In this document: in pieces, positions 1 through 64,000 of the stretch
How the letters are laid out: each line of letters begins with the position of its first letter
How positions within the stretch are numbered: position 1 is the stretch's first letter
DNA from: Brachyspira hampsonii
GTDB taxonomy: Bacteria; Spirochaetota; Brachyspiria; Brachyspirales; Brachyspiraceae
Assembly (NCBI RefSeq): GCF_002214805.1
Contig: NZ_CP019914.1
Coordinates: 992,001-1,056,000 of the forward strand
DNA length: 64,000 nucleotides
Reading direction: 5' to 3'
The notes under the pieces: model-generated
Told to the model about the DNA's origin: nothing
Databases searched by the model: none
Seen by the model: the letters and a program-made list of their open reading frames with translations, nothing else
Made by a program: the position numbers and the translations under genes

Positions 1-152
1 AAATAATCACATTTTTTTACATCATCACTAAATATACCATTATCGACTTTTATAATAAAAATATCATTATCTGCTTTTATATAAAGTTTTGTTTGTGCAT
101 CTGACAAAGTTTTTATATCATCTTTTTTTAATAACTCATAATTACTGTTCAT
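1..152 (-). CDS. Partial unknown protein downstream of an AAA ATPase
   Basis: The first 50 codons of a gene that runs off the left edge of the window. It begins MNSNYELLKKDD and continues with a charged stretch and a short hydrophobic strand (NDIFIIKVDNG). Its ATG lies inside the last codons of the upstream ATPase gene (11-bp overlap), so the two are almost certainly translationally coupled and act together. Too little is visible to name a family. Two-gene ATPase plus partner layouts are known from OLD-type and PARIS-type defence systems, but nothing seen here proves such a role. Confidence 0.6.
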   Translation of the reverse strand, partial: MNSNYELLKKDDIKTLSDAQTKLYIKADNDIFIIKVDNGIFSDDVKKCDY

Positions 153-1434
153 TATTTAATTCCATATCAAATAATTTAGTATATGTTTCATTAATAGTAT
201 TAGATATATCATCTATTTCTTCGCAGTTAATTTCATTTTCTTCATTAATAAGATTTGTATATCTAAAATCATTTAAATATAATTTAAAAGCATTTATTTC
301 ATTAGGATTAATATATGAATATTCCCCCACAATATTATTAATTTTTTCAATTTTTTCTTTATTGTTTTTATAATTTTCTTTTAATTTTCCAGCATACAGT
401 AAATTATTTGCACTTGTCAATATATAAGGACTATGAGTTGTAATCAAAATATTACTATTGGTTATATTCATAAAATTAACAATGAAGTCTATAATTTCTT
501 TTTGCATATTAGGATATAAATGGGCTTCTGGTTCTTCTATTATAACAAAAATATTTTTTTTATTAAGCCATATTATACCTAATAAAACATTTAAAAGCCA
601 CAGTATTTCCTGCTGTCCAGACGATATTTTATCTACAGGTATTTTTTTATTAGTATTATCCAATTTTATATATCCAAACTTATCATCACAAAAATACTGC
701 CCCCCCATATATTTTTCTATTTTTTTATTCATTTCATTTAAAATTATTTTTTTGTCATCATCATTGACATTTTTTACAAAATTTCTAACTCCATCTTTAA
801 ATAAGAACTCTATTTTTTCAACAAGTGTAAGAAAAGGATAAAATATAAAATCTATAGTATTATAATCCAATCTAGTTCTTTGATTATTCAATAATGCTAT
901 AGAACTTCTTGAGGCTGGTATATAATAAGTTATTAATTCATTTTCAAAAAAATCATTTATTTCTTTACCTATTCCTCTTTCAAAAATATCTTCAAACCTT
1001 ACCACACTATTAACATTTAAATATTCCCCAAAAAGTCTTTTTATATCTATTTCTAATTTATTAAAAAATATTATTATATTCTCACTATAATTAATATCTA
1101 GATTATTATTTTTTTTTGTAATTTCTATATAAGTATTATATTTGTATACATATTTTAAATATAAATCATTATCTATATTCTCCAATTTCCCAAATATACT
1201 TATAAAAAAATCTTTTATTATATTATAATATATTTCTTTTATCCTGTATTGTATTTTATTTTTATAAGCAAATATATAAAATCTTATTTGAGTATTTATT
1301 TCTTTGAAGAAAAATATTGCTTTACTTATTGTGCTTTTTCCTGAAGATTGTTCGCCTATAATCAAATTAAATCTATTAATTTCCATTTCAAAATCTTTTA
1401 CTACAAGCAAATTCTTAATAATTATTTTCTGCAT
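142..1434 (-). CDS. AAA family ATPase (SMC/OLD-like)
   Basis: A 430-residue ATPase. The Walker A motif GEQSSGKS lies near residue 25, an ABC-type signature (KISSGQQE) in the second half, and Walker B is IIEEPEAHLYP followed by the switch-like ITTHSPY. This is the layout of single-polypeptide AAA_15/AAA_21 ATPases related to OLD nucleases and RecF. No nuclease (TOPRIM) domain is visible, so any effector would be the overlapping downstream gene. I chose the ATG at 1434 over the one at 1452 because a GGAG ribosome-binding site sits just before it. A promoter precedes it. Family assignment is firm. Role (defence, repair or other) is open. Confidence 0.85.
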   Translation of the reverse strand: MQKIIIKNLLVVKDFEMEINRFNLIIGEQSSGKSTISKAIFFFKEINTQIRFYIFAYKNKIQYRIKEIYYNIIKDFFISIFGKLENIDNDLYLKYVYKYNTYIEITKKNNNLDINYSENIIIFFNKLEIDIKRLFGEYLNVNSVVRFEDIFERGIGKEINDFFENELITYYIPASRSSIALLNNQRTRLDYNTIDFIFYPFLTLVEKIEFLFKDGVRNFVKNVNDDDKKIILNEMNKKIEKYMGGQYFCDDKFGYIKLDNTNKKIPVDKISSGQQEILWLLNVLLGIIWLNKKNIFVIIEEPEAHLYPNMQKEIIDFIVNFMNITNSNILITTHSPYILTSANNLLYAGKLKENYKNNKEKIEKINNIVGEYSYINPNEINAFKLYLNDFRYTNLINEENEINCEEIDDISNTINETYTKLFDMELNNEQ

Positions 1435-1461
1435 ATTATCTCCATTAATCATATAAAAACT

Positions 1462-1490
1462 ATTATACTTAAAATATAAAAAATTGTCTA
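1462..1490 (-). promoter_or_regulatory. Sigma70-type promoter of the ATPase gene
   Basis: On the minus strand, TAGACA (1490-1485), a 17-base spacer and TATAAT (1467-1462), about 30 bases before the ATPase start. Confidence 0.55.
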
Positions 1491-1565
1491 TATTGAAAAT
1501 TTTAGGTTTATATATATATTATAAAAAATAGCATTAATAATTATATGTTTTTATAGGAATACATT

Positions 1566-1715
1566 ATGCATAAATACAAACCTCAAACTATAGAAGAATT
1601 GCAAAAGTTGGTGAAAGATGAAAATACATATTTAGGTGATATTGATACAAGTTTAATTACTGATATGAGCAGATTATTTAGAAATACATTTTTCAGGTTA
1701 GCCTATAGAAAATAA
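1566..1715 (+). pseudogene. N-terminal fragment of a BspA-repeat/DUF4132 family gene
   Basis: A 49-codon reading frame whose first ~38 residues (MHKYKPQTIEELQKLV...) match the N-terminus of the large gene at 2126, with several synonymous differences. After the phrase ITDMSRLFR the similarity ends and a stop follows 12 codons later. It has its own AGGA ribosome-binding site seven bases before the ATG. It reads as the left-over start of an older paralogue whose repeats and C-terminal part are gone. The divergence argues against a recent duplication. A short expressed peptide cannot be excluded. Confidence 0.65.
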
Positions 1716-1767
1716 TCCTCTTTCTTTGTATATAGTAAATTAAAAAATAAAATTTTATTATAACTCC

Positions 1768-1959
1768 CCCGCCCTTTATATTTTTTTGTTTTAATTAACT
1801 ATTTTATTTTCATAATATTTATAACTTTATTAGAATTTTTAGCACCCGCCCAAATTGGTTTAAATTTGTTGTATTTTCACCGCACGCAAAACTATATTAA
1901 AAAATTAATTTCATTATTGATACAATTTAAATTTATTATAAAAGTGAATTCAGCGTGCG
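1768..1959. repeat. Dispersed intergenic element, copy A
   Basis: This fills most of the 410-bp gap before the BspA-type gene. It holds CCCGCCC at 1768, a second CCCGCCC 77 bases later at 1845, then CGCACGC at 1881, whose exact reverse complement GCGTGCG lies at 1953. The same four landmarks with nearly the same spacing occur at 51413-51607. The rest is AT-rich and contains no open frame of note. Confidence 0.55.
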
Positions 1960-2006
1960 TTAAAGAGATTATCAAATTTACAAAATTAACTAATTAAAAA
2001 TTATAT

Positions 2007-2031
2007 CAGCTTTTTTTTTTGCTAAAGCTGC
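2007..2031. promoter_or_regulatory. T-rich stem-loop
   Basis: CAGCTTT and AAAGCTG form a 7-bp stem around a T-rich loop, about 100 bases before the BspA-type gene. A TATAAT follows at about 2047. The function is unclear; it could be the end of the preceding element or part of a leader. Confidence 0.3.
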
Positions 2032-2125
2032 AAAAATATAAATGTTATAATTTATTTAGTGTATATAAAAAATTGAAAAATATTTCAAAAAATATAAAAT
2101 AACATAAAATAAATTAGGACATATA

Positions 2126-4327
2126 ATGATGAAATACAAACCTCAAACTAGAGAAGAATTACAAAAGTTAGTACAAGATGAAAATATTTACTTGGGCGAT
2201 ATTGACACTAGTTTAATTACCGACATGAGCGGATTATTTTCTTTAATAAAAAGAGAAGATTTTTCTGGTATAGAAGATTGGAATGTTTCTAATGTTATTG
2301 ATATGAGTTTTTTATTTATTGAATGCAATATTTTTAACGAAGACATTTCAAATTGGAATGTATCTAATGTACAAACTATGAGAGGCATGTTTGAATTCTG
2401 CAATAGCTTTAATCAAAATATAAATGATTGGAATATAAGTAATGTAAAAGATACAGCATTTATGTTTAAAAGCTGCCGTAATTTTAATCAGCCTTTGGAT
2501 AAATGGGATACTTCTAATATTGAATATATGAATGGAATGTTTAAAGGCTGTACTAATTTTAATCAAAATATAAATGATTGGAATACAAGTAAAGTTAAGG
2601 ATATGTCACTTATGTTTAGAGGCTGTATAGATTTTAATCAGCCATTAGATAAATGGGATACTTCTAATGTAATAAGTGCTACTGGTATGTTTATGAATTG
2701 TAGAAATTTCAATCAAAATATTAATAATTGGAATGTTTCTAAATTAGAATATGCAAATAATATGTTTGAAGAATGCTGGAATTTCAATCAGTCTTTAGAT
2801 AAATGGAATACTTCTAGTGTAATAAGTACTGCTAGTATGTTTAAGCATTGTATAAACTTCAATCAAAATATTAATAATTGGAATGTTTCTAAATTAGAAT
2901 ATGCAAATAGTATGTTTGAAGATTGTTATAGTTTTAATCAGCCTTTAGATAAATTGGATACCTCTAATTTGAAATATATATCAAATATGTTTAAATTTTG
3001 CTATGAATTTAATCAGCCATTAAATACTTGGAATACATCTCAAATTATAGAAATGGATTATGTTTTCGATAAAGCTAAAAAGTTCAATCAGCCTTTAGAT
3101 AATTGGGACACTTCTAATGTAGTATCTATGCAATGTTTATTTTATGATGCAGAAAGTTTTAATCAGCTTTTGGGTACTTGGAAAGTTAATAAAGTAGAAA
3201 ATATGATTGGAATGTTATTCAGAAGCGGTTTTCAGTATTATGATTCTTTAGAGGATTGGAATATTGAATCTCTTGAGTATTTAGGCGATTGGTCTGATGT
3301 TATTTCTAAAAATATAGATAAATTAAGTTTGAAATGGATTTTATATTTATATGCTTTTGATAATGAACATAAAATTATAATAAAAAAAATAGAAGAAAAT
3401 ATAAAAGAGATTTATAAAATAGCTTCAGAAATAAAAAATAAAAAAGTTCAATCAGCTAAAAGAAAATTAGAAAATATTTATTTTAATGATTTAAAAGAAT
3501 TTCTTAATTATCAATTATTTGATACTATTGAACAATATGAAGAAAGTATCAATAAAAAATTAAGTAGAAAAGATGAAAAGAAAGTTTCTTATATAGAAAA
3601 TTGTAATGTGCTAATAAAAGATAAATCAAGAGAAGCTGATACAAGAGTAATAAAATATATATATTTAAAATATTTGGAGCTTAAAAGAGACATTTATCAT
3701 CTTATTGAAATTGACTCTATTATTAATTTACTTGACAGAGAAAGTTTTTTGACTTTTGCTAAAAATATTTATATAGAAACATATAAAGAAGCTGCTGTTG
3801 TTGTTTATAGTTTATACGGAGGAGATGAGGCTTTAAGAGAAATATACAAAAAAGAGAAAGACTCTAATTTCTTTTTGATAATTTTATCATCAGTAAAAAC
3901 AACAGAATATAGTATTAAATTATTATATGATATCTATTCAAAAACTAAAAAATCAGAATTGAGAGAAGAGGCTTTTAATTTACTAAATAAAATATCAAAA
4001 GAAATAGGACTTGATATTAATGATTTAGAATTGAAGTTTACTTCTAATTTCGGATTTGATACAAAAGGTGAAAAAATTATTAATGATGATTATAAATTGA
4101 TTTTAAATAGTGATTATTCTGTGAATGTATTTGACATAAAAAATAATAAGGTATTAAAGGCAGTATCCAAAAACTTTGATGATAACATAAAAGAAGAAAT
4201 AAAATATATTAAAAATGAAATTCCAAAAGTGATAAAAAAACTTTCTATAAAATTAACTAAATCATTGATGTATGAGAAAAATATAATTATGCTTTCTTTA
4301 AGGAGGTATTTATTGATAATCCTTTAA
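2126..4327 (+). CDS. BspA-type repeat protein with DUF4132-like domain, 5' part of a frameshifted gene
   Basis: Residues ~30-390 consist of about fourteen 25-residue BspA-type (DUF285) repeats of the form FNQPLDKWDTSNVxxMxxMFxxCxx. After them comes an all-helical region that leads into a DUF4132-like C-terminal domain. There is no signal peptide, so this differs from secreted BspA surface proteins and is probably cytoplasmic or exported in another way. The last ~14 residues (after MYEKN) do not fit the domain. The expected continuation lies one base out of frame and runs into the next ORF. ATGATG at the start leaves a one-codon ambiguity; AGGA at 2116 supports either. Repeats are also nearly identical in DNA, with a 150-bp offset between exact copies near 2711 and 2861. 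Confidence 0.8.
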   Translation: MMKYKPQTREELQKLVQDENIYLGDIDTSLITDMSGLFSLIKREDFSGIEDWNVSNVIDMSFLFIECNIFNEDISNWNVSNVQTMRGMFEFCNSFNQNINDWNISNVKDTAFMFKSCRNFNQPLDKWDTSNIEYMNGMFKGCTNFNQNINDWNTSKVKDMSLMFRGCIDFNQPLDKWDTSNVISATGMFMNCRNFNQNINNWNVSKLEYANNMFEECWNFNQSLDKWNTSSVISTASMFKHCINFNQNINNWNVSKLEYANSMFEDCYSFNQPLDKLDTSNLKYISNMFKFCYEFNQPLNTWNTSQIIEMDYVFDKAKKFNQPLDNWDTSNVVSMQCLFYDAESFNQLLGTWKVNKVENMIGMLFRSGFQYYDSLEDWNIESLEYLGDWSDVISKNIDKLSLKWILYLYAFDNEHKIIIKKIEENIKEIYKIASEIKNKKVQSAKRKLENIYFNDLKEFLNYQLFDTIEQYEESINKKLSRKDEKKVSYIENCNVLIKDKSREADTRVIKYIYLKYLELKRDIYHLIEIDSIINLLDRESFLTFAKNIYIETYKEAAVVVYSLYGGDEALREIYKKEKDSNFFLIILSSVKTTEYSIKLLYDIYSKTKKSELREEAFNLLNKISKEIGLDINDLELKFTSNFGFDTKGEKIINDDYKLILNSDYSVNVFDIKNNKVLKAVSKNFDDNIKEEIKYIKNEIPKVIKKLSIKLTKSLMYEKNIIMLSLRRYLLIIL

Positions 4328-4893
4328 TGAATAAATTTTCTTCTTCACTTATTTGGAATTTGTATGATAAAGATAATCTGTTTTTAACAACATTTAGATA
4401 CTCTAATGACGGAAGCTATTCAAACTACGAAGATGAAGAAATAAATATTGATGAAAATAGTTTTATAAGTTTGGCAAGCCTCATAGAAATGGAAGAAGAT
4501 ACTATAAATAAATGGAAAAAACAATTAGAAGATTATGAATTAACCCAACCTATACAGCAATTAAGTATAATAAAATTAGATAAAAATAATTTAGAAAATG
4601 AAATAAATAAATTACAGAACATAGAAATATCTTACGGTACTTTTAAGGCTTTTGGTTCTAGATATTCAATGAATCCTAGTTATTTAGAATATGGTACAGT
4701 TGAAAGTTATAATTTAAAACTAGACAATAACGATTATTTTGAAATAAAAATAAATGCCAATAATGATATTGATTATAAAGATAAAGTTAAAATAAATATA
4801 CAATTCTCTAATGAAAATAATCAAAAAGTATCAGAAAGATTTATTTATACTTTACTAGCTCTTATAATATGGGATTTTAGATTATATAAATAA
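4327..4893 (+). pseudogene. DUF4132 C-terminal part, severed by a frameshift
   Basis: The 188-codon frame carries the end of a DUF4132 domain: SSLIWNLYDKDN, then an FRYSNDGS-type strand and a DEE-containing loop. Reading this frame upstream of its ATG gives YNYAFFKEVFIDNPL, the helix that normally precedes this segment in DUF4132 proteins. It meets the upstream frame at 4282. Adding one T within the AAAAATATAATTAT stretch fuses both into one ~922-residue protein. The ATG overlaps the upstream stop (TAATG). The AAGGAGG about 20 bases earlier codes KE in the fused frame and is too distant to be a clear ribosome-binding site. It could be a true inactivating mutation or a sequencing error. It ends one base before the convergent ankyrin gene. 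Confidence 0.7.
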
Positions 4894-5961
4894 TTATCTT
4901 TTTAAATATTCATCAAAAAGTTTTATTATATCATCTCTTTTATTTTTTGCTGCCAATCTGTATGCAGTATTTCCATAGCTATTTCTATCAGTAGGACTAG
5001 CCCCTGCTTTTAAAAGTTCTTCTATTATATTTATAGGTGTTCCTATAGTTCTGTATATTTTTTTATTTAAATTACTATCCTGAACAGGAGCTTCATATTC
5101 ATACATTACCGCTCTTATTAAAACAGTATTTCCATTTCTATCGCGTGCATTAACATCAGCACCAAGTTCTATCACTTTTTTTATTAATTCAAAATCTAAC
5201 TGCCTTTTTTCTATCAAATACATAAGAAGTGTTTTTCCGTCATTTGTACTTGAAGAATTTACATCAGCACCTAAATTTATATATTCATTTAATATTTCCG
5301 TAGAATGAGTGCTGTCAAAATTCGTAGATATCACTTGAGAATTATATATAATAGCCTCGTTCAAATTACTTGCCCCAGCATTTACTAATTCTTTTATTAT
5401 ATCAATATTAGTTGCCGCAGTTAAAGGTGATTTTCTCTCAGCACCTTTATAATTTCTGTATACTTCTATATATGCTCTTGTATTAACATTAGCACCTTTA
5501 TCTATTAAATATTTTACAACCTCTAAATGATTGCCTTCGCATGCAGACACTAAGGCAGTATTAAGATCCTTAGCACCTAAATCAATAAGTTTCTCTGCTA
5601 TATCTAATTGTCCACCAATAGCCGCATAAGATAATGCAATATTATAATTACTAGCCCCAGACTTCATTATATTTTCTGCTATGTCCCAATAACCTTCGGC
5701 ACATGCAACATAAAAAGCAAAATCAAAATCTTTAGCACCGAAATCCAATAATTCCTGAACTATTTCATTATTACCAAGCTGAGCTGCATACATTAAAGGA
5801 CTCATACCATAATTTACATTGTATAAATCCAAGTTAATGCCTTCTCTTAATAATATTTTTACTTTATCTATATCATTATTTTTTATAGATTCCATTAACT
5901 CATCATTCTGAGAAAATGCAAAATTAAATACTATAAATAATAGAATAATTATTTTTTTCAT
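4894..5961 (-). CDS. Secreted ankyrin-repeat protein
   Basis: A 355-residue protein with an N-terminal signal peptide (MKKIIILLFIVFNFAFSQ). About nine ankyrin repeats follow (for example GMSPLMYAAQLGNNEIVQEL), filling nearly the whole mature chain. Several repeats are degenerate, with N-x-A in place of the TPLH-type start. I chose the ATG at 5961 over the longer frame from 6072, because the signal peptide begins there and GGA precedes it. Ankyrin repeats mediate protein contacts. A signal peptide places this one in the periplasm or outside the cell, so a host-contact or envelope role is possible but unproved. Its stop codon abuts that of the convergent gene with no terminator between. Confidence 0.85.
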   Translation of the reverse strand: MKKIIILLFIVFNFAFSQNDELMESIKNNDIDKVKILLREGINLDLYNVNYGMSPLMYAAQLGNNEIVQELLDFGAKDFDFAFYVACAEGYWDIAENIMKSGASNYNIALSYAAIGGQLDIAEKLIDLGAKDLNTALVSACEGNHLEVVKYLIDKGANVNTRAYIEVYRNYKGAERKSPLTAATNIDIIKELVNAGASNLNEAIIYNSQVISTNFDSTHSTEILNEYINLGADVNSSSTNDGKTLLMYLIEKRQLDFELIKKVIELGADVNARDRNGNTVLIRAVMYEYEAPVQDSNLNKKIYRTIGTPINIIEELLKAGASPTDRNSYGNTAYRLAAKNKRDDIIKLFDEYLKR

Positions 5962-6098
5962 TATAAAATCCAAGTTATAAAATACCGTTTCTATTATCGG
6001 AAATAATAAAACTATACTTATAAAATAAAAAATTTGCAAAATTATAAATAAAATCGTATAAATAGTAAACATAACAACAATTATAAATATAATATATA

Positions 6099-6126
6099 TT
6101 GATATTTATTTTTATAGGTTTATAAT
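6099..6126 (+). promoter_or_regulatory. Sigma70-type promoter
   Basis: TTGATA, 16 bases, TATAAT, 38 bases before the start of the small HEXXH protein. It is followed by AAGAGGT as ribosome-binding site. Confidence 0.6.
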
Positions 6127-6163
6127 TTGCATATAGGGGTAGAATACATTTAAGAGGTATAAT

Positions 6164-6595
6164 ATGGAAATAAGTATACGAAATAATGCTCCTTATATAA
6201 GAAACAGCAACAATATAAGAAATAACAGCAATAATATCAATAATATTGTTCAGGAAGCAAGCCAAAAAACTCCTATAAGTGAAGTAGGAGTATGCAAAAC
6301 TTGTGCTTCAAGAACATATCAGGACGGCTCTAATGATATAGGAGTATCTTTTAAAAGCCCTACTCGTATAGATCCTTCAAGTGCTCCTTCTATGGTGGCA
6401 TCACATGAACAAGAGCATGTTGCCAATAATCAAAGATCTGCTGAAAAAAGCGGCGGTGAGGTAATTTTCCAAAATGTAACGTTAACTACTAATATATGCC
6501 CTGAATGTAAAAGAGTTTATGTTTCAGGAGGTGTTACAAAAGCAGCAATAGCAAGTTCATCTTCTAAAGGAAATAATTTAGATACTTATGCATAA
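6164..6595 (+). CDS. Small putative zinc metalloprotein with HEXXH motif
   Basis: A 143-residue protein. An asparagine-rich N-terminus (~residues 5-30, RNSNNIRNNSNNINN) precedes a CxxC pair (VCKTC), then SHEQEHV, an exact HEXXH zinc-peptidase motif near residue 86, and a second CxxC (CPEC) near residue 112. There is no signal peptide and no membrane segment. The two CxxC pairs could bind a structural zinc, with HEXXH the catalytic one. I recall similar small proteins in clostridia and campylobacters (SprA-related family) but cannot confirm homology. Promoter and ribosome-binding site are clear, so it is a real single-gene unit. Confidence 0.65.
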   Translation: MEISIRNNAPYIRNSNNIRNNSNNINNIVQEASQKTPISEVGVCKTCASRTYQDGSNDIGVSFKSPTRIDPSSAPSMVASHEQEHVANNQRSAEKSGGEVIFQNVTLTTNICPECKRVYVSGGVTKAAIASSSSKGNNLDTYA

Positions 6596-6697
6596 AAATA
6601 TTAAAAAGTTCTATTTTTCTGCAAATTTCAAACTATATAATGACTGGTAAATTTACATTATAATATATAATTATAATATAAGTTGGGAGGTATTATA

Positions 6698-7165
6698 ATG
6701 AATAAAAGATTTATTATCACTTTAATAATTTCAGTAGTTATATGTTTATTAATAGGTGCTTTAGGAGGACTCAGTGTAAAAGCTGATAATTTTGTTTGGT
6801 ATGATTCCCTTGATAAATCACCATTAAATCCGCCAAATATATTATTTCCAATAGCTTGGAGTATTCTTTATGTACTGCTTGCAATATCAGTTTCTATTAT
6901 AATCAATAAAAAACCTACAGACAAAAAAGCTGTTATAATTTTTATAGTACAATTAATATTAAATTCCCTTTGGACTTTTATATTCTTCGGATTAAAACAG
7001 CCTTTATTCGGTCTTATAGAAATAATGATTTTAGATGTTATGATAATAATAACTATAATAAAATTTAAATCTATTTCAAAAGCAGCTTCTTATCTTCTTG
7101 TACCATATTTGGCATGGTGCTTATTTGCAAGCTATTTAACATTTTATATAGTAACATATAATTAA
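6698..7165 (+). CDS. tspO: TspO/MBR family membrane protein
   Basis: 155 residues with five predicted membrane helices. It shows the family marks: an N-terminal helix, the W-rich P-I-A-W-S-I-L-Y segment (~residue 53), NSLWTFIFFG, and a final helix PYLAWCLFASYLTFYI. TspO proteins bind tetrapyrroles and cholesterol-like ligands and act in stress or porphyrin handling. The role in an anaerobe is uncertain. The start is the ATG at 6698, because GGGAGG lies eight bases before it; the five-codon extension from 6683 contains that site. Monocistronic as far as seen. Confidence 0.85.
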   Translation: MNKRFIITLIISVVICLLIGALGGLSVKADNFVWYDSLDKSPLNPPNILFPIAWSILYVLLAISVSIIINKKPTDKKAVIIFIVQLILNSLWTFIFFGLKQPLFGLIEIMILDVMIIITIIKFKSISKAASYLLVPYLAWCLFASYLTFYIVTYN

Positions 7166-7222
7166 GCATAAAAAAATAATATAATTTGCTTCAAAATCAT
7201 TTATAAACTTTTTTAAAATCCA

Positions 7223-7251
7223 TTGACAGAAAAAACCTACAAGTTTATTAT
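7223..7251 (+). promoter_or_regulatory. Consensus promoter in the tspO-GH2 gap
   Basis: TTGACA, 17 bases, TATTAT. It lies about 205 bases before the GH2 gene, implying a long untranslated leader if it drives that gene. The rest of the 7166-7456 gap is featureless AT-rich sequence. Confidence 0.45.
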
Positions 7252-7456
7252 TTTATGCAAAATAATATAATACAATCTATTTATAAACGATTTTTTCTAT
7301 TTTTTAATAATTTATTTAATATATAAAATAAAAATTAATTATGAAATAAATACAATAATTAAATCAATATAAAATATATTTTTTTAACACTTTCATTGAT
7401 TTTTATTATTTTAAATATAAAATATTTTTATAATAAATTATTGGAGTATTACCAAA

Positions 7457-9688
7457 ATGAGAGAAATAATCAATTTTAATACCGATTGGAAGTTTTTTAA
7501 AGAATGGAGCGATAATATAAAAAGCGATAATAAATTAAAAGGCGAAAATATCACATTACCGCATACAGTAGCAGAAATACCATTACATTATTTTGATGAA
7601 TCAGATACTTGGCTTGTTTCAGGATATCAAAACATTTTTAAATATGACAAAGCAAAGTTAAAAGACAAAAGAATATTGATTAATTTTGAAGGTGCTATGG
7701 CTGCTGCTGAAGTATTTGTCAATGAAAAAAGTTTTGGAGAGCATAAAGGCGGATATTTACCTTTTGTATATGATATCACAGATGAATTAAAAGACGGAGA
7801 AAATCTCATAGCTGTAAAACTAGATAGTACAGAAAGAGAAGATATCCCGCCTTTCGGAAATGAAATAGATTATTTATGCTATGGCGGAATATATAGAGAG
7901 GTACAAATTATTATTGCTGATAATATATCAATAGAAAATGTTATGCTTACAGGACTTGCTAATCAAAATATAACAGGAAAGATAAGAATAAGAAACAGCA
8001 AAAAAGAAAGCATTAAAGAAACAATTTCTATTAACTTATATAACAGAGAATATCATATATGCGAGATAAAAAAAGAAATAACTTTAAAAAAAGGCGAATT
8101 GTTTACAGATATAACAATAGATGAACATATAGACTCTGACAGAATAGAATTATGGGATATAGATAATCCAAGACTTTATAAATTGGAAGTATCTATTGCC
8201 AGCAATGAAGATAACTTTTCTGTAAAAATAGGATTCAGAGATGCTAAATTTACTGAGAACGGATTTTTCTTAAATGATAAAAGAATAAAATTGAGAGGGT
8301 TAAACAGACATCAAAGTTTTCCTTATGTTGGTTATGCTATGCCTGAAAGAATACAAAAGAAAGATGCCGATATATTAAAATTCGACTTAGGACTTAATAT
8401 AGTTCGTTCTTCACACTACCCTGCTTCAAGACATTTCTTAGACAGATGCGATGAGATAGGATTAATGGTATTTGAAGAAATTCCGGGTTGGCAGCATATA
8501 GGCGATAAAAAATGGCAGAAAGCTTCTGTAGAAAATGTTAAATATATGATAGAAAGAGATTATCATCATCCTTCCATTATAATATGGGGCGTAAGAATCA
8601 ATGAAAGTCAGGATAATCATAGCTTTTACAAAGAAACTAATAAAACAGCCCATGAACTTGATAAAACAAGACAAACAGGCGGAGTAAGATATTTAGTGGG
8701 CAGCGAACTTTTAGAAGATGTATACACAATGAATGATTTTAATTATGACGGTACTTCTGATCCTCTAAGAGCACAAAAATTTGTAACTAAATTAGATAAA
8801 AATGTTCCGTATATGATAACAGAATATAACGGACATATGTTCCCTACAAAAATGCAGGACTGTGAAGAAAGATTAATAGAACATACTAAAAGACACTTTG
8901 AAATAATTAATGCCGTTGCTATAGATAATCATATTTCAGGTTCTACAGGCTGGTGTGCCTTTGATTATCATACTCACTATAATTTCGGTTCAGGCGACAG
9001 AATATGTTATCATGGCGTTTATGATATGTTTAGAAATCCAAAATTGGCTGCATCAGTATATTCATCACAAACAAACAAAAGAAATAAAATTGTATTAGAA
9101 CCTATCACTATATATACAAGAGGAGAAAGATCTATAGGCGGAATATCTCCTTTAATGGTTGCTACAAATTGTGATTATGTAGAAATTTATTTTAAAGATG
9201 TCTTAATAGCCAAAGAATATCCTGCTACAGGAAGATATCAGGGATTAAATCATGCTCCTGTTATAATAAAAATGGATATAAATATACCCGGAGTAAGCGA
9301 TATGGGTTGGACAGATATGAAATTAATAGGTTATATAGACGGAAAACCTGCTATAGAAAAAAATTATTTGAATAACCCTACTTTCAAAAGTTTGTATGTA
9401 AAAGCAGATGACAATGAAATTAATTCTGTAAGCGAAGGATCTTCTTGGGATTCAACAAGAATAACTGTAAAAGCTGTTGATGCTATTGGAAACAGACTTC
9501 CATATATTAATGAAGCTATTACTATAGAAGTAAAAGGAGCAGGAGAATTAATAGGAAATGATAATCCTGTACTTGAAGGCGGTTATTATTCTTTCTGGGT
9601 TAAATCAAATAAAAATAAAGGAAGTATAAAAATTACAGTAAAAAATAAAAGAGTAAAAGAAGAAACTATAGAGATAAAAGTAAAATAA
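7457..9688 (+). CDS. Glycoside hydrolase family 2 beta-galactosidase-type enzyme
   Basis: 743 residues without a signal peptide, so intracellular. Order: sugar-binding jelly-roll domain (~1-170), immunoglobulin-like domain (~170-275), TIM barrel (~275-570, beginning KLRGLNRHQSFPYVG) and C-terminal beta domains. The acid/base is E383 in GVRINES and the nucleophile E456 in TEYNGH, a 73-residue spacing normal for the family. It hydrolyses terminal beta-galactosides or related beta-glycosides. A lack of PTS or lac-type transporter next to it leaves the substrate open. GGAG precedes the ATG. The 5' leader is long and a strong terminator follows, so it is transcribed alone. Confidence 0.9.
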   Translation: MREIINFNTDWKFFKEWSDNIKSDNKLKGENITLPHTVAEIPLHYFDESDTWLVSGYQNIFKYDKAKLKDKRILINFEGAMAAAEVFVNEKSFGEHKGGYLPFVYDITDELKDGENLIAVKLDSTEREDIPPFGNEIDYLCYGGIYREVQIIIADNISIENVMLTGLANQNITGKIRIRNSKKESIKETISINLYNREYHICEIKKEITLKKGELFTDITIDEHIDSDRIELWDIDNPRLYKLEVSIASNEDNFSVKIGFRDAKFTENGFFLNDKRIKLRGLNRHQSFPYVGYAMPERIQKKDADILKFDLGLNIVRSSHYPASRHFLDRCDEIGLMVFEEIPGWQHIGDKKWQKASVENVKYMIERDYHHPSIIIWGVRINESQDNHSFYKETNKTAHELDKTRQTGGVRYLVGSELLEDVYTMNDFNYDGTSDPLRAQKFVTKLDKNVPYMITEYNGHMFPTKMQDCEERLIEHTKRHFEIINAVAIDNHISGSTGWCAFDYHTHYNFGSGDRICYHGVYDMFRNPKLAASVYSSQTNKRNKIVLEPITIYTRGERSIGGISPLMVATNCDYVEIYFKDVLIAKEYPATGRYQGLNHAPVIIKMDINIPGVSDMGWTDMKLIGYIDGKPAIEKNYLNNPTFKSLYVKADDNEINSVSEGSSWDSTRITVKAVDAIGNRLPYINEAITIEVKGAGELIGNDNPVLEGGYYSFWVKSNKNKGSIKITVKNKRVKEETIEIKVK

Positions 9689-9716
9689 AATTAGTAAGTT
9701 TTTATTAATATATATA

Positions 9717-9750
9717 AGAGTTTGAGATGTAAATTTCAAACTCTTTTTTT
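9717..9750 (+). terminator. Intrinsic terminator after the GH2 gene
   Basis: AGAGTTTGA and TCAAACTCT pair, followed by T7. Confidence 0.85.
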
Positions 9751-9823
9751 ATAAAAATTTATCTTGTTTTATTTTTAATTTATGTTTAATATTAATAAAA
9801 ATATTAAATAATGGGATAAAATT

Positions 9824-10264
9824 ATGAAAAATGAAGATATAAAAAAACATATAGAAACAATATATGATTTTTGGTATACATCAAATAGATTTTATTATTT
9901 ATGGGCTAAACAATATGGAATAACAGATTTAGCTTTATTCACATTATTGATAATTTACAACAGCAAAGAATGCGTACAGAACTCCATTACAGAAAAATTG
10001 TCTGTGCCAAAACAAACTGTTTGTTCTATACTAGATAACTTTGAAAAAAAAGGATATATTAAGAAAAAAGTTAATCCTAAAGATAAAAGAAATAGACTTA
10101 TTAGTTTAACAAAAAAGGGAAATACATTTGCCGAGCCTATATTAAAAGAGTTGGAAAAATTGGATATAGCAATGCTTAAATGTCTTACGGAAGATGAGAT
10201 AAAAAATTATGTTGAATCTCAAAAGAAACTTATAACATTTATGAATAATTATTTTGATAATTAA
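9824..10264 (+). CDS. MarR family transcriptional regulator
   Basis: 146 residues with the MarR layout. Dimerisation helices lie at both ends. The winged helix-turn-helix is at ~50-105, with recognition segment KLSVPKQTVCSILDNFEKKGYI, wing KVNPKDKRNRLISLTKKG and the D-x-R motif. MarR proteins repress transcription and release DNA on binding a small ligand or on oxidation; there are two cysteines (46 and 57). The target cannot be read from the sequence. The gene is bounded by a terminator upstream and its own promoter-less gap downstream. Confidence 0.9.
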   Translation: MKNEDIKKHIETIYDFWYTSNRFYYLWAKQYGITDLALFTLLIIYNSKECVQNSITEKLSVPKQTVCSILDNFEKKGYIKKKVNPKDKRNRLISLTKKGNTFAEPILKELEKLDIAMLKCLTEDEIKNYVESQKKLITFMNNYFDN

Positions 10265-10268
10265 AATA

Positions 10269-10296
10269 TTGAATTTAATAAAATAATTAATATAAT
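10269..10296 (+). promoter_or_regulatory. Sigma70-type promoter
   Basis: TTGAAT, 16 bases, TATAAT, 34 bases before the TTG start of the cysteine-cluster protein. Confidence 0.6.
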
Positions 10297-10329
10297 AGTT
10301 GTATAAATTATTTTAAAGGCGGTTTTATT

Positions 10330-10773
10330 TTGAAAGTTATACCATCAGATAGTTTATTAAAAAATAGAAAAGAAAAAGTAAGTGAAAAATTATGTGCAGA
10401 CTGCAATTCATTATGCTGTCATGATTTGGTTATGGAAATATCTCCTCCTAAAAATGAAAGCGAACTTAATACATTAAAATGGTATTTGCATTTCAGACAT
10501 TCATTTATATTTATATATGAGAACACTTGGTATCATATGATAAGAAGCGAATGCAGATATTTAGATAAAAAAACATATTTATGCAAAAATTATGAAAATA
10601 GAAATGAAATCTGCTCAAAACACAGCCCTCCTAAATGTGAAAGATATGAAGAATGGTATGATGTAATATTTGATGATCAATATGAATTAGAAAAATATGT
10701 ATATGAAAATAAAATAATTAAGAAAAAATCTTCCGGTACAAAGAAAAAAGCAGCTAAAAAAACTAAAAAATAG
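10330..10773 (+). CDS. YkgJ-like cysteine-cluster protein with basic tail
   Basis: 147 residues starting at TTG, set by AAAGGCGG a few bases upstream. The CxxCxxxCC cluster (CADCNSLCC, ~residues 22-30) and further cysteines in ECRYLDKKTYLC and EICSKH match the Fe-S or zinc-binding YkgJ/UPF0153 family of unknown function. The last ~17 residues are almost pure lysine/alanine (KKKSSGTKKKAAKKTKK), unlike the rest, and resemble the tail on GlyA in this window. It is seven bases from the next gene and so probably co-transcribed with it. Confidence 0.75.
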   Translation: MKVIPSDSLLKNRKEKVSEKLCADCNSLCCHDLVMEISPPKNESELNTLKWYLHFRHSFIFIYENTWYHMIRSECRYLDKKTYLCKNYENRNEICSKHSPPKCERYEEWYDVIFDDQYELEKYVYENKIIKKKSSGTKKKAAKKTKK

Positions 10774-10780
10774 ATAAAAT

Positions 10781-12244
10781 ATGAAAAAAAAAGAAATAAA
10801 AAAAGTTTGTATAACATATCCCCCATTTGAATATAATAATGGATATCCATTAATATCTTTAAATAGGCAATTTCAATGGTTAAAAAATCCGTCATATTCA
10901 TATCCTATAATACCTTCTTATGCTGCCACATTATTAAAGAATAATGGAATTAATGTTGTGTTTTTAGATACAATAGCATCTAATATGACAACTATAGATT
11001 GGTTTAATAGTATAGATAACATCTCTCCTGATTTAGTATTTTTTGAGGTAAAAACCCCTATAATCAATTATATTTGGGATACTATAGAAACAATAAAAGA
11101 AAAATATAATAATACATATGTAGTTTTAGCAGGAGATCATGTTACAGCTTTGCCTGAAGAAAGTATGAATAAATCTAAAACTGATTTTGTATTAACAGGC
11201 GGAGATTATGACTTTCTTCTTTTGAATTTGGTTAATCATATAAATAACGGAGATAAACTGAAAAAAGGAATATACTACAGAACTTCTAATGGAAATATAA
11301 AAAATACAGGAAAATTTGAACTTGAAGAATCTTTAGACAGACTTCCATTTATAGATAGAAATCTCACAAATTGGAAATTATATTCAAAAATAAATAGATA
11401 TTTTAAAAAAATACCCGGAACATATATAATGTCGGCAAGAGGATCTATACATAATAATTATAATAGTAATTCTTCAAATATTCTATTTAATAATATAAGA
11501 GTTAGAAATCCAATTAATGTGATAGATGAAATAGAATATTTGAATAAAAGATATGGAATAAAAGAAATATTAGATACAAGTGTTTATTTTCCTACAGGAG
11601 AATGGCTTTCATTATTCTGCGAAACTATGAAGGAAAGAAAACTACATAAAAAACTTTATATAGATTGTTATATTTATCTTGGAATACTAGAATATCAAGA
11701 TTATAAGATGATGAAAAAATCCGGATTTAAAACAGTTATTTTTAATTTACCTTCAGGAAATGCTCAAACTATTGAAAAGCTAGGCATTACCGACAACAAC
11801 ATAGAAAATATTATAGAATCCATAAAATTAGCAAAGAAAGCAGGTTTATTTGTAGATATAATGGTAAAAATAGGTTATCCTTGGGAAACATCTGAAGATA
11901 TAACAAATACATTTAATATTGTAAAATACTTAATGCTCAATGGATATATTAATTCCATGAACGCTTCTATTTTTATACCATATCCCGGAACAAGATTATT
12001 TAAATATTGCGATGAAAATAATTTGATTAAAACGAAAAATTGGTTTGATTATGATATGAGAAAAAGCATTATGAAACTAGATATGGATGATGAGCAAATA
12101 TTTAAATACATTGAATGTTTTTATAATTTATCATTTACGCCAAGATATGTTTTTCAGAAAATAAAAAGTATAAGAGATATTTACGATATAAAATACTATA
12201 TAAAATCGTTTAAAAACATACTTTCATACTACTTAAATGATTAA
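10781..12244 (+). CDS. B12-binding/radical-SAM-like protein lacking the Fe-S cysteines
   Basis: 487 residues. The N-terminal part (~1-150) is a cobalamin-binding-type Rossmann domain (YPPFEYNNGYPL, then VVLAGDHVTALPEE and FVLTGGD). The rest is a radical SAM TIM barrel of the B12-dependent class: IMSARGS, then NPINVIDEIEYLNKRYGI, then LPSGNAQTIEKLGI and GYPWETSEDI. At the place of the cluster motif RGCxxxCxxC the chain reads RGSIHNNYNS: all three cysteines are replaced by Ser or Asn. No other CxxxCxxC exists. Either it has lost catalysis and serves as a binding protein, or it is decaying, although there is no frameshift or stop. Confidence 0.75.
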   Translation: MKKKEIKKVCITYPPFEYNNGYPLISLNRQFQWLKNPSYSYPIIPSYAATLLKNNGINVVFLDTIASNMTTIDWFNSIDNISPDLVFFEVKTPIINYIWDTIETIKEKYNNTYVVLAGDHVTALPEESMNKSKTDFVLTGGDYDFLLLNLVNHINNGDKLKKGIYYRTSNGNIKNTGKFELEESLDRLPFIDRNLTNWKLYSKINRYFKKIPGTYIMSARGSIHNNYNSNSSNILFNNIRVRNPINVIDEIEYLNKRYGIKEILDTSVYFPTGEWLSLFCETMKERKLHKKLYIDCYIYLGILEYQDYKMMKKSGFKTVIFNLPSGNAQTIEKLGITDNNIENIIESIKLAKKAGLFVDIMVKIGYPWETSEDITNTFNIVKYLMLNGYINSMNASIFIPYPGTRLFKYCDENNLIKTKNWFDYDMRKSIMKLDMDDEQIFKYIECFYNLSFTPRYVFQKIKSIRDIYDIKYYIKSFKNILSYYLND

Positions 12245-12330
12245 AAATATACTTGCATGGAAAATGTTTTAATGATATTCTTTTTAAACGGTTTATATAT
12301 ATGCCATAATTATTAAGGATTAAAGTTTAT

Positions 12331-13284
12331 ATGAAAAAAATAATAGTTTTTATATTATCTTTTATTTTTCTGCAAAGTAATTTTTTGTTTAATGATGTTG
12401 TAAATAGTATAGTTGGTATAGTTGGTTCTATGCCGATTACTTATGAAGATTTTTTAAGCAGAAAAACATTTTTGACATTGCAGGCTAGATCTATTGGACA
12501 AAAAGTTACTGATGATATGGTTTATAAAGATTTAGTTGAAGAAAGGATAATGTATTTAAAACTTAAAGAAAATAATTATGTCATAGAAGATAATGATGTA
12601 AAAAGAAGATTAGAAAGTATTGCAAAACAATATAATATGACTTCAGATCAATTTGCTAAGCAGCTTATGGCTGAAGGAATATCTTATGAAGAATATAAGA
12701 ATTCTATAAAAAAACAAATAGCTATGGAAAATTTATACGGACTTGTAGTTAATAACACAGAAATTAGTGATAAAGAAGCCGATGAATTCTATAATAATTC
12801 TAAAGATAAATCTGCATTTGAAGCTGATACTTTGGTAAAACTTTCTTGGATATTTTTCAAAGCCGCCACATTTACAGAAAAAGGAGAAAAGCAGGAATTA
12901 GCAAGTAAAGTAAGAGGAATGGCAGCAAGAGGACAAGATTTTGCCGAGTTAGCTAAACAATACAGTGAAGATGAAGCAACAAGAAAAAACGGAGGAGATT
13001 TGGGATATAATCTGCTTTATGATGCCGGTAAAAGATCTTTGCCTGCTCAAATAAATGCTGGTCTTAATTTGGCTAAAAGAGGATATAAAGTAGGTACTGT
13101 AAGCAGTGTTCGTGAATTAGTTGGAAAAGGCTTCTATATAGTAAAAATAATGGAAATAGAAAAAGATATGGAAAGCATAAGAACAAGAGTAAAGAATTAT
13201 TTAAGCGAAGCTCGTATGAGAGAATCATTTATTAAATGGCTTGACGAAGAAACTAAAAGAGTATCTGTTCAAATTTATAAATAA
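12331..13284 (+). CDS. SurA/PrsA-type peptidyl-prolyl isomerase
   Basis: 317 residues with a signal peptide (KKIIVFILSFIFLQSNFL). A SurA-N-like helical chaperone domain lies at ~25-140, a parvulin (PpiC) domain at ~160-275 with DFAELAKQYSEDEATRKNGGDLGY, and a C-terminal helix. It should fold envelope proteins in the periplasm. There is no lipobox, unlike Gram-positive PrsA, so it is probably soluble. The parvulin domain has the usual GGDLG turn. Other outer-membrane proteins in the window are likely clients, by inference. Confidence 0.88.
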   Translation: MKKIIVFILSFIFLQSNFLFNDVVNSIVGIVGSMPITYEDFLSRKTFLTLQARSIGQKVTDDMVYKDLVEERIMYLKLKENNYVIEDNDVKRRLESIAKQYNMTSDQFAKQLMAEGISYEEYKNSIKKQIAMENLYGLVVNNTEISDKEADEFYNNSKDKSAFEADTLVKLSWIFFKAATFTEKGEKQELASKVRGMAARGQDFAELAKQYSEDEATRKNGGDLGYNLLYDAGKRSLPAQINAGLNLAKRGYKVGTVSSVRELVGKGFYIVKIMEIEKDMESIRTRVKNYLSEARMRESFIKWLDEETKRVSVQIYK

Positions 13285-13309
13285 TTGATATACTTAAACA
13301 AAAAATTAA

Positions 13310-13338
13310 TTGTAAAATAAATTATTATATGTTATTAT
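13310..13338 (+). promoter_or_regulatory. Candidate promoter of the carAB leader
   Basis: TTGTAA, 17 bases, TATTAT. The predicted RNA start is near 13345, 22 bases before the leader ORF. Confidence 0.45.
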
Positions 13339-13366
13339 TAAAAACAAAAATTGAGAAAATTGTACT

Positions 13367-13441
13367 ATGATTTGGAAAAAGTTTAAATTAAAGAAAACGC
13401 TGTTAACAGCTTTTGATAATCTTAAAAAGATTGGAGATTGA
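13367..13441 (+). CDS. Candidate carAB leader peptide
   Basis: A 24-codon frame, MIWKKFKLKKTLLTAFDNLK then KIGD and TGA. The last seven codons cover the 5' arm of the terminator at 13424-13469, and a weak GAGAA lies ten bases before the ATG. In pyrBI-type attenuation a ribosome close behind RNA polymerase melts such a terminator when UTP is low. Translation here is inferred only. The sequence shows the geometry. Confidence 0.4.
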   Translation: MIWKKFKLKKTLLTAFDNLKKIGD

Positions 13442-13469
13442 CTTTCCGTTAATTTCCAATCTTTTTTTT
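13424..13469 (+). terminator. Intrinsic terminator upstream of carA (candidate attenuator)
   Basis: AAAAAGATTGGA pairs with TCCAATCTTTTT over a 19-base loop, then T8. A competing hairpin, AATCTT (13418) with AAGATT (13427), would occupy the terminator's 5' arm. Only about 40 bases separate the T-run from the carA ribosome-binding site, which leaves little room for a separate promoter. It may instead simply end the foldase transcript. Confidence 0.8.
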
Positions 13470-13518
13470 ATTTTTAAGAAAAATCTAAAAAAAATTTAGA
13501 ATAATAGGAAGGTGGAAT

Positions 13519-14604
13519 TTGAAACGTTACTTAATACTCGAAGATGCAAGCCATTATGAAGGCATAGCTTTTGGTTCTGATAATTTTAAAGTGGGAGAAT
13601 TAGTATTTAATACATCTATGACAGGTTATCAGGAAGTATTATCCGATTTATCTTACTGCGGACAAATTACTGTTATGACTTATCCGCTTATAGGAAATTA
13701 TGGAATAAACAGAGATGATTTTGAAAGTTTGAATCCGGCTATATTTGGATTTGTAGTTAAAGAGGCTTGTAAAAGTCCTAATAACTTCAGGAATGCTGAA
13801 ACTATAGATGAGTTTTTGAAGCTTAAAAATATTCCGGGTATAGAAAATATAGATACTAGAGCAATAACAAAAAAAATAAGAGAAGCCGGCACTCTTAAAG
13901 CTGTAATGAGCGACACTATAGATAATAAAGATGATATAGTAAAAATGCTTAAAGAAACACCATATATGAATGATCATGTAAAAAGAGTTTCTACAAAAAA
14001 TGCCTTTCCTATTCCTAATAGAGGTAAGAAAGTTGTATTAATAGATTTCGGAGCAAAACTCGGCATAATAAGAGAATTAAGCGAAAGAAATTGCGATTTG
14101 ATAGTAGTTCCTTATAATACAGATTTCAAAACCATAATGAGTTTAAATCCTGACGGAATAATGCTTTCAAACGGACCGGGAAACCCTAAAGATGTTAAAG
14201 AGTCTATAAATACAATAAAAGAGCTTATAGGAAAAGTACCAATATTTGGTATATGCTTGGGGCATCAGCTTATAAGTTTGGCATGCGGTGCTGATACTAT
14301 GAAATTAAAATTTGGTCATAGAGGCGGAAATCACCCTGTTAAAGATTTAGAAACCGGAAAAGTAAGCATAACAAGTCAGAATCATAGTTATGCAGTAAAA
14401 GCAGAAAGTTTATCCAATACGGATCTTGTTATGACGCATATATCTTTAAATGACGGAAGCTGTGAGGGAGTTAAGCATAAAAGATATCCTGTATTTTCTG
14501 TTCAGTATCACCCTGAATCTAGTCCGGGACCTGAAGACAGTAAATATTTATTTGATAATTTTATTGAAATGATAAACAACAATTATGGAGAAAAAAATGC
14601 CTAA
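13519..14604 (+). CDS. carA: Carbamoyl-phosphate synthase small subunit
   Basis: 361 residues. The glutaminase subunit hydrolyses glutamine and channels ammonia to CarB for carbamoyl phosphate, feeding pyrimidine and arginine synthesis. The N-terminal domain begins [15 protein letters not shown]. The class I amidotransferase domain has nucleophile C246 in GICLGHQ and H331/E333 in YHPES. The start is TTG at 13519, with AGGAAGGTGG upstream. The gene overlaps carB. It lies behind a candidate attenuator. Confidence 0.97.
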
Positions 14605-17600
14605 AAGAAAAGATATAAAAAAAATATTAGTAATTGGGTCAGGACCTATTATTATAGGACAGGCTGCTGAATTTGATTATGCAGGTACGCAGGCATGCCA
14701 ATCTTTAAGAGAAGAAGGATATGAGGTTGTACTTATAAATTCTAATCCTGCTACTATAATGACTGATGCCGCTGTTGCTGATAAAGTTTATATTGAGCCT
14801 ATTAATTTGGATTTCGCTAAAAGAATAATATATAAAGAAAGACCTGATGCTATATTAGGTTCTCTTGGAGGTCAGACAGGATTAAATTTGGTTGTTGAAC
14901 TTGCTGAGAGCGGAATATTAGATGAATATGATGTTGAGATATTGGGTACAGATTTGAATGCTATAAATTGTGCTGAAGACAGGGAACTTTTTAAAAATCT
15001 TATGAATGAAATTAATGAACCTGTTCCTGAAAGTATAATAGTTCATAGTGTTGAAGAAGCTATTGAATTTGCAAATAAAATAGGCTATCACTTGGTTGTT
15101 CGTCCTGCTTACACTCTCGGAGGAACAGGAGGCGGATTTGCACGCAATGAAAGAGAATTAATAGAAATATGCGAAACAGGTTTAAAAATTAGTCCTGTAC
15201 ATGAATGCTTAGTTGAAAAGAGTATCGCAGGTTATAAAGAAATAGAATATGAAGTAATAAGAGATAACAATGATAATGCTATAGTAGTATGCAATATGGA
15301 AAATGTTGATCCTGTTGGAATACATACAGGAGACAGTATAGTGGTTGCTCCTTGTCAGACTTTAAGCGACAGAGAAAATCAAATGCTTAGAAATGTAAGT
15401 CTTAAAATAATAAGAGCTTTGAAAATATGCGGCGGATGCAATGTACAGTTGGCATTAGATCCTAATAGCTTTAAATATTACATAATAGAAGTTAATCCTA
15501 GAGTATCTCGTTCAAGTGCTTTGGCTAGTAAAGCTACGGGTTATCCCATTGCTAAAATCAGTGCCAAAATAGCAGTTGGTATGACTTTAGATGAAATAAT
15601 TAATCCGATAACTAAAAAAAGTTTTGCATGTTTTGAGCCTTCTATTGATTATGTAGTTACAAAATTCCCAAGACTTCCATTCGATAAATTTCCAAACGCC
15701 GACCGACAATTAGGTACTCAAATGAAAGCTACAGGCGAAGTTATGAGTATAGGAAGAAATTTTGAAGAGTCATTTTTAAAAGCTGTACGCTCTCTTGAAA
15801 TAAAATGCGATCATATAATACATAATGATGTTTCTAATTATACCACTAAAAAATTATGGGAGCGTATAGAATTAAGAGATGATTTAAGAATATTTATCAT
15901 AGCTGAACTTCTAAGACGAAAAGAAGATATAAAAGATATAATATATATCACTCATATAGATAAATTCTTTTTAGACAAAATAAAAAATATAATTACATTA
16001 GAAGAAAAATTGCACAAAAATAAAATGAATATAGAAGTTTTAAAAGAATGCAAAGAGGGAGGATTTTCTGACAGTTACATATCTAAAGTTTGGGAAACTG
16101 AAGAAATTGATATATACAAATTAAGACATGAAAATAATATTATTCCTGTATATAAAATGGTTGATACTTGTGCAGGAGAGTTTGAAAGCGAAACTCCTTA
16201 TTTCTATTCTACTTATGAAAAAGAAAATGAATCTTTTAAAAGCGGAAAAGAAAGCATCATAGTATTAGGCTCAGGACCTATAAGAATAGGACAAGGTGTG
16301 GAGTTTGATTATTCTACAGTTCATTGTGTTATGACTATAAGAGAAGCAGGATATGAAGCTATAGTAATAAATAATAATCCTGAAACTGTATCAACTGATT
16401 TTTCTATATCCGATAAACTTTATTTTGAACCTTTAACTATAGAAGATGTTATGCATATAATAGAACTTGAAAAACCTAAAGGTGTTATAGTACAGTTCGG
16501 CGGACAAACTGCTATTAACTTGGCAGAAAAACTAGTTATGCATGGAGTTAATATATTAGGCACTTCTTTAGAAAATATCAATAAAGCTGAAGACCGACAT
16601 GAATTTGAAGAGATGTTAAAAACTCTTAATATACCTCAGCCTAAAGGTGAAACTGCCATAACTGTTGATGAAGCTTTAGTAATAGCAAATAATATAGGCT
16701 ATCCTGTTTTAGTTCGTCCTAGTTATGTACTTGGCGGAAGAGCTATGGAGATAGTGGATAATGATGCATCATTAAAAATTTATATGGAAACTGCTGTAAA
16801 AGAAGTAAGCAATAAAGCTCCTATATTAATTGATAAGTATGTTATAGGAAAGGAAATAGAAATTGATGCTATTGCCGACAGTGAGAATAATATATTTATT
16901 CCGGGAATTATGGAGCATATAGAAAGAGCAGGAATTCATTCCGGTGATTCTATAAGCGTATACCCTACTCAAACAATATCAAATAAAGTAAAAGAAACTA
17001 TTATTGATTATACTAAAAGAATAGGTATAGGATTTAATTTTATAGGGCTTTACAATATACAATTTATAGTTGATAAAAATGATAATGTTTATGTACTTGA
17101 AGTGAATCCTAGAAGCAGCAGAACAGTACCTTTCTTAAGCAAAATAACTAATATACCAATGGCTAATGCGGCAACTATGTGCATAATTGGAAAATCATTG
17201 AAAGAGCAAGGATACAATAGTTTATATAAGGAAGAATCTAATAAGGTATTTGTTAAAGCTCCTGTATTTTCTTTTGCTAAATTAAGAAAGGTAGATACTA
17301 TACTAGGACCCGAAATGAAAAGTACAGGCGAAGCATTAGGCTTTGATTTTAATTTTGAAAAAGCATTATACAAAGCATTAATAGCGAGCGGACTTAGAAT
17401 ACCTTTACAGGGAAATGTACTTCTCACTATTTCAGATAATCATAAAATTGAAATACTTGATTTGGCAAAGAGATTTTCTAATATAGGCTACGGAATATAT
17501 GCCACAAAAGGAACTGCTAATTTCTTAAGAGAAAAAGGACTTTATGTTAAAGAAGTATCAAAAATTTATGAAGAAGGTTTAGAAAATATAATAGACACTA

Positions 17601-17794
17601 TAAGACTTGGTAAAGTGGACTATGTCATAAATACAATAGAAAGCAACAGCCAAACACATTCAGACAGTTTAGAATTAAGAAGGGCTTCTGCTGAAAATAA
17701 TATATCCTGTATTACATCATTAGATACGGCTTATGCTTTACTTAAAGTTATAGAATCTATGAATTTCACCATAATGGATTTGTCAAATATTTAA
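14597..17794 (+). CDS. carB: Carbamoyl-phosphate synthase large subunit
   Basis: 1065 residues, the usual length. It holds two homologous ATP-grasp halves ([20 protein letters not shown] near the start and [20 protein letters not shown] in the middle), the oligomerisation region between them, and a C-terminal MGS-like allosteric domain (~935-1065). It uses two ATP to make carbamoyl phosphate from bicarbonate and ammonia. I prefer the ATG at 14597 (MPKRKDIKK, as in other CarB proteins, with GGAG six bases before) over 14585. It overlaps carA by 8 bp, so the subunits are translationally coupled. Confidence 0.97.
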
Positions 17795-17802
17795 AAAATA
17801 AA

Positions 17803-17845
17803 AAACTATGTATTTGTTATCAACATAAAAACAAATACATAGTTT
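17803..17845 (-). terminator. Terminator between carB and aroF
   Basis: A 16-bp perfect stem (AAACTATGTATTTGTT with its complement). On the minus strand it is followed by TTTTTATTTTTT, so it ends aroF transcription. On the plus strand the T-run is only three, so effect on carAB is weaker. Confidence 0.8.
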
Positions 17846-17866
17846 AAAAATTCATTTTAGATAAAA

Positions 17867-18913
17867 TTAATTTTTAGTATAAATTTTACCGCCATGACGC
17901 TCTTTTATCTTAGTTACAGTATCAGCCATCATATTAACAGAAGCCATAATCTCTTCAAAAGTATCAGGTTTTATAGACTGAGCCCCATCACATAAAGCAT
18001 GTTCCGGATCATTATGCACTTCTATTATCATACCATCAGCACCGGCAGCAAGAGCAGCTAAAGTGAGAGGAAGTGCCATCCAAGCCTTACCGCTTGCATG
18101 TGAAGGATCTCCTATTACAGGCAAATGGCTCATTCTTTTTATTATAGGTATTGCAGAAACATCGAAAGTATTTCTAGTATAAGTTTCAAAAGTTCTTATA
18201 CCTCTTTCACATAATACTACATTGCTGTTTCCTTTATCCAAAATATATTCAGCACTCATAAGCCATTCTTCCATAGTGTTTGCAAGCCCTCTTTTTAGAA
18301 GTATAGGTTTCTTTAATTTACCTACTTCTTTTAAAAGCTCGAAGTTCTGCATATTTCTTGCCCCTATTTGAATCATATCCACTGTATTTTCAAAATCTTC
18401 TAAATGTCTTATAGATACAATCTCACTTACTATAGGAATGCCTACTTCTTCTTTTGCAAGTTTTAAAATTTTAAGTCCGTCAAGTGCTAATCCTTGGAAA
18501 GCATAAGGTGAAGTTCTAGGTTTGAAAGCCCCTCCTCTAAGTATTGAAGCACCTGCCGCTTTTACGCTTTTAGCAATATTAATAACCTGCTCTTCACTCT
18601 CAACAGAACAAGGACCCGCTATTATAACAGGTTTTTCAGCTCCTATTTTTACTCCGCTTACATCAACTATAGTATCTTCTTTTTTGAAAGCTCTGTTTGC
18701 TCTTTTGAAAGGTTCCTGAACTTTTAAAACTCTTGCAACACCTGGTAAAGTAGCCATTAATTCTCTGTCAACCTTAGAAGTATCCCCTACTATACCTATA
18801 ACGGTACAGTCAACTCCTACTATCTTGTTGGTACCAAGTCCTGCTTCTATAAGCCTGTCTGTTATATTATTAATATGTTCTTCTTTAGCATTTGGTTTCA
18901 TTACAATAATCAT
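17867..18913 (-). CDS. aroF: 3-deoxy-7-phosphoheptulonate synthase
   Basis: 348 residues. An N-terminal ferredoxin-like regulatory domain (~1-75, IIVMKPNAKEEHI) precedes the type I-beta DAHP synthase barrel: AGPCSVES, GGAFKPRTSPYAFQG, IGARNMQNFELL, CERGIRTFE and GDPSHASG. It condenses PEP and erythrose 4-phosphate, the first step of aromatic synthesis. The N-terminal domain in this class mediates feedback by aromatic products. The ATG is preceded by GAGGAG. It is transcribed leftward through a ~200-base structured leader. Confidence 0.96.
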   Translation of the reverse strand: MIIVMKPNAKEEHINNITDRLIEAGLGTNKIVGVDCTVIGIVGDTSKVDRELMATLPGVARVLKVQEPFKRANRAFKKEDTIVDVSGVKIGAEKPVIIAGPCSVESEEQVINIAKSVKAAGASILRGGAFKPRTSPYAFQGLALDGLKILKLAKEEVGIPIVSEIVSIRHLEDFENTVDMIQIGARNMQNFELLKEVGKLKKPILLKRGLANTMEEWLMSAEYILDKGNSNVVLCERGIRTFETYTRNTFDVSAIPIIKRMSHLPVIGDPSHASGKAWMALPLTLAALAAGADGMIIEVHNDPEHALCDGAQSIKPDTFEEIMASVNMMADTVTKIKERHGGKIYTKN

Positions 18914-18976
18914 AGTAATTATCTCCTCGAATTTAAAATATTATGTTAAGTATGATTGCTTTATATTATGTTTTCT

Positions 18977-18994
18977 TTGAATTAAAAAATTCAA
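18977..18994 (-). promoter_or_regulatory. Second hairpin in the aroF leader
   Basis: TTGAATT and AATTCAA pair with a four-base loop, about 65 bases before the aroF start. It is AT-only and weak. Confidence 0.3.
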
Positions 18995-19031
18995 TTTATA
19001 TATTTTGTTTGTTGTAAAAAATAGAATATTC

Positions 19032-19048
19032 TGGCGTTTTAAACGCCA
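19032..19048. promoter_or_regulatory. GC-containing palindrome in the aroF-glgP gap
   Basis: TGGCGTTT and AAACGCCA are perfect 8-base arms around one base. On the aroF strand TATTTTTT follows some ten bases later, so an RNA hairpin ending transcription is possible. A protein operator is an alternative. The rest of the 361-bp gap (18914-19274) holds the aroF promoter and a ribosome-binding site for glgP (AAGGCGG) but no further gene. Confidence 0.45.
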
Positions 19049-19110
19049 AAAAAGAATGATAAGCAAAAGAAGTTATTGCTGATAGAGTTAATAAAAATTC
19101 TGCATTTCAT
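19039..19110 (-). CDS. Candidate phenylalanine-rich aroF leader peptide
   Basis: A 23-codon frame, MKCRIFINSISNNFFCLSFF then FGV, with six Phe. The last codons enter the palindrome. The predicted RNA start (about 19112) is at most two bases before the ATG, so translation would have to be leaderless; no ribosome-binding site exists. Chance Phe runs are common in T-rich DNA. Confidence 0.25.
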   Translation of the reverse strand: MKCRIFINSISNNFFCLSFFFGV

Positions 19111-19118
19111 AATTGTTT

Positions 19119-19146
19119 ATTATATATCAATATGAATAAAAGTCAA
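19119..19146 (-). promoter_or_regulatory. aroF promoter
   Basis: On the minus strand, TTGACT (19146-19141), 16 bases, TATAAT (19124-19119). Confidence 0.65.
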
Positions 19147-19274
19147 GAAAAAATACTTATAATTATAATTTTATATAAAATAACATCATATAATTAAATA
19201 AATTCATTGATTTTATTATAAAATATTATAGAATAAGCAAGGTATATCTAAAATAATTTTTAAGGCGGTATATT

Positions 19275-21836
19275 ATGAAATTAAATAAATATATGGTTTC
19301 ACCATCGGTACCAAAAGAATTGGAGCCACTTATAGAAATTACTAAAAACTTTTGGTGGTGCTGGAATCAGAAAGCAATAACTTTATTGAGAACGATAGAT
19401 ATTGATAATTGGGATAAAAGAGATCATAACCCTATAAGAGTTTTAGGCGAATCTTTACAAGAGCGTTTTGATGCTATGCTTCAAGATGATGCTGCTATGA
19501 TGAATTTAGCTGAAGTTTATGATGAGTTTAAAACTTACATGAATCAGGAAACTTGGTATAATAGTTTAGATGAAAGTAAAAAAACTAAAAACGAAAAAAT
19601 AGCTTATTTTTCTTTTGAATACGGACTTCATGAATCTTTGCCTAACTATTCAGGCGGTCTTGGTATATTATCAGGAGATCACTTAAAATCTGCAAGTGAT
19701 TTAGGTTTGCCTTTGGTAGCAATGGGACTACTATACAGAAAGGGATATTTCAGACAATATTTAAATGCTGACGGCTGGCAGCAGGAATATGATATAGAAA
19801 ATGATTTCTTTAACTTAGCTTTAGAAAAAGTTTTAGATAAAAACGGCGAAACTATGAAGGTAGATGTTGATTTACCCGGAAGAAAAGTTTATGCTCAGAT
19901 ATGGAAAGCTAATGTAGGAAGAATTGAACTTTACTATTTGGATGCTAATATAGAAGAAAACAGCGTTGAAGATAGAGATATTACAGCTCAGCTTTACGGC
20001 GGTAACTTAGAAACTAGGATACAGCAGGAAATACTTCTTGGTATTGGAGGAGTTAAGGCATTAGATAAATTAGGCATTAAACCTACAATATACCACATGA
20101 ATGAAGGACACAGTGCTTTTCTTTCTTTAGAGAGAATAAGACAATTAATGGAAAATAATAATTTAGATAAAGAGACAGCAAGAGAGGTAGTTTACAGTTC
20201 TAATATATTTACCACTCACACTCCTGTACCTGCCGGTAATGATATATTCCCTATAGATATGATACAAAAATACTTTACAGAATATGTTAAGCATATAAAT
20301 ATGTCTATGGATGAGTTCATAAGACTAGGAAGAATTAATCCTGATGATCAAAAAGAAAGTTTCTGTATGACAGTTCTTGCTCTTAATTTATCAGCTGAAA
20401 ATAACGGAGTAAGCGAACTTCATGGACATGTATCAAGAAATATGTGGAAAGATATATGGAGAGGCGTTCCTGTTAATGAGCTTCCTATAGATTCTATTAC
20501 TAACGGAATTCATACTTTAAGCTGGATATCTTTTGATATGCAGAACTTACTTGACAGATATTTAGGACCTCGTTGGAGAACTAAACCATTAGAATATGAA
20601 ATTTGGGAAAGAGTTCAGAAAATACCTGATGCAGAACTTTGGAGAACTCATGAAAGAAGAAAAGAAAGACTTATTGATTTCTGCAGAGACAGATTAAAAA
20701 CTCAAATTACAAACAGAGGATTCACAAAAAAAGAAATAGAACATGCAGATCAAATACTTTCTCCGGAAGCTTTAACTATAGGTTTTGCAAGGAGATTTGC
20801 TACATATAAAAGAGGAACATTGCTTTTCAAAGATTTAGAAAGATTAAAGAAAATTGTTTCTAATTCTGAAAGACCTGTACAAATAATATTTGCAGGTAAA
20901 GCTCACCCGCATGATAACGGCGGTAAAGAATTAATAAGAAATATTGCAGAAATCTGCAGAAGAGAAGATTTTAGAGATCATATAGTATTTATAGAAGATT
21001 ATGATATAAATGTTGCCAGATATATGGTTCAAGGCGTAGATGTATGGCTTAATAACCCTAGAAGACCTTTAGAAGCAAGCGGTACAAGCGGTATGAAAGT
21101 TCCACCAAACGGAGGATTAAACTTCAGCGTATTAGACGGATGGTGGGATGAAGCTTATGATGGTCAAAACGGTTGGGCTATAGGCAACAGAGAAGAGTAT
21201 ACAGATTTAGAATATCAAGATGAAGTTGAAAGTAAGGCTCTTTATAATGTATTAGAAAATGAAATTATACCTCTATTCTATGAAAGAGGAAGAGATAATA
21301 TACCTAGACAATGGGTTGCTGCTATGAAATGGAGTATGCAGACTGTTTGTCCAGTATTTTCTACTAACAGAATGGTTGCTGACTACTTTAATAAATTCTA
21401 CAATAATGCAAGTAAAAGATTCTTCAATATGACCGAAAATGAATTTGATAAAGCTAAAAATCTAAAAAATTGGAAGAATGATATTATTTCAAAATGGTCT
21501 AAAGTTTCATTTGAAAATACAATTTCTGAAATGCCTTCAAGAAACTTAAAAGTTGGAAGTAAATTTGAAGTTAAAACTATAGTTAATCTTGGAGATATAG
21601 CACCTGATTCTGTAAGAATAGAACTTTATTATGGTAAGCTGAGTATGAAAGAAAATATTATAGATCCTATTACAGTTGAAATGAAGCATTCTTCAGATTT
21701 AGGAAACGGCAGACATTCTTTCTCCGGTACTTTAGAATGTACTAATAGCGGACAAAGCGGTTATGCTATAAGAATGTATCCATATCATAAGGACTTAAGC
21801 TATAAATTTGATATGAAACTTGTTATATGGAGTTAA
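19275..21836 (+). CDS. glgP: Alpha-glucan (glycogen/maltodextrin) phosphorylase
   Basis: 853 residues of the GT35 family, the bacterial/archaeal type with an N-terminal DUF3417-like domain (FWWCWNQKAI). It releases glucose 1-phosphate from storage or imported alpha-glucan. The PLP lysine is K608 in GTSGMKVPPNGG, and the family motif NEGHSAFL precedes it. A ~100-residue beta domain at the C-terminus (VGSKFEVKTIVNLGDIAPDS) is typical of this class. The ribosome-binding site is AAGGCGG. It stands alone between divergent aroF and its own terminator. No other glycogen gene is near. Confidence 0.95.
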   Translation: MKLNKYMVSPSVPKELEPLIEITKNFWWCWNQKAITLLRTIDIDNWDKRDHNPIRVLGESLQERFDAMLQDDAAMMNLAEVYDEFKTYMNQETWYNSLDESKKTKNEKIAYFSFEYGLHESLPNYSGGLGILSGDHLKSASDLGLPLVAMGLLYRKGYFRQYLNADGWQQEYDIENDFFNLALEKVLDKNGETMKVDVDLPGRKVYAQIWKANVGRIELYYLDANIEENSVEDRDITAQLYGGNLETRIQQEILLGIGGVKALDKLGIKPTIYHMNEGHSAFLSLERIRQLMENNNLDKETAREVVYSSNIFTTHTPVPAGNDIFPIDMIQKYFTEYVKHINMSMDEFIRLGRINPDDQKESFCMTVLALNLSAENNGVSELHGHVSRNMWKDIWRGVPVNELPIDSITNGIHTLSWISFDMQNLLDRYLGPRWRTKPLEYEIWERVQKIPDAELWRTHERRKERLIDFCRDRLKTQITNRGFTKKEIEHADQILSPEALTIGFARRFATYKRGTLLFKDLERLKKIVSNSERPVQIIFAGKAHPHDNGGKELIRNIAEICRREDFRDHIVFIEDYDINVARYMVQGVDVWLNNPRRPLEASGTSGMKVPPNGGLNFSVLDGWWDEAYDGQNGWAIGNREEYTDLEYQDEVESKALYNVLENEIIPLFYERGRDNIPRQWVAAMKWSMQTVCPVFSTNRMVADYFNKFYNNASKRFFNMTENEFDKAKNLKNWKNDIISKWSKVSFENTISEMPSRNLKVGSKFEVKTIVNLGDIAPDSVRIELYYGKLSMKENIIDPITVEMKHSSDLGNGRHSFSGTLECTNSGQSGYAIRMYPYHKDLSYKFDMKLVIWS

Positions 21837-21865
21837 TACTCAAAGGGTAACTTATATAAAATATT

Positions 21866-21902
21866 AGGCTTAGACTTTTATTATAAGTTTAAGCCTTTTT
21901 TA
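21866..21902 (+). terminator. Intrinsic terminator after glgP
   Basis: AGGCTTAGACTT pairs with AAGTTTAAGCCT (one G-U), then T6. Confidence 0.85.
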
Positions 21903-21911
21903 TTATTAAAA

Positions 21912-22484
21912 TTATTCAGTTTTTATAATGAAAGGATAGTCCTGATAGAGATTTGTAGTTAAATCCATTTTTATTTTGAATGGTACATATTCAAGCTGAG
22001 ATTCATAGTTCCAATATCTTGTTTCTCCTCTTATGCTTGGTATAAAAAGTTTTAACCCAATTGGCAGAGAAGTAGTATCATTTATTATATACCTATTATG
22101 AATATATATAATACGCCAGAAATTTCTTTCGCCGTATATAAACGGATATGATGATATTTTTAATAATGTATCCCCTGCCCTCACAGTGTAATATCTAGGA
22201 AGTACATCCATTGTTATATCATATCCTCTATCTCTATACTTTGAAAAATCTATATCATTAGTTATGATTAATACACTATTATTAGTTGTCATTGATTTAT
22301 GATTAGTTATGATTAGTGTATTTTCATTTGTTAATTCTTTTATAGTTTGAATATCGCCTTTTTTTTCTGCCTCTTGCAAAATTTTATTTTTTATATAGTT
22401 CTTTATTGGAGTTTCTTCTATAAATAATGGCGTGGACATTACTATACTGTAAATAATAAATATAAAAATAATAATCTTTTTCAT
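21912..22484 (-). CDS. Secreted LysM-domain protein
   Basis: 190 residues with a signal peptide (KKIIIFIFIIYSIVMS). A low-similarity middle (~20-95) precedes one LysM domain at ~97-150: YYTVRAGDTLLKIS, an insert, YIHNRYIINDTTSLPIG and KLFIP. LysM binds peptidoglycan, so the protein is probably periplasmic and wall-associated. There is no catalytic domain. The C-terminal ~40 residues are unassigned. It converges on glgP. Confidence 0.85.
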   Translation of the reverse strand: MKKIIIFIFIIYSIVMSTPLFIEETPIKNYIKNKILQEAEKKGDIQTIKELTNENTLIITNHKSMTTNNSVLIITNDIDFSKYRDRGYDITMDVLPRYYTVRAGDTLLKISSYPFIYGERNFWRIIYIHNRYIINDTTSLPIGLKLFIPSIRGETRYWNYESQLEYVPFKIKMDLTTNLYQDYPFIIKTE

Positions 22485-22541
22485 AAATAAAAATATCAGC
22501 TCTATATTTTATCGTAAAAACATTATTTAATTTTTAATGAT

Positions 22542-22604
22542 TAGTAAAATTTTTATATAAAAAATTTTTATTTAGTAAAATTTTGATATAAAAAAATTTT
22601 TATA
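22542..22604. repeat. Two-copy 31-bp tandem repeat
   Basis: TAGTAAAATTTTTATATAAA... at 22542 recurs at 22573 with one substitution and a one-base A-run change. It sits 40-100 bases before the outer-membrane protein gene, within its probable promoter region. Confidence 0.5.
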
Positions 22605-22640
22605 TTGATTTATAATATAATTTTATTATACTAAAAATAT

Positions 22641-23894
22641 ATGAAATATTTTTTACATGTTTTTACTTTTATCTGTTTATGTGTCCCCATTGCATTTTCT
22701 CAAGATATTAATAATCAATATAATGAATTTATAACAAAATACTTTCAATTGGAAAATAAATATAATGCAGGATATATTGACTACATTTCTAAAAATGAAT
22801 ATATATTAAATTTTTTTAATAACACCAAATCATTTATAGAAGACATTAATCCTGATTTTTGGACAGATGTTGTTAATAATCCGTCATTAATAGCAAAATA
22901 TCCTGAATCTCCTGATGCAATACTTTTAATGTCAAGTATAAATTTCTTATACGATATTTATAATTTTAATATGTCTGTAAGCTATTCTATAGAGCAAAAA
23001 ATAAAAAGGAAAATACAGTTTAATGCTGCTTCAGGAGATAATTATGGATTAATAATTCCTTTACATTTTCCATTAGGTACTGCTGGAATTGGTGCCTACC
23101 TGAATTTTCAGCTTGAAGATACAAAGACTTCATTAAATTATGATAATGATTTTGCAAGACTTATAAACTCTATAGATAAAGTACCGTTTCCATATATTTA
23201 TATTTTCGGTTCTATTAATTGCTGGACAGCCCCTATGTCTGTAGGACTAAGATTTGCATTTATGCCCGGTTATAACGATTTTTACAGTCTATTTGTTAAA
23301 GACACAAAAATAGAAACATTTGGGCTGCATGCCGCTATGGATTTAAAATTTTATGTATATAGAGATAACTATTTCTTTGTTGATGCTAGGGCAGATTTCA
23401 ATTTTGATTATGGTACATTCAAATTAGGTTTTATGAATGAAAGATATATGTTTCAAATGTACAACTCTGCAAACAGTACATATACTGGTGCATCTTTTTC
23501 GACATCAGCAGATATAGAAAATAAATGGATAAGTTTTGCTTTAACTCCAAAATTAGTAGGAGGATTAAAGATAAAAGAGAAAATTCCATATATAGATTAT
23601 TTTGCCATATATGGTTTTATTGGAGTTGACTTAATATATAGTTTTATTGATTCTAAATCTACATTTGGCATAAATAGTATAACTGAAAATATTAATAATA
23701 AAACTTATGAGTTCCATTCAAATATGCCTGAAGTATCAATAAAAGATAACTATTTCTCATACGATATAAGAGTTGGTGCCACTATTGATATATTTTACCA
23801 ATCTTTATCATTTGAATATGCTATATTTTCAAAGAGTTTTTCAGTTATGTTTATACCTTTTGTATATAGATTTGCAGCTGAACCAAAATCATAA
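22641..23894 (+). CDS. Probable outer-membrane beta-barrel protein
   Basis: 417 residues with a signal peptide ending near IAFSQ. The mature part has an N-terminal helical segment (~20-130), then alternating strands rich in aromatic and glycine residues (IGAYLNFQLEDTK, CWTAPMSVGLRFAFMPGY, FFVDARADFNFDYG), ending in an aromatic-rich strand. This suggests an outer-membrane barrel. I recognise no named family. No clear ribosome-binding site precedes the ATG. Thirteen bases separate it from the LRR lipoprotein, so the two form an operon. Confidence 0.65.
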   Translation: MKYFLHVFTFICLCVPIAFSQDINNQYNEFITKYFQLENKYNAGYIDYISKNEYILNFFNNTKSFIEDINPDFWTDVVNNPSLIAKYPESPDAILLMSSINFLYDIYNFNMSVSYSIEQKIKRKIQFNAASGDNYGLIIPLHFPLGTAGIGAYLNFQLEDTKTSLNYDNDFARLINSIDKVPFPYIYIFGSINCWTAPMSVGLRFAFMPGYNDFYSLFVKDTKIETFGLHAAMDLKFYVYRDNYFFVDARADFNFDYGTFKLGFMNERYMFQMYNSANSTYTGASFSTSADIENKWISFALTPKLVGGLKIKEKIPYIDYFAIYGFIGVDLIYSFIDSKSTFGINSITENINNKTYEFHSNMPEVSIKDNYFSYDIRVGATIDIFYQSLSFEYAIFSKSFSVMFIPFVYRFAAEPKS

Positions 23895-23907
23895 AGGAGT
23901 TTTATTT

Positions 23908-24654
23908 ATGAAAATTAGAATTATAATATTTATCTGCATTATTTTAGCTATTGTTTTATCTTGCAATATAGAATATTTAGGTCCTGATAATGCAGTAGAA
24001 GAAGCAAGTAAAATAGATTTTTTTATATATCAAATTCACTTGTCTGCTAGTAACAATGGAGGAGCTTTTCAATGTCCTATAATATATGATGCCATAAATA
24101 GAAGCGGAGGAGCTAGACTTGGAATAAGAGGAATAATAAATAGAGAAACAATACTAAGTATAGCTGACTGCCTTAGAAAAATACCAGACAGGCATGTTTT
24201 TTTATATGCTGAAAATGTTGTTATTAATGAATCGGATAAAAGATGGCCCGGATATAGTTTTACAAATGTGAAAAATCTTACAGGAATATATTTCCCTTCC
24301 AGTATGGATGCTATAGGTACTAATGCTTTTTATAACTGTACAGCACTTGAGGCTATAGTTTTAGGTACTAATTTTAAGCTCATGTATCCACGCATGCTTT
24401 CTGGGGTTAAAAATCTTAAACATGTAGTATATTATGGTTCTAGATTAGACTTTACAGGTGCTGTGAATGGAAATGCTTGGGAAGGGATACCTCAGGAGCA
24501 AATGACTTTGTATTTAGGTAATTTTGACGGTTATCAAGAAACTAATGTAGGCGGAAAAATATACACTACTACAAATTGGGCTAGATATACTTGGAAAAAA
24601 GTTTATTATAAGGGAGAATTTAATATTGAAGATATAATAGAAGTATTAGAATAG
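23908..24654 (+). CDS. Lipoprotein with leucine-rich (LRR_5/BspA-like) repeats
   Basis: 248 residues with a lipoprotein signal (IILAIVLSC). About two LRR_5-type units follow near 135-200: LTGIYFPSSMDAIGTNAFYN, then ALEAIVLGTNFKLM and LKHVVYYGS. These units are the TpLRR/BspA kind found on spirochaete surfaces. The start is the ATG at 23908, set by AAGGAG, not the long upstream frame that overlaps the previous gene. Probably surface or periplasmic-facing lipid-anchored, and co-expressed with the barrel protein before it. Confidence 0.75.
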   Translation: MKIRIIIFICIILAIVLSCNIEYLGPDNAVEEASKIDFFIYQIHLSASNNGGAFQCPIIYDAINRSGGARLGIRGIINRETILSIADCLRKIPDRHVFLYAENVVINESDKRWPGYSFTNVKNLTGIYFPSSMDAIGTNAFYNCTALEAIVLGTNFKLMYPRMLSGVKNLKHVVYYGSRLDFTGAVNGNAWEGIPQEQMTLYLGNFDGYQETNVGGKIYTTTNWARYTWKKVYYKGEFNIEDIIEVLE

Positions 24655-24817
24655 TTTATTGCTATTGATAAAATTCTAAAAAAGAGTATTATTATTCTTA
24701 TGAAAACTTAATATTTAAATATTGAATAATTATTTATTTTTTTACTAAAAAATATTAATTTCTTGCTTAATATGTAATAAAATAGCCAAAACTTGTAAAA
24801 TATTACTACATTGAATA

Positions 24818-24846
24818 TTGACTTTTAATATCATAAAGTGTATTAT
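24818..24846 (+). promoter_or_regulatory. Promoter of the TAXI-TRAP operon
   Basis: TTGACT, 17 bases, TATTAT, about 30 bases before the start of the solute receptor gene. The rest of the 24655-24876 gap shows nothing else. Confidence 0.65.
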
Positions 24847-24876
24847 TTAATAAATCTTATAAGGAGTATTATTGTT

Positions 24877-25830
24877 ATGAGAAATGTTTTTATTTCTACG
24901 GCTGTCATCTTATCATTGCTGATGATAGGATGTCAAAAAAGCAACAATCTAAATTACATTTTTGCTACAGGGGGAACTAGCGGTACTTACTATTCATTCG
25001 GCGGAAGTATAGCAAGTATATGGAATGCCAATATTGAAGGAATGAATGTTACTGCTCAGTCAACAGGAGCTTCTGCTGAAAATTTAAGACTTCTTAACAG
25101 ACATGAAGCTGATTTAGCATTCGTACAAAATGATGTTATGGACTATGCCTATAACGGTACAGATATCTTTGACGGCGAAGTATTAAGCAATTTTTCTGCT
25201 GTTCTTACATTGTATCCTGAATTAGTACAAATAGCAGCTACAAAATCAAGCGGAATAACATCAATAGCTGATATGAAAGGAAAAAGAGTATCTGTAGGAG
25301 ATGCCGGAAGCGGTACTGAATTTAATGCTAAACAAATATTAGAAGCTTACGGACTTACATTTGATGATATAAATAAATCAAATCTTTCATTTAAAGAATC
25401 AAGCGACGGACTTCAAAATGGCAGTTTAGATGCTTGCTTCATAGTAGCAGGAATACCTAATGCTGCTTTGCAGGAATTATCTTTATCAAGTGATATAGTT
25501 TTGGTATCTTTAGATAAAGCTCAAGTAGATGAAATATTAAATAAATATAAATACTATACTGAAGTTACTATACCTGCAAATACATATAATAATGTTACTA
25601 CAGATACTACAGCTATAGCAGTAAGAGCAACTATTACAGTTAATAATGACATACCTGAAGATGTTGTTTATAATCTAATAAAAACTTTATTTGATAAAAA
25701 AGCTGATTTAGCAACTGCTCATGCTAAAGGTGAAGAATTAAATATTGAAGATGCTTATAAAGGCGTATCTATACCATTCCATCCTGGTGCTTTAAAATAC
25801 TATAAAGAATTAGGTTATAATATACAATAA
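24877..25830 (+). CDS. TAXI family TRAP transporter solute receptor, lipoprotein
   Basis: 317 residues with a lipobox (LLMIGC). The mature protein begins with TAXI hallmarks (FATGGTSGTYYSFGGSIASI) and has TAQSTGASAENLRLL and ADLAFVQNDVMDYAY, the ligand-pocket regions of this family. It binds an organic acid or similar solute and delivers it to the fused permease downstream. Lipid anchoring is common for spirochaete receptors. The start is the ATG at 24877, after AAGGAG; the frame from 24838 includes the promoter. The substrate cannot be told. Confidence 0.93.
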   Translation: MRNVFISTAVILSLLMIGCQKSNNLNYIFATGGTSGTYYSFGGSIASIWNANIEGMNVTAQSTGASAENLRLLNRHEADLAFVQNDVMDYAYNGTDIFDGEVLSNFSAVLTLYPELVQIAATKSSGITSIADMKGKRVSVGDAGSGTEFNAKQILEAYGLTFDDINKSNLSFKESSDGLQNGSLDACFIVAGIPNAALQELSLSSDIVLVSLDKAQVDEILNKYKYYTEVTIPANTYNNVTTDTTAIAVRATITVNNDIPEDVVYNLIKTLFDKKADLATAHAKGEELNIEDAYKGVSIPFHPGALKYYKELGYNIQ

Positions 25831-25841
25831 TTATAAATGTG

Positions 25842-25890
25842 TTGGTGTATTCATATTATTTATTATTAATTTATAAAATGAATACACCAA
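25842..25890 (+). promoter_or_regulatory. Intercistronic stem-loop
   Basis: A perfect 13-bp stem (TTGGTGTATTCAT with its complement) with a 23-base loop, between receptor and DUF1850 genes. No T-run follows. It may protect the receptor mRNA from 3' decay and raise receptor over permease, as similar hairpins do in other binding-protein operons. Confidence 0.55.
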
Positions 25891-25915
25891 ATAATTGTTC
25901 TAAAAAATAATATAT

Positions 25916-26419
25916 ATGTTAAAAAAAATTATTATATGTACATCTGTTATCATCATAATAATTATTGCTTTATTATTTGTGCCTCTATTTCCAAGACTTG
26001 TATTAAATAGTGTTAAAAATAATAAAGTTAATTTTATATTTAATATTAATAAAAAAGAGTTTCTAATTTCATATACCCATTCTGTAAATAAGGGAAGAAT
26101 TAGAGATTATTACATTATAAATGATAATAATGATATAGTGTTGGAAAAAACAAGATTTGTTTCTTATGGCGCCGGTATATCTGATCCTCAGGGCGATGAA
26201 AATATAATTATTACAGATGATTACATAGAAATAAATAATATTAATAAAGTAATAAAAGATTTATATTTATTTATCGGTATTGTAGCTGATCACAGAATAG
26301 AATTTGATGGAAAAGAAATAAAATTAGATACACTATTCAAGCCTCAAATAAATATAAAAATACAATATAAAAAAGTTTCATTATTTAAAATGATTACAAG
26401 TGTAAGGGGGAAACAATGA
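25916..26419 (+). CDS. DUF1850 protein of the TAXI-TRAP operon
   Basis: 167 residues with an N-terminal membrane anchor (~5-27). The DUF1850 core follows: FLISYTHSVNKGRIRDYY and FVSYGAGISD. DUF1850 genes regularly sit between the TAXI receptor and fused permease; the function is unknown but presumably in the same transport. The stop overlaps the permease start (ATGA). Confidence 0.82.
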   Translation: MLKKIIICTSVIIIIIIALLFVPLFPRLVLNSVKNNKVNFIFNINKKEFLISYTHSVNKGRIRDYYIINDNNDIVLEKTRFVSYGAGISDPQGDENIIITDDYIEINNINKVIKDLYLFIGIVADHRIEFDGKEIKLDTLFKPQINIKIQYKKVSLFKMITSVRGKQ

Positions 26420-28392
26420 AAGATAAAAAAGATATTCACATTCTAACGGTTGAAGAAATTGATGGTTATATGAGCAAATATGACAGTGAATCAAGATACA
26501 GAAGATATAAAGATTGGAAAAAATATCTTATAATAGCAATATCTGTTGTATTTTGTTTATTTCAATTATATTCAATATTATCTGGAAGGATTACTGCACA
26601 AATTGTTAGAGCCACTCACTTAGCATTTGTTATGCTTCTTTCCTATCTTCTATTTCCTATGAAAAAAGATATGCCTAAGGATAAACTTCCTTGGTATGAT
26701 GTTATACTTGCTATAATAGGAGCAGTTTCTTGGGGTTATATTGTAATTAATTTTGAATCAATAGTAAGAAGAGCCGGAATATATACTACAACCGATATTA
26801 TCATCGGCATAATAGGAATACTTATTATATTTGAAGCATGCCGAAGAATAGTAGGGCTTCCTATACTTATAATATCAATAGTTTTTATAATATATGCATT
26901 ATTTGGAGCTTATGCACCAGGTTTTTTAAATCACAGAGGATATTCTCTTCAAAGATTAGTATCGCATTTATTTTATAATACAGAAGGTATAATGGGTACG
27001 CCTATAGGAGCATCAGCTACATTTATTTTCTTATTTATATTTTTCGGTGCTTTACTTGATAAAACAGGAATAGGTCAGTTTTTTATAGATATATGTAACG
27101 CTATAGCAGGAGGTTTTGACGGAGGTCCTGCAAAGGTGGCTGTACTTACAAGTGCTATGTTTGGTACCGTATCAGGAAGTTCTGTTTCTAATACTGTAGG
27201 TACAGGAAGTTTTACAATTCCTATGATGAAATCTTTAGGATACAGACCTGAGTTTGCAGGTGCCGTTGAGGCTTCAGCTTCCACAGGAGGACAGTTAATG
27301 CCTCCTATAATGGGTGCAGCTTCTTTCTTAATGGCTGAAAGTTTAGGTGTACCTTATATGGAAGTTGCCAAGGCAGCTATAATACCTGCCATACTTTATT
27401 TTACAGGTATATTTATAATGGTTCATTTAGAAGCTAAAAAAACAGGGCTTAAAGGTTTATCAAGAGATTCTCTTCCTAAAATGGGTACGCTTTTAATGAA
27501 AAAAGGATATTTAGTTATTCCGCTGCTTACTATAATATATTTCTTTGTACTTGGAAAAACTGCAATTTATGCCGGATTAATGGGTATTATTGCTGCAGGT
27601 ATAGTTGCTATAGTTAATTCTATAGTAGATATCATAATGAAAAGAAAAATAAGTTTTGGATTTAATGATTTAATAGATGTTTTCGTTAATGCTGCTAGAA
27701 ATATAATAAGCGTAGCTATTGCCTGTGCTATGGCTGGTATTATAATAGGAGTTATTACTTTAACAGGATTAGGTTTAAAAATAGGAGCAGGATTAATATC
27801 TATATCAGGCGGAATACCTCTATTACTATTATTCCTAACTATGATTAGTTCTATTATATTAGGTATGGGTGTTCCTACAACTGCAAATTATCTTATCACT
27901 TCAACAATAGCAGCAAGTGCAATAATAGGTTTAGGTTATGAACCTTTAGCTGCTCATATGTTCGTGTTCTATTTTGGTATTATAGCCGATGTTACTCCTC
28001 CTGTTGCTTTGGCGGCTATGGCTGGTGCTGCAATTGCCAAATCAGATCCTCTTAAAACAGGAATAGAAGCGACAAAACTTTCTATAGGTGCTTTTATTAT
28101 TCCTTATATGTTTATATTTAATCCAGACATACTTATGATTAATACTACAATTTCTGATATTATACCTATACTTATAAGTTCGCTTATAGGTATGTTTGGA
28201 GTATCTGCAGGATTAGAAGGTTATGTATTTAGAAAATGTAAGGCGTATGAGAGAATATTATTTATTATAGCAGGACTTCTTTCTATATATCCTGAAGTTT
28301 ACAGCGATATTATAGGAATAGGTATTATCGCTATATTAGTTATTATACAAATAGCTACAAAAAATAAAAGAAATACTCCTGCTGCTGCTTAA
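26416..28392 (+). CDS. TRAP transporter fused DctQM permease
   Basis: 658 residues with about 17-18 hydrophobic segments, the size of fused small and large TRAP permeases. Motifs of the large subunit are clear: GGFDGGPAKVAVLTSAMFGTVSGSSVSNT spans ~232-260, and VEASASTGGQLMPPIMGAASF follows. It uses a sodium gradient to import the solute presented by the TAXI receptor. Start overlaps the DUF1850 stop, with AAGGGGG just before. A terminator follows. Confidence 0.93.
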   Translation: MKDKKDIHILTVEEIDGYMSKYDSESRYRRYKDWKKYLIIAISVVFCLFQLYSILSGRITAQIVRATHLAFVMLLSYLLFPMKKDMPKDKLPWYDVILAIIGAVSWGYIVINFESIVRRAGIYTTTDIIIGIIGILIIFEACRRIVGLPILIISIVFIIYALFGAYAPGFLNHRGYSLQRLVSHLFYNTEGIMGTPIGASATFIFLFIFFGALLDKTGIGQFFIDICNAIAGGFDGGPAKVAVLTSAMFGTVSGSSVSNTVGTGSFTIPMMKSLGYRPEFAGAVEASASTGGQLMPPIMGAASFLMAESLGVPYMEVAKAAIIPAILYFTGIFIMVHLEAKKTGLKGLSRDSLPKMGTLLMKKGYLVIPLLTIIYFFVLGKTAIYAGLMGIIAAGIVAIVNSIVDIIMKRKISFGFNDLIDVFVNAARNIISVAIACAMAGIIIGVITLTGLGLKIGAGLISISGGIPLLLLFLTMISSIILGMGVPTTANYLITSTIAASAIIGLGYEPLAAHMFVFYFGIIADVTPPVALAAMAGAAIAKSDPLKTGIEATKLSIGAFIIPYMFIFNPDILMINTTISDIIPILISSLIGMFGVSAGLEGYVFRKCKAYERILFIIAGLLSIYPEVYSDIIGIGIIAILVIIQIATKNKRNTPAAA

Positions 28393-28415
28393 TAAATAAT
28401 AACTTAAGAATAATG

Positions 28416-28455
28416 ATGAGGAAGCTTTAATATTTATAAGGCTTCCTCATTTTTT
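28416..28455 (+). terminator. Intrinsic terminator of the TRAP operon
   Basis: ATGAGGAAGC pairs with GCTTCCTCAT, followed by T5. Confidence 0.85.
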
Positions 28456-28542
28456 ATATATTGATTTTGAAACAAGTATAATATTTACTGCTGTTAAAAA
28501 ATATGTTATTATATTCTCTAATAAATTAGGAGACATAGATTT

Positions 28543-29016
28543 ATGGAAATAGAAATAGTAGAAAAAAAAGATTTTGAAGTTATAGGAAAAGTAGCTGAAG
28601 GAGAAAGCGAAAAACATTCTAAGTGGGTATTACCTTTATGGCAGGAATTCAATAAAAATATTAAAGAAATTATAAATTTAGTAAAAGTTGATGAAAATAA
28701 TAATTTAGCTGGTATATGGGGTATAATGAATGATATAAATGAAACATTCGCACCTTGGGGAGAAAAAGGAAAATATATGGCAGGCGTAGAAGTAAAAGAA
28801 AATTCTAATGTCCCTGAAGGCTGGACAAAATGGAATATCAAAGGCGGAAAGTTTATAAAAGTTAAATGCAATATAGAAAATTACAGCAAAATATTTACAA
28901 AGATAGTAGAAGATTATGCTCCGAAAAATGGATATATAATAGAAGGCAATGTTATGGAATATTATATACCTAACAGCAAAGATTTTTATTTATTTTTTTA
29001 CATAAAAGGAAATTGA
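28543..29016 (+). CDS. GyrI-like effector-binding protein
   Basis: 157 residues that match a stand-alone AraC-type effector-binding (GyrI-like) domain: EKKDFEVIGKVAEGE at the start, a central YMAGVEVKE strand, and GGKFIKVKCNIENYSKIF. No DNA-binding domain is present. Such proteins bind hydrophobic small molecules, and some are annotated as transcription effectors. Ribosome-binding site AGGAG precedes. One base separates it from rdgB, so the two are co-transcribed. Confidence 0.75.
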   Translation: MEIEIVEKKDFEVIGKVAEGESEKHSKWVLPLWQEFNKNIKEIINLVKVDENNNLAGIWGIMNDINETFAPWGEKGKYMAGVEVKENSNVPEGWTKWNIKGGKFIKVKCNIENYSKIFTKIVEDYAPKNGYIIEGNVMEYYIPNSKDFYLFFYIKGN

Positions 29017-29017
29017 T

Positions 29018-29611
29018 ATGCTTGAAAAATTAGTAATAGCAACAGCAAATAAACATAAATTAAAAGAAATAGAATCTATATTTAAGGGAAGTGTAATAAA
29101 AGAGATATTATCAATGCCTTCAGATATAGGCGAAATAATAGAAGACGGAAATACATTCATAGAAAACTCTCTTATAAAAGCAAAAACAGTATATAATCAT
29201 ACTAAACTTCCATCTTTGGCAGATGATTCAGGACTTTGTGTTAATGCACTTGGGGGAAAACCCGGAATATATTCTGCAAGATACGGAGGAGAGAGTTTAG
29301 GATATAAAGAAAAAATGCAGATGCTTTTAGATGAATTAAAAGATAAAAAAGACACAACTGCATACTTTATAACTTCTGCAGTATGCGTATTAGATGATAA
29401 TTATTATATAGCAGTTGAAGGCAGGGTCAATGGAAAAATAATAGAAAATCCAAGAGGTTTTGAAGGTTTCGGATATGATCCTATATTTCAGCCTGACGGA
29501 TATAATATTACTTATGCTGAAATGAGCCTTGAAGAAAAAAATTCTATGAGTCATAGAGCATTAGCTATGAATAAAATGAAAAATATTTTATCTTGTATTT
29601 ATAATTATTAA
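29018..29611 (+). CDS. rdgB: XTP/dITP diphosphatase
   Basis: 197 residues of the HAM1/RdgB family. It shows VIATANKHKLKEIE at the N-terminus, ADDSGLCVNALGGKPGIYSARYGG in the middle and EGFGYDPIF plus SHRALA near the end. It hydrolyses non-canonical purine triphosphates (XTP, dITP) to monophosphates and keeps them out of DNA and RNA. It follows the GyrI-like gene directly. The ROK regulator begins 15 bases later. Confidence 0.95.
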   Translation: MLEKLVIATANKHKLKEIESIFKGSVIKEILSMPSDIGEIIEDGNTFIENSLIKAKTVYNHTKLPSLADDSGLCVNALGGKPGIYSARYGGESLGYKEKMQMLLDELKDKKDTTAYFITSAVCVLDDNYYIAVEGRVNGKIIENPRGFEGFGYDPIFQPDGYNITYAEMSLEEKNSMSHRALAMNKMKNILSCIYNY

Positions 29612-29626
29612 CATGAGGGTATGATA

Positions 29627-30784
29627 TTGAAGCATATTACTGAAATAAAATCTAAAAATAAAAAAGATATAATAAAACTTTTATATAAAAAAAATATTAT
29701 GTCTAAAAAACGAATAGCGGCAGAATTAGAATTATCTCCTTCTGTTATTACTAAACTATGCTCAGAATTAATTAAAGAAAATATATTAGTAGAAATGAAT
29801 AGAATAGACAGCAAAAAATTAGGAAGAAAAGAAGTAGAGATAAAAATAAATCCAAATTATAAAAAATGTATAGGCATAACTATAAATCATATATCAACTG
29901 ATATTTTACTTGTGGATATGCAGTTTCAAGTTATAGAAAAGGTATCTTTCAAAACAAGTACAAATTATGAAAATGATTTATTAAAAATAGTTAGTACAGT
30001 ACAAGAAATCATATATAACTATTCACTTAATAATAAAGATATTCTTGGTATAGGAATAAGTATAAAAGGCAATACTGACGGCATATATTCATATTCAGGT
30101 ATTTGGGGTACAAAAGTGAATATAAAAGATTATATAGAAAATCATTTAAATATACCAACGGTTATAGATAATGGTATAAGATGCAGTGCTTTGCTTGAAC
30201 AATTATATTCCAATGAAGATAATTTCATGTTCATTAAATATATGGAGCCTGGAATTGGAGGTGCTATAATATTAAATGGAAGTATAAAACGAGGAGAAAA
30301 TAATTTAATAATGGATTTTGGACATATGATAATTGATACTAATTCAGATTATTGCAATATTTGTAAAAGGAAAGGCTGCTTAGAAAGTATTATATCCATT
30401 GAAAAAATTTTAATTAATGTAAAAAATAATTTCTCTAAAGAATTCTGTCCTGTACTATGGGAAATATGCAGCGGAGATTTGAACAACATCAATATCTCAA
30501 ATATAATAAAAGCAGCAGATAATGGCTGTATAAATATTAATAATATATTCAAAAAAAATGCTCAGTATTTTGCATTATGTTTAATAAATACATATTCTAT
30601 TATGGATGTAAATAAAATAATAATTATAGGAGATTTATTCTCTTCAAAACGTTTTGTATCATATTTCAGAACTGCTGTTGAAGAATACCAATTAACAGAT
30701 ATTTATGATAAAATAGAAATGCATTTTCATGAAAATGTTCTACTTTCTCCTGTAGCTTTGCTTTTAAATGAGTATTTATTTTAA
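29627..30784 (+). CDS. ROK family transcriptional regulator
   Basis: 385 residues. A winged helix-turn-helix lies at ~20-65 (SKKRIAAELELSPSVITKLC). The ROK sugar-kinase-like domain follows, with GIGISIKGNTDG and the zinc motif CNICKRKGCLES. The ATP-site signature DxGxT of true kinases is replaced (GITINHISTD), so it is a NagC/Xyl-R-type regulator rather than a kinase. I prefer the TTG at 29627, seven bases after GAGGG, over the ATG at 29621 that touches it. It converges on the sulfatase operon, the most likely target by position. Confidence 0.88.
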   Translation: MKHITEIKSKNKKDIIKLLYKKNIMSKKRIAAELELSPSVITKLCSELIKENILVEMNRIDSKKLGRKEVEIKINPNYKKCIGITINHISTDILLVDMQFQVIEKVSFKTSTNYENDLLKIVSTVQEIIYNYSLNNKDILGIGISIKGNTDGIYSYSGIWGTKVNIKDYIENHLNIPTVIDNGIRCSALLEQLYSNEDNFMFIKYMEPGIGGAIILNGSIKRGENNLIMDFGHMIIDTNSDYCNICKRKGCLESIISIEKILINVKNNFSKEFCPVLWEICSGDLNNINISNIIKAADNGCININNIFKKNAQYFALCLINTYSIMDVNKIIIIGDLFSSKRFVSYFRTAVEEYQLTDIYDKIEMHFHENVLLSPVALLLNEYLF

Positions 30785-30817
30785 TTGGGCATATACTAAT
30801 TTTATATATACCCAATT
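30783..30817. terminator. Stem-loop between convergent ROK and sulfatase genes
   Basis: AATTGGG and CCCAATT close a hairpin with further A-T pairs inside. It has no long T-run on either side but lies where both transcripts should end. Confidence 0.5.
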
Positions 30818-30830
30818 AAAAATAATATAT

Positions 30831-32336
30831 TTACTTTTTCTCATCATTTAATATTTTTTTTCTAACCGCATTAATCATAGGAAGTCCCGTATCATAATCA
30901 AGCTGACGAGGTTCATTTTCTTCATTTTCTCTCTGTCTTGTATATCCGTCATTATTCCAATTAGGTACTTTATCTTTTCTCCAATATCTTGCCGCCCACT
31001 GATATCCTCTGTATAAATCTCTTGTTCTGTTCATATTATCCAAAAGTTTATCATGTAATTTATTTCTAATCTCTTTGTAGTTTTCATCATTTATAAGATT
31101 ATTAACCTCATAAGGATCTTTCTCTAAATCATAAAACTCATCACTGTCCAATAAATTAATAACAAGTTTATACCTGTCATCAACAACCGCCCTCATCATT
31201 TGAAGTCCGCCGAAACCATCATGATCTACTTCATATCTTGTAAACTCTAAAAACACCTCATCATTTATCCTAACATTAGGATCTTCAATTTGCTTTAACA
31301 TACTTTTTCCTTCAAATACTTTAGGTATTTTAACATTCATATAATCTAGTATAGTAGGTGCTAAATCTATATGAGAAGCAGGATATGATACTGTTTTTTC
31401 CTTTTCCTTATATTTAATTATAAGAGGTATATTAGCTATTTCTTTATAAGCACATGCATTTTTCATTTGAAGTTTATGAGCACCAAGCATATCTCCATGA
31501 TCCGATGTAAATATAATCATAGCATCAGAAGCTATTTCATTTACTTTATCAATAACTCTGCCTATTTCATAATCTACAAAAGAATTACATCCTAAAAATA
31601 AAGCTAATTGTTTGGAAGGCTTATTTATTTCATTAGCTTTTTGATGCAAAGCCTCTCCAGCCCATAATCTTTGCATAAGAGGCTTATTCTCTAAATTATC
31701 ATTAAAAACTGTATCATCATCAAATTTGAATCCCTCATACATTGTATTATACGGTGCAGGACATAAACAAGGTCCATGCGGTTCATCATAAGATACTACC
31801 AAAAGAAAATCTTCATCTTTATACTCATCTAAAAATTTCAAAGCTCTATTAGAACATCTATGTGCATAAGTGAAATCTTCTTTCATATCATCATTATAAG
31901 AAGTTTCAGACTTTCTGGATTTTACTCTGTCTTCTTCGCTTAGTTCATCAAGATAATTTTTCATATCATACCAATAATTTTTATCCCATCCATCAGGACA
32001 AACACCATATCCGAAATAATCTCCCCCATCAAGATGCCATTTGCCTATATATCCGCAATGTATATCATTAGAAGTTAATATCTGTCCTATACTTTTTACT
32101 CCCTCCCTTAAAGAAACACAGTTGGTAACCATTCCATTAGTATGAGGAAAAGTACCTGTAAATATAGAAGATCTTGCAGGACCGCATACAGGCTGACATG
32201 TATAAGCATTTTCATATTTTATGCCGTTTTCTGCTAATTTATCTAAATTCGGAGTTATCATTTTTTTGTTTCCATAGCAGCCAAGCATATCTTTTCTTGT
32301 AGTATCCGTCATAATAAAAACTATTTGCTTTTTCAT
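30831..32336 (-). CDS. Type I sulfatase
   Basis: 501 residues of the arylsulfatase family. C51 in CGPAR is the residue converted to formylglycine (C-x-P-x-R core). Metal ligands appear in DTTRKDMLG near the start and in SDHGDMLGAHK in the middle. GKWHL is a further family mark. No signal peptide, so it is cytoplasmic and acts on imported sulfated sugars. The C-type core needs an anaerobic sulfatase maturase or FGE encoded elsewhere. It lies three bases after a sugar-type symporter, and together they form a sulfated-saccharide operon. Confidence 0.93.
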   Translation of the reverse strand: MKKQIVFIMTDTTRKDMLGCYGNKKMITPNLDKLAENGIKYENAYTCQPVCGPARSSIFTGTFPHTNGMVTNCVSLREGVKSIGQILTSNDIHCGYIGKWHLDGGDYFGYGVCPDGWDKNYWYDMKNYLDELSEEDRVKSRKSETSYNDDMKEDFTYAHRCSNRALKFLDEYKDEDFLLVVSYDEPHGPCLCPAPYNTMYEGFKFDDDTVFNDNLENKPLMQRLWAGEALHQKANEINKPSKQLALFLGCNSFVDYEIGRVIDKVNEIASDAMIIFTSDHGDMLGAHKLQMKNACAYKEIANIPLIIKYKEKEKTVSYPASHIDLAPTILDYMNVKIPKVFEGKSMLKQIEDPNVRINDEVFLEFTRYEVDHDGFGGLQMMRAVVDDRYKLVINLLDSDEFYDLEKDPYEVNNLINDENYKEIRNKLHDKLLDNMNRTRDLYRGYQWAARYWRKDKVPNWNNDGYTRQRENEENEPRQLDYDTGLPMINAVRKKILNDEKK

Positions 32337-32339
32337 AAA

Positions 32340-34034
32340 TTATTCCTTACTAAATTTTATTTTTACAGCTATAAATGATACTACAGAAATTATAACATAT
32401 ATCAATGTTATAACAATAAATTTACTTTTTATATTTTCTTGAGAAGTAACTATTCCTATCTTAGAAAATAATACATACAAATAAATTAAAGTTGTAATCA
32501 TTACAGCAGATACAGGCTTAGCCCATTTCCAAGAAGTTAAATCAACTTGCTTAGTATATTTCTGAACATAAGGTGTTTCCCTTGGAGATATTATGCCGGA
32601 TATAAGCATTATCACTACACAGCATACAAACAATATCCCATATATATGCAGATAATGTATTTTTATAGGTATAACAAATTTATATAAAGAATAACATACT
32701 ATAAAAAATACTATTGATATTTTAGCACCAATAGCAGGCACTCTTTTTGTAGCAAATCCCATAAGCACAACTACCAATGTAGGTATATTAAAAAATCCCA
32801 TAACGCTTTTCATAAAAGAATAAAGTCCATCAGGTGCTTTAGCTATATTAGGGGCAACAAATATAGAAAATATGCACACTATAGTTCCAAATATCTTACC
32901 TATAAATACCAATTTTTTATCGTCTACATTAGGGCTAAATATAGGCTTATAAATATTTAAGCAAAACATAGTAGAAGCCGAATTCAAAGCAGAATTAAAA
33001 GAGCTTAAAACAGCTCCAAACAATACAGCTCCGAAAAATCCTACCAAAGGTAAAGGCAGTACATTACTAACTAATACAGAATAAGCTAAATCCTGATGTG
33101 TAATTTGATCTTTATATAAATGAAATCCTATAATACCTGGGATAACTAACATAACAGGGACAAACATCTTTATGAACCCTGCTATAAGTGTTCCTATTTG
33201 CCCTTCTTTTAAATTTTTTGCTGCAAATGCTCTTTGAACTATTTGCTGATTTGTGCACCAATAAAATAAGTTTACAAGAAACATTCCTGTAAATAGTGTA
33301 GAAAAAGGTGCATCACTTGTAGAACTTCCTATAGCATTCATCTTTTCTGGATTCACTAATACTAAAGTTTCTAATCCATTAAATAAACTTCCATCACCAA
33401 GTTTAAGAAGTCCCAATATAGGAATCATAAGTCCGCCAATTAAAAGCAATACTCCATTTATGGTATCAGATACAGCAACTGCCTTTAATCCTCCAAATAT
33501 GGCATATATACCTCCTACAATTCCTGTAAAAATAATTACTATAAATAATGAAGTATCTCTAGATACATGTAAAATTTCAGAAACATTAAATAATGAATTA
33601 ACAGCTATACCCCCAGAATACAAAATAATAGGCAGAACAATAAAAGTCAAACTTATAAGAAATAATCCTGTAACCATATTTCTAGTACCTATATCAAATC
33701 TCTCCTCTAAAAACTCAGGTACAGTAGTAAATCCGCTTTTTAAATACCTAGGTAAAAAAATTAATGCCATTATTACAAGTGATAATCCTGATGTAGTTTC
33801 CCAAGCCATAGATGATAATCCATGTTTAAATCCATTTCCATTAAGTCCAACTAATTGTTCGGCTGAAAGATTTGTAAGTATCAATGAACCCGCTATTACT
33901 ATTCCGCTTAAACTTCTTCCTGCTAAAAAATATCCTTCATTTGTGGATAAATCATCTTTTTTAGTTATTATCCAAGATATAAATGCAACTAAAGCTGTAA
34001 AAAATAAAAAAGAAATAATAATTAAATAATTCAT
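32340..34034 (-). CDS. Sodium:solute symporter (SSS/SLC5 family)
   Basis: 564 residues with about 14 membrane segments. Family motifs include the N-terminal SWIITKKDDLSTNEGYFLAG and GRSLSGIVIAGSLILTNLSAEQLVG, and a sodium-site region SSFNSALNSASTMF. Members carry sugars such as galactose, sialic acid or sulfated sugars with sodium. Here the substrate should be that of the sulfatase downstream, by operon logic. A strong promoter and palindrome lie upstream. Confidence 0.92.
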   Translation of the reverse strand: MNYLIIISFLFFTALVAFISWIITKKDDLSTNEGYFLAGRSLSGIVIAGSLILTNLSAEQLVGLNGNGFKHGLSSMAWETTSGLSLVIMALIFLPRYLKSGFTTVPEFLEERFDIGTRNMVTGLFLISLTFIVLPIILYSGGIAVNSLFNVSEILHVSRDTSLFIVIIFTGIVGGIYAIFGGLKAVAVSDTINGVLLLIGGLMIPILGLLKLGDGSLFNGLETLVLVNPEKMNAIGSSTSDAPFSTLFTGMFLVNLFYWCTNQQIVQRAFAAKNLKEGQIGTLIAGFIKMFVPVMLVIPGIIGFHLYKDQITHQDLAYSVLVSNVLPLPLVGFFGAVLFGAVLSSFNSALNSASTMFCLNIYKPIFSPNVDDKKLVFIGKIFGTIVCIFSIFVAPNIAKAPDGLYSFMKSVMGFFNIPTLVVVLMGFATKRVPAIGAKISIVFFIVCYSLYKFVIPIKIHYLHIYGILFVCCVVIMLISGIISPRETPYVQKYTKQVDLTSWKWAKPVSAVMITTLIYLYVLFSKIGIVTSQENIKSKFIVITLIYVIISVVSFIAVKIKFSKE

Positions 34035-34066
34035 ACATACCTCATATTAATTTATAAAAGAAATTA

Positions 34067-34087
34067 TATACTATTAAATATAGTATA
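34067..34087. promoter_or_regulatory. Palindromic operator overlapping the symporter promoter
   Basis: TATACTAT and ATAGTATA are perfect 8-base arms with a five-base centre. They cover the -10 (TATATT, minus strand 34082-34077). A regulator bound here would block transcription of the symporter-sulfatase operon. Confidence 0.5.
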
Positions 34088-34105
34088 ATTATTTTATATT
34101 GTCAA
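34077..34105 (-). promoter_or_regulatory. Promoter of the symporter-sulfatase operon
   Basis: On the minus strand TTGACA (34105-34100), 17 bases, TATATT (34082-34077). Confidence 0.65.
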
Positions 34106-34236
34106 TTAATTAGAGAGATATTATTTTATATTAAGAAATTTTTTAATAAAATCATGTAATTTTTTCTAATTTATTCTTAATTATTTCATTTTATAAAATA
34201 ATAGTAATAAAAAAATATATTATCACAATAAATTTT

Positions 34237-34249
34237 AATGATAATCATT
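34237..34249. promoter_or_regulatory. Fur-box-like palindrome
   Basis: AATGATAATCATT is identical to the inner 13 bases of the classical 19-base Fur box. The outer three bases on each side do not match. It lies 22 bases before the -35 of the following promoter. Confidence 0.4.
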
Positions 34250-34271
34250 ACTATTTAGTATGTATAAAAAC

Positions 34272-34299
34272 TTGACAATGAAAAAAAACTTTATATAAT
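34272..34299 (+). promoter_or_regulatory. Promoter of the unknown gene-cstA operon
   Basis: TTGACA, 16 bases, TATAAT, 20 bases before the start codon; GGAGAAATAAG gives the ribosome-binding site. Confidence 0.7.
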
Positions 34300-34319
34300 A
34301 TATAGCATGGAGAAATAAG

Positions 34320-34844
34320 ATGGCTAAACTTCACATTGATAATGAAGAGGTAAAAAAATACATATTCAATGTTTCAGAAAAATTGATGAGACATTTTGAT
34401 TTAGAATATGAAATTACCAAAGAAGATGAATATTTTGATCTATATGCTTTTCATAGGAATGATTTCTTCAAATCATTTATAACTAAATCTACAGTATATG
34501 AAGGTTATTCTGTATTTGAACATATGCTTTTAAGATTTGTTAAGGAATTAAAAAAAGAAGATATTGAAAATTTTCAAAATATGCTTATTAGGCTTACTCC
34601 TATATTATCAAATCCTAATAAATTTCATAAAAGAAGTCTAATAACAGGAATATTAGTTACAGAAAGCCATTTAGAAAAAGAATGGGAAAAGATGGCTAAA
34701 AAGTTTTTTTATAAAGTCAATTACAAATTACTATTTCATGGATGGTCAGAAACACAGTATGCCATAGTGTCGATGACTGATAAAGCTGTATACTTACCTA
34801 AGATGAGAAAGAAAGAGTTAAAACTTCTTCTTTCGGATTTTTAG
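34320..34844 (+). CDS. Unknown soluble protein upstream of cstA
   Basis: 174 residues, charged and lysine-rich, with mixed helix and strand and no membrane segment or signal. Phrases such as DLYAFHRNDFFKSFITKSTVYEGYSVFEHMLL suggest a globular domain. I do not recognise it. It has its own consensus promoter and sits 31 bases before cstA, so it is expressed with the peptide/carbon-starvation carrier. Confidence 0.6.
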   Translation: MAKLHIDNEEVKKYIFNVSEKLMRHFDLEYEITKEDEYFDLYAFHRNDFFKSFITKSTVYEGYSVFEHMLLRFVKELKKEDIENFQNMLIRLTPILSNPNKFHKRSLITGILVTESHLEKEWEKMAKKFFYKVNYKLLFHGWSETQYAIVSMTDKAVYLPKMRKKELKLLLSDF

Positions 34845-34875
34845 GAGGTTATAAAAAAATATAAGGAGATATATA

Positions 34876-36543
34876 ATGAATGCTTTCATTCTTCTATTGT
34901 TAGGTATGGTCATATTTTTCATAGCTTACATAACTTATGGCTCATATTTGGCAAAGAAATGGGGTATAGACCCTGGTAAAAAAACACCTGCACATACTCT
35001 TAATGATGGTAAGGACTATGTACCAACAGATGCTAAAGTATTATTGGGACACCACTTCTCATCAATAGCAGGAGCAGGACCTATTACAGGACCTATCATC
35101 GCTACTATGTTCGGCTGGCTTCCTGTATATTTGTGGATTATATTCGGATGTGTATTCTTTGGAGGAGTACATGATTACGGTTCATTAGTTGCTTCTTTAA
35201 GACATGAAGGTAAATCTATTGGAGAAGTTATAAGACACAATGTAAGCCAAAAAGGTAAAATAATGTTCACTCTCTATGCATTTATTACTATTTGTTTAGT
35301 AGTAGCTGCTTTCTTAGACATTACTGCTGGTACTTTTGCTGTAAATGTTGATAATGCTAGAGAATCTGCTGCAGCTGGTACTGCTAGTATGCTTTTCATT
35401 GTTTTAGCTTTATTATTTGGTTTCTTAGTATACAGAAGAGGTGCTGGTGTTGCTGTTTCTACAATAGTCGGTGTTGTATTATTAGCTGCTATCATTTTCA
35501 TTTCTGATAAATTCCCATTTTTGGCTTTACAAAAAATACATTGGCAAATAATATTAGTTATTTACATAATATTAGCTTCTTTAATGCCTGTTTGGATATT
35601 GCTTCAGCCTAGAGACTATTTATCTTCATTCTTACTATATGCTATGGTAGTAGGCGGTGTTGTTGGTTTGGTAATAATGAGACCTGCTATACAAACTCCT
35701 GCTTTCACAGGATTTATGCCTAGTGAAGGTAACTACTTATTCCCTATACTTTTCATCACTGTTGCATGCGGTGCTATATCAGGATTCCATGCTCTTGTTA
35801 GTTCCGGTACTAGTGCTAAACAGCTTAACAGTGAAAAAGATGCAAAATTAGTAGGATATGGTGCTATGCTTATAGAAGGTGTAGTTGCTATAGTTGCTTT
35901 AATGAGTGTTTCTGCTGTTGCCGGTAATGGCGAAGGCACTCCTGCCGCTAGATTTGCTACAGGTGTTGCTACTTTTATGACTTCTTTCGGAGTTCCTCTA
36001 AGTATGGGTAAAACATTCGTTACTTTAGCATTCGCTTCTTTCGCTTTAACTTCATTAGACAGTGCTACTCGTATAGGAAGATACTTAATACAAGAATTAG
36101 GTGAATACACTTCTGCTGACGGAAGAGTACATAAAACTTTCTTGACTAATCCTTATATAGCTACTGGTATTACAGTTCTATTCTCATTAGGATTCACTCT
36201 TTACGGTTATGCTAGAATTTGGCCTATATTCGGAAGTGCTAACCAATTATTAGCAGGATTATCTTTACTTGCAGTTGCTGCTTGGATAAAAAACAGACAA
36301 AAAAGAAATTCTTGGGAAAATATTATTCCTTTAGTATTCATGTTCGCAGTTACTCTTTCAGCTTTATGCTTAGTTGTTTATACTAATGTTATGAAAGCTA
36401 CTTTTGACGGTTATGTATTAGCTGCTATAGCTGCTATTATGATTATATTAGCAGTTGTTGAGTTATTCATTACAGGTCAATGGGCTCGCGGATTATCTAA
36501 AGAAACAGCTTCTAATCCTAATGATCCTATTAAAAATAAATAA
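34876..36543 (+). CDS. cstA: Carbon starvation protein A (peptide/pyruvate carrier)
   Basis: 555 residues and about 15 membrane segments. CstA marks are present: LGHHFSSIAGAGPITGPI near residue 58, FGGVHDYGSL, and SGTSAKQLNSEKDA. It is the short form, lacking the long C-terminal extension of E. coli CstA. Family members import peptides or pyruvate on nutrient stress. Codon use leans to TTC and GCT, unlike most neighbours, which fits high expression. AAGGAG precedes the start, and a strong terminator follows. Confidence 0.93.
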   Translation: MNAFILLLLGMVIFFIAYITYGSYLAKKWGIDPGKKTPAHTLNDGKDYVPTDAKVLLGHHFSSIAGAGPITGPIIATMFGWLPVYLWIIFGCVFFGGVHDYGSLVASLRHEGKSIGEVIRHNVSQKGKIMFTLYAFITICLVVAAFLDITAGTFAVNVDNARESAAAGTASMLFIVLALLFGFLVYRRGAGVAVSTIVGVVLLAAIIFISDKFPFLALQKIHWQIILVIYIILASLMPVWILLQPRDYLSSFLLYAMVVGGVVGLVIMRPAIQTPAFTGFMPSEGNYLFPILFITVACGAISGFHALVSSGTSAKQLNSEKDAKLVGYGAMLIEGVVAIVALMSVSAVAGNGEGTPAARFATGVATFMTSFGVPLSMGKTFVTLAFASFALTSLDSATRIGRYLIQELGEYTSADGRVHKTFLTNPYIATGITVLFSLGFTLYGYARIWPIFGSANQLLAGLSLLAVAAWIKNRQKRNSWENIIPLVFMFAVTLSALCLVVYTNVMKATFDGYVLAAIAAIMIILAVVELFITGQWARGLSKETASNPNDPIKNK

Positions 36544-36565
36544 TTTTATTTAATTATAGAATTTT

Positions 36566-36601
36566 CCCCTTTCATAAATCATTATGGAAGGGGTTTTTTT
36601 T
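36566..36601 (+). terminator. Intrinsic terminator after cstA
   Basis: CCCCTTTCAT pairs with ATGGAAGGGG (one mismatch), then T8. Confidence 0.88.
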
Positions 36602-36718
36602 ATTTACTATATATTAACACTATAATATAAATCAATTTTTTAATCTAATTAATTTCTGTACTTTGTCGATATACTATAAGACTCATATTTTAAACAAAGG
36701 TGAATATTTTCTAATATT

Positions 36719-37141
36719 ATGTCTAATAAGAAATTTAAACTAAAAGAAGAGAAAGCTGTATTTGCTGATATTAGATCTGCAATATCTATAGCAATATTTG
36801 ACAGCGAAATTAATAATTATGACGGCAGTGTTGATACTGATGTAAGAAGAGCTGTTATGTATAATAAAATAGTATTTGAAAACTTAGTAAAGCGTCTGTT
36901 CTCATATCAAGCAAGCAGAGAAGATAAAAAAGACAGATTAAAAGAACTTTCCATTATAAAAATGATAAGAAATGAAAGCACTTCTATATCTAAAGAAAGG
37001 ATTTACTATATAGAAAATCCTAATGAACAGACTTTTGAATTTCTAAATGATGTTTTGGATAAAAATAAAAAGGTAAGAGGATACAGTGAATATATATTAT
37101 ATTCGCTATTTAATCATTATTTTGACTATATAAAAAATTGA
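36719..37141 (+). CDS. Unknown small soluble protein
   Basis: 140 residues, highly charged, predicted mostly helical, without signal or membrane segment. It shows RRAVMYNKIVFENLVKRLF and RGYSEYILYSLFNHYFDYI. I do not recognise a family. AAAGGTG lies some 14 bases before the ATG, which is longer than usual. It precedes the large TPR protein by 45 bases and may share its transcript. Confidence 0.55.
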   Translation: MSNKKFKLKEEKAVFADIRSAISIAIFDSEINNYDGSVDTDVRRAVMYNKIVFENLVKRLFSYQASREDKKDRLKELSIIKMIRNESTSISKERIYYIENPNEQTFEFLNDVLDKNKKVRGYSEYILYSLFNHYFDYIKN

Positions 37142-37186
37142 TAGTTTTAAATATTATCCTTAAAAAATAAAGAGGATCATATTATT

Positions 37187-39982
37187 ATGAAAAAAATTCT
37201 TTCAATAATTATAATATTTATTTTAATATCATTATCATCTATGTTGTTGGCACAGAATGCTGCTCCAAACGACGAAAGAAATATTGACAGAGAATTTTAT
37301 AATGCAGAAAAACTTTTCTTCCAAAAAAAATATAATTTTGCAAGAGAAGCATTTCTTTTATATTTGAAAAGAAGACCATTATCTACAAATGATATGCTTT
37401 ATTATTATATAGGGGCATGCTATTTCCAAGATAAACAATATGAAAATGCTATCAATTATTATAAATTGGCTTTTGATATAAATGATTCATATTCATATTG
37501 CAATAATATAGCCAACTCATACTATCAGTTAAAAAATTATGAAGATGCTCTGCTTTGGTATAATAGATCCATAGAAAGACTTCATTCACCATATATAACT
37601 AAATTAAATCATGAAGTATTAACTAATTATACAGTTTCGCAAAATATAGTAACAAACACAATATTTATATTTGATGTTAATAATACGGCTTCCAATGAAT
37701 CTGCAACTAATATATCAATAGCTTCAAATGAATCATTAACAAATGAATTTATATCAACTAATATAACTGCCACTGCTATAACTACAAACACATCAGCAAC
37801 AAATTTATCATCTGATACCAATGCAATATCCGATGCTATAAATAATCTTAATGCAGCAAATGAAAATATAAAAAATACATTGGACAGTACATTCACAAAA
37901 CTTCCATTATTTACAAATGTAGTTATAACAAATACATATACAAATGATTATGAATTTACAAATACAACTGTAATATTTGAAGCAAATGCTAATTTTAATT
38001 TAGAAGTAGTAAATCCTTCAGTGTCAGAAACTTCACTGCCTCCTGATAATGTTACTAATGAAGCCGCTGCAGGTGATTCAAACACTGTTGCTATGTCCAC
38101 AAATTCAACAGTTACAGGCTCTACTTATGTAATAACAGAAGAAAATCCATTTATAGTAACAAATATAGTTATAATGACTAATGTTATGGATACCAATGGA
38201 AATATGGTAGAAATAAAAACGAATATAGCTTCAGTAGATGCTTATAATACTTGGGCTTTATATTACAGTGCCTATCTTAATATGGGACATACCTTTTTAG
38301 CACTTGGCGAAATAACTAATGCGGCTATATCCTATGAAATATTTTTAACTAATGTAGGAAATGATTATTATCAAAAAGAATCTTTAGAAAGAGTTATATC
38401 ACTTATAAGAAGTAATGACACATCAATTAAATTTATACCTTTTACTAATAATCATAGAGTAAATACAAATAATGACGGAAGCATAACAACAGAAACTATA
38501 TTCCCTAATTTTGATTATGAAAGGGAAACTATATACCCTAATGGTGTTAGAATAATTTATGAAAATGGAAAAATAGAAAAGACAAAAATGTATTCTAATA
38601 ATTATGAAATTTCAGATACCGTATACCCTTACGGAAAAAGAGAAATAGAGACAGTATTTGAAAACGGAGACAAAAGATTAGAAACATATATGGCAGATAA
38701 TTCAAAAGCAATAAATACAAAAACTTCTGCCGGAGATACTTTTGAATATACTTTATATCCGGATGGTTCATTTATAAATAGAAAAACTTTGGACAGCAAC
38801 AAAGCATTTGTAGTGGAAAGATCCGACGGTTCTATAACAACAAATTACAAAGATAATAACGGAGCATTCTTCTATACAAGAAGTTTAGACGGAACAGAGG
38901 TAAAAAGAACTGAAGATAATCTAGGCAATATTACAACTGAAACTAAAAGAGTTGACGGAGCTGTTATAGTAAAAACAGAGAATCCTGACGGAAGTTATGT
39001 AGTAGTTGCTAATTATATAGACGGAAGCATAGGAACTACAACAGTAGATACTAACGGAACAAGCAATTTAAAAATAGTTTATCCTGATGGAAGGGTTGAA
39101 GAAAGAAACTCTACAGGAGCAGGGGCAGGTACATTCTCATACAATATTAAAGCTGATGACGGAAGCATTATAACAAAAACTTATAATGATGACGGTTCAT
39201 TTACTGTTGTAACTAAAAAAGTTGACGGTACAGTAATAACTGATACGGTTGCAGAAGATACTACAAGCGAAATAAAAATGCCTGACGGTACTACTATAAA
39301 AAGAATAATTAAACAAGACGGCTCAAAAGAAACTACTACTATTAATAGCGATTCAAGCACCGTAACTGAAATTATAGCAGCCGATTCAAGCAGTATAACT
39401 ACAACAGTCAGACCTAATGGATCAAGAACCGTAGTAATAAAAGATACTGTAGGAAATACAGAAACAACAACAACAGAAGCAGATGGAAGTACATCAACTA
39501 CAAAAACTTATACAGACGGCAGAACAACAGTCAATGAGATAAGAGCCGATGGTGTTACTATAGATATAGACAATGACGGAAGAAATAAAACTACTGTGGC
39601 AAGAGATGCTGAAGGGTATGTACTAGAGATGAAACAGTACAGAAATGAAGACCCTGAAATAACTTTACTTGATTATTTAGGAGAGCCTGTAGAAGCAGAA
39701 ATTGCAAAAACAGTAATTAAAAGAACGGATTTAAATATAAGAGTAGAAGATATTGATAACCTTAAACTGCCTCCGCCTCCTCCTGAACCGGAACCTGCAG
39801 AAAATACAACTGTTACAGATGACACAGCTGCAGAAGGCACAGCAAATGATACAGTTACAGATGATACAGGAAATACGGCTAGCGATACTGTTGAAGATGA
39901 TACAGCTGCAGGAGATACAGCAAATACTGATAACACTGCAGGCACAGATAACACAGTATTACCGGATGCAGCGGCAAATTAA
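37187..39982 (+). CDS. Large secreted TPR protein with DGS repeats
   Basis: 931 residues with a signal peptide (SIIIIFILISLSSMLLAQ). At ~30-130 there are about three TPR units (YNAEKLFFQKKYNFAREAFL...). A Thr/Asn/Ser-rich segment follows at ~145-330, then another TPR-like helix pair at ~345-400. Next come about twenty ~20-25-residue units with the core YPDGSxxT or DGTxITxT at ~430-830, which should form a beta-stack like YD/MORN-type repeats. A PPPPPEPEP hinge and an acidic Asp/Thr/Ala tail end the chain. Periplasmic or surface scaffold is likely. I know no named homologue. Confidence 0.75.
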   Translation: MKKILSIIIIFILISLSSMLLAQNAAPNDERNIDREFYNAEKLFFQKKYNFAREAFLLYLKRRPLSTNDMLYYYIGACYFQDKQYENAINYYKLAFDINDSYSYCNNIANSYYQLKNYEDALLWYNRSIERLHSPYITKLNHEVLTNYTVSQNIVTNTIFIFDVNNTASNESATNISIASNESLTNEFISTNITATAITTNTSATNLSSDTNAISDAINNLNAANENIKNTLDSTFTKLPLFTNVVITNTYTNDYEFTNTTVIFEANANFNLEVVNPSVSETSLPPDNVTNEAAAGDSNTVAMSTNSTVTGSTYVITEENPFIVTNIVIMTNVMDTNGNMVEIKTNIASVDAYNTWALYYSAYLNMGHTFLALGEITNAAISYEIFLTNVGNDYYQKESLERVISLIRSNDTSIKFIPFTNNHRVNTNNDGSITTETIFPNFDYERETIYPNGVRIIYENGKIEKTKMYSNNYEISDTVYPYGKREIETVFENGDKRLETYMADNSKAINTKTSAGDTFEYTLYPDGSFINRKTLDSNKAFVVERSDGSITTNYKDNNGAFFYTRSLDGTEVKRTEDNLGNITTETKRVDGAVIVKTENPDGSYVVVANYIDGSIGTTTVDTNGTSNLKIVYPDGRVEERNSTGAGAGTFSYNIKADDGSIITKTYNDDGSFTVVTKKVDGTVITDTVAEDTTSEIKMPDGTTIKRIIKQDGSKETTTINSDSSTVTEIIAADSSSITTTVRPNGSRTVVIKDTVGNTETTTTEADGSTSTTKTYTDGRTTVNEIRADGVTIDIDNDGRNKTTVARDAEGYVLEMKQYRNEDPEITLLDYLGEPVEAEIAKTVIKRTDLNIRVEDIDNLKLPPPPPEPEPAENTTVTDDTAAEGTANDTVTDDTGNTASDTVEDDTAAGDTANTDNTAGTDNTVLPDAAAN

Positions 39983-40008
39983 CAATTAAATAAAATTAAT
40001 ATAAAATA

Positions 40009-40037
40009 AAAGAGCCATAATTTTATGGCTCTTTTTT
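40009..40037. terminator. Bidirectional terminator between the TPR/DGS gene and fhs
   Basis: AAGAGCCATAA pairs with TTATGGCTCTT, followed by T6 on plus and TTTTATTTTA on minus. Confidence 0.85.
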
Positions 40038-40057
40038 ATATTCTAATAATTATTTAA

Positions 40058-41719
40058 TTAAAATAAACCTTTTATCTTGCCATTTTCATCTATATCTATA
40101 TTGCATGCTACAGGTATCTTAGGAAGTCCCGGCATGTCTATAATGCCTCCAGCCATAGCAATGATAAATCCTGCCCCTGATGCAAGTTTTATTTCATCAA
40201 TATTTAATGTATAGCCTTTAGGAGCATTCAATAAAGCAGGATTATCAGATATTGATTTTTGAGTTTTTGATATACATATTGGAAGATTTCCAAATCCCAT
40301 ATCTTCTATCCTATTCATCATCTTTAAAGCCTTATTAGAAAACTTAACATCACCTGCTGAATATATTTCTTTACATATAGTTTCTATTTTTTCTTTTATA
40401 CTCTTATCCAATTCATACAAAGGTTTATAATTTGATTCTTTAGAAGCCGCTTTCAAAACTTTATGAGATAAATCTATTGCCCCCTCTCCTCCTCTAGCCC
40501 AAACTTCACATAATGAAATATCAACTCCTTTACTCTCGCAATGTTTTGTTATGCATTCTATCTCTTTATCAGTATCAGAAACAAATTTATTAATAGCAAC
40601 TACCACAGGGACATTATATTTCTGCATATTCTCAATATGTTTATCTAAATTTTCAAAACCTTTATTTAAAGCATCTAAATCTTCTTTATTAATATCAGAA
40701 GCTCCGCCATGATGTTTTAATGCCCTTATAGTAGCAACTAATACTATACAATTAGGCTTTAAACCAGCTGCACGGCATTTTATATCAAGAAATTTTTCAG
40801 CACCCAAATCCGCAGCAAAACCCGCCTCTGTGATAGTATAATCAGATAATTTTAAAGCCATTTTTGTTGCAAGTATAGAATTACATCCATGAGCAATATT
40901 AGCAAAAGGTCCTCCATGAACTATAACAGGCGTATTCTCTAGTGTCTGAACTAAATTCGGTTTTATAGCATCTTTAAGCAGTGTACATGCCGCACCTTCT
41001 ATTTTTAAATCTTTTACTCTCAAAGGATTATCATTTATATCATAAGCAAATATAATATTTCCTATTCTCTCTTTTAAATCCATTAATGAATTTGATAAGC
41101 AAAGTATAGCCATAACTTCAGATGATACAGTAATTTGAAATGATGACTGCCTTACAACTCCGTTCTCACTTCCTCCAAGACCTATCACTATATCTCTTAA
41201 TGCTCTGTCATTCATATCCAGAACTCTTTTGAATACTATCTTATTAAGATCTATTTTTAATTCATTCCCCTGTTTGATATGATTATCAATACAAGCAGAT
41301 ATTAAATTATGGGCACTGCTTATAGCATGAAAATCTCCATTAAAATGCAAATTAATATCTTCCATAGGTACAATTTGAGAATATCCTCCTCCGCATGCAC
41401 CGCCTTTTATACCAAATACAGGTCCAAGAGAAGGCTCTCTTAAAGCAGCAACAGCATTCTCTCCTATTTTATTTAATCCTTGAGTAAGTCCTATTGTAAC
41501 TGTTGATTTTCCCTCCCCTGCCGGTGTCGGAGTTATTGCCGTTACTAAAACTAATTTTCCATCATTCTTATCCTTTAATTTATTTAATAATGATAATTCT
41601 ATCTTTGCCTTATATTTTCCGTATACCTCATAATCATCATCTGTTAGTTTCAGCTTTTCAGCTATTTTTTCTATCCTTTCTAATTTACACTCTTGGGCTA
41701 TTTCTATGTCTGTTTTCAT
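40058..41719 (-). CDS. fhs: Formate--tetrahydrofolate ligase
   Basis: 553 residues, the normal length. The P-loop TPAGEGKST (~residue 60) and the long conserved [21 protein letters not shown] region identify it. It makes 10-formyl-THF from formate, THF and ATP, and feeds purine synthesis and one-carbon pools; in anaerobes it can also run in reverse for ATP. Start at 41719 (MKTDIEIAQ), set by TTGGAG; the longer frame includes that site. It stands alone, away from glyA. Confidence 0.96.
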
Positions 41720-41908
41720 ATATACTCCAATTAAACAATTTTTTATATACATTCAAAATATACTATAATTTTAAAATATTTGATAGTTATAATTTTTTAT
41801 AAAATAAAAAAATATTATTGAATTTTGTTAAATTATTATTATAATCTTTAAAAGTTTTAAATATTTACTAAAAATAAAATTTATTTAAATATTAAAAAAG
41901 GATTGCCA

Positions 41909-42871
41909 ATGGATAAAGTAAATATAAGTCTTATAGGTGTAGGAAGAATGGGCCAATTCCATTTAAATGTTGTAAGCCAAATAAATCAAATAAATTTATC
42001 AGGTATATATGATGCCGATGAAAATCATTTAAATGAAATATCAAAAAAATTCAATATAAGAAAATTTAATAGTATAGATGAAGCAATAGATAATGCTGAC
42101 GCTGTTATAATAGCAAGCCCTACAATATATCATTTTGAAATAGCGAAAAAAGCTGTAGAAAAAGGAAAACATGTATTAGTGGAAAAACCAATGACAGAAA
42201 CTTATGCTCAGGCCTTAGAATTAGAAGAAATTGTAAAACAAAAAAATGTTATATTTCAAGTTGGGCATGTTGAAAGATTTAATGGTGCCGTACAGGAACT
42301 TCATCATATAATAGAAAAACCTTATTTAATAGAAGCTAGAAGATTAGCACCTTTTACTCCTCGTATTGCCGATGTAGGCGTTGTATTCGATATAATGATT
42401 CATGATTTGGATATAGTAACTTCTTTGGTGAAAAAACCAATAATAAAATTTTCAGCAAGTGGAAAAAGAATCAGAACAAAAAATGAAGATATTGCAAGTG
42501 CATTATTAGAGTTTGAAGATTCAACTATAGCAACTATAAGTGCAAGCAGAGTAACTCAGGAAAAAATAAGAACCTTAGCAATTAGTACAGAAGAAGCATA
42601 TTTCCTATTGGATTATGCCACTCAGGATATAACTATACATAGACAGGCAGCAAGTCAAAGTAATATAAAAACATCAGTTGGTATTAATTATAAGCAGGAA
42701 TCTATAATAGAAAGAGTATTTATACATAGAGATAATCCGCTTAAATTAGAAGATGAGCATTTTGCCAACTGCATATTAGGAAAAGATAAAAGATTCGTAT
42801 CTATTGAAAATGATGTTAATACTATAAAATTAACTGAAGATATTCTAAAAGAAATTAAAAAGACTTGGTAA
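41909..42871 (+). CDS. Gfo/Idh/MocA family oxidoreductase
   Basis: 320 residues. The N-terminal NAD(P)-binding Rossmann fold has GVGRMGQFH and the EKPM motif. The C-terminal alpha/beta domain shows GHVERFN and FDIMIHDLDI. The closest relatives I can think of act on nucleotide sugars, such as UDP-GlcNAc 3-dehydrogenase, but no LpxA or aminotransferase is adjacent to support it. The ATG at 41909, eight bases after AAGG, is preferred to the TTG at 41903. Confidence 0.88.
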   Translation: MDKVNISLIGVGRMGQFHLNVVSQINQINLSGIYDADENHLNEISKKFNIRKFNSIDEAIDNADAVIIASPTIYHFEIAKKAVEKGKHVLVEKPMTETYAQALELEEIVKQKNVIFQVGHVERFNGAVQELHHIIEKPYLIEARRLAPFTPRIADVGVVFDIMIHDLDIVTSLVKKPIIKFSASGKRIRTKNEDIASALLEFEDSTIATISASRVTQEKIRTLAISTEEAYFLLDYATQDITIHRQAASQSNIKTSVGINYKQESIIERVFIHRDNPLKLEDEHFANCILGKDKRFVSIENDVNTIKLTEDILKEIKKTW

Positions 42872-42894
42872 TTAATTTTAATCTTAATAAAAAA

Positions 42895-42940
42895 TAATTG
42901 CTTAATATAATTAAAGAAATTTGATTATATTAAGCAATTA
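42895..42940 (-). terminator. Terminator of the small outer-membrane protein gene
   Basis: A 17-bp perfect stem (TAATTGCTTAATATAAT and complement). TTTTTTATT follows on the minus strand. It also lies at the end of the plus-strand oxidoreductase gene. Confidence 0.7.
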
Positions 42941-42960
42941 TAATAATTAGGAAAAGCAAT

Positions 42961-43578
42961 TTAAAAATAATATCTTCCTCCAATACTTATTCTTCCAAAT
43001 CCCGCTTTATTAATTTTATCAGGATATCCAAGTTCTTTGCCGTCAGGTACAAGATGAAGTCCGCCGCCGAACTCCAACACTATACCAACATGTTCGCTTA
43101 CATTAATATTAAAGCCTGCCCCACCGCCGACTTCCCAATAATATGGCGGATCAAATAAAAATTTTCCGCTTTTATCAGGATCAAAAGATAAAAATCCGAA
43201 ACTAGCAAAAGCAAAACCATATCTTGCTATAGTTACCTTTCCTACATACTCATCATTATTTCCAAATGTGAATTTCTGCATAAGCCCTAACTGATACATT
43301 TGAGGATTATCATCATATATTTTTGAACCTGTTACAGTAGTATAACTTTTAATTTGAAAATTATTATATTTCATTATCTTAAATCCAAACTCTATATTAA
43401 CACTTGTCTTTATAGAATCTGCACTGCTGAATAATCCTATAGAGAAAAATCTATTATCCAATACAGACTGAAATCCTTTTTTTTCTTCTTTATTATCTTT
43501 ATTTTCTTCACTATAAATAATATCAAATAAAGATAAAAAAAGAATATTAATATAAAAAATATGTTTTAATATTTTCAT
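42961..43578 (-). CDS. Small probable outer-membrane beta-barrel protein
   Basis: 205 residues with a signal peptide (ILKHIFYINILFLSLFDIIYS). An acidic/lysine linker (EENKDNKEEKKG) follows, then alternating strands rich in Gly and aromatics, ending ISIGGRYYF with a C-terminal phenylalanine, typical of outer-membrane barrels. Predicted eight strands. No family name. It follows the DUF454 gene by 54 bases on the same strand. Confidence 0.7.
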   Translation of the reverse strand: MKILKHIFYINILFLSLFDIIYSEENKDNKEEKKGFQSVLDNRFFSIGLFSSADSIKTSVNIEFGFKIMKYNNFQIKSYTTVTGSKIYDDNPQMYQLGLMQKFTFGNNDEYVGKVTIARYGFAFASFGFLSFDPDKSGKFLFDPPYYWEVGGGAGFNINVSEHVGIVLEFGGGLHLVPDGKELGYPDKINKAGFGRISIGGRYYF

Positions 43579-43632
43579 TGATTGCCCTTTAATAATATAT
43601 AAATATTATTCATTTAGTTTAATATTGTAAAG

Positions 43633-44031
43633 TCATTCTATGTTATCTAATTCTGTTTTATTTATATCACCTTCTTTTATAGTTCTTATCTGCGTAAAGA
43701 AGTATAAATACTTTGAAATAAATAGTATTACAAGAACTATTCTAGCATACAAATTATTAACAAAAATAAATGTAACTATAAGCATTGCACTTACAGGCAA
43801 AAGTATTGTAAGTTTAGATTTCAAAGTCATAGCTCTTGAATTAATAAAACTTTCTAAATGTTTTTTATATAGCTTTGTAGACATAAACCAATCATGAAAT
43901 CTTTTAGAACCTTTAGCAAAAAAGAAAGAAGCGAGCAGAAGAAAAGGTGTAGTAGGCAAAATTGGAACTACTATTCCCACAGCCCCTATACCTACAAAAA
44001 TGAAACCTAAACATATAAATAATATTCTCAT
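43633..44031 (-). CDS. DUF454 (YbaN-like) inner-membrane protein
   Basis: 132 residues with three to four membrane helices. The DUF454 start LGFIFVGIGAVGIVVPILPTTPFLLLASFFFAKGS is present over ~9-43, followed by the SKRFHDWFM loop. The function of the family is unknown. The start codon overlaps the stop of the YgbA-like gene (ATGA), so the pair is translationally coupled. Confidence 0.88.
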   Translation of the reverse strand: MRILFICLGFIFVGIGAVGIVVPILPTTPFLLLASFFFAKGSKRFHDWFMSTKLYKKHLESFINSRAMTLKSKLTILLPVSAMLIVTFIFVNNLYARIVLVILFISKYLYFFTQIRTIKEGDINKTELDNIE

Positions 44032-44459
44032 ATTATACCTTTAAAATTGAATTTTCTATTTTTATTAAAATTATGCTTTATCATAACAATAATATGTTTC
44101 AATGCTATTATATGGTGATAAAAAAGCATTCTCTTTCCAGAAAAAGCCATAATATCTTTTATTTTCTCTTTCATATCTTTTTTATAGCATTGAGAAGTGC
44201 ATGCACTGCAGAAAGTTTTTGTTTCCATAAATCTGCACTTATCAGTTCTTATACTGGCATAATTATATATGTTTTCACATTCCTTGCAAATATTTTTACT
44301 GCCGAAAGTTTTATTATAAAATTTATGATATCTTTTATGATTATTCCTGCAGTAAATTTCTATCATACAAAGCATAGTTTTTTTCTCATTCTCTCTTTTT
44401 TTATATATTCTGTATTCTTCATCACTATAACATAAAAAAAAGCAATAATCTTTTATCAT
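44028..44459 (-). CDS. YgbA-like nitrous-oxide-stimulated-promoter family protein
   Basis: 143 residues matching the YgbA (PF11756) pattern: EKKTMLCMIEIYCRNNH, ICKECENIYNYASIRTDKC, TFCSACTSQCYKKDMKEKI and MAFSGKRMLFYHHIIALKH. Eight or more cysteines are spaced like a metal or Fe-S site. In enterobacteria ygbA is induced by nitric oxide through NsrR and aids recovery from nitrosative stress. Here it is coupled to DUF454. Its ribosome-binding site is AAAGG. Confidence 0.8.
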   Translation of the reverse strand: MIKDYCFFLCYSDEEYRIYKKRENEKKTMLCMIEIYCRNNHKRYHKFYNKTFGSKNICKECENIYNYASIRTDKCRFMETKTFCSACTSQCYKKDMKEKIKDIMAFSGKRMLFYHHIIALKHIIVMIKHNFNKNRKFNFKGII

Positions 44460-44485
44460 TTTAATAACCTTTATTTGTTTTGTGT

Positions 44486-44516
44486 ATTGGGCATCTTAAA
44501 AATTAAGACACCCAAT
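44486..44516. promoter_or_regulatory. Stem-loop between the Vsp-like and YgbA-like genes
   Basis: ATTGGG..TCTTAA pairs with TTAAGA..CCCAAT over three loop bases, with two G-U pairs on the minus-strand RNA. No T-run follows, so it may stabilise mRNA ends rather than terminate. Confidence 0.5.
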
Positions 44517-44550
44517 AAATCTATTCTCCCAATATCAATAATTCAGCAAA

Positions 44551-45855
44551 TTAAAACTTCCAAGTAATACCTGTACTTCCATTGAAGGCAAGAGCACTGT
44601 TTGCACTATTTCCAATACCATCAACAGTAGTAGCCCCTCCAATCTGAGCTTCAAAATACCATTCCAAATTAGGTTTAGGAGTAATATATAGCTCTCCGTA
44701 TACCAAATATCCCACAGAGTAGAACAAAGGCGGTATTCTTACAGGTTTTGAGCTGCTAGCATAGGTATTAATTCCTCCTGTAATCATAGAAAATGAAATA
44801 GCAGGCTCAAAATAAACACTTATAAACTCACTTTCAGCAGTAAATCCTACAGGCATAGATACACCTATAAACTGAGGTTTTGTAAGATAATATTCTGTTC
44901 CTCCTATTTCTATAGAAGCTCCATCTCCTGTAAACATTATATTATGAGCTGTAAAATCATAGTATGGTGCAGCTGGTATTGAGCCAGAACTTCCTAATTC
45001 AAAAGCACCTATAGGATTTGAAGCATCTATATTATATAATCCAAATTTAGCTCCTCCTTCTTTAGTATCCATTCCCGGAGGTGTTACTTTGTATGAAGTA
45101 CCTGTAAAATCTGCTATTGATCCTTGATATGACACTCTTATTTGAGGCTCTATCAATACAGGATCAGTTGCAGCTATAAAATATCCTCTAACATCTATAC
45201 CTATGGATTGTCCTATAGTATCTTTTATAAATCCATATTTACCATTTTCTCCTACTGTTCCCATACCTGCCAAGTTACCGCCTCCTGCTAAATCTCCGCT
45301 TCTGCTTGAATTAGCTTTTAATCTGTACATGCCATATTTAAGATTAACTCTTATTCTACTGAATATATTATTTCCTGTATAATATTCTATTCTAGTATCT
45401 GTTGAAACGGCTATATCTCCATCATTAACATTTCCGCTTCCCACTCCTATTGTAACAGGTATATTTATTCTCAAATTTTGATTTAGAGCATAAGCAGTTA
45501 TTATAGGAGTATGTGCCTGCCAAGATCCTGATACATATTTAAATTGATATCCAGCTCCTATACCAAAGCTATCTGTTTTGTATCCGAATCCGGCTATAGC
45601 AGATGGTCTGAAAGTGCTTATTCCTCCTTTTGTTCCACTATTTAAATTATCAAGTAAAACCCCCGCTGTTTCTCCTTCAACACCTACCATAAATCTTAAA
45701 TTCTCTGTACCTGCTAATACTCCTAATCTGTCAAGCCTTATAGTAAGCTGATTTTCATCAATTAAAAAATCATTAAAGTCTTCTAAAATAGTATATCCAA
45801 ATATACTATAAGCACTCATTATTAAAGCTGTTAAAATCAAACATAAACGTTTCAT
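44551..45855 (-). CDS. Vsp-like outer-membrane protein
   Basis: 434 residues with a signal peptide (LCLILTALIMSAYSIFGY). The start of the mature chain, ILEDFNDFLIDENQLTIRLDRLGVL, resembles the first part of Brachyspira variable surface proteins (Vsp). The rest is Gly/aromatic-rich beta strand ending GITWKF with a terminal Phe, fitting a porin-like barrel. I am moderately sure of the Vsp link and more sure of the outer-membrane placement. AAGGAT precedes the ATG. An RNA structure lies 90-140 bases upstream. Confidence 0.65.
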   Translation of the reverse strand: MKRLCLILTALIMSAYSIFGYTILEDFNDFLIDENQLTIRLDRLGVLAGTENLRFMVGVEGETAGVLLDNLNSGTKGGISTFRPSAIAGFGYKTDSFGIGAGYQFKYVSGSWQAHTPIITAYALNQNLRINIPVTIGVGSGNVNDGDIAVSTDTRIEYYTGNNIFSRIRVNLKYGMYRLKANSSRSGDLAGGGNLAGMGTVGENGKYGFIKDTIGQSIGIDVRGYFIAATDPVLIEPQIRVSYQGSIADFTGTSYKVTPPGMDTKEGGAKFGLYNIDASNPIGAFELGSSGSIPAAPYYDFTAHNIMFTGDGASIEIGGTEYYLTKPQFIGVSMPVGFTAESEFISVYFEPAISFSMITGGINTYASSSKPVRIPPLFYSVGYLVYGELYITPKPNLEWYFEAQIGGATTVDGIGNSANSALAFNGSTGITWKF

Positions 45856-45946
45856 AATATTATCCTTAATTTTGTTTATAATTTTTTTAACAACTCTGTA
45901 TTTTTTATTAATACAATATTTATATACCTGTTTTATATAAAGACTA

Positions 45947-45995
45947 GGGATCTGCCATCTATATAATTGGCAGGATATTTATCATGGCAAATCCC
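45947..45995 (-). promoter_or_regulatory. Switchable hairpin before the Vsp-like gene
   Basis: On the minus strand GGGATTTGCCAT pairs with ATGGCAGATCCC (11 of 12). A nested TGCCA can instead pair with the same TGGCA. No T-run follows. It is GC-richer than its surroundings and unlike a plain terminator. Confidence 0.45.
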
Positions 45996-46055
45996 CAGAT
46001 AAAATGATAAAACAACTTTATTATAGCCCCCTATCACTATTAAATCTGTTTTTTG

Positions 46056-46724
46056 TTATAATGGTTTATTTTTGGTATTGTTTCTTTCTATCGCCTCCTT
46101 TAATAATTCTCCATTTTTATATATATCTTTACTCATTTCAATATACTTATTATAATTTTCATCGTCTTTTACTTTGAAGTAGTATTGAGAAAGCCATATA
46201 TATGATAAATATTTCTGATATTTTTCTTTTGCATTATCCAAAGCTTTATTAAAATATTCAAAAGCTTTTTTATTGCTCCCTCCTGCTATTGCAGGAGCAT
46301 GCATATATCCTATAGCTGTACCTAAAAGAGCAAAAAAATTAGAATCATCTTTCTCCAAAATCTTTTTATATATTTCTTTACTTTTTGAACCAAAAGAAAT
46401 TTTTTCTGAAAGTCCGCTGTAATAAACTATATAACTCATTAATTCAGATACGCTTATCAAATAATCAATATCTTCTGATTTTATATAATCTTTGTTAGCA
46501 TTTATAGTATCCTTCAAATAATTATATTTTTCTTTTTCATTAGTTATACTTTTTGATTTTATTAGTGCATATATATTCTTATGAGTTCTTGATGTATTAT
46601 TTTCTATTGATTTTATACTATATGATGAAGAATAATATTCATTGTAAAAATTATTAATTCCTTTAGTTTCATAAGAATATATTATATTTGTTATTATCAT
46701 AAATAAAATAATTATGTATTTCAT
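46056..46724 (-). CDS. Secreted TPR-like protein
   Basis: 222 residues with a signal peptide (KYIIILFMIITNIIYS). The rest is helical. The stretch FFALLGTAIGYMHAPAIAGGSNKKAFEYFNKALDNAKEKYQKYLSYIWLSQYYFK aligns in pattern with the protein at 62750 (PSLLGKAILTAYSPEFVGGGIDKAL..., IVYLWTSQAYFK). This A-x-x-GG-x-K-A pattern recalls TPR subunits such as TRAP T-component proteins. Start at 46724, after AAGGT. Probably a periplasmic scaffold. Confidence 0.7.
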   Translation of the reverse strand: MKYIIILFMIITNIIYSYETKGINNFYNEYYSSSYSIKSIENNTSRTHKNIYALIKSKSITNEKEKYNYLKDTINANKDYIKSEDIDYLISVSELMSYIVYYSGLSEKISFGSKSKEIYKKILEKDDSNFFALLGTAIGYMHAPAIAGGSNKKAFEYFNKALDNAKEKYQKYLSYIWLSQYYFKVKDDENYNKYIEMSKDIYKNGELLKEAIERNNTKNKPL

Positions 46725-46952
46725 ATAATTACCTTGCATAAGTTAGTATATATATTCAATTTGTTAGTATATTCTAACATTTAAAATAAAAAATCAATAG
46801 CTAAAAATAGATAAAATAAAAAAATATTTATAATTTAAAAATAATAAAAAAACATATCAAATAATATTTTAATAATTGAAAAAAAAATTATATTGATATA
46901 TCATTGTCTAAAATAAAAATTTGATTAAATAATAAATTTCATTGGAGGAAAT

Positions 46953-48380
46953 ATGGCTGTATCTAAGAAAAAAGCAGCAGTTAAATCTTCATCAAAAAAG
47001 GTTTCTAAATCTGCTAAGAAAACAGTTGTTGACAAAAAAGCTGCATCTAAGAAAGCTTCTAGTGTAAAAAAAGCTTCAAAAGCTGCAGAGAAAAAAGTAA
47101 TTGCTCCTAAATATTATGTATCAGAAACTCCATTAAAAAGTGCTGATAAAGAAATATTTGCTGCAATGAAAAATGAGTATAAGAGAGAAGTTAATGGCTT
47201 TGAACTTATAGCTAGCGAAAATATAGTTTCACGTGCTGTTATGGAAGCACAAGGCTCTATATTTACAAACAAATACGCTGAAGGTTATCCGTCAAAAAGA
47301 TATTACGGCGGATGCAGTGAGGTTGATATTGTAGAAGATTTAGCTAGAGAAAGAGCTAAAAAATTATTCAAAGCTCCTTTTATAAATGTACAGCCGCATT
47401 CCGGTTCTCAAGCTAATATGGGTGTTTATATGGCAGTTCTTCAGCCGGGAGATACTTGTTTAGGATTATCCCTTGATTCAGGCGGTCATTTAACACATGG
47501 TAAAAATGTAAATTTCTCCGGAAAAATATATAATTTCCAGCATTATAATGTTAGAAGAGATACTATGCAAATAGACTATGATGAGCTTAGAGATACTGCA
47601 AAAAGACTCAATCCTAAATTAATTGTAGCAGGCGGAAGTGCTTATCCTAGATTCATTGATTTCAAAAAATTCAGAGAAATAGCTGATGAAGTTGGTGCTT
47701 TATTAATGGTAGATATGGCACATATTGCAGGACTTGTTGCTGCAGGCGTTCACCCTAGCCCTGTTCCTCATGCTCATTTTGTTACAGGTACTACTCATAA
47801 AACTTTAAGAGGTCCTAGAGGCGGATATATAATTTCTACAGAGGAAGATCTAGCTAAAAAAATAGACAAAACTATATTCCCAGGTATACAAGGCGGTCCT
47901 TTAATGCATGTTATAGCTGCTAAGGCTGTATGTTTTAAAGAGGCATTAGATCCTAAATTTGTTAAATATCAAGAACAGGTTATAAAAAATGCTGAGTCTA
48001 TGGCTAATATGTTCCTTGCTAAAGGATATGAATTAATTTCAGGCGGTACTGATACACATTTAATATTAGTTGATGTAAAAAAATCTAAAGGCATAACAGG
48101 ACAGCTTGCTGAAACTATTTTAGATAAAGCACATATAACTATAAATAAAAACGGCATACCTTATGATACCGAATCTCCAATGGTAACAAGCGGAATAAGA
48201 TTGGGTACTCCTGCAATAACTACAAGAGGATTAAAAGAAAAAGATGTTATGGAATTAACTCAATATATAGATGAAGTTTTAAGCAATAGTAATGATGAAA
48301 AAATGATTAATGCTGTTGCTAAAAAAGTAGCTGCTCTATGTAAAAGATTCCCTATGTATAAATTTATAGCTGATATGTAA
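46953..48380 (+). CDS. glyA: Serine hydroxymethyltransferase with lysine/alanine-rich N-terminal tail
   Basis: 475 residues. From ~60 on it is a complete PLP-dependent [50 protein letters not shown] and the PLP-lysine motif [14 protein letters not shown]. It converts serine and THF to glycine and methylene-THF. The first ~50 residues ([19 protein letters not shown]...) are an extra Lys/Ala/Ser tail, like histone H1 C-termini and absent from standard SHMT (~415 residues). The ATG at 46953 with GGAGG is the only well-placed start, so the tail is translated. Confidence 0.95.
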
Positions 48381-48398
48381 ATTGTATAATAGCATAAA

Positions 48399-48432
48399 AG
48401 GGAAGCTGATAATTTTCAGTTTCCCTTTTTTT
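48399..48432 (+). terminator. Intrinsic terminator after glyA
   Basis: AAAGGGAAGCTGA pairs with TTCAGTTTCCCTTT (one G-U), then T7. Confidence 0.85.
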
Positions 48433-48433
48433 A

Positions 48434-49108
48434 TCACAAATCTTTTATAATTTCTATATAGTTAAATATTTCATCTATTCTATTTAAAACTATATCAGCA
48501 CCATTTTCCAATAATATTTCTTTACTGTAGCTGTTTGTAATTGCGGCAGTAACTATTCCTGTTTTTTTTGCCCCTATAACACCTGCAAGACTATCTTCAA
48601 ATATTATAACATCTTCTTTTTTTATATTGCCATCTAATTTTTTTAATAATTCAAAAGCATTTAAAAATAAATCAGGTTCCGGCTTAGCTTTTAATTCACC
48701 ATTATAACATGAATAATCTTTTATATATTTTGATATGCCCTTCTTATCAGACATTTTTCTAACATAATTAATATTACTATTCGATGCTATAACAATATTA
48801 ATATTTTTTAATCTTTCTAAAGTTTCCATAACACCGTCAAAAGTTTCTAAATCTGTTTCTATTATTTTATGAAAATACATTTCGGCAGATTTAAAAAAAT
48901 TATCCGGTATATAATGACATTCTTTTTTTAAAATATTATCTATATCTTTAGTCTGAAACCCTGCTAAAGATTTAAAATCCACATCCTTAAGTACATTCAT
49001 TTCATTAGATGTATGAATCAATGCTTTAGTATATAAACTTTCACTATCAACTAAAGTTCCGTCAAAATCAAATATTGCAGCTTTTATCTTTATAGTTTTA
49101 TACATCAT
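48434..49108 (-). CDS. HAD superfamily phosphatase (beta-phosphoglucomutase/Gph-like)
   Basis: 224 residues, HAD subclass IA. Motif I DFDGTLVDSE includes both aspartates, motif II is ASNSN, motif III the lysine in KAKPEPDLF, and motif IV FEDSLAGV. It should dephosphorylate or isomerise a sugar phosphate or phosphoglycolate. The substrate is not evident. MMY at the start leaves a one-codon ambiguity. It converges on glyA. Confidence 0.88.
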   Translation of the reverse strand: MMYKTIKIKAAIFDFDGTLVDSESLYTKALIHTSNEMNVLKDVDFKSLAGFQTKDIDNILKKECHYIPDNFFKSAEMYFHKIIETDLETFDGVMETLERLKNINIVIASNSNINYVRKMSDKKGISKYIKDYSCYNGELKAKPEPDLFLNAFELLKKLDGNIKKEDVIIFEDSLAGVIGAKKTGIVTAAITNSYSKEILLENGADIVLNRIDEIFNYIEIIKDL

Positions 49109-49190
49109 TAATTTTCCTTAATATATTAAAATATTTATTGATGCAGATATTTTATATTTTTTTCTGTCAAAATCAATAGCATCATAATAT

Positions 49191-49219
49191 TTGATAATAA
49201 ATTACATATATGTTATAAT
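49191..49219 (+). promoter_or_regulatory. nagB promoter
   Basis: TTGATA, 17 bases, TATAAT, 60 bases before nagB; an ACATATATGT palindrome fills part of the spacer. Confidence 0.6.
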
Positions 49220-49278
49220 TTGCTTAAAGAGTTGATTTATGAAAAATATGATAATCCAAATAAAAGGAGTATATTATT

Positions 49279-50040
49279 ATGGGATTAAAATTAATTATCG
49301 CTAAAGATGCTAATGCAGTTGGGAAAAAAACGGCAGCAGAAATTATTAATTTATTAAAAGTTAAAAAAGATGCTGTTTTGGGACTTGCTACAGGAGGTAC
49401 TGCTGAGGCGGTATATCCTCATTTAATAAAGGCTTATGAAAAAAAAGAAATAGATTTTAAAAATGTTAAATCTGTCAACTTAGATGAATATAAAGGATTA
49501 GATCCTAAAAATGAACAAAGCTACAGATATTTTATGAATAAAAATTTATTTGATCATGTAAATATTGATAAAAAAAATACTTTTGTTCCTAAAGGTATAG
49601 GAGATAAAGATAAAATATTAAAAGAATTTGATGATAAAATAAATAAACTTCCTAGAGACATACAATTATTAGGTGTAGGACCTAATGGACATATAGCATT
49701 CAATGAACCTGATGAAGTTTTGCATGCCAATGCTTTATGTGTTAAACTTAATGAAAAAACTATCAAAGCTAATTCAAGATTCTTTGCTTCAGAAAAAGAT
49801 GTACCTAGAGAGGCATTCAGTATGGGCATGGGCGGAATATTAAAAGCTAAAAAAATAGTTATAGCCGCTATCGGAAAAGGAAAAGCTGCTGCTATGAAAG
49901 AGCTTCTTACTAATGATAAAATTACTACTAAATGTCCTGTTACATTCTTAAAACTTCATAATGATGTAGTTGTTGTTATAGATCAGGAATTGGCTGATGC
50001 TATACCAGAACTTCAGAAGAAAAAAGATAATAAAAAATAA
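49279..50040 (+). CDS. nagB: Glucosamine-6-phosphate deaminase
   Basis: 253 residues. It shows LGLATGGTAEAVYP, NLDEYKGL and the catalytic GVGPNGHIAFNEP. It turns glucosamine 6-phosphate into fructose 6-phosphate and ammonia, the last committed step of amino-sugar use. No nagA or NagC-type regulator adjoins it, but the ROK regulator at 29.6 kb could control it. AAAGGAG precedes the start. The C-terminal end is lysine-rich (KKKDNKK). Confidence 0.95.
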   Translation: MGLKLIIAKDANAVGKKTAAEIINLLKVKKDAVLGLATGGTAEAVYPHLIKAYEKKEIDFKNVKSVNLDEYKGLDPKNEQSYRYFMNKNLFDHVNIDKKNTFVPKGIGDKDKILKEFDDKINKLPRDIQLLGVGPNGHIAFNEPDEVLHANALCVKLNEKTIKANSRFFASEKDVPREAFSMGMGGILKAKKIVIAAIGKGKAAAMKELLTNDKITTKCPVTFLKLHNDVVVVIDQELADAIPELQKKKDNKK

Positions 50041-50067
50041 ATTAATAAAAAAATATACTTATAATTT

Positions 50068-50095
50068 AGGGCGGCTTAATGCTGTCCTTTTTTAT
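50068..50095 (+). terminator. Intrinsic terminator after nagB
   Basis: AGGGCGGC pairs with GCTGTCCT (two G-U), followed by T6. Confidence 0.7.
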
Positions 50096-50156
50096 TTTAT
50101 TCTTTGAAAATGGTTATATTTAAAAATGATATAAATTTAAGTATAGGATTTTGTAT

Positions 50157-51314
50157 ATGAAAAAGAAAGCTGTTTTAATAGTGGTAGACAGTTGCGGTGT
50201 AGGTGCTTTACCTGATGCAGCTGTTTTCGGTGATGAGGGAGTTAATACTCTCGCTCATTTAGCTGAAGCAGAAGGAGGGATAAACCTTCCTAATATGGAA
50301 AAAATAGGTCTTGGAAACATTATAGATATAAAAGGCGTTTCTAAAAATAATGATGCTTTAGGGTACTATGGAAAAGCGATGGAAACTTCTAAAGCTAAGG
50401 ATACTACTACAGGACATTGGGAAATAGCAGGATTAGTATCTGAAAAACCATTTAATACTTACCCTAATGGTTTTCCTGAAATTACTTTAAAAAAAATAGA
50501 AGAATTTTCAGGAAGAAAAGTTGTATGCAATAAACCTTATTCTGGTACCGAAGTTATAGATGATTATGCAGATGAACAATTAAAAAATGGGGCTTTAATT
50601 GTTTATACATCTGCTGATTCTGTACTTCAAATTGCAGCTCATGAGGAAATAATACCGATAGATGAGCTTTACAATATATGCAAAAAGGCTCTTGAAATAT
50701 GCAATGAGTATTCTCCTGTAGCAAGAGTTATAGCCCGTCCTTATATAGGAACTAAAGGTAATTATAAAAGAACTGAAAGAAGACATGATTATTCAGTACC
50801 TCCAAGCGGGGAAACTATGCTTGACAGATTAAAAAATCACAGTCTTCCTGTTATAGGCATAGGAAAAACAAGCGATATATTTGCAGGTGTTGGAATTACA
50901 GAAAACAGACAAACTAATAAAAACAATCTTGATGGTATAGAAAAAACTATTAAAGCTATTAAGGAAATTGATGAAGGATTAATATTTACAAATTTAGTTG
51001 ATTTTGATATGCTTTACGGACATAGAAGAGATCCTAAAGGATATAAAAATGCTTTGGAAGAATTCGATAAATATATTCCTGATATGATTGAAAATTTGAA
51101 TGATGATGATTTATTCATTATAACAGCAGATCATGGATGCGATCCTACATACAAGGGAAGCGATCATACAAGAGAATATATACCTATACTTGCTTATGGA
51201 AAAAATTTGAAAAAAAATGTTAATATAGGCATTAAAGATTCTTTTGTTTCTATAGCAGCGTCGATAGAAAAGCATTTACTTGGTGATACTAAACTTAAAG
51301 GCTGTTTTTTGTGA
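50157..51314 (+). CDS. deoB: Phosphopentomutase
   Basis: 385 residues of the alkaline-phosphatase fold. It has VVDSCGVGALPDA at the N-terminus, KDTTTGHWEIAG (phosphorylated threonine region), and the metal ligands FTADHGCDP-type (ITADHGCDPTYKGSDHTREY). It interconverts ribose or deoxyribose 1- and 5-phosphates in nucleoside salvage. Start is the ATG at 50157 after TAGGA; the TTG at 50151 is less likely. Confidence 0.95.
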   Translation: MKKKAVLIVVDSCGVGALPDAAVFGDEGVNTLAHLAEAEGGINLPNMEKIGLGNIIDIKGVSKNNDALGYYGKAMETSKAKDTTTGHWEIAGLVSEKPFNTYPNGFPEITLKKIEEFSGRKVVCNKPYSGTEVIDDYADEQLKNGALIVYTSADSVLQIAAHEEIIPIDELYNICKKALEICNEYSPVARVIARPYIGTKGNYKRTERRHDYSVPPSGETMLDRLKNHSLPVIGIGKTSDIFAGVGITENRQTNKNNLDGIEKTIKAIKEIDEGLIFTNLVDFDMLYGHRRDPKGYKNALEEFDKYIPDMIENLNDDDLFIITADHGCDPTYKGSDHTREYIPILAYGKNLKKNVNIGIKDSFVSIAASIEKHLLGDTKLKGCFL

Positions 51315-51412
51315 AAATAATATTACATAGAAAAATTCATTTTAAGATTATTAATTATAATAATACTATATGATAAAAATAAAGGGTTGGTATTCTAAAT
51401 TTTATTAGAATG

Positions 51413-51607
51413 CCCGCCCTTTTTCCTTATTGTTATAATTAGTTATTTTTAACTTTTTATTTCTATTTTATGAATACAGAAATAATATGCCCCACCCTAT
51501 TTTTTTTAAATTTATTATATATATCATCACGCGTTTAAAATAAAAATTATATTAAAAATTATTCTATAATATAATTTTTTTATGCTTTTTAATCTAATCA
51601 CCGCGTG
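51413..51607. repeat. Dispersed intergenic element, copy B
   Basis: CCCGCCC at 51413, CCCACCC 78 bases later at 51491, CACGCG at 51528 and its complement CGCGTG at 51602. Landmarks and distances match copy A at 1768-1959 within two bases. It fills the 376-bp gap between deoB and the nucleotidase terminator; no gene is seen there. Confidence 0.55.
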
Positions 51608-51640
51608 AAAATCAATTTTTTAAAAATGTTTTATATAAAA

Positions 51641-51671
51641 AAAGAGCCTAGTTTAATAAAACCAGACTCTT
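51641..51671 (-). terminator. Intrinsic terminator of the 5'-nucleotidase gene
   Basis: On the minus strand AAGAGTCTGGTTT pairs with AAACTAGGCTCTT (one or two mismatches), then T7. Confidence 0.82.
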
Positions 51672-51690
51672 ATTTATATTTTAATTATTA

Positions 51691-53247
51691 TTATTCAAAT
51701 ACTACTCTTGGATTTTGATCAATATAATCAGCAGGTACATTATTAAGCTCTTTAATCTTTGATATTAGAGCATCTCTTATATCATTTCCTGTATAAACAG
51801 CACTTTTTCCTTTTCTTCCAATCGGATTGTTTTGAGCATCAACATATCCGTCTCCGCCGTCAAATACAAAATCTGATAAAATAACAGTATAATCTTTAGC
51901 CTCGCTTATATCCTCTCCATTCAATTTTGCAGATACCAATTCTCCATTTGCTGTATATTTTACTTCCATACCTTTAGAATACTGTAAGAATCCTCCTTTT
52001 CCTCTCTTTTCACCAGAAAGTTTTATCATATCAAGAACATCTTTTCCATTTAATGAAACTATTATAACTTCATTGTTAAAAGGAGCAAATTCATTTTGTA
52101 TGTTTCCTAAAGTAATGTCTCCTGCTTTTAATACAGATCTTAAATTTCCTGAATTAATCATTACAATATCAACATTTTCATAAGAGTCTTTTACCAAATC
52201 ACAGGCAAAATTTCCTATAGCCATAGAATTAGATCTTATTCCGTCATGAACTAATTCCATAGGCAAAGTTCCTATTCTTACATTGAATTCTTTATCCACT
52301 GTAGCTTTCATCTCATCAATAAATGCAAGCATATCATTATCCTGCTCTATTGTCTGATCCATAGCAACCAATTTATAGTTTAAATTATTTTTATCCATTA
52401 CCCCATTATTAACATTCAAATTAATATTTCCTAAATAATGTCCGTAAGATCCAGCCTGCACTATAGGAGTACCATTAACAACTTCAGCTTTTTCTAATTC
52501 AGTATGACTATGTCCGCCTATTATTATATCAAATGTATTAGGAATAGCTTCAGCAATTTTTTTGTCTGCTTCATATCCAACATGGCTAAGCAGTATTGTA
52601 AGATCATTAGTAGTATTAAGCGGAGTTTGTTTTATGAAATCTTTTAATGATTTAATTTCTTCTTCAAATACTAAACCCTCAATATTTTTAGGGCTGTAAA
52701 CTGAATCTGTTGTTGTTATACCAATAATTGCTACATTAAGACCATTTACATTTGTAACTATATATGGAGCTGCATAATAACTATTATCTGATTTATTTTT
52801 TATATTCAAAGAAAGTGTAGGGAATTTTCTCTCTTTCATAATTTCTGTAAAATTACTAAGTCCGTAATCTACAAAATGATTTCCAACAGCAGCCGCATCA
52901 ACTCCAATCATATTCATAATATCAACTTCATCTCTTCCCTGAAATACTGTAGAATATACACTTCCTGTAATAGTGTCTCCGGCATGAAGAACTAATACAT
53001 TATTATTAGACTTTACCTGTTTTATGTATGAAGCTCTTCTGGCTGCCCCATACATATAGTTAGTTTCAGGCGGATTTACATCACTATTAACAACCATTTC
53101 CTGTTCATCTTTTCCATGAGTATCATTCATGTGTATTATAGTTAAACTGCCTGTATTTCCTGTTTTCTTTGCGGCAGAATTAGAACAGGAATATAAAAAT
53201 AAAATAATTAAAGATAATAATAAAATAATATGAGCTCTTTTAAACAT
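51691..53247 (-). CDS. 5'-nucleotidase/UshA-type metallophosphatase lipoprotein
   Basis: 518 residues with a lipobox (LFLYSC). The N-terminal calcineurin-like metallophosphatase domain has HMNDTHG, LHAGDTITGS, GNHFVD and GGHSHTE. The C-terminal nucleotide-binding domain (5_nucleotid_C) has INSGNLRS and FDGGDGYVD. It removes phosphate from extracellular nucleotides for nucleoside uptake, fitting salvage genes nearby. It is lipid-anchored, whereas E. coli UshA is soluble. Confidence 0.93.
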   Translation of the reverse strand: MFKRAHIILLLSLIILFLYSCSNSAAKKTGNTGSLTIIHMNDTHGKDEQEMVVNSDVNPPETNYMYGAARRASYIKQVKSNNNVLVLHAGDTITGSVYSTVFQGRDEVDIMNMIGVDAAAVGNHFVDYGLSNFTEIMKERKFPTLSLNIKNKSDNSYYAAPYIVTNVNGLNVAIIGITTTDSVYSPKNIEGLVFEEEIKSLKDFIKQTPLNTTNDLTILLSHVGYEADKKIAEAIPNTFDIIIGGHSHTELEKAEVVNGTPIVQAGSYGHYLGNINLNVNNGVMDKNNLNYKLVAMDQTIEQDNDMLAFIDEMKATVDKEFNVRIGTLPMELVHDGIRSNSMAIGNFACDLVKDSYENVDIVMINSGNLRSVLKAGDITLGNIQNEFAPFNNEVIIVSLNGKDVLDMIKLSGEKRGKGGFLQYSKGMEVKYTANGELVSAKLNGEDISEAKDYTVILSDFVFDGGDGYVDAQNNPIGRKGKSAVYTGNDIRDALISKIKELNNVPADYIDQNPRVVFE

Positions 53248-53276
53248 TTTAGTTCTCCTTCAAATATTATATGAAA

Positions 53277-53304
53277 ATTATATATCTATTATTCTCTTTT
53301 TCAA
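53277..53304 (-). promoter_or_regulatory. Promoter of the 5'-nucleotidase gene
   Basis: On the minus strand TTGAAA (53304-53299), 16 bases, TATAAT (53282-53277), between the pot terminator and the gene. Confidence 0.6.
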
Positions 53305-53325
53305 GATAATTTCTTTATAAATAAA

Positions 53326-53359
53326 AAAAGCCTAGCATGCTAAAACATACTAGGCTTTA
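53326..53359 (-). terminator. Terminator of the pot operon
   Basis: On the minus strand AAAGCCTAGTATG pairs with CATGCTAGGCTTT (one G-U), followed by T7. Confidence 0.85.
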
Positions 53360-53375
53360 TATCATAATAGAAATA

Positions 53376-54578
53376 TTAATTTTCTCTTCTTTTCATCTTT
53401 TTCAATACGATAATAACTACACAAAGAAGAACTATAACCCCCAAAGCAACAGGTATTACCCAGCCTTTATATGCAGTATCGTTAGAGAGTATTTCATTCC
53501 ATAAATTTTCCATTAATATATTAGTTTCATCAGGCAATGTTATATAAACATCACAGTTATACAAAGTTTCCTGATCCGGATATATTATTTTATTATTTCT
53601 AGTTTCGCTGCTCATTATAGCAATAGCTCCGTCATTTGGAGAAGCATAATTAATAAACTCTATATTTGCCAAAGCTATTTCAGGTTCAGATAAGAAATTA
53701 ATATACATCTCTCCTAGCTCAGGAGCACCTGAAGAAGAAGGTATGCACATAGAATCTACAAATAAATTAGCTCCTTTTTTAGGAATAACAAAATTCAAGT
53801 CAGGATTATTTGCCATCATACTTAAAGAGTCCCCAGCATAATAAACACCTATAGCAGCCTCTCCTGCCTCCATCTTATCATACATCTCATCCATTACATA
53901 AGACTGTACTAAAGGTTTTTGACTTTTTAAAAGTTTAGCACATTCTCTAAGTTCTGTTTCATTAGTAGTATTAAGAGAATATCCTAAATATGCCTGAGCT
54001 ATTCCAAAAGCATCTCTAGGGTTATAATACATAAGTATTTGTCCCTGATATTTTTTATCGAAAAGTATTTTCCAATCTATATCTGCTTCTTTTTCTTTTA
54101 CCAACTGTCTGTTATAAATTATTCCTGTTACTCCCCAAGTATAAGCCAAAGAATATTCTCCTGTAGGATCAAATGGAAGATTTTTAAATCTTTTATTGAT
54201 ATTAGTATTTGCAGGAATATTATTAAAATTCAATTTTCTTATCAAATTTTCTCTTATAAGTCTTTCTATCATATAATCAGAAGGTATTATAACATCATAT
54301 TGAATACCTCCAACTTTTAATTTAACATACATTTCTTCATTAGAGGCAAAAGTAGAATAGTTGACTTTCACTCCTGTAAGTTCCTCAAATATTTTATTTA
54401 CATCTAATGAACCGTCTGAACCATCCGATATATACTCGCCCCAATTATAAACATTAACTGCTAAATTCTGTCCCTTGTACTTATGATAATAGTTAGTATC
54501 AAATTTACTTAGATCAACAGTTTGAGCATTTGATACTATAGCAATAAGAATAAGAACTGCCAAAATTTTCTTTTTCAT
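53376..54578 (-). CDS. potD: Spermidine/putrescine-binding protein
   Basis: 400 residues. A signal peptide (KKILAVLILIAIVSNAQ) precedes a PotD-type receptor: NVYNWGEYISDG, YDVIIPSDYMIERL, YTWGVTGIIYN, and YYAGDSLSMM. Unusually a membrane helix (GWVIPVALGVIVLLCVVIIV) and basic tail follow at ~370-400, so it is tethered at the C-terminus. It is the last gene of the pot operon, ending at a terminator. Confidence 0.93.
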   Translation of the reverse strand: MKKKILAVLILIAIVSNAQTVDLSKFDTNYYHKYKGQNLAVNVYNWGEYISDGSDGSLDVNKIFEELTGVKVNYSTFASNEEMYVKLKVGGIQYDVIIPSDYMIERLIRENLIRKLNFNNIPANTNINKRFKNLPFDPTGEYSLAYTWGVTGIIYNRQLVKEKEADIDWKILFDKKYQGQILMYYNPRDAFGIAQAYLGYSLNTTNETELRECAKLLKSQKPLVQSYVMDEMYDKMEAGEAAIGVYYAGDSLSMMANNPDLNFVIPKKGANLFVDSMCIPSSSGAPELGEMYINFLSEPEIALANIEFINYASPNDGAIAIMSSETRNNKIIYPDQETLYNCDVYITLPDETNILMENLWNEILSNDTAYKGWVIPVALGVIVLLCVVIIVLKKMKRREN

Positions 54579-54593
54579 TTTGTTTCTCCTTTT

Positions 54594-55403
54594 TTAATTT
54601 TTATTTATTTTTCTTTTTAACTGCATTAAATATTTTTCTTTTTTAATCTCTTTTAAATTCATAACAACAAGACTTACAAGCACAACTATAAATATAACCG
54701 TAGATATAGCATTAATCTCAGGGCTTACTCTCTTTCTTGTCATAGAATATATAGTAATAGGCAAAGTCTGAGAAGTAATACCAGTAGTAAAATAGCTTAC
54801 AACAAAATCATCTAATGAATAAGTCAATGCCATTAAAAAACCGGCAAGTATACCCGGAAGTATATCCGGTATAACAACTTTCCAAAAAGCCATTGAAGGA
54901 GTACAGCCTAAATCTAAAGCCGCCTCATATAAACTATTATCCTGCTGTCTTAACTTAGGAAGTACATTTAATATAACATAAGGTACATTGAAAGTTATAT
55001 GTGCCAATATTAAAGTGGTAAATCCGAATTTAAGCTTCATTATAACAAATAAAAGCATTAAAGAGATGCCCGTTACTATTTCAGGATTTATTATAGATAC
55101 ATAAGTAATACCCATAACAGCACTTTTCATTTTTTTATTAAAACTATTTATACCTATTGCCGCCATTGTACCAAGTATAGTAGCAAATACTGAAGATACT
55201 GCCGCAACTATTATGGTATTAACAAATGAACTTAATATTAAATCATTAGAAAATAATTCTTTATACCAATTCAAAGTAAAACCAGTAAAAACGCCTCTTC
55301 CTCTTGCTTTATTAAAAGAGAAAAAAATTAGTATTGCTATTGGAGCATATAAAAATAAAAATATAAAAGCAATATAGCTTCTTGATAGTATTTTCTTTAT
55401 CAT
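54594..55403 (-). CDS. potC: Polyamine ABC transporter permease PotC
   Basis: 269 residues with six membrane helices. The EAA loop is EAALDLGCTPSMAFWKVVIP. It pairs with PotB as the channel. The gene lies 12 bases after potB and 15 before potD in one operon. Confidence 0.94.
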   Translation of the reverse strand: MIKKILSRSYIAFIFLFLYAPIAILIFFSFNKARGRGVFTGFTLNWYKELFSNDLILSSFVNTIIVAAVSSVFATILGTMAAIGINSFNKKMKSAVMGITYVSIINPEIVTGISLMLLFVIMKLKFGFTTLILAHITFNVPYVILNVLPKLRQQDNSLYEAALDLGCTPSMAFWKVVIPDILPGILAGFLMALTYSLDDFVVSYFTTGITSQTLPITIYSMTRKRVSPEINAISTVIFIVVLVSLVVMNLKEIKKEKYLMQLKRKINKN

Positions 55404-55415
55404 AACGGCATATCC

Positions 55416-56234
55416 TTATAAAAACATACCATTAATATCTTCATCTTCTTCATCTATCTGCTGCATAAGCATAATAGCACATAAAGATATTACAATTAAC
55501 ACCAAACTTATAGCCGAACCTAAATTAGGATTATAGGACATACCTAAAAACTGCATCTCTATTAAATCGCCTATAAGTATATTAGAACCGCCGCCAAGCA
55601 TACGAGAAATTACAAATGTACTTACCGCCGCAACGAATACCATTGTAACGCCTGCCGCCATTCCAGGTAAACTTAATGGAAATATTACTTTGCTGAATAC
55701 ATCAAAGGAATTAGCTCCCAAATCCTGAGAAGCCTCTATCAAACTATGATGTATTTTAGTCATAACAGAATAAAGCGGAAGTATCATAAAAGGAAGATAA
55801 TTATAAACCATTCCTATTAATACAGCAGCCTGAGTATTTATGAGTTTTACAGGTGAAAGCCCCACAAAAATAAGAGCTTTATTTATAAGTCCGTTATTTT
55901 CTAATATAGTCATCCAAGCATAAGTTCTAAGAAGAAAATTCATCCACATAGGAAGCATTACAAGCATTACTAAAGCATGCTGAACTGTTTTTTCCTGTCT
56001 TGATATATAATATGATAAAGGATAAGCAAGTATCAAACATATTATCGTAGCAACAGAAGCAAGCACTACAGAACGAACTATAACAGGAGTAAATGATGTA
56101 ACATTAGCAAAGTTATTTAAAGTGAAATCTCCTCTCTGATTTGTAAAAGCAAAATATATAACTAAAAAAAGAGGTACTAATACAAAAACTAATGTCCAGA
56201 TTAAATAAGGTATTGCCGGTATTTTTGTTTTCAT
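55416..56234 (-). CDS. potB: Polyamine ABC transporter permease PotB
   Basis: 272 residues with six membrane helices. The EAA loop is [20 protein letters not shown]. Its start overlaps the potA stop by four bases, so ATPase and permease are translationally coupled. A short acidic tail ([12 protein letters not shown]) ends the protein. Confidence 0.94.
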
Positions 56235-57289
56235 AATATCACCTCTTCTACAGTTTTTTTCATGATATGTATATTCTCTTTAGCAACATCTATCCCTATT
56301 TCAGTACCTGCTTCCCATTTCTCTGTAGAGTGTATTATCCATTTATAGCCATGAGCATCAAGTATCATCTCAAAATGAACGCCTTTAAATATAGCAGATT
56401 CCACCAAACCTGATATATTAGCATTGTCAGGAGGTACAACTATTATATCTTCAGGTCTTATAACAACATCAACTTTTTCTAATTTTTCAAAACCTTTGTC
56501 CACGCATTCAAACATATAACCTGCAAACTCTACAGAATAATCATCATGCATAATTCCGTCTATAATATTACTTTCACCAATGAAGTCTGCTATAAATGCA
56601 TTCTTAGGTTCATTATATATATCTTCAGGAGTTCCTATCTGAAGTATTTCTCCGTCTTTCATTACTGCTACAGTGTCGCTCATAGTTAATGCTTCTTCCT
56701 GATCATGAGTAACATATACAAAAGTAATTTCTAAAGACTGCTGAATTTTCTTTAATTCTATCTGCATTTCTTTTCTGAGTTTCAAATCCAAAGCCCCCAA
56801 AGGCTCATCAAGAAGCAGCACTCTAGGTTTATTAATAAGTGCCCTTGCAATTGCAACTCTCTGCTGCTGACCGCCTGAAAGTCTTGCAATATTTCTGTTT
56901 CCATAATTTTCTAAGTTCACCATTTTAAGCATTTGATGAACTCTCTCTTTAATATCTGATTTAGGAACTTTTTTAAGATTAAGTCCGAAAGCAATATTTT
57001 CAAAAACATTTAAATGCGGAAACAATGCATATCGCTGAAACACTGTATTAACTTCTCTTTTGTAAGCAGGAGTATCATTAATAACTTTTCCGTCAAAAAG
57101 AACTTCTCCTGAATCAGGTTTTATGAAGCCTGCTATAGTTCTAAGTATAGTTGTTTTGCCGCAGCCTGAAGGTCCTAAGAGAGTTAAAAATTCTTTATCT
57201 TTTATATCAAGATTAAGATTTTCTAATATAGAGTTTTCATCGTAGGAAACATTGATATTTTTTAAAGACACGATAATATTATCGCTCAT
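56231..57289 (-). CDS. potA: Polyamine ABC transporter ATP-binding protein
   Basis: 352 residues. Walker A GPSGCGKT, signature LSGGQQQR, Walker [13 protein letters not shown]-loop VTHDQEEA, and a C-terminal TOBE-type domain (~280-350). It powers import of spermidine/putrescine. Start at 57289 ([11 protein letters not shown]), right after GGGGGC; the frame from 57346 would read through the structured leader and is less likely. Confidence 0.95.
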
Positions 57290-57298
57290 AATAAAGCC

Positions 57299-57391
57299 CC
57301 CTATGCGTATATTTGCAATAGCCTCCGTAAAATTACGTATATACATCTTAACGTATAAAACGCAGTTTACTCGTCGCTTACCCGCATAGGG
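57299..57391 (-). promoter_or_regulatory. Structured potA leader that can sequester its ribosome-binding site
   Basis: On the minus strand CCCTATGCG (57391-57383) is exactly complementary to CGCATAGGG (57307-57299), which contains the start of the potA Shine-Dalgarno AGGGGG. The 75 bases between are unusually GC-rich here and carry smaller inverted repeats (CGTAA/TTACG). The rest of the 57290-57632 gap has an ATCCATTA/TAATGGAT hairpin and the next terminator. Confidence 0.5.
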
Positions 57392-57586
57392 TTTTTTTCG
57401 TTCTAGCTAATTATAGATTAATAATAAGCCTTTCTTAGTCAACAGATACACCTGCAAAGAATATCCATTACTTGAGCTATCGCATAATTATTTTTTAATG
57501 GATTTTAATATAATATAAATAAAAATAATGTCAATAGTATAAAAAACATTTTTAGTAATTTTTTAAATCTTTACATAATATCAAAA

Positions 57587-57614
57587 TAAAAAAAGAGGCT
57601 TTTTACAGCCCCAT
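57587..57614 (-). terminator. Intrinsic terminator of the small lipoprotein gene
   Basis: On the minus strand GGGGCT pairs with AGCCTC (one G-U), followed by T7. Confidence 0.7.
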
Positions 57615-57632
57615 TTATTTTATTAAACTTTA

Positions 57633-58013
57633 TTATTGTTTTGTTAGATATCCAGAACCAGAATTTGGATTAACGGTCAAATTAACTCCTCCGCTATCAA
57701 ATACAAATGTAAAACTATTTTCATTATTACTTAAACTATGATATTTAGTATCTGAATCTTTAACTATAACTTCTTGAGGTAATGTAGGAAGTGGTAAACC
57801 CATCATAGTAATAGTTGCACCAGTAGAGTCAACTTTTAATGTAACTTGAATTGCTGCTGATGAACCATTTGGATCATAAATATTACCAGAATAAGTACCA
57901 TACCATTTAGAATCTATACCTGTACCTGTTGATCCTGTCGTATCTTTGTTGCTGCAGCTTATTACTAGAAAACTTGAAACTAATAAAGTAAATAAAAATA
58001 ATTTTTTAATCAT
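57633..58013 (-). CDS. Small lipoprotein
   Basis: 126 residues with a lipobox (SSFLVISC), a Thr/Gly-rich linker (NKDTTGSTGTG) and one small beta-rich domain (KWYGTYSGNIYD... VTLKVDSTGATITMMG). This resembles the many small lipocalin-like lipoproteins of Brachyspira, of unknown role. AAAAGGGGC precedes the ATG. Confidence 0.75.
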   Translation of the reverse strand: MIKKLFLFTLLVSSFLVISCSNKDTTGSTGTGIDSKWYGTYSGNIYDPNGSSAAIQVTLKVDSTGATITMMGLPLPTLPQEVIVKDSDTKYHSLSNNENSFTFVFDSGGVNLTVNPNSGSGYLTKQ

Positions 58014-58136
58014 ATTTTGCCCCTTTTTAATATAACGATAAGAGTATATGTTTTTCTTTAATTAGTCAATAAACTCAATACAAAAAAATAAAGTTTTCAC
58101 CATTAAAATATTATTACTTAGAATAATTAAAATTAA

Positions 58137-59194
58137 TCAATAATTATACTCCAAACCTATTTCAAATACATGCTCCAAAACTTCATCATAATTAAATGGA
58201 GTATAATAATTAAAAGTAAAAATAAAATTATTATAGTTGATAATAAATTTGGTATTTAAATCCATTTTATAATTTGGAGAATGAGAGAAATAAGTTATTA
58301 TATTAAATAAATTATTAAGAAAAGATGAATAAACGCCTATAGAATAAAATGAATGACTATCCTCATAAAAATATTCTACATAAGGACTTAATATAAAATC
58401 ATAATTAGGAATAAAAGTATAATTTATTCCTAAAAGGCTTTTTATATCATTAAGACTTTTTCCTATATTATCACTGCTTAAAATATTATAAGTAACATTT
58501 CCGTAAAGTTTAAACCCTATATCAAATATATATGAAGCCTCAAAACCAAGCATTAAATTATTTTTAAGTGTTAAGTCATAAGTATATTTTGTAATAGCCA
58601 TTAAACCAAAATGTGAAGAAGAATATTTTAAATAATACCAAGCTCTGTAATACTTTGGTTCTTCCAGCAAATCTATTGACTTTGTGTCTGTGATAAATCC
58701 TATAGAATGTGTTATATTATTCTGATAAAAATTAAGCTCGCTGTTATATAAAGCATCAAAATCATTATATAGTACGCTCTCTCCTACAAACATATACTGC
58801 CTATTAAAACCTTCTCCGAAATGGAATTTTCTTTTACCTATATAAAAACCCAAAATATCATTTATATATGTAAATTGAATCTCATCAAAAGTAAAAGAAG
58901 CATAAGCCTTATTATCTGTCTGCTTTATAAAATTACCATTATCATAAATAAAATCTATGTTATCTTTGGTGTATATTCTTAATGCCGGCTTAAATGAAAA
59001 ATAAAAATTATTATTAAGATATTCAAATCCCAAATAAAAATAACTATCATTGCTTAAAACAGAATTTGGTATAAATGCCGTCTCTTTCATATCCATATAA
59101 CTAAAATTATTTTTTATTCCGAACTTAGGAGTTATATCAGCGAATGCTATAGATGATACAATAAAAAAATAAGATATATTTTTATATTTTTCAT
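58137..59194 (-). pseudogene. Probable outer-membrane protein, signal peptide out of frame at a T7 run
   Basis: The long frame opens at 59096 without a signal peptide. Translating further upstream in the same frame gives VSSIAFADITPKFGIKNNFS, a classic signal-peptide end and mature start, but no start codon. The ATG at 59194 gives MKNIKIYLIF and then stops. One extra T in the seven-T run (59163-59169) joins them into MKNIKIYLIFFIVSSIAFA plus the rest, 352 residues. The body is strand-rich and ends in aromatic residues, consistent with a barrel. It is eight bases after the LolA-like gene. Phase variation, decay or sequencing error are all possible. Confidence 0.7.
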
Positions 59195-59202
59195 TTCTTT
59201 AA

Positions 59203-59886
59203 TTAATCTCTAAATAAATTAAAAAGTATTTTCATGTTTTCACTTCTAAAATATGAGCTTGAATAATTTGAAGGCACTGTAGTTTCTATATGGCATATTG
59301 TACTTAAATTCGTATTAATAATCAAATTATAAAATTCCATATCATTAAAAGCATTATTACTAATTTTATATATTCCTTTTTTTAATGCCTTGCCGCTATT
59401 GTCAAAAAAATCTATACTGTAGCCATTAGAAGTTTTTTTTAATATTGCCTTAGCATAAGGAACGCTTCTATTTTTCTTTACTAAATTCACTTCTTCATCA
59501 CTTACAATGCTTTCAAGTTTATAATCATCAGTAAAGTTTATAGACATCAAATCATTCATATTGGCAGCACCCGTTACAACATAGCTCCCTGAAATTTTTA
59601 AAGGAGAAACCTGCTTCTCTCCCTGAACAAAAAATCCCTGATTATTAGCTAAAAATAAAGTTTTATTATCTTTCAAATACATCAACTTATAGTCTTTTCC
59701 CACTATCATATCAAAATTATTAATAGTTTTTTTTCCGTCTTTTATATCAGTAAAAGTTCCAGACATCTTATAACTTTTGCCGTCTCTATTATAAATATTG
59801 ACAAAATCATCAAATATATTCTGACTATACAAATTAAAAGATAAAATACTTATTATAAATAAAACTTTTAAAATTTTTCTAAACAT
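59203..59886 (-). CDS. LolA-like outer-membrane lipoprotein-sorting protein
   Basis: 227 residues with a signal peptide (ILKVLFIISILSFNLYSQ). The body is a run of beta strands (YKMSGTFTDIKDGKKTINNF, MIVGKDYKLMYLKDNKTLFL) of the LolA-like fold, as in proteins that carry lipidated or lipid cargo across the periplasm. The start overlaps the permease stop by eight bases. Context (ABC ATPase, FtsX-type permease, outer-membrane protein) strongly supports the assignment. Confidence 0.75.
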   Translation of the reverse strand: MFRKILKVLFIISILSFNLYSQNIFDDFVNIYNRDGKSYKMSGTFTDIKDGKKTINNFDMIVGKDYKLMYLKDNKTLFLANNQGFFVQGEKQVSPLKISGSYVVTGAANMNDLMSINFTDDYKLESIVSDEEVNLVKKNRSVPYAKAILKKTSNGYSIDFFDNSGKALKKGIYKISNNAFNDMEFYNLIINTNLSTICHIETTVPSNYSSSYFRSENMKILFNLFRD

Positions 59887-61096
59887 ATTTTATAACCTCT
59901 ATTATAGGCATTTTTATAACCTTTATTATTGGATAAATACCCGCTAAAATTGATACAGATAATACCCATACAAATATTAAAACAGTATCTTTGAATGTTA
60001 GTAATAAACTTAAAGGATAACCGTCAGTAGCCCCCGGAAATTTCATTATAAAGTTTGAAGCATTAAGTATTCCAGAAGCACTGTAAGAAATAATTATCGA
60101 AATAACTGAACTTAATACTGCCATTATTATAATTTCCAAAAATAAAAGCAAAGTTACATTTTTTATATTTATTCCTAAGGCACGCATAGTACCAAACTCA
60201 TTTAAACGCTCCAAAAAATTTGTAGTAAGCATCTGCATAACTGAAACAAATACTAATATGCTTAATACTCCCAAAGCTATTAAATAATTATTAGTATTCA
60301 TGTCAATAACAGAAAGTAAAAATGCATTCAAATCCTTCCAATCTTTAGCCTCATAATTTAAATTGTTTTCATTAAAATAGTTGTTAAGGTTATTTTTTAT
60401 TTCTTCTGCCTTTTTATAATCTTTCAAATATATGAGTAAATTATGGGCATCACCGTATTCAAGACCAAATACTTCATATACGGCATTAAGAGGACAGTAA
60501 ATAGTAATAGCATCTGAAGCACTATTATTTAATGATATCAAACCAACCGCCATTAAAGAACCTAAACTTATGCCCTCTCCAAAATCAGTCATCAAACTTA
60601 AATAAGGCTCTTCATCATAATTGAGATTAAAAAACTCTCCCAAATCTTTACCAAGCACCATAGTATTAATATCATCATCAAATATAGGAGTACCGGATTT
60701 TAACGATACTGATGACATAATCTTTGAAGGCTTCTCATAAGCATAACCTGAAAAGAATTTACTTTTACTTTCATTGCCTATAAGTCCGCTTATATCTAGT
60801 TTTTTCTGATAATCATTAACCTCATTTATAGTTTCAAGTTTTTTATAAATAATTTCAAAATCATTATCATTAAGCATATTAATTTTTTCGCTTTTTTTAT
60901 CCCAATATGATTTATCAGCTACTACAATAGAGCCTCCGCTTGTATTTATACTTGTAATAATGCCTTCTTTAGTAAAATTATTATATCCGCTTATCATCAT
61001 AAGAGATACAAAAGACACTATAATAAGTATCATATTTAAAATTGTTCTGGTTTTATTATACCAAAGATTATCAAAAGCTAATTTTATTATATTCAT
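59879..61096 (-). CDS. FtsX/LolC-like ABC transporter permease
   Basis: 405 residues. One N-terminal membrane helix (~17-37), a large periplasmic domain (MacB-PCD type, ~40-265), and three C-terminal helices with the FtsX signature ERLNEFGTMRALGI. This is the LolC/E-MacB class, which extracts or pushes lipoproteins or lipids rather than importing. A 103-base spacer separates it from the ATPase gene upstream. Confidence 0.88.
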   Translation of the reverse strand: MNIIKLAFDNLWYNKTRTILNMILIIVSFVSLMMISGYNNFTKEGIITSINTSGGSIVVADKSYWDKKSEKINMLNDNDFEIIYKKLETINEVNDYQKKLDISGLIGNESKSKFFSGYAYEKPSKIMSSVSLKSGTPIFDDDINTMVLGKDLGEFFNLNYDEEPYLSLMTDFGEGISLGSLMAVGLISLNNSASDAITIYCPLNAVYEVFGLEYGDAHNLLIYLKDYKKAEEIKNNLNNYFNENNLNYEAKDWKDLNAFLLSVIDMNTNNYLIALGVLSILVFVSVMQMLTTNFLERLNEFGTMRALGINIKNVTLLLFLEIIIMAVLSSVISIIISYSASGILNASNFIMKFPGATDGYPLSLLLTFKDTVLIFVWVLSVSILAGIYPIIKVIKMPIIEVIKYV

Positions 61097-61140
61097 TTTT
61101 CTATTCCATTATAATTATTAATAAAATTTTATTACTGTTC

Positions 61141-61190
61141 TTTTTCACTCGCACGCAGAGTGCTGGTGCAAAGCAGCCGCAAAAACTAAA
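61141..61190. repeat. GC-rich element inside the ABC gene pair
   Basis: CACTCGCACGCAGAGTG forms a 5-bp hairpin; GCTGGTGCAAAGCAGCCGC follows. It is strikingly GC-rich in this genome and shares CGCACGC with copy A of the dispersed element. Confidence 0.4.
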
Positions 61191-61199
61191 AAATTATTA

Positions 61200-61871
61200 C
61201 TATCTCTTGAGTGTTACCTCTCCATCTCTCATAATATATTTTGTATCAGCATAATTCTCTATCAATTCATCATGCGAAATAAAAAAGCCTATGCCGTTTC
61301 TTCTCTTTATAGTGTCTCTTATATATTCATAAATAAATTTGCTCGTGTCAGTGTCCAAATTCGCACTTATCTCATCGCCGAATATATAAGGAGCCTCACT
61401 TACCAATGCTCTAGCTATGGCTACTCTCTGTTTCTGTCCTCCTGAAAGCTGTTCTGGTTTTTTCTTTTTTAAATTATCTATTTTTAAGTTTTCTAATATT
61501 TCATTAACTTTTTTATTTATATTAGAATAACTTTCATTTAAAAATTTAAGAGGAAGTGCCACATTATCAAATACACTCTGAGTTTTTAATAGTTCAAGCG
61601 ACTGTAAAATAAGCCCAATGTTTAAAAGTCTGAAACTGCTTCTTTCTCTATCACTCAATCTTGAAACCTCTTTATCATTCCAATAAACTGCTCCCTCTGT
61701 AGGCACATCTATACTTGATAGTATATGAAGAAGCGTACTTTTACCAGCTCCAGAAACTCCAGCCACCCAAACAATTTCTCCGTCTTTTATCTCCAAACTA
61801 ATATTTTTATTTGCTGCTATATTATAATCTTTAGTATTATATATTTTTGATATATTTTTGCATCTTATCAT
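61200..61871 (-). CDS. LolD-like ABC transporter ATP-binding protein
   Basis: 223 residues. Walker A GVSGAGKS, signature LSGGQKQR, Walker B region YIFGDEISANLD and H-loop FFISHDE. Size and sequence fit LolD/MacB ATPases that pair with FtsX-type permeases. It is two bases after the TPR gene and drives the permease downstream. Confidence 0.9.
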   Translation of the reverse strand: MIRCKNISKIYNTKDYNIAANKNISLEIKDGEIVWVAGVSGAGKSTLLHILSSIDVPTEGAVYWNDKEVSRLSDRERSSFRLLNIGLILQSLELLKTQSVFDNVALPLKFLNESYSNINKKVNEILENLKIDNLKKKKPEQLSGGQKQRVAIARALVSEAPYIFGDEISANLDTDTSKFIYEYIRDTIKRRNGIGFFISHDELIENYADTKYIMRDGEVTLKR

Positions 61872-61873
61872 AA

Positions 61874-62650
61874 TTAAAAGTCACCCCCCTCCGCACTTAA
61901 AAATCCGTCATTACCTTTATCATAAGAGCTTTTTAATAAATACCCATAAAAACCCTTAGGATACATTTTCAAAGCATTATCCAATTCTTCAAATGCCTTA
62001 TCCGTTTCATTTACTTTCATATATGCCATAGACCTGTAAATATAAGCTCTGTAAATCATATAATCTGGTAAACTGCTTGTATCATTTAATGATGTCATTA
62101 CAGAATAGTATGCCGCATTATTATAAAAACTCAAAGTAGCTATCTGCCACATTCCGTATACCTGCTTTGCTCTTATATTATTTTTATTCTTTAATAGAGC
62201 CAAACGAGAATAAGTATACATATCAACAATCACACTGTAAGGATATTTTTTATTGAAAAAAGCAAGAGAAGTAAAAGAGTTAGCAAAATTGGCATAAGCT
62301 CCGTAAATATCAGAAGAGCCTTTTTTAAAAACTTTATCCTTTTTAAGATCTTTATATATATCCCCTAATATTTTATAATCCTCTTCAAAAGTTCCGCTTG
62401 CTATAGATACATTAGCCCATAGAGTGTAGCATTCTATACTTAAATACATCTTCTCTTCTTCGCTTAAATTACTGTTTTTTATTCTGTTTAAAATATCTTT
62501 AGCCTCGCTGGTTCTTACAAGTCTCCCCCCTGAATGATATTCATTATTTTTATTATCTATCTCTTTTAATATATTATTAGCTTCGCTTGAAATTTCAGCG
62601 TATAATCCTAAGAAAGAACTAATAAAAATCAAAAAAATCATTCTAAACAT
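61874..62650 (-). CDS. Secreted helical TPR-like protein
   Basis: 258 residues with a signal peptide (FRMIFLIFISSFLGLYAE). The rest is helical, with TPR-like pairs (MYLSIECYTLWANVSI..., MAYMKVNETDKAFEELDNALKMYPKGFYGYLLK). Its stop is two bases before the LolD-like gene, so it belongs to the module. Perhaps a periplasmic partner of the transporter. Confidence 0.72.
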   Translation of the reverse strand: MFRMIFLIFISSFLGLYAEISSEANNILKEIDNKNNEYHSGGRLVRTSEAKDILNRIKNSNLSEEEKMYLSIECYTLWANVSIASGTFEEDYKILGDIYKDLKKDKVFKKGSSDIYGAYANFANSFTSLAFFNKKYPYSVIVDMYTYSRLALLKNKNNIRAKQVYGMWQIATLSFYNNAAYYSVMTSLNDTSSLPDYMIYRAYIYRSMAYMKVNETDKAFEELDNALKMYPKGFYGYLLKSSYDKGNDGFLSAEGGDF

Positions 62651-62710
62651 TTTAATATCCTTATTTATTACAGCAATTTTATATATACTAACAATTTTTA
62701 AGTTTATAAT

Positions 62711-62740
62711 CTATTATAATAATCTTATATATAACTATAC
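62711..62740 (-). promoter_or_regulatory. Possible internal promoter before the TPR-ABC genes
   Basis: On the minus strand TTGTAT, 18 bases, TATAAT, in the 99-base gap between the two TPR genes. Confidence 0.35.
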
Positions 62741-62749
62741 AACTATATA

Positions 62750-63472
62750 TTAATTAAACATTCCTTTTCCTTTAGCATTCATATCAATAACATTTTTTAT
62801 AAAAGCCCCCTCTGGAAATATATCTTTTGCCATTTTCATGTACTTATCATAATTGGCTTTATCATTATTTTTAAAATAAGCCTGAGAAGTCCATAAATAA
62901 ACTATATGTTTTTCCCATTTCTCTTTAGCATTGCTTTCAGCCTTTTTAAATATTGGAAGTGCTTTATCTATTCCGCCTCCCACAAACTCTGGACTGTATG
63001 CTGTGAGTATTGCCTTACCCAAAAGTGAAGGAAAATGATTTGCATTGATTTTTAAAGCATTATCATATATCTCCCCAGCTTTTGCTGAAAGTTTTATAAC
63101 ATCATTAAATGAAGAATAATTAATAGCACCGCTCATCACATCAGCAACAGAAGACATATAATCAGCATCTTTTTCAGATAAAAGAGGAGTATTTTTATTA
63201 ATATTATCATTTAATAATTTATAAGCCTCTCTTTTACTTTTAGGATTCATGTATATGTCCATAAGCAAAATAAGATTCTCATAAGTTTGTTTTTCTATTT
63301 TTCCATAATTACCATTTTTTATCTTTTCTATAATAGCATTTAAATCCCCTTCTTTATTTGTATTAATCATATAATACAAGTTATAAAGTTCATTAAAATC
63401 CTTACTATATGAAAAAGCTGAAATAGTCAAAACAAAAGATAAAAATAAAACTGTTAAAATTTTTTTTATCAT
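62750..63472 (-). CDS. Secreted TPR-like protein, paralogue of the one at 46 kb
   Basis: 240 residues with a signal peptide (KKILTVLFLSFVLTISAFS). It is helical throughout and shares the pattern FPSLLGKAIL...GGGIDKALPIFKKAESNAKEK...YLWTSQAYFK and YDKYMKMAKDIFPEG with the 46-kb protein. Such TPR chains fit T-component-like or scaffold roles in the periplasm. It is 26 bases after the membrane protein upstream. Confidence 0.75.
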   Translation of the reverse strand: MIKKILTVLFLSFVLTISAFSYSKDFNELYNLYYMINTNKEGDLNAIIEKIKNGNYGKIEKQTYENLILLMDIYMNPKSKREAYKLLNDNINKNTPLLSEKDADYMSSVADVMSGAINYSSFNDVIKLSAKAGEIYDNALKINANHFPSLLGKAILTAYSPEFVGGGIDKALPIFKKAESNAKEKWEKHIVYLWTSQAYFKNNDKANYDKYMKMAKDIFPEGAFIKNVIDMNAKGKGMFN

Positions 63473-63498
63473 ATTAAATCCTCCTTAAAAACAAGATA

Positions 63499-64000
63499 CT
63501 ATAAAAACTGCTCATTGTCAACATAATTATTCAAATTATTAGTATTAGCAAAAAACGCTTTGTCTTTTATCTTCATATAAATAAAATAAGAAACAATCAC
63601 AGCTATAAAAGTACATACAACAGAAATAACATAAGAAATAATCTGCTGAATTATTATATCATTATTAATAGTTATATTATTTTTAATAAAGCTAAAAAAG
63701 AATGATGAAAAAGTTAATCCGTTTATAACAAATCTTATAAATGCAATTATCAAAGCAGTTATTAAAGCCATACTAATATTAAAATCAATACCTTTATTTT
63801 TAATATAATTTTTGATAAAATAAATAGTCAAGCAAGTTAATATAATACCAGATATATTAATAATAATACCAAAAACACTTTGAAATATCATATAAATCAA
63901 AGTTACAGATGTAGAATCCAAAGTGGTAAACACTTTTATAATTTCAAACAATCTAAAAAATATATAATATAAAATACCAATAACTATTGAATAAATAGGA
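63499..64000 (-). CDS. Partial multi-pass membrane protein
   Basis: The frame is open to the right edge of the window (…PIYSIVIGILYYIFFRLFEIIK), so the TTG at 63951 is probably internal and the true start lies outside. At least 167 residues with about five hydrophobic helices and a short acidic tail. No family recognised. It is the first visible gene of the leftward run with the TPR and Lol-like genes. Confidence 0.6.
   Translation of the reverse strand, partial: PIYSIVIGILYYIFFRLFEIIKVFTTLDSTSVTLIYMIFQSVFGIIINISGIILTCLTIYFIKNYIKNKGIDFNISMALITALIIAFIRFVINGLTFSSFFFSFIKNNITINNDIIIQQIISYVISVVCTFIAVIVSYFIYMKIKDKAFFANTNNLNNYVDNEQFL

What the first reader, a model, noticed from the sequence alone, without database searches (positions are those of the whole stretch)
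1768..1959. A ~190-bp intergenic element in two copies with fixed landmark spacing
Copy A (1768-1959) and copy B (51413-51607) share CCC[GA]CCC, a second CCC[GA]CCC 77/78 bases on, then a 6-7 base GC arm 36/37 bases on, then its exact complement 72/74 bases later. The intervening AT-rich sequence diverges, but TTTAAATTT[AG]TT[AG]TAT is shared. The arms differ (CGCACGC vs CACGCG) yet each stays complementary, which suggests compensatory change and selection on pairing. It may be a mobile miniature element, a structured RNA or a nucleoid site.
Basis: seen in the sequence. Interest (0 to 1): 0.6.

Follow-up and report, generated by a model that had tools for sequence, protein, structure and literature searches.

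The report
Spacing-locked repeat family in Brachyspira chromosomes
The two look-alike spots belong to a family of one to two hundred non-coding DNA elements in nearly every species of the gut spirochaete Brachyspira; evolution has frozen their short GC-rich marks and the distances between them while the DNA in between changes freely, which suggests that they are docking platforms for an unknown DNA-binding machine.

Summary
Both copies belong to a dispersed intergenic family: 184 two-box copies and 118 arm pairs in the 3.19-Mb genome, and arm pairs in 24 of 26 Brachyspira species (reversed control zero). No convincing copy was found in the rest of the phylum (two-box test only). The full unit is a ~344-bp near-palindrome: CCCRCCC–77–CCCRCCC–37–CGCACG–74–CGTGCG–37–GGGYGGG–77–GGGYGGG, joined to the next by a 42-bp connector. 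Copies A and B are half units. Between species, box and arm bases almost never change while spacers change at or above the intergenic rate. Distances stay within 1–2 bp although indels occur. Boxes without any complementary box nearby are equally conserved, so hairpin pairing is not what preserves them. No RAYT gene, target duplication or recent spread was found. Copies cluster around the GC-skew switch that the literature takes as the replication origin, far from dnaA. Best reading: a multi-site DNA platform for an unidentified nucleoid or chromosome-domain protein, working like a BIME but not a REP/RAYT member. The function is inferred.

The parts
1768..1774 (+). Copy A, outer box C1 (CCCGCCC)
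1845..1851 (+). Copy A, inner box C2 (CCCGCCC, followed by AA; family consensus CCCRCCCAAG)
1881..1887 (+). Copy A, left arm CGCACGC (class I)
1953..1959 (+). Copy A, right arm GCGTGCG, complement of the left arm; no G boxes follow, so copy A is a half unit
51384..51390 (+). Copy B, degenerate G box (GGGTTGG) that forms a hairpin with C1, downstream of deoB
   Evidence: sequence; inference
51413..51419 (+). Copy B, outer box C1 (CCCGCCC)
51491..51497 (+). Copy B, inner box C2 (CCCACCC)
51528..51533 (+). Copy B, left arm CACGCG (class II)
51602..51607 (+). Copy B, right arm CGCGTG (class II), matched to the left arm; kept in B. hampsonii 30446 (L157) and in L158

Best explanation
It is a genus-wide family of intergenic DNA elements built from short GC-rich protein-docking sites at fixed distances. 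The sites are GGGYGGG/CCCRCCC boxes in pairs 77 bp apart, and CGCACG...CGTGCG arms 74 bp apart. One or more still unidentified DNA-binding proteins read the boxes and arms as double-stranded DNA and need them at set distances, so the AT-rich DNA between can change but not lengthen or shorten by more than 1-2 bp. Head-to-head halves and ~344-bp tandem arrays would let such proteins bridge or wrap the DNA. The clustering around the GC-skew switch suggests that they organise a large chromosome domain around the replication origin (or the terminus, if the skew is read the wrong way), as BIMEs or macrodomain sites do elsewhere. Shown: the anatomy, copy number, selection on landmarks and distances, independence from pairing partners, intergenic placement and clustering.
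For: Spacers changed 8.1% and 20.1%, other intergenic DNA 6.3% and 12.6%; at G/C sites the background is 23-56%. Distances: variance of the change 1.15 and 1.06 against about 8-15 and 25-45 for other intergenic stretches; 89-94% within 1 bp. Boxes without a complementary box are equally conserved. No strand bias relative to genes. 125 of 130 footprints lie outside ORFs although 80% of the held DNA is coding. Copies centre at ~1.65 Mb in this genome (R=0.61; 0.54 for loci >5 kb apart), where third-position GC skew switches sign between 1.53 and 1.68 Mb, and near coordinate 0 in G008; the B. [quoted passage not shown]
Against: No protein partner is known or was looked for directly. Palindromic matching of the arms is also what a hairpin or cruciform would need. 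All landmarks of complete elements do pair in predicted folds (19 of 20, z about -6), although inverted GC boxes in AT-rich DNA must fold that way. Clustering could follow the flexible, less coding-dense part of the genome rather than a domain function; the literature notes that genes at the skew origin vary greatly between species (PMC3532143). Three of 26 species lack the two-box form and two of these also lack arm pairs, so it is not indispensable in the genus.
Confidence: 0.45

Rival explanations
1. The element acts as RNA or as a hairpin: read through from either side, boxes and arms pair to form a large rod that ends transcription or insulates convergent genes.
For: Convergent gene pairs are over-represented (54 of 130 footprints; among element-free gaps of at least 150 bp only 5 convergent). 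The connector AAAGGGYGGG...CCCRCCCTTTA resembles a two-way terminator. At deoB the element's first box forms the only evident terminator hairpin. Arms are matched by class. Complete elements fold well.
Against: Boxes without a complementary box are equally conserved; spacers do not covary; connector centres are non-complementary in 63 of 67 cases and never C-G; only three T follow the box; no strand bias; fixed distances across unpaired loops are not needed for a terminator; convergent gaps may simply be where insertions do no harm.
Confidence: 0.25
2. It is a miniature mobile element: copies were spread by a transposase acting on the boxes or arms and now persist.
For: ~184 copies, tandem copy-number differences of one ~344-bp unit between sister species (locus 1634642), presence or absence at orthologous sites such as downstream of deoB.
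Against: No Y1/REP-type transposase in 26 genomes; no clean insertion with target duplication among five presence/absence cases, only imprecise partial differences; none in phage, plasmid or viral collections; neutral junk would not keep landmarks and distances while the rest drifts.
Confidence: 0.15
3. The boxes act as G-quadruplex halves: GGGYGGG-77-GGGYGGG on one strand supplies four G runs with one-base pyrimidine loops.
For: The centre base changes at a near-neutral rate but almost only C to T or back (11/45 and 8/25 changed), the pattern expected of a one-base pyrimidine loop; box pairs are direct repeats 74-81 bp apart.
Against: A long-loop quadruplex does not need a distance fixed to 1-2 bp; it explains neither arms nor connector. 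A protein that accepts GGGCGGG and GGGTGGG would give the same pattern.
Confidence: 0.08
4. They are recombination or inversion sites: inverted pairs around the origin mediate symmetric inversions.
For: Symmetric rearrangements around the skew origin are reported in Brachyspira (PMC3532143, PMC3163572), and copies are inverted and clustered there.
Against: Paralogues share only ~70% identity, too little for homologous exchange except within tandem arrays; recombination would not by itself conserve landmarks and distances in place.
Confidence: 0.07

Closest known systems
REP/BIME elements of enterobacteria and pseudomonads
   Same: Dispersed intergenic palindromes, hundreds per genome, alternating orientation, clustered units with fixed spacing, few in promoter regions (family features from my own knowledge).
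   Different: Unit ~344 bp with six landmarks rather than a 20-40 bp palindrome; no RAYT/Y1 transposase in the genus; landmarks and distances conserved while spacers drift.
Macrodomain or nucleoid sites (matS of MatP, parS of ParB, Noc sites)
   Same: Many dispersed copies concentrated in one chromosome region defined by replication (family features from my own knowledge).
   Different: Those are single short palindromes; here each element is a multi-site platform with locked distances, and no binding protein is known.
Enterobacterial intergenic repeat units RU-1/RU-2 and MITEs
   Same: 100-200 bp non-coding dispersed repeats (RU lengths from the abstract of PMC2759123).
   Different: No terminal inverted repeats with target duplications found; selection on internal landmarks.

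Membership tests
REP/BIME (RAYT-associated) | Intergenic palindromic units in alternating orientation, many copies | tested here: met
REP/BIME (RAYT-associated) | Cognate Y1/RAYT transposase in the genome or genus | tested here: not met
   PF01797 absent from all 26 genus genomes, five control genomes positive
REP/BIME (RAYT-associated) | Short (20-40 bp) imperfect palindrome unit | tested here: not met
   unit ~344 bp with landmarks at 77/37/74/37/77/42 bp
MITE | Terminal inverted repeats with target-site duplication at empty/occupied sites | tested here: not met
   five presence/absence cases (two of them the same locus), all imprecise, none with a duplication; small sample
MITE | Cross-mobilising transposase | not tested
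   only the Y1 family was searched
Structured RNA family (Rfam) | Match to a curated covariance model | tested here: not met
   no Rfam match in the window
Structured RNA family (Rfam) | Compensatory change that maintains helices | tested here: inconclusive
   arms matched by class but boxes and spacers do not covary
Macrodomain/nucleoid site family | Confined to one replication-defined region | tested here: met
   84% in the dnaA-distal half, centred on the skew switch; enriched there, not exclusive
Macrodomain/nucleoid site family | Specific binding protein | not testable with these tools
   none known

The most novel reading that the evidence does not exclude
A previously undescribed, Brachyspira-specific chromosome-organising system: often more than a hundred multi-site DNA platforms per genome, each with up to six protein-docking landmarks at locked distances, mark the origin-side domain of a chromosome whose origin is not linked to dnaA, and are read by an unknown protein complex.
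Probability: 0.3. Interest if true: 0.85.

Novelty: new variant of a known kind. Interest (0 to 1): 0.62.

Why it matters
Most intergenic repeats in bacteria decay as junk. Here both the short marks and the distances between them are under strong purifying selection in up to a hundred or more copies per genome across a genus. That gives a ready bait for finding a new DNA-binding machine, and a marker for the unsettled question of where Brachyspira chromosomes begin replication. I found no description of it in the five Brachyspira genome papers searched.

Tried and rejected
Rfam: no match. RAYT/Y1 transposase: absent. Phage, plasmid and viral collections: no true copies; 55 pattern matches in viral contigs all have spacers of at least 40% GC, so chance. 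Empty sites with target duplications: none clean. Hairpin as the cause of box conservation: rejected. Simple terminus clustering by distance from dnaA: revised after the skew sampling and PMC3163572. DnaA-box clusters in held DNA: none. The control of the first two-box pattern search was uninformative because that pattern reads the same backwards; asymmetric patterns were used afterwards.

Full report
1. Observation. The window is G000:C1:992001-1056000 of a 3,189,639-bp single-contig genome. The organism is a Brachyspira: its deoB product is 97% identical to that of B. hampsonii 30446.

2. The family. Copy A aligns to 64 other places in its own genome at 67-81% identity. The two-box pattern has 92+93 places. 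Box1 to box2 is 74-81 bp (mode 77-78), box2 to arm mostly 36-39, arm to arm 72-76. Neighbouring box pairs lie at three quantised offsets: about 120 (-+), 225 (+-) and 344 (same strand). The skeleton is therefore CCCRCCC-77-CCCRCCC-37-CGCACG-74-CGTGCG-37-GGGYGGG-77-GGGYGGG, and the next unit follows by a connector of 42 bp start to start with the conserved form GGGYGGG..ATGTAATTAA..TTAATTACAT..CCCRCCC. 20 complete units were found in held DNA; many are halves, as copies A and B are. The arm-pair pattern gives 118 places in the whole genome and 129 in G008, reversed control 0 in both. Across the genus 24 of 26 species have arm pairs (2 to 145 per genome), control 0 everywhere. The two-box pattern is present in 23 of 26 species and, outside the genus, in 1 of 172 genomes sampled across the phylum (a single match, at the level of the control). 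The three genomes of other genera in the family had none.

3. Selection. Own loci were aligned with 640 kb of G004 and 400 kb of G008, whose contig length of 3,304,788 bp I recognise as B. intermedia PWS/A. Landmarks present in either species were counted. Box flank bases: 2/270 and 0/150 changed; arms 0/144 and 1/66. Spacers 8.1% and 20.1%; other intergenic DNA 6.3% and 12.6%. At sites that are G or C in either species, spacers changed 35% and 56%. Distances between landmarks did change (28% and 57% of cases) but nearly always by 1-2 bp: variance 1.15 and 1.06, against about 8-15 and 25-45 for comparable stretches of other intergenic DNA. The sample is small (14 and 7 footprints for substitutions; 68 and 70 distances), but the contrast is very large. 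Both the marks and their distances are thus under purifying selection in place, while the filling is not.

4. Pairing or binding? If boxes were kept for hairpins, those without a complementary box nearby should decay. They do not: 3/318 sites changed in paired boxes without a complementary box within 460 bp, 10/552 in those with one. The left and right 77-bp spacers of one element are no more complementary than those of different elements (0.504 versus 0.516). The box centre (R on the C strand) changes freely between G and A, does not covary as a pair, and in the connector is non-complementary in 63 of 67 cases with a standard centre and never C-G. One orthologous double change (locus 607635, G-C to A-T) is compensatory. 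Arms do stay matched: class I 109, class II (copy B) 9, CGCATG/CATGCG 3, mixed I/II 0. Read in register this is change on both sides at three of six pairs, but class II looks like one subfamily, so independent events are few. In the copy-B orthologues the seventh pair is T-A here and G-T in B. hampsonii and L158. A dyad read by a dimeric protein, or a cruciform, would both demand this.

5. Placement. 125 of 130 footprints avoid ORFs; 54 convergent, 54 tandem, 22 divergent. There is no strand preference. The copies cluster: 84% lie in the half of the chromosome away from dnaA, mean 1.65 Mb. Third-position GC skew in twenty 20-kb samples switches from negative to positive between 1.53 and 1.68 Mb, that is at the centre of the cluster. 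In G008 the mean is within ~0.05 Mb of coordinate 0, with 45 unlisted positions spread evenly over the range in which they must lie. The B. intermedia paper says its file starts at the skew-defined origin and that this origin is not linked to dnaA (PMC3163572); a B. pilosicoli paper agrees and adds that genes at the origin vary between species (PMC3532143). Whether the switch is origin or terminus is not proven; earlier papers placed the origin at dnaA (PMC2650404, PMC2897892).

6. Origin and turnover. Sister species differ by whole 344-bp units in arrays and by partial, imprecise differences; presence downstream of deoB varies between species. No Y1 transposase exists in the genus genomes searched; no copies in phages, plasmids or viral contigs. 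The family is old, mostly inherited in place, and slowly lost.

7. Mechanism. I favour double-stranded DNA platforms for an unidentified protein complex that organises the chromosome domain around the skew switch. The steps from anatomy to selection are shown; protein and role are inferred. The rivals are listed with their tests. It works like a BIME or macrodomain site; it is not a member of the RAYT-linked REP family.

Noticed in passing
window 1567-1716: A truncated copy of the start of the adjacent BspA-like gene (2126-4327) lies just upstream of copy A, so copy A sits between a gene fragment and its intact paralogue.
   Followed up: no
L159, L161, L163, L169 downstream of deoB: A second repeat (TATACCTAAACAACTATATT.TGTC followed by a GC-rich CCCCACTTCTTTTG stretch) occurs next to or fused with truncated elements in other Brachyspira.
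   Followed up: no
L165 downstream of deoB: A run of AAAAC pentamer repeats lies near the start of the next gene; it looks like a slippage tract.
   Followed up: no
G000 2,957,080 and about 1.6 Mb: dnaA lies far from the GC-skew switch, as published for other Brachyspira; no DnaA-box cluster was seen in the DNA held.
   Followed up: partly
G000 2,500,001-2,520,000 (L240): A 20-kb stretch with all genes on one strand, few genes and 13 arm-type hexamers; not examined further.
   Followed up: no

Follow-up and report, generated by a model that had tools for sequence, protein, structure and literature searches.

A ROK-bearing yidK-yidJ-type unit in Brachyspira hampsonii, a candidate for uptake and cytoplasmic desulfation of galactose-6-sulfate

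Background

The closest described relative of the locus reported here is the yidK-yidJ pair of Escherichia coli K-12, in which the gene for a symporter is followed, with an overlap of 4 bases, by the gene for a cytoplasmic Cys-type sulfatase. The neighbouring regulator gene, yidL, is divergent from yidK; its record reads 'putative DNA-binding regulator', and we take YidL to be an AraC-type protein. Both genes are orphans in what is the best-known of all bacteria. The accessible part of a 2017 paper calls the role of YidK unknown and reports a growth phenotype on galactose for the yidK deletion (PMC5293155), and an excerpt of a study on Pasteurella multocida lists together gene groups for a sulfatase-like protein, yidK, a mutarotase and a sulfatase maturase (PMC10986470). 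No substrate for the pair is given in the portions of the open-licence literature that were searched.

For transporters of the SGLT type, the sugar pocket itself has been described. In the available text on vSGLT of Vibrio parahaemolyticus, the galactose site is made up of Q69, N260, K294 and Q428, and the hydrogen-bond partners are E88, Q428, Q69, E68 and N64 (PMC4270436). Excerpts on human SGLT1 (hSGLT1) describe inward-facing models in which Q457 bonds both the pyranose oxygen and the C6 hydroxyl, and put the neutral-sugar uptake of the Q457R variant at 1.7% of wild-type (PMC8410129). Alignment of a Vibrio homologue to both proteins places vSGLT Q428 at human SGLT1 Q457.

A symporter, a sulfatase and a ROK regulator

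The window analysed here is a stretch of 64,000 nucleotides of DNA from the gut spirochaete Brachyspira hampsonii. It holds, flanked by rdgB/ham1 and an unnamed 174-aa gene, three genes that by sequence form a variant of the yidK-yidJ pair (Table 1). The symporter scores 761.8 bits against NCBIfam PRK10484, presumably the model that E. coli YidK represents, where the cut-off is 401, which identifies it as YidK-type; its identity to E. coli YidK is 49%. The sulfatase has no leader ahead of its catalytic core and no signal peptide, and matches both Pfam Sulfatase (3.7e-55) and SGSH_C (4.4e-22). With 44% identity to E. coli YidJ over 493 positions, it is the full-length, adjacent and co-directional partner expected of a YidJ-like enzyme. 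Its CGPAR motif fits the C/S-x-P-x-R signature of the S1 formylglycine sulfatases, as do nine residues, presumably catalytic, that are invariant in an alignment of four sulfatase sequences (D11, C51, R55, K99, H101, H187, D279, H280 and K288), and sulfatase activity can be predicted for the Brachyspira enzyme. The sequence-only reading, which had placed a cytoplasmic C-type sulfatase three bases from an SSS symporter, was right on the type of the sulfatase and on the gap (32337-32339), which stands in place of the E. coli overlap.

Table 1. Features of the symporter-sulfatase-ROK unit (window positions)
Feature	Position	Strand	Remarks
ROK-family regulator	29627..30784	+	winged HTH + ROK domain, 385 aa from shared TTG
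Hairpin between convergent ROK and sulfatase genes	30784..30818		RNA fold, no clear T-run
YidJ-type sulfatase, Cys type (CGPAR), predicted cytoplasmic	30831..32336	-	501 aa
YidK-type sodium/solute symporter (SSS)	32340..34034	-	564 aa, Lys409 at vSGLT Q428 position
Perfect dyad TATACTAT-N5-ATAGTATA, candidate operator	34067..34087		overlaps -10
Sigma-70-like promoter of symporter-sulfatase operon	34077..34105	-	TTGACA-17-TATATT

The third gene encodes a ROK-family regulator and, as had also been read from the sequence, converges on the other two. Its profile matches (Pfam ROK, 1.4e-30; HTH_24, 6.8e-05) give it the domain pair of the ROK repressors NagC, Mlc, XylR and Lmo0178, and it has the GH...C...C...GCLE cysteine region in common with them. 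It scores far below the NagC/Mlc equivalog cut-offs, however, and the cysteine spacing is C-x2-C in all five aligned orthologues, as opposed to C-x-C in the Lmo0178 alignment. From its first ATG the reading frame would span 29621-30784, but the TTG at 29627, also the start in the sequence-only reading, is the more likely one, since it is common to the two other Brachyspira genomes with the gene (G004 and G024) and follows a GAGGG by seven bases. The gene begins 15 bases downstream of rdgB/ham1 (29018-29611) and may therefore be transcribed from the rdgB/ham1 promoter. Because this regulator belongs to the ROK family and is not of the YidL type, the unit is best described as a ROK-bearing variant of the pair, distinct from the E. 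coli locus. The gene families are known ones, for which we propose a definite substrate that can be tested.

The sequence-only reading counted on a sulfatase maturase in the same genome, and a maturase-like gene was found there (C1:2778341-2779420), albeit under the curated cut-offs: its best model, PRK13758 anaerobic sulfatase-maturase, gives 356.7 bits where 441 is the cut-off, and TIGR03942 gives 330 where 349 is. In our genus sample of 26 Brachyspira genomes, radical-SAM maturase matches to TIGR03942 at E 1e-20 or better, a loose threshold since the same search also matches 5 of 14 control genomes, occur in 14 genomes, and in seven of the 26 a match exceeds the curated cut-off. A match is present in 14 of the 15 genomes with any sulfatase match (the exception is G011), in 0 of the 11 without one, and in all five with the YidJ-type sulfatase. 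The galactokinase signature PF10509 is found in 25 of the 26, including the genome of the window.

Distribution of the unit

Within the genus, five of the 26 genomes carry an orthologue of the sulfatase (84% or more) and three an orthologue of the symporter (92% or more). The ROK orthologue (92% or more) is found in the same three, namely the genome of the window (G000), G004 and G024. The two sulfatase orthologues without a symporter are in G014, where the gene lies near a contig end with neither symporter nor ROK, and in G005, where symporter and ROK have been lost, their 3' tails remain around an intact sulfatase gene, and a stretch bearing an inverted repeat stands in the symporter's place. 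A 45% symporter homologue adjoins an alpha-galactosidase in G019.

Outside the genus, the collection scan covered 80 sulfatase loci of 378 confirmed relatives, 78 of them non-Brachyspira, and the symporter was absent at 76 of these 78. Among the loci listed, the YidJ-type sulfatase therefore mostly lives without a YidK-type symporter. At least two non-Brachyspira loci do have one, those of Anaerocolumna sp. MB42-C2 and Caproicibacter fermentans, and at both an orthologous ROK gene is divergent from the symporter. Identity of the ROK orthologues to the Brachyspira protein is 97% in G004, 92% in G024, 57% in Anaerocolumna (L084) and 49% in Caproicibacter (L094), and the HTH of the two clostridial proteins is near-identical to that in Brachyspira. 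Since the ROK gene accompanies the symporter in all three Brachyspira genomes and the same three genes recur in two Clostridia, it is part of the unit. In a second genus of the Brachyspiraceae (G546), the sulfatase lies with two tandem symporters adjoining a GntR/UTRA regulator. The SSS-sulfatase gene order is thus seen in the three Brachyspira genomes, Anaerocolumna, Caproicibacter, G546 and E. coli K-12, so that the pair occurs with at least three types of regulator: ROK, GntR and YidL. Genome samples from wider groups gave symporter homologues as follows: 2 of 397 genomes for the family of Anaerocolumna (1e-150), 23 of 394 for the order and 2 of 398 for the phylum of Caproicibacter, and 7 of 392 for the phylum of the Spirochaetes (1e-120).

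A positive charge in the sugar pocket

The Brachyspira symporter is in the same family as vSGLT and human SGLT1, and an HMMER alignment to vSGLT, with matched numbering, shows that it retains all surveyed galactose contacts but one. N64, Q69, E88, S91, N260, Y263 and K294 of vSGLT are kept, as befits an SGLT-type sugar transporter. At Q428, where vSGLT and human SGLT1 (as Q457) carry Gln, the Brachyspira protein has Lys409, and E. coli YidK likewise has Lys. In the structure 2XQ2, vSGLT contact K294 has been mutated to Ala.

We surveyed this position in every symporter homologue of the collected loci that tblastn identified at E 1e-60 or better and that spans residues 60-420 (83 rows, 60 distinct), and looked within 3.5 kb for genes encoding sulfatases, the YihQ-type enzyme, alpha-galactosidase, galactokinase and inositol dehydrogenase. 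All eight homologues with Lys have a sulfatase within that distance. A sulfatase or YihQ-type enzyme lies near three of the five with Arg, one of them in the sulfatase operon of G546 and two (Burkholderia and Paraburkholderia) with a YihQ-type enzyme; the other two, in Staphylococcus (L202) and G1571 (L212), have no sulfur gene within 3.5 kb. Among the 47 homologues with Gln (20), Asn (25) or Asp (2), neither a sulfatase nor YihQ was found within 3.5 kb of any, the flanks of 20 of the 47 being shorter than this on at least one side. The association between residue and neighbour has a Fisher's p of 2e-10, a value that ignores relatedness. Alpha-galactosidase or galactokinase genes lie within 3.5 kb of 7 of the 20 Gln homologues, and inositol-dehydrogenase-like genes near 9 of the 47 (5 Gln, 3 Asn, 1 Asp), so galactose is not the only substrate of the transporter family.

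Five Lys/Arg homologues surfaced after the hypothesis had been set; three fit it and two (L202 and L211/L212) do not. One of the three is a Cetobacterium plasmid SSS, with Lys, near a different sulfatase that is 28% identical to the YidJ-type enzyme. This symporter and SSS-1 of G546, also with Lys, show further changes in the pocket (N64S, E88S/T, K294I/L). The other two are the Burkholderia and Paraburkholderia plasmid symporters, with Arg, that adjoin the YihQ-type enzyme, which we take to be a sulfoquinovosidase. At the Burkholderia multivorans locus (plasmid NZ_CP048444), the YihQ model PRK10426 scores 980 bits where the cut-off is 553, and an SMP-30 lactonase, an aldehyde dehydrogenase and a TauE-type exporter are encoded alongside, a gene set that presumably represents the sulfo-Entner-Doudoroff pathway for sulfoquinovose. 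Sulfoquinovose is a sugar bearing a sulfonate on C6. A related symporter with a positive residue in the same place would here, too, carry a substrate with sulfur on C6, although the residue is Arg and not Lys, and the YihQ-type enzyme, lactonase, dehydrogenase and exporter take the place of the sulfatase.

Lys409 could instead be the mark of a single transporter lineage, with no bearing on sulfate, and we regard this as possible but somewhat doubtful. The symporter tree needs three changes at the position, yet a single Lys/Arg clade is compatible with it (p-AU 0.268), and well-supported branches hold only one independent pair, so that the association of Lys/Arg with sulfur genes, strong as it is, may reflect one event; the two Arg members without sulfur genes also sit more easily with a lineage marker. 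Against this, the Lys/Arg set has three different sulfur contexts, the YidJ-type sulfatase, the Cetobacterium sulfatase and the YihQ-type enzyme, and in the available excerpt a positive charge at this position blocks transport of neutral sugars in hSGLT1 (PMC8410129).

A wider version of the charge hypothesis is one we put forward tentatively, at a little under an even chance: a single charge switch in transmembrane helix 10, from the Gln of Q428/Q457 to Lys or Arg, would adapt SGLT-fold symporters to take up sugars that carry sulfur at C6, Lys serving for sulfate esters and Arg for sulfoquinovose, and gut yidKJ pairs, that of E. coli included, would scavenge galactose-6-sulfate with desulfation in the cytoplasm. 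If this is true, a residue code would predict which of the many SSS transporters take sulfated or sulfonated sugars, and yidKJ would gain a testable substrate. Mucin-type sulfated sugars would then have a second route of use, in which the sulfated monosaccharide is imported first and desulfated within the cell, and the disease variant Q457R of human SGLT1 would have a natural counterpart.

Candidate substrates

The unit probably imports a sulfated sugar and desulfates it inside the cell. Driven by the sodium gradient, the YidK-type symporter would carry a small sulfated hexose to the cytoplasm, and Lys409, at the position that in SGLT-type transporters faces C6 of the sugar, would pair with the sulfate. 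The YidJ-type sulfatase, once activated by the anaerobic sulfatase maturase of the genome, would then strip the sulfate and leave a free hexose for central metabolism. A hexose sulfated on C6 and with its hydroxyls free is suggested because a positive charge lies beside C6 while the hydroxyl contacts are kept. Galactose is favoured because of the genes that lie near the Gln relatives and because deleting yidK in E. coli is reported to affect growth on galactose (PMC5293155). We give an even chance to the full proposal, a ROK-controlled yidK-yidJ-type unit with cytoplasmic desulfation and galactose-6-sulfate as the preferred substrate. Sequence analysis establishes the gene families, their order and orthology, the maturase-like and galactokinase-signature genes of the genome, and Lys409 with its association with sulfur genes; the substrate, the part played by Lys409 and repression by ROK are inferred from these.

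It is unlikely that the unit instead handles GlcNAc-6-sulfate or a different sulfated amino sugar derived from mucin or from keratan or heparan sulfate. The closest named relatives of the regulator are ROK proteins of the NagC/Mlc type, and an N-acetylglucosamine-6-sulfatase (5g2v, 130.6 bits) is among the solved relatives of the enzyme. These solved relatives are diverse, however, the best being S1_30A at 153 bits, and we set them aside as a guide to the substrate. The symporter retains the galactose contacts of vSGLT, and the same pocket would probably need room for a bulky N-acetyl group on C2; the neighbours of the Gln relatives, moreover, include genes for galactosidase or galactokinase in 7 of 20 cases. 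The sulfated sugars envisaged by the sequence-only reading can thus be narrowed to galactose-6-sulfate in preference to GlcNAc-6-sulfate, whereas their origin in mucin or glycosaminoglycans stays a guess.

Less likely still is a non-sugar sulfate or phosphate ester, such as choline sulfate, an aryl sulfate or a phosphodiester. The choline-sulfatase and arylsulfatase models do match the enzyme, but with 172 and 197.7 bits they fall far under their cut-offs of 433 and 481, and the E. coli record labels YidJ a 'putative sulfatase/phosphatase'. The enzyme carries the sulfatase Cys, and its partner is a sugar transporter of the SGLT type that retains the galactose contacts, both of which speak for a sulfated sugar.

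Proposed regulation of the operon

In the proposed scheme, the adjacent ROK protein would keep the operon repressed as long as neither the sugar nor its sulfate ester is available, and might do so through a dyad over the -10. We infer ROK control because ROK and symporter genes are together in all three Brachyspira genomes, were lost jointly in G005 and recur, with ROK divergent, in the two Clostridia. The dyad as ROK operator is a candidate, and is the weakest element of the explanation.

The promoter, also found in G004 and G024, consists of TTGACA (34105-34100) and TATATT (34082-34077) with a spacer of 17 nt. The perfect palindrome that had been reported over its -10 is real as a description, since TATACTATTAAATATAGTATA has zero mismatches and overlaps TATATT, and it is kept in all three Brachyspira genomes with the whole unit: 21 of 21 bases in G004 and 18 of 21 in G024, where one arm base and two spacer bases have changed. 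It is not above chance. Counting perfect dyads with arms of 8 or more and a loop of 0-9, we found 26 in the window, as against 30, 31, 36, 19, 24 and 44 in six shuffles, and such a dyad arises in 59.6% of 1000 shuffled versions of the 285-bp intergenic region and in 20% of 2000 shuffled versions of a 50-bp promoter segment. With up to three mismatches, the exact motif occurs 13 times in the window against a mean of 4.9, a count that 0 of 100 shuffles reach; with up to two, there are 65 matches in the whole genome against 59 for the reversed control. Conservation is ordinary, 120 of 281 same-length windows in the G000/G024 intergenic alignment being at least as conserved. At the two clostridial ROK-SSS-sulfatase loci, we saw weak AT-rich dyads of other sequence and none that matched. 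The regulon search in the 26 genomes gave 12 motif matches against 26 for the reversed control, so that the palindrome sought near other sugar genes (nagB, GH2) leaves no signal at the regulon-wide level. A second perfect copy in the genome of the window (C1:2059853), 30 bases before an esterase-like ORF, was rejected as a target because G004 and G024 hold no 7+7 copy except that of the operon.

The palindrome is accordingly set aside as evidence of regulation and retained as a candidate. Of the regulated uptake and desulfation unit put forward by the sequence-only reading, the unit with its own ROK gene is supported, but the palindrome as an established operator is not. It is somewhat less likely than not that ROK fails to control the operon, or does so by a route other than the palindrome, the dyad being an accident of an AT-rich -10 region. 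The shuffles, the ordinary conservation, the clostridial loci and the lack of a regulon all fit an accident, while the shared presence, joint loss and clostridial pairing of ROK and symporter argue for control, and the G024 changes sit at the centre of the dyad, with 15 of 16 arm bases kept.

At the other end of the operon, the hairpin between the convergent genes is a possible two-way terminator: the RNA fold of 30784-30830 is more stable on the sulfatase strand (-14.7 kcal/mol, z -3.1) than on the ROK strand (-7.6, z -2.0), and similar sequence is present in G005.

YidK-like symporters and their gene neighborhoods

At three of the loci (see table), YidK-like symporters have Gln at position 428, one of the sugar-contact sites of vSGLT. 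Because genes for a GH36 alpha-galactosidase, a GH42 beta-galactosidase or galactokinase adjoin them, the context suggests that these proteins are galactose or galactoside transporters.

Outside Brachyspira, symporters were also found linked to sulfatase genes. In G546, from a second Brachyspiraceae genus, two symporters in tandem, one a Lys variant and the other an Arg variant, are followed by a single YidJ-type sulfatase and a GntR/UTRA regulator (L184, 5340-11298). On a Cetobacterium somerae plasmid (L203, 2564-6725), the symporter gene diverges from those for a GntR regulator and another kind of sulfatase; position 428 is Lys, with other pocket residues altered, and the sulfated substrate is perhaps a different one.

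Features at the window operon and Gln-type symporter loci
Feature	Location	Remarks
Consensus promoter TTGACA-16-TATAAT (12/12)	window, 34272-34319	divergent from symporter-sulfatase operon; upstream of 174-aa protein gene
174-aa protein gene	window, 34320-34844	divergent from operon; read from the predicted promoter
YidK-like symporter locus	G677, L185 5674-11630	Gln variant
YidK-like symporter locus	G019, L186 5583-9477	Gln variant
YidK-like symporter locus	G569, L187 4508-7470	Gln variant

The 174-aa protein had no matches in Pfam or NCBIfam.

Sulfatases in Brachyspira

The source genome has at least three sulfatases, since two additional Cys-type genes (474 and 447 aa) are clustered with ABC transporter genes at G000:C1:205000-224000 (L062). 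G011 is the only Brachyspira genome with a sulfatase match (G011:C38:65202-66584) and no maturase match; its assembly is in 110 contigs, and therefore the maturase gene may be absent from the assembly only.

In G005 (L058, 7100-7550) and G014 (L060, 1-480), genes neighboring the sulfatase are replaced or preceded by stretches that either end in inverted repeats or carry repeated blocks. These contain short GC-richer segments and look like intergenic mobile repeats of Brachyspira.
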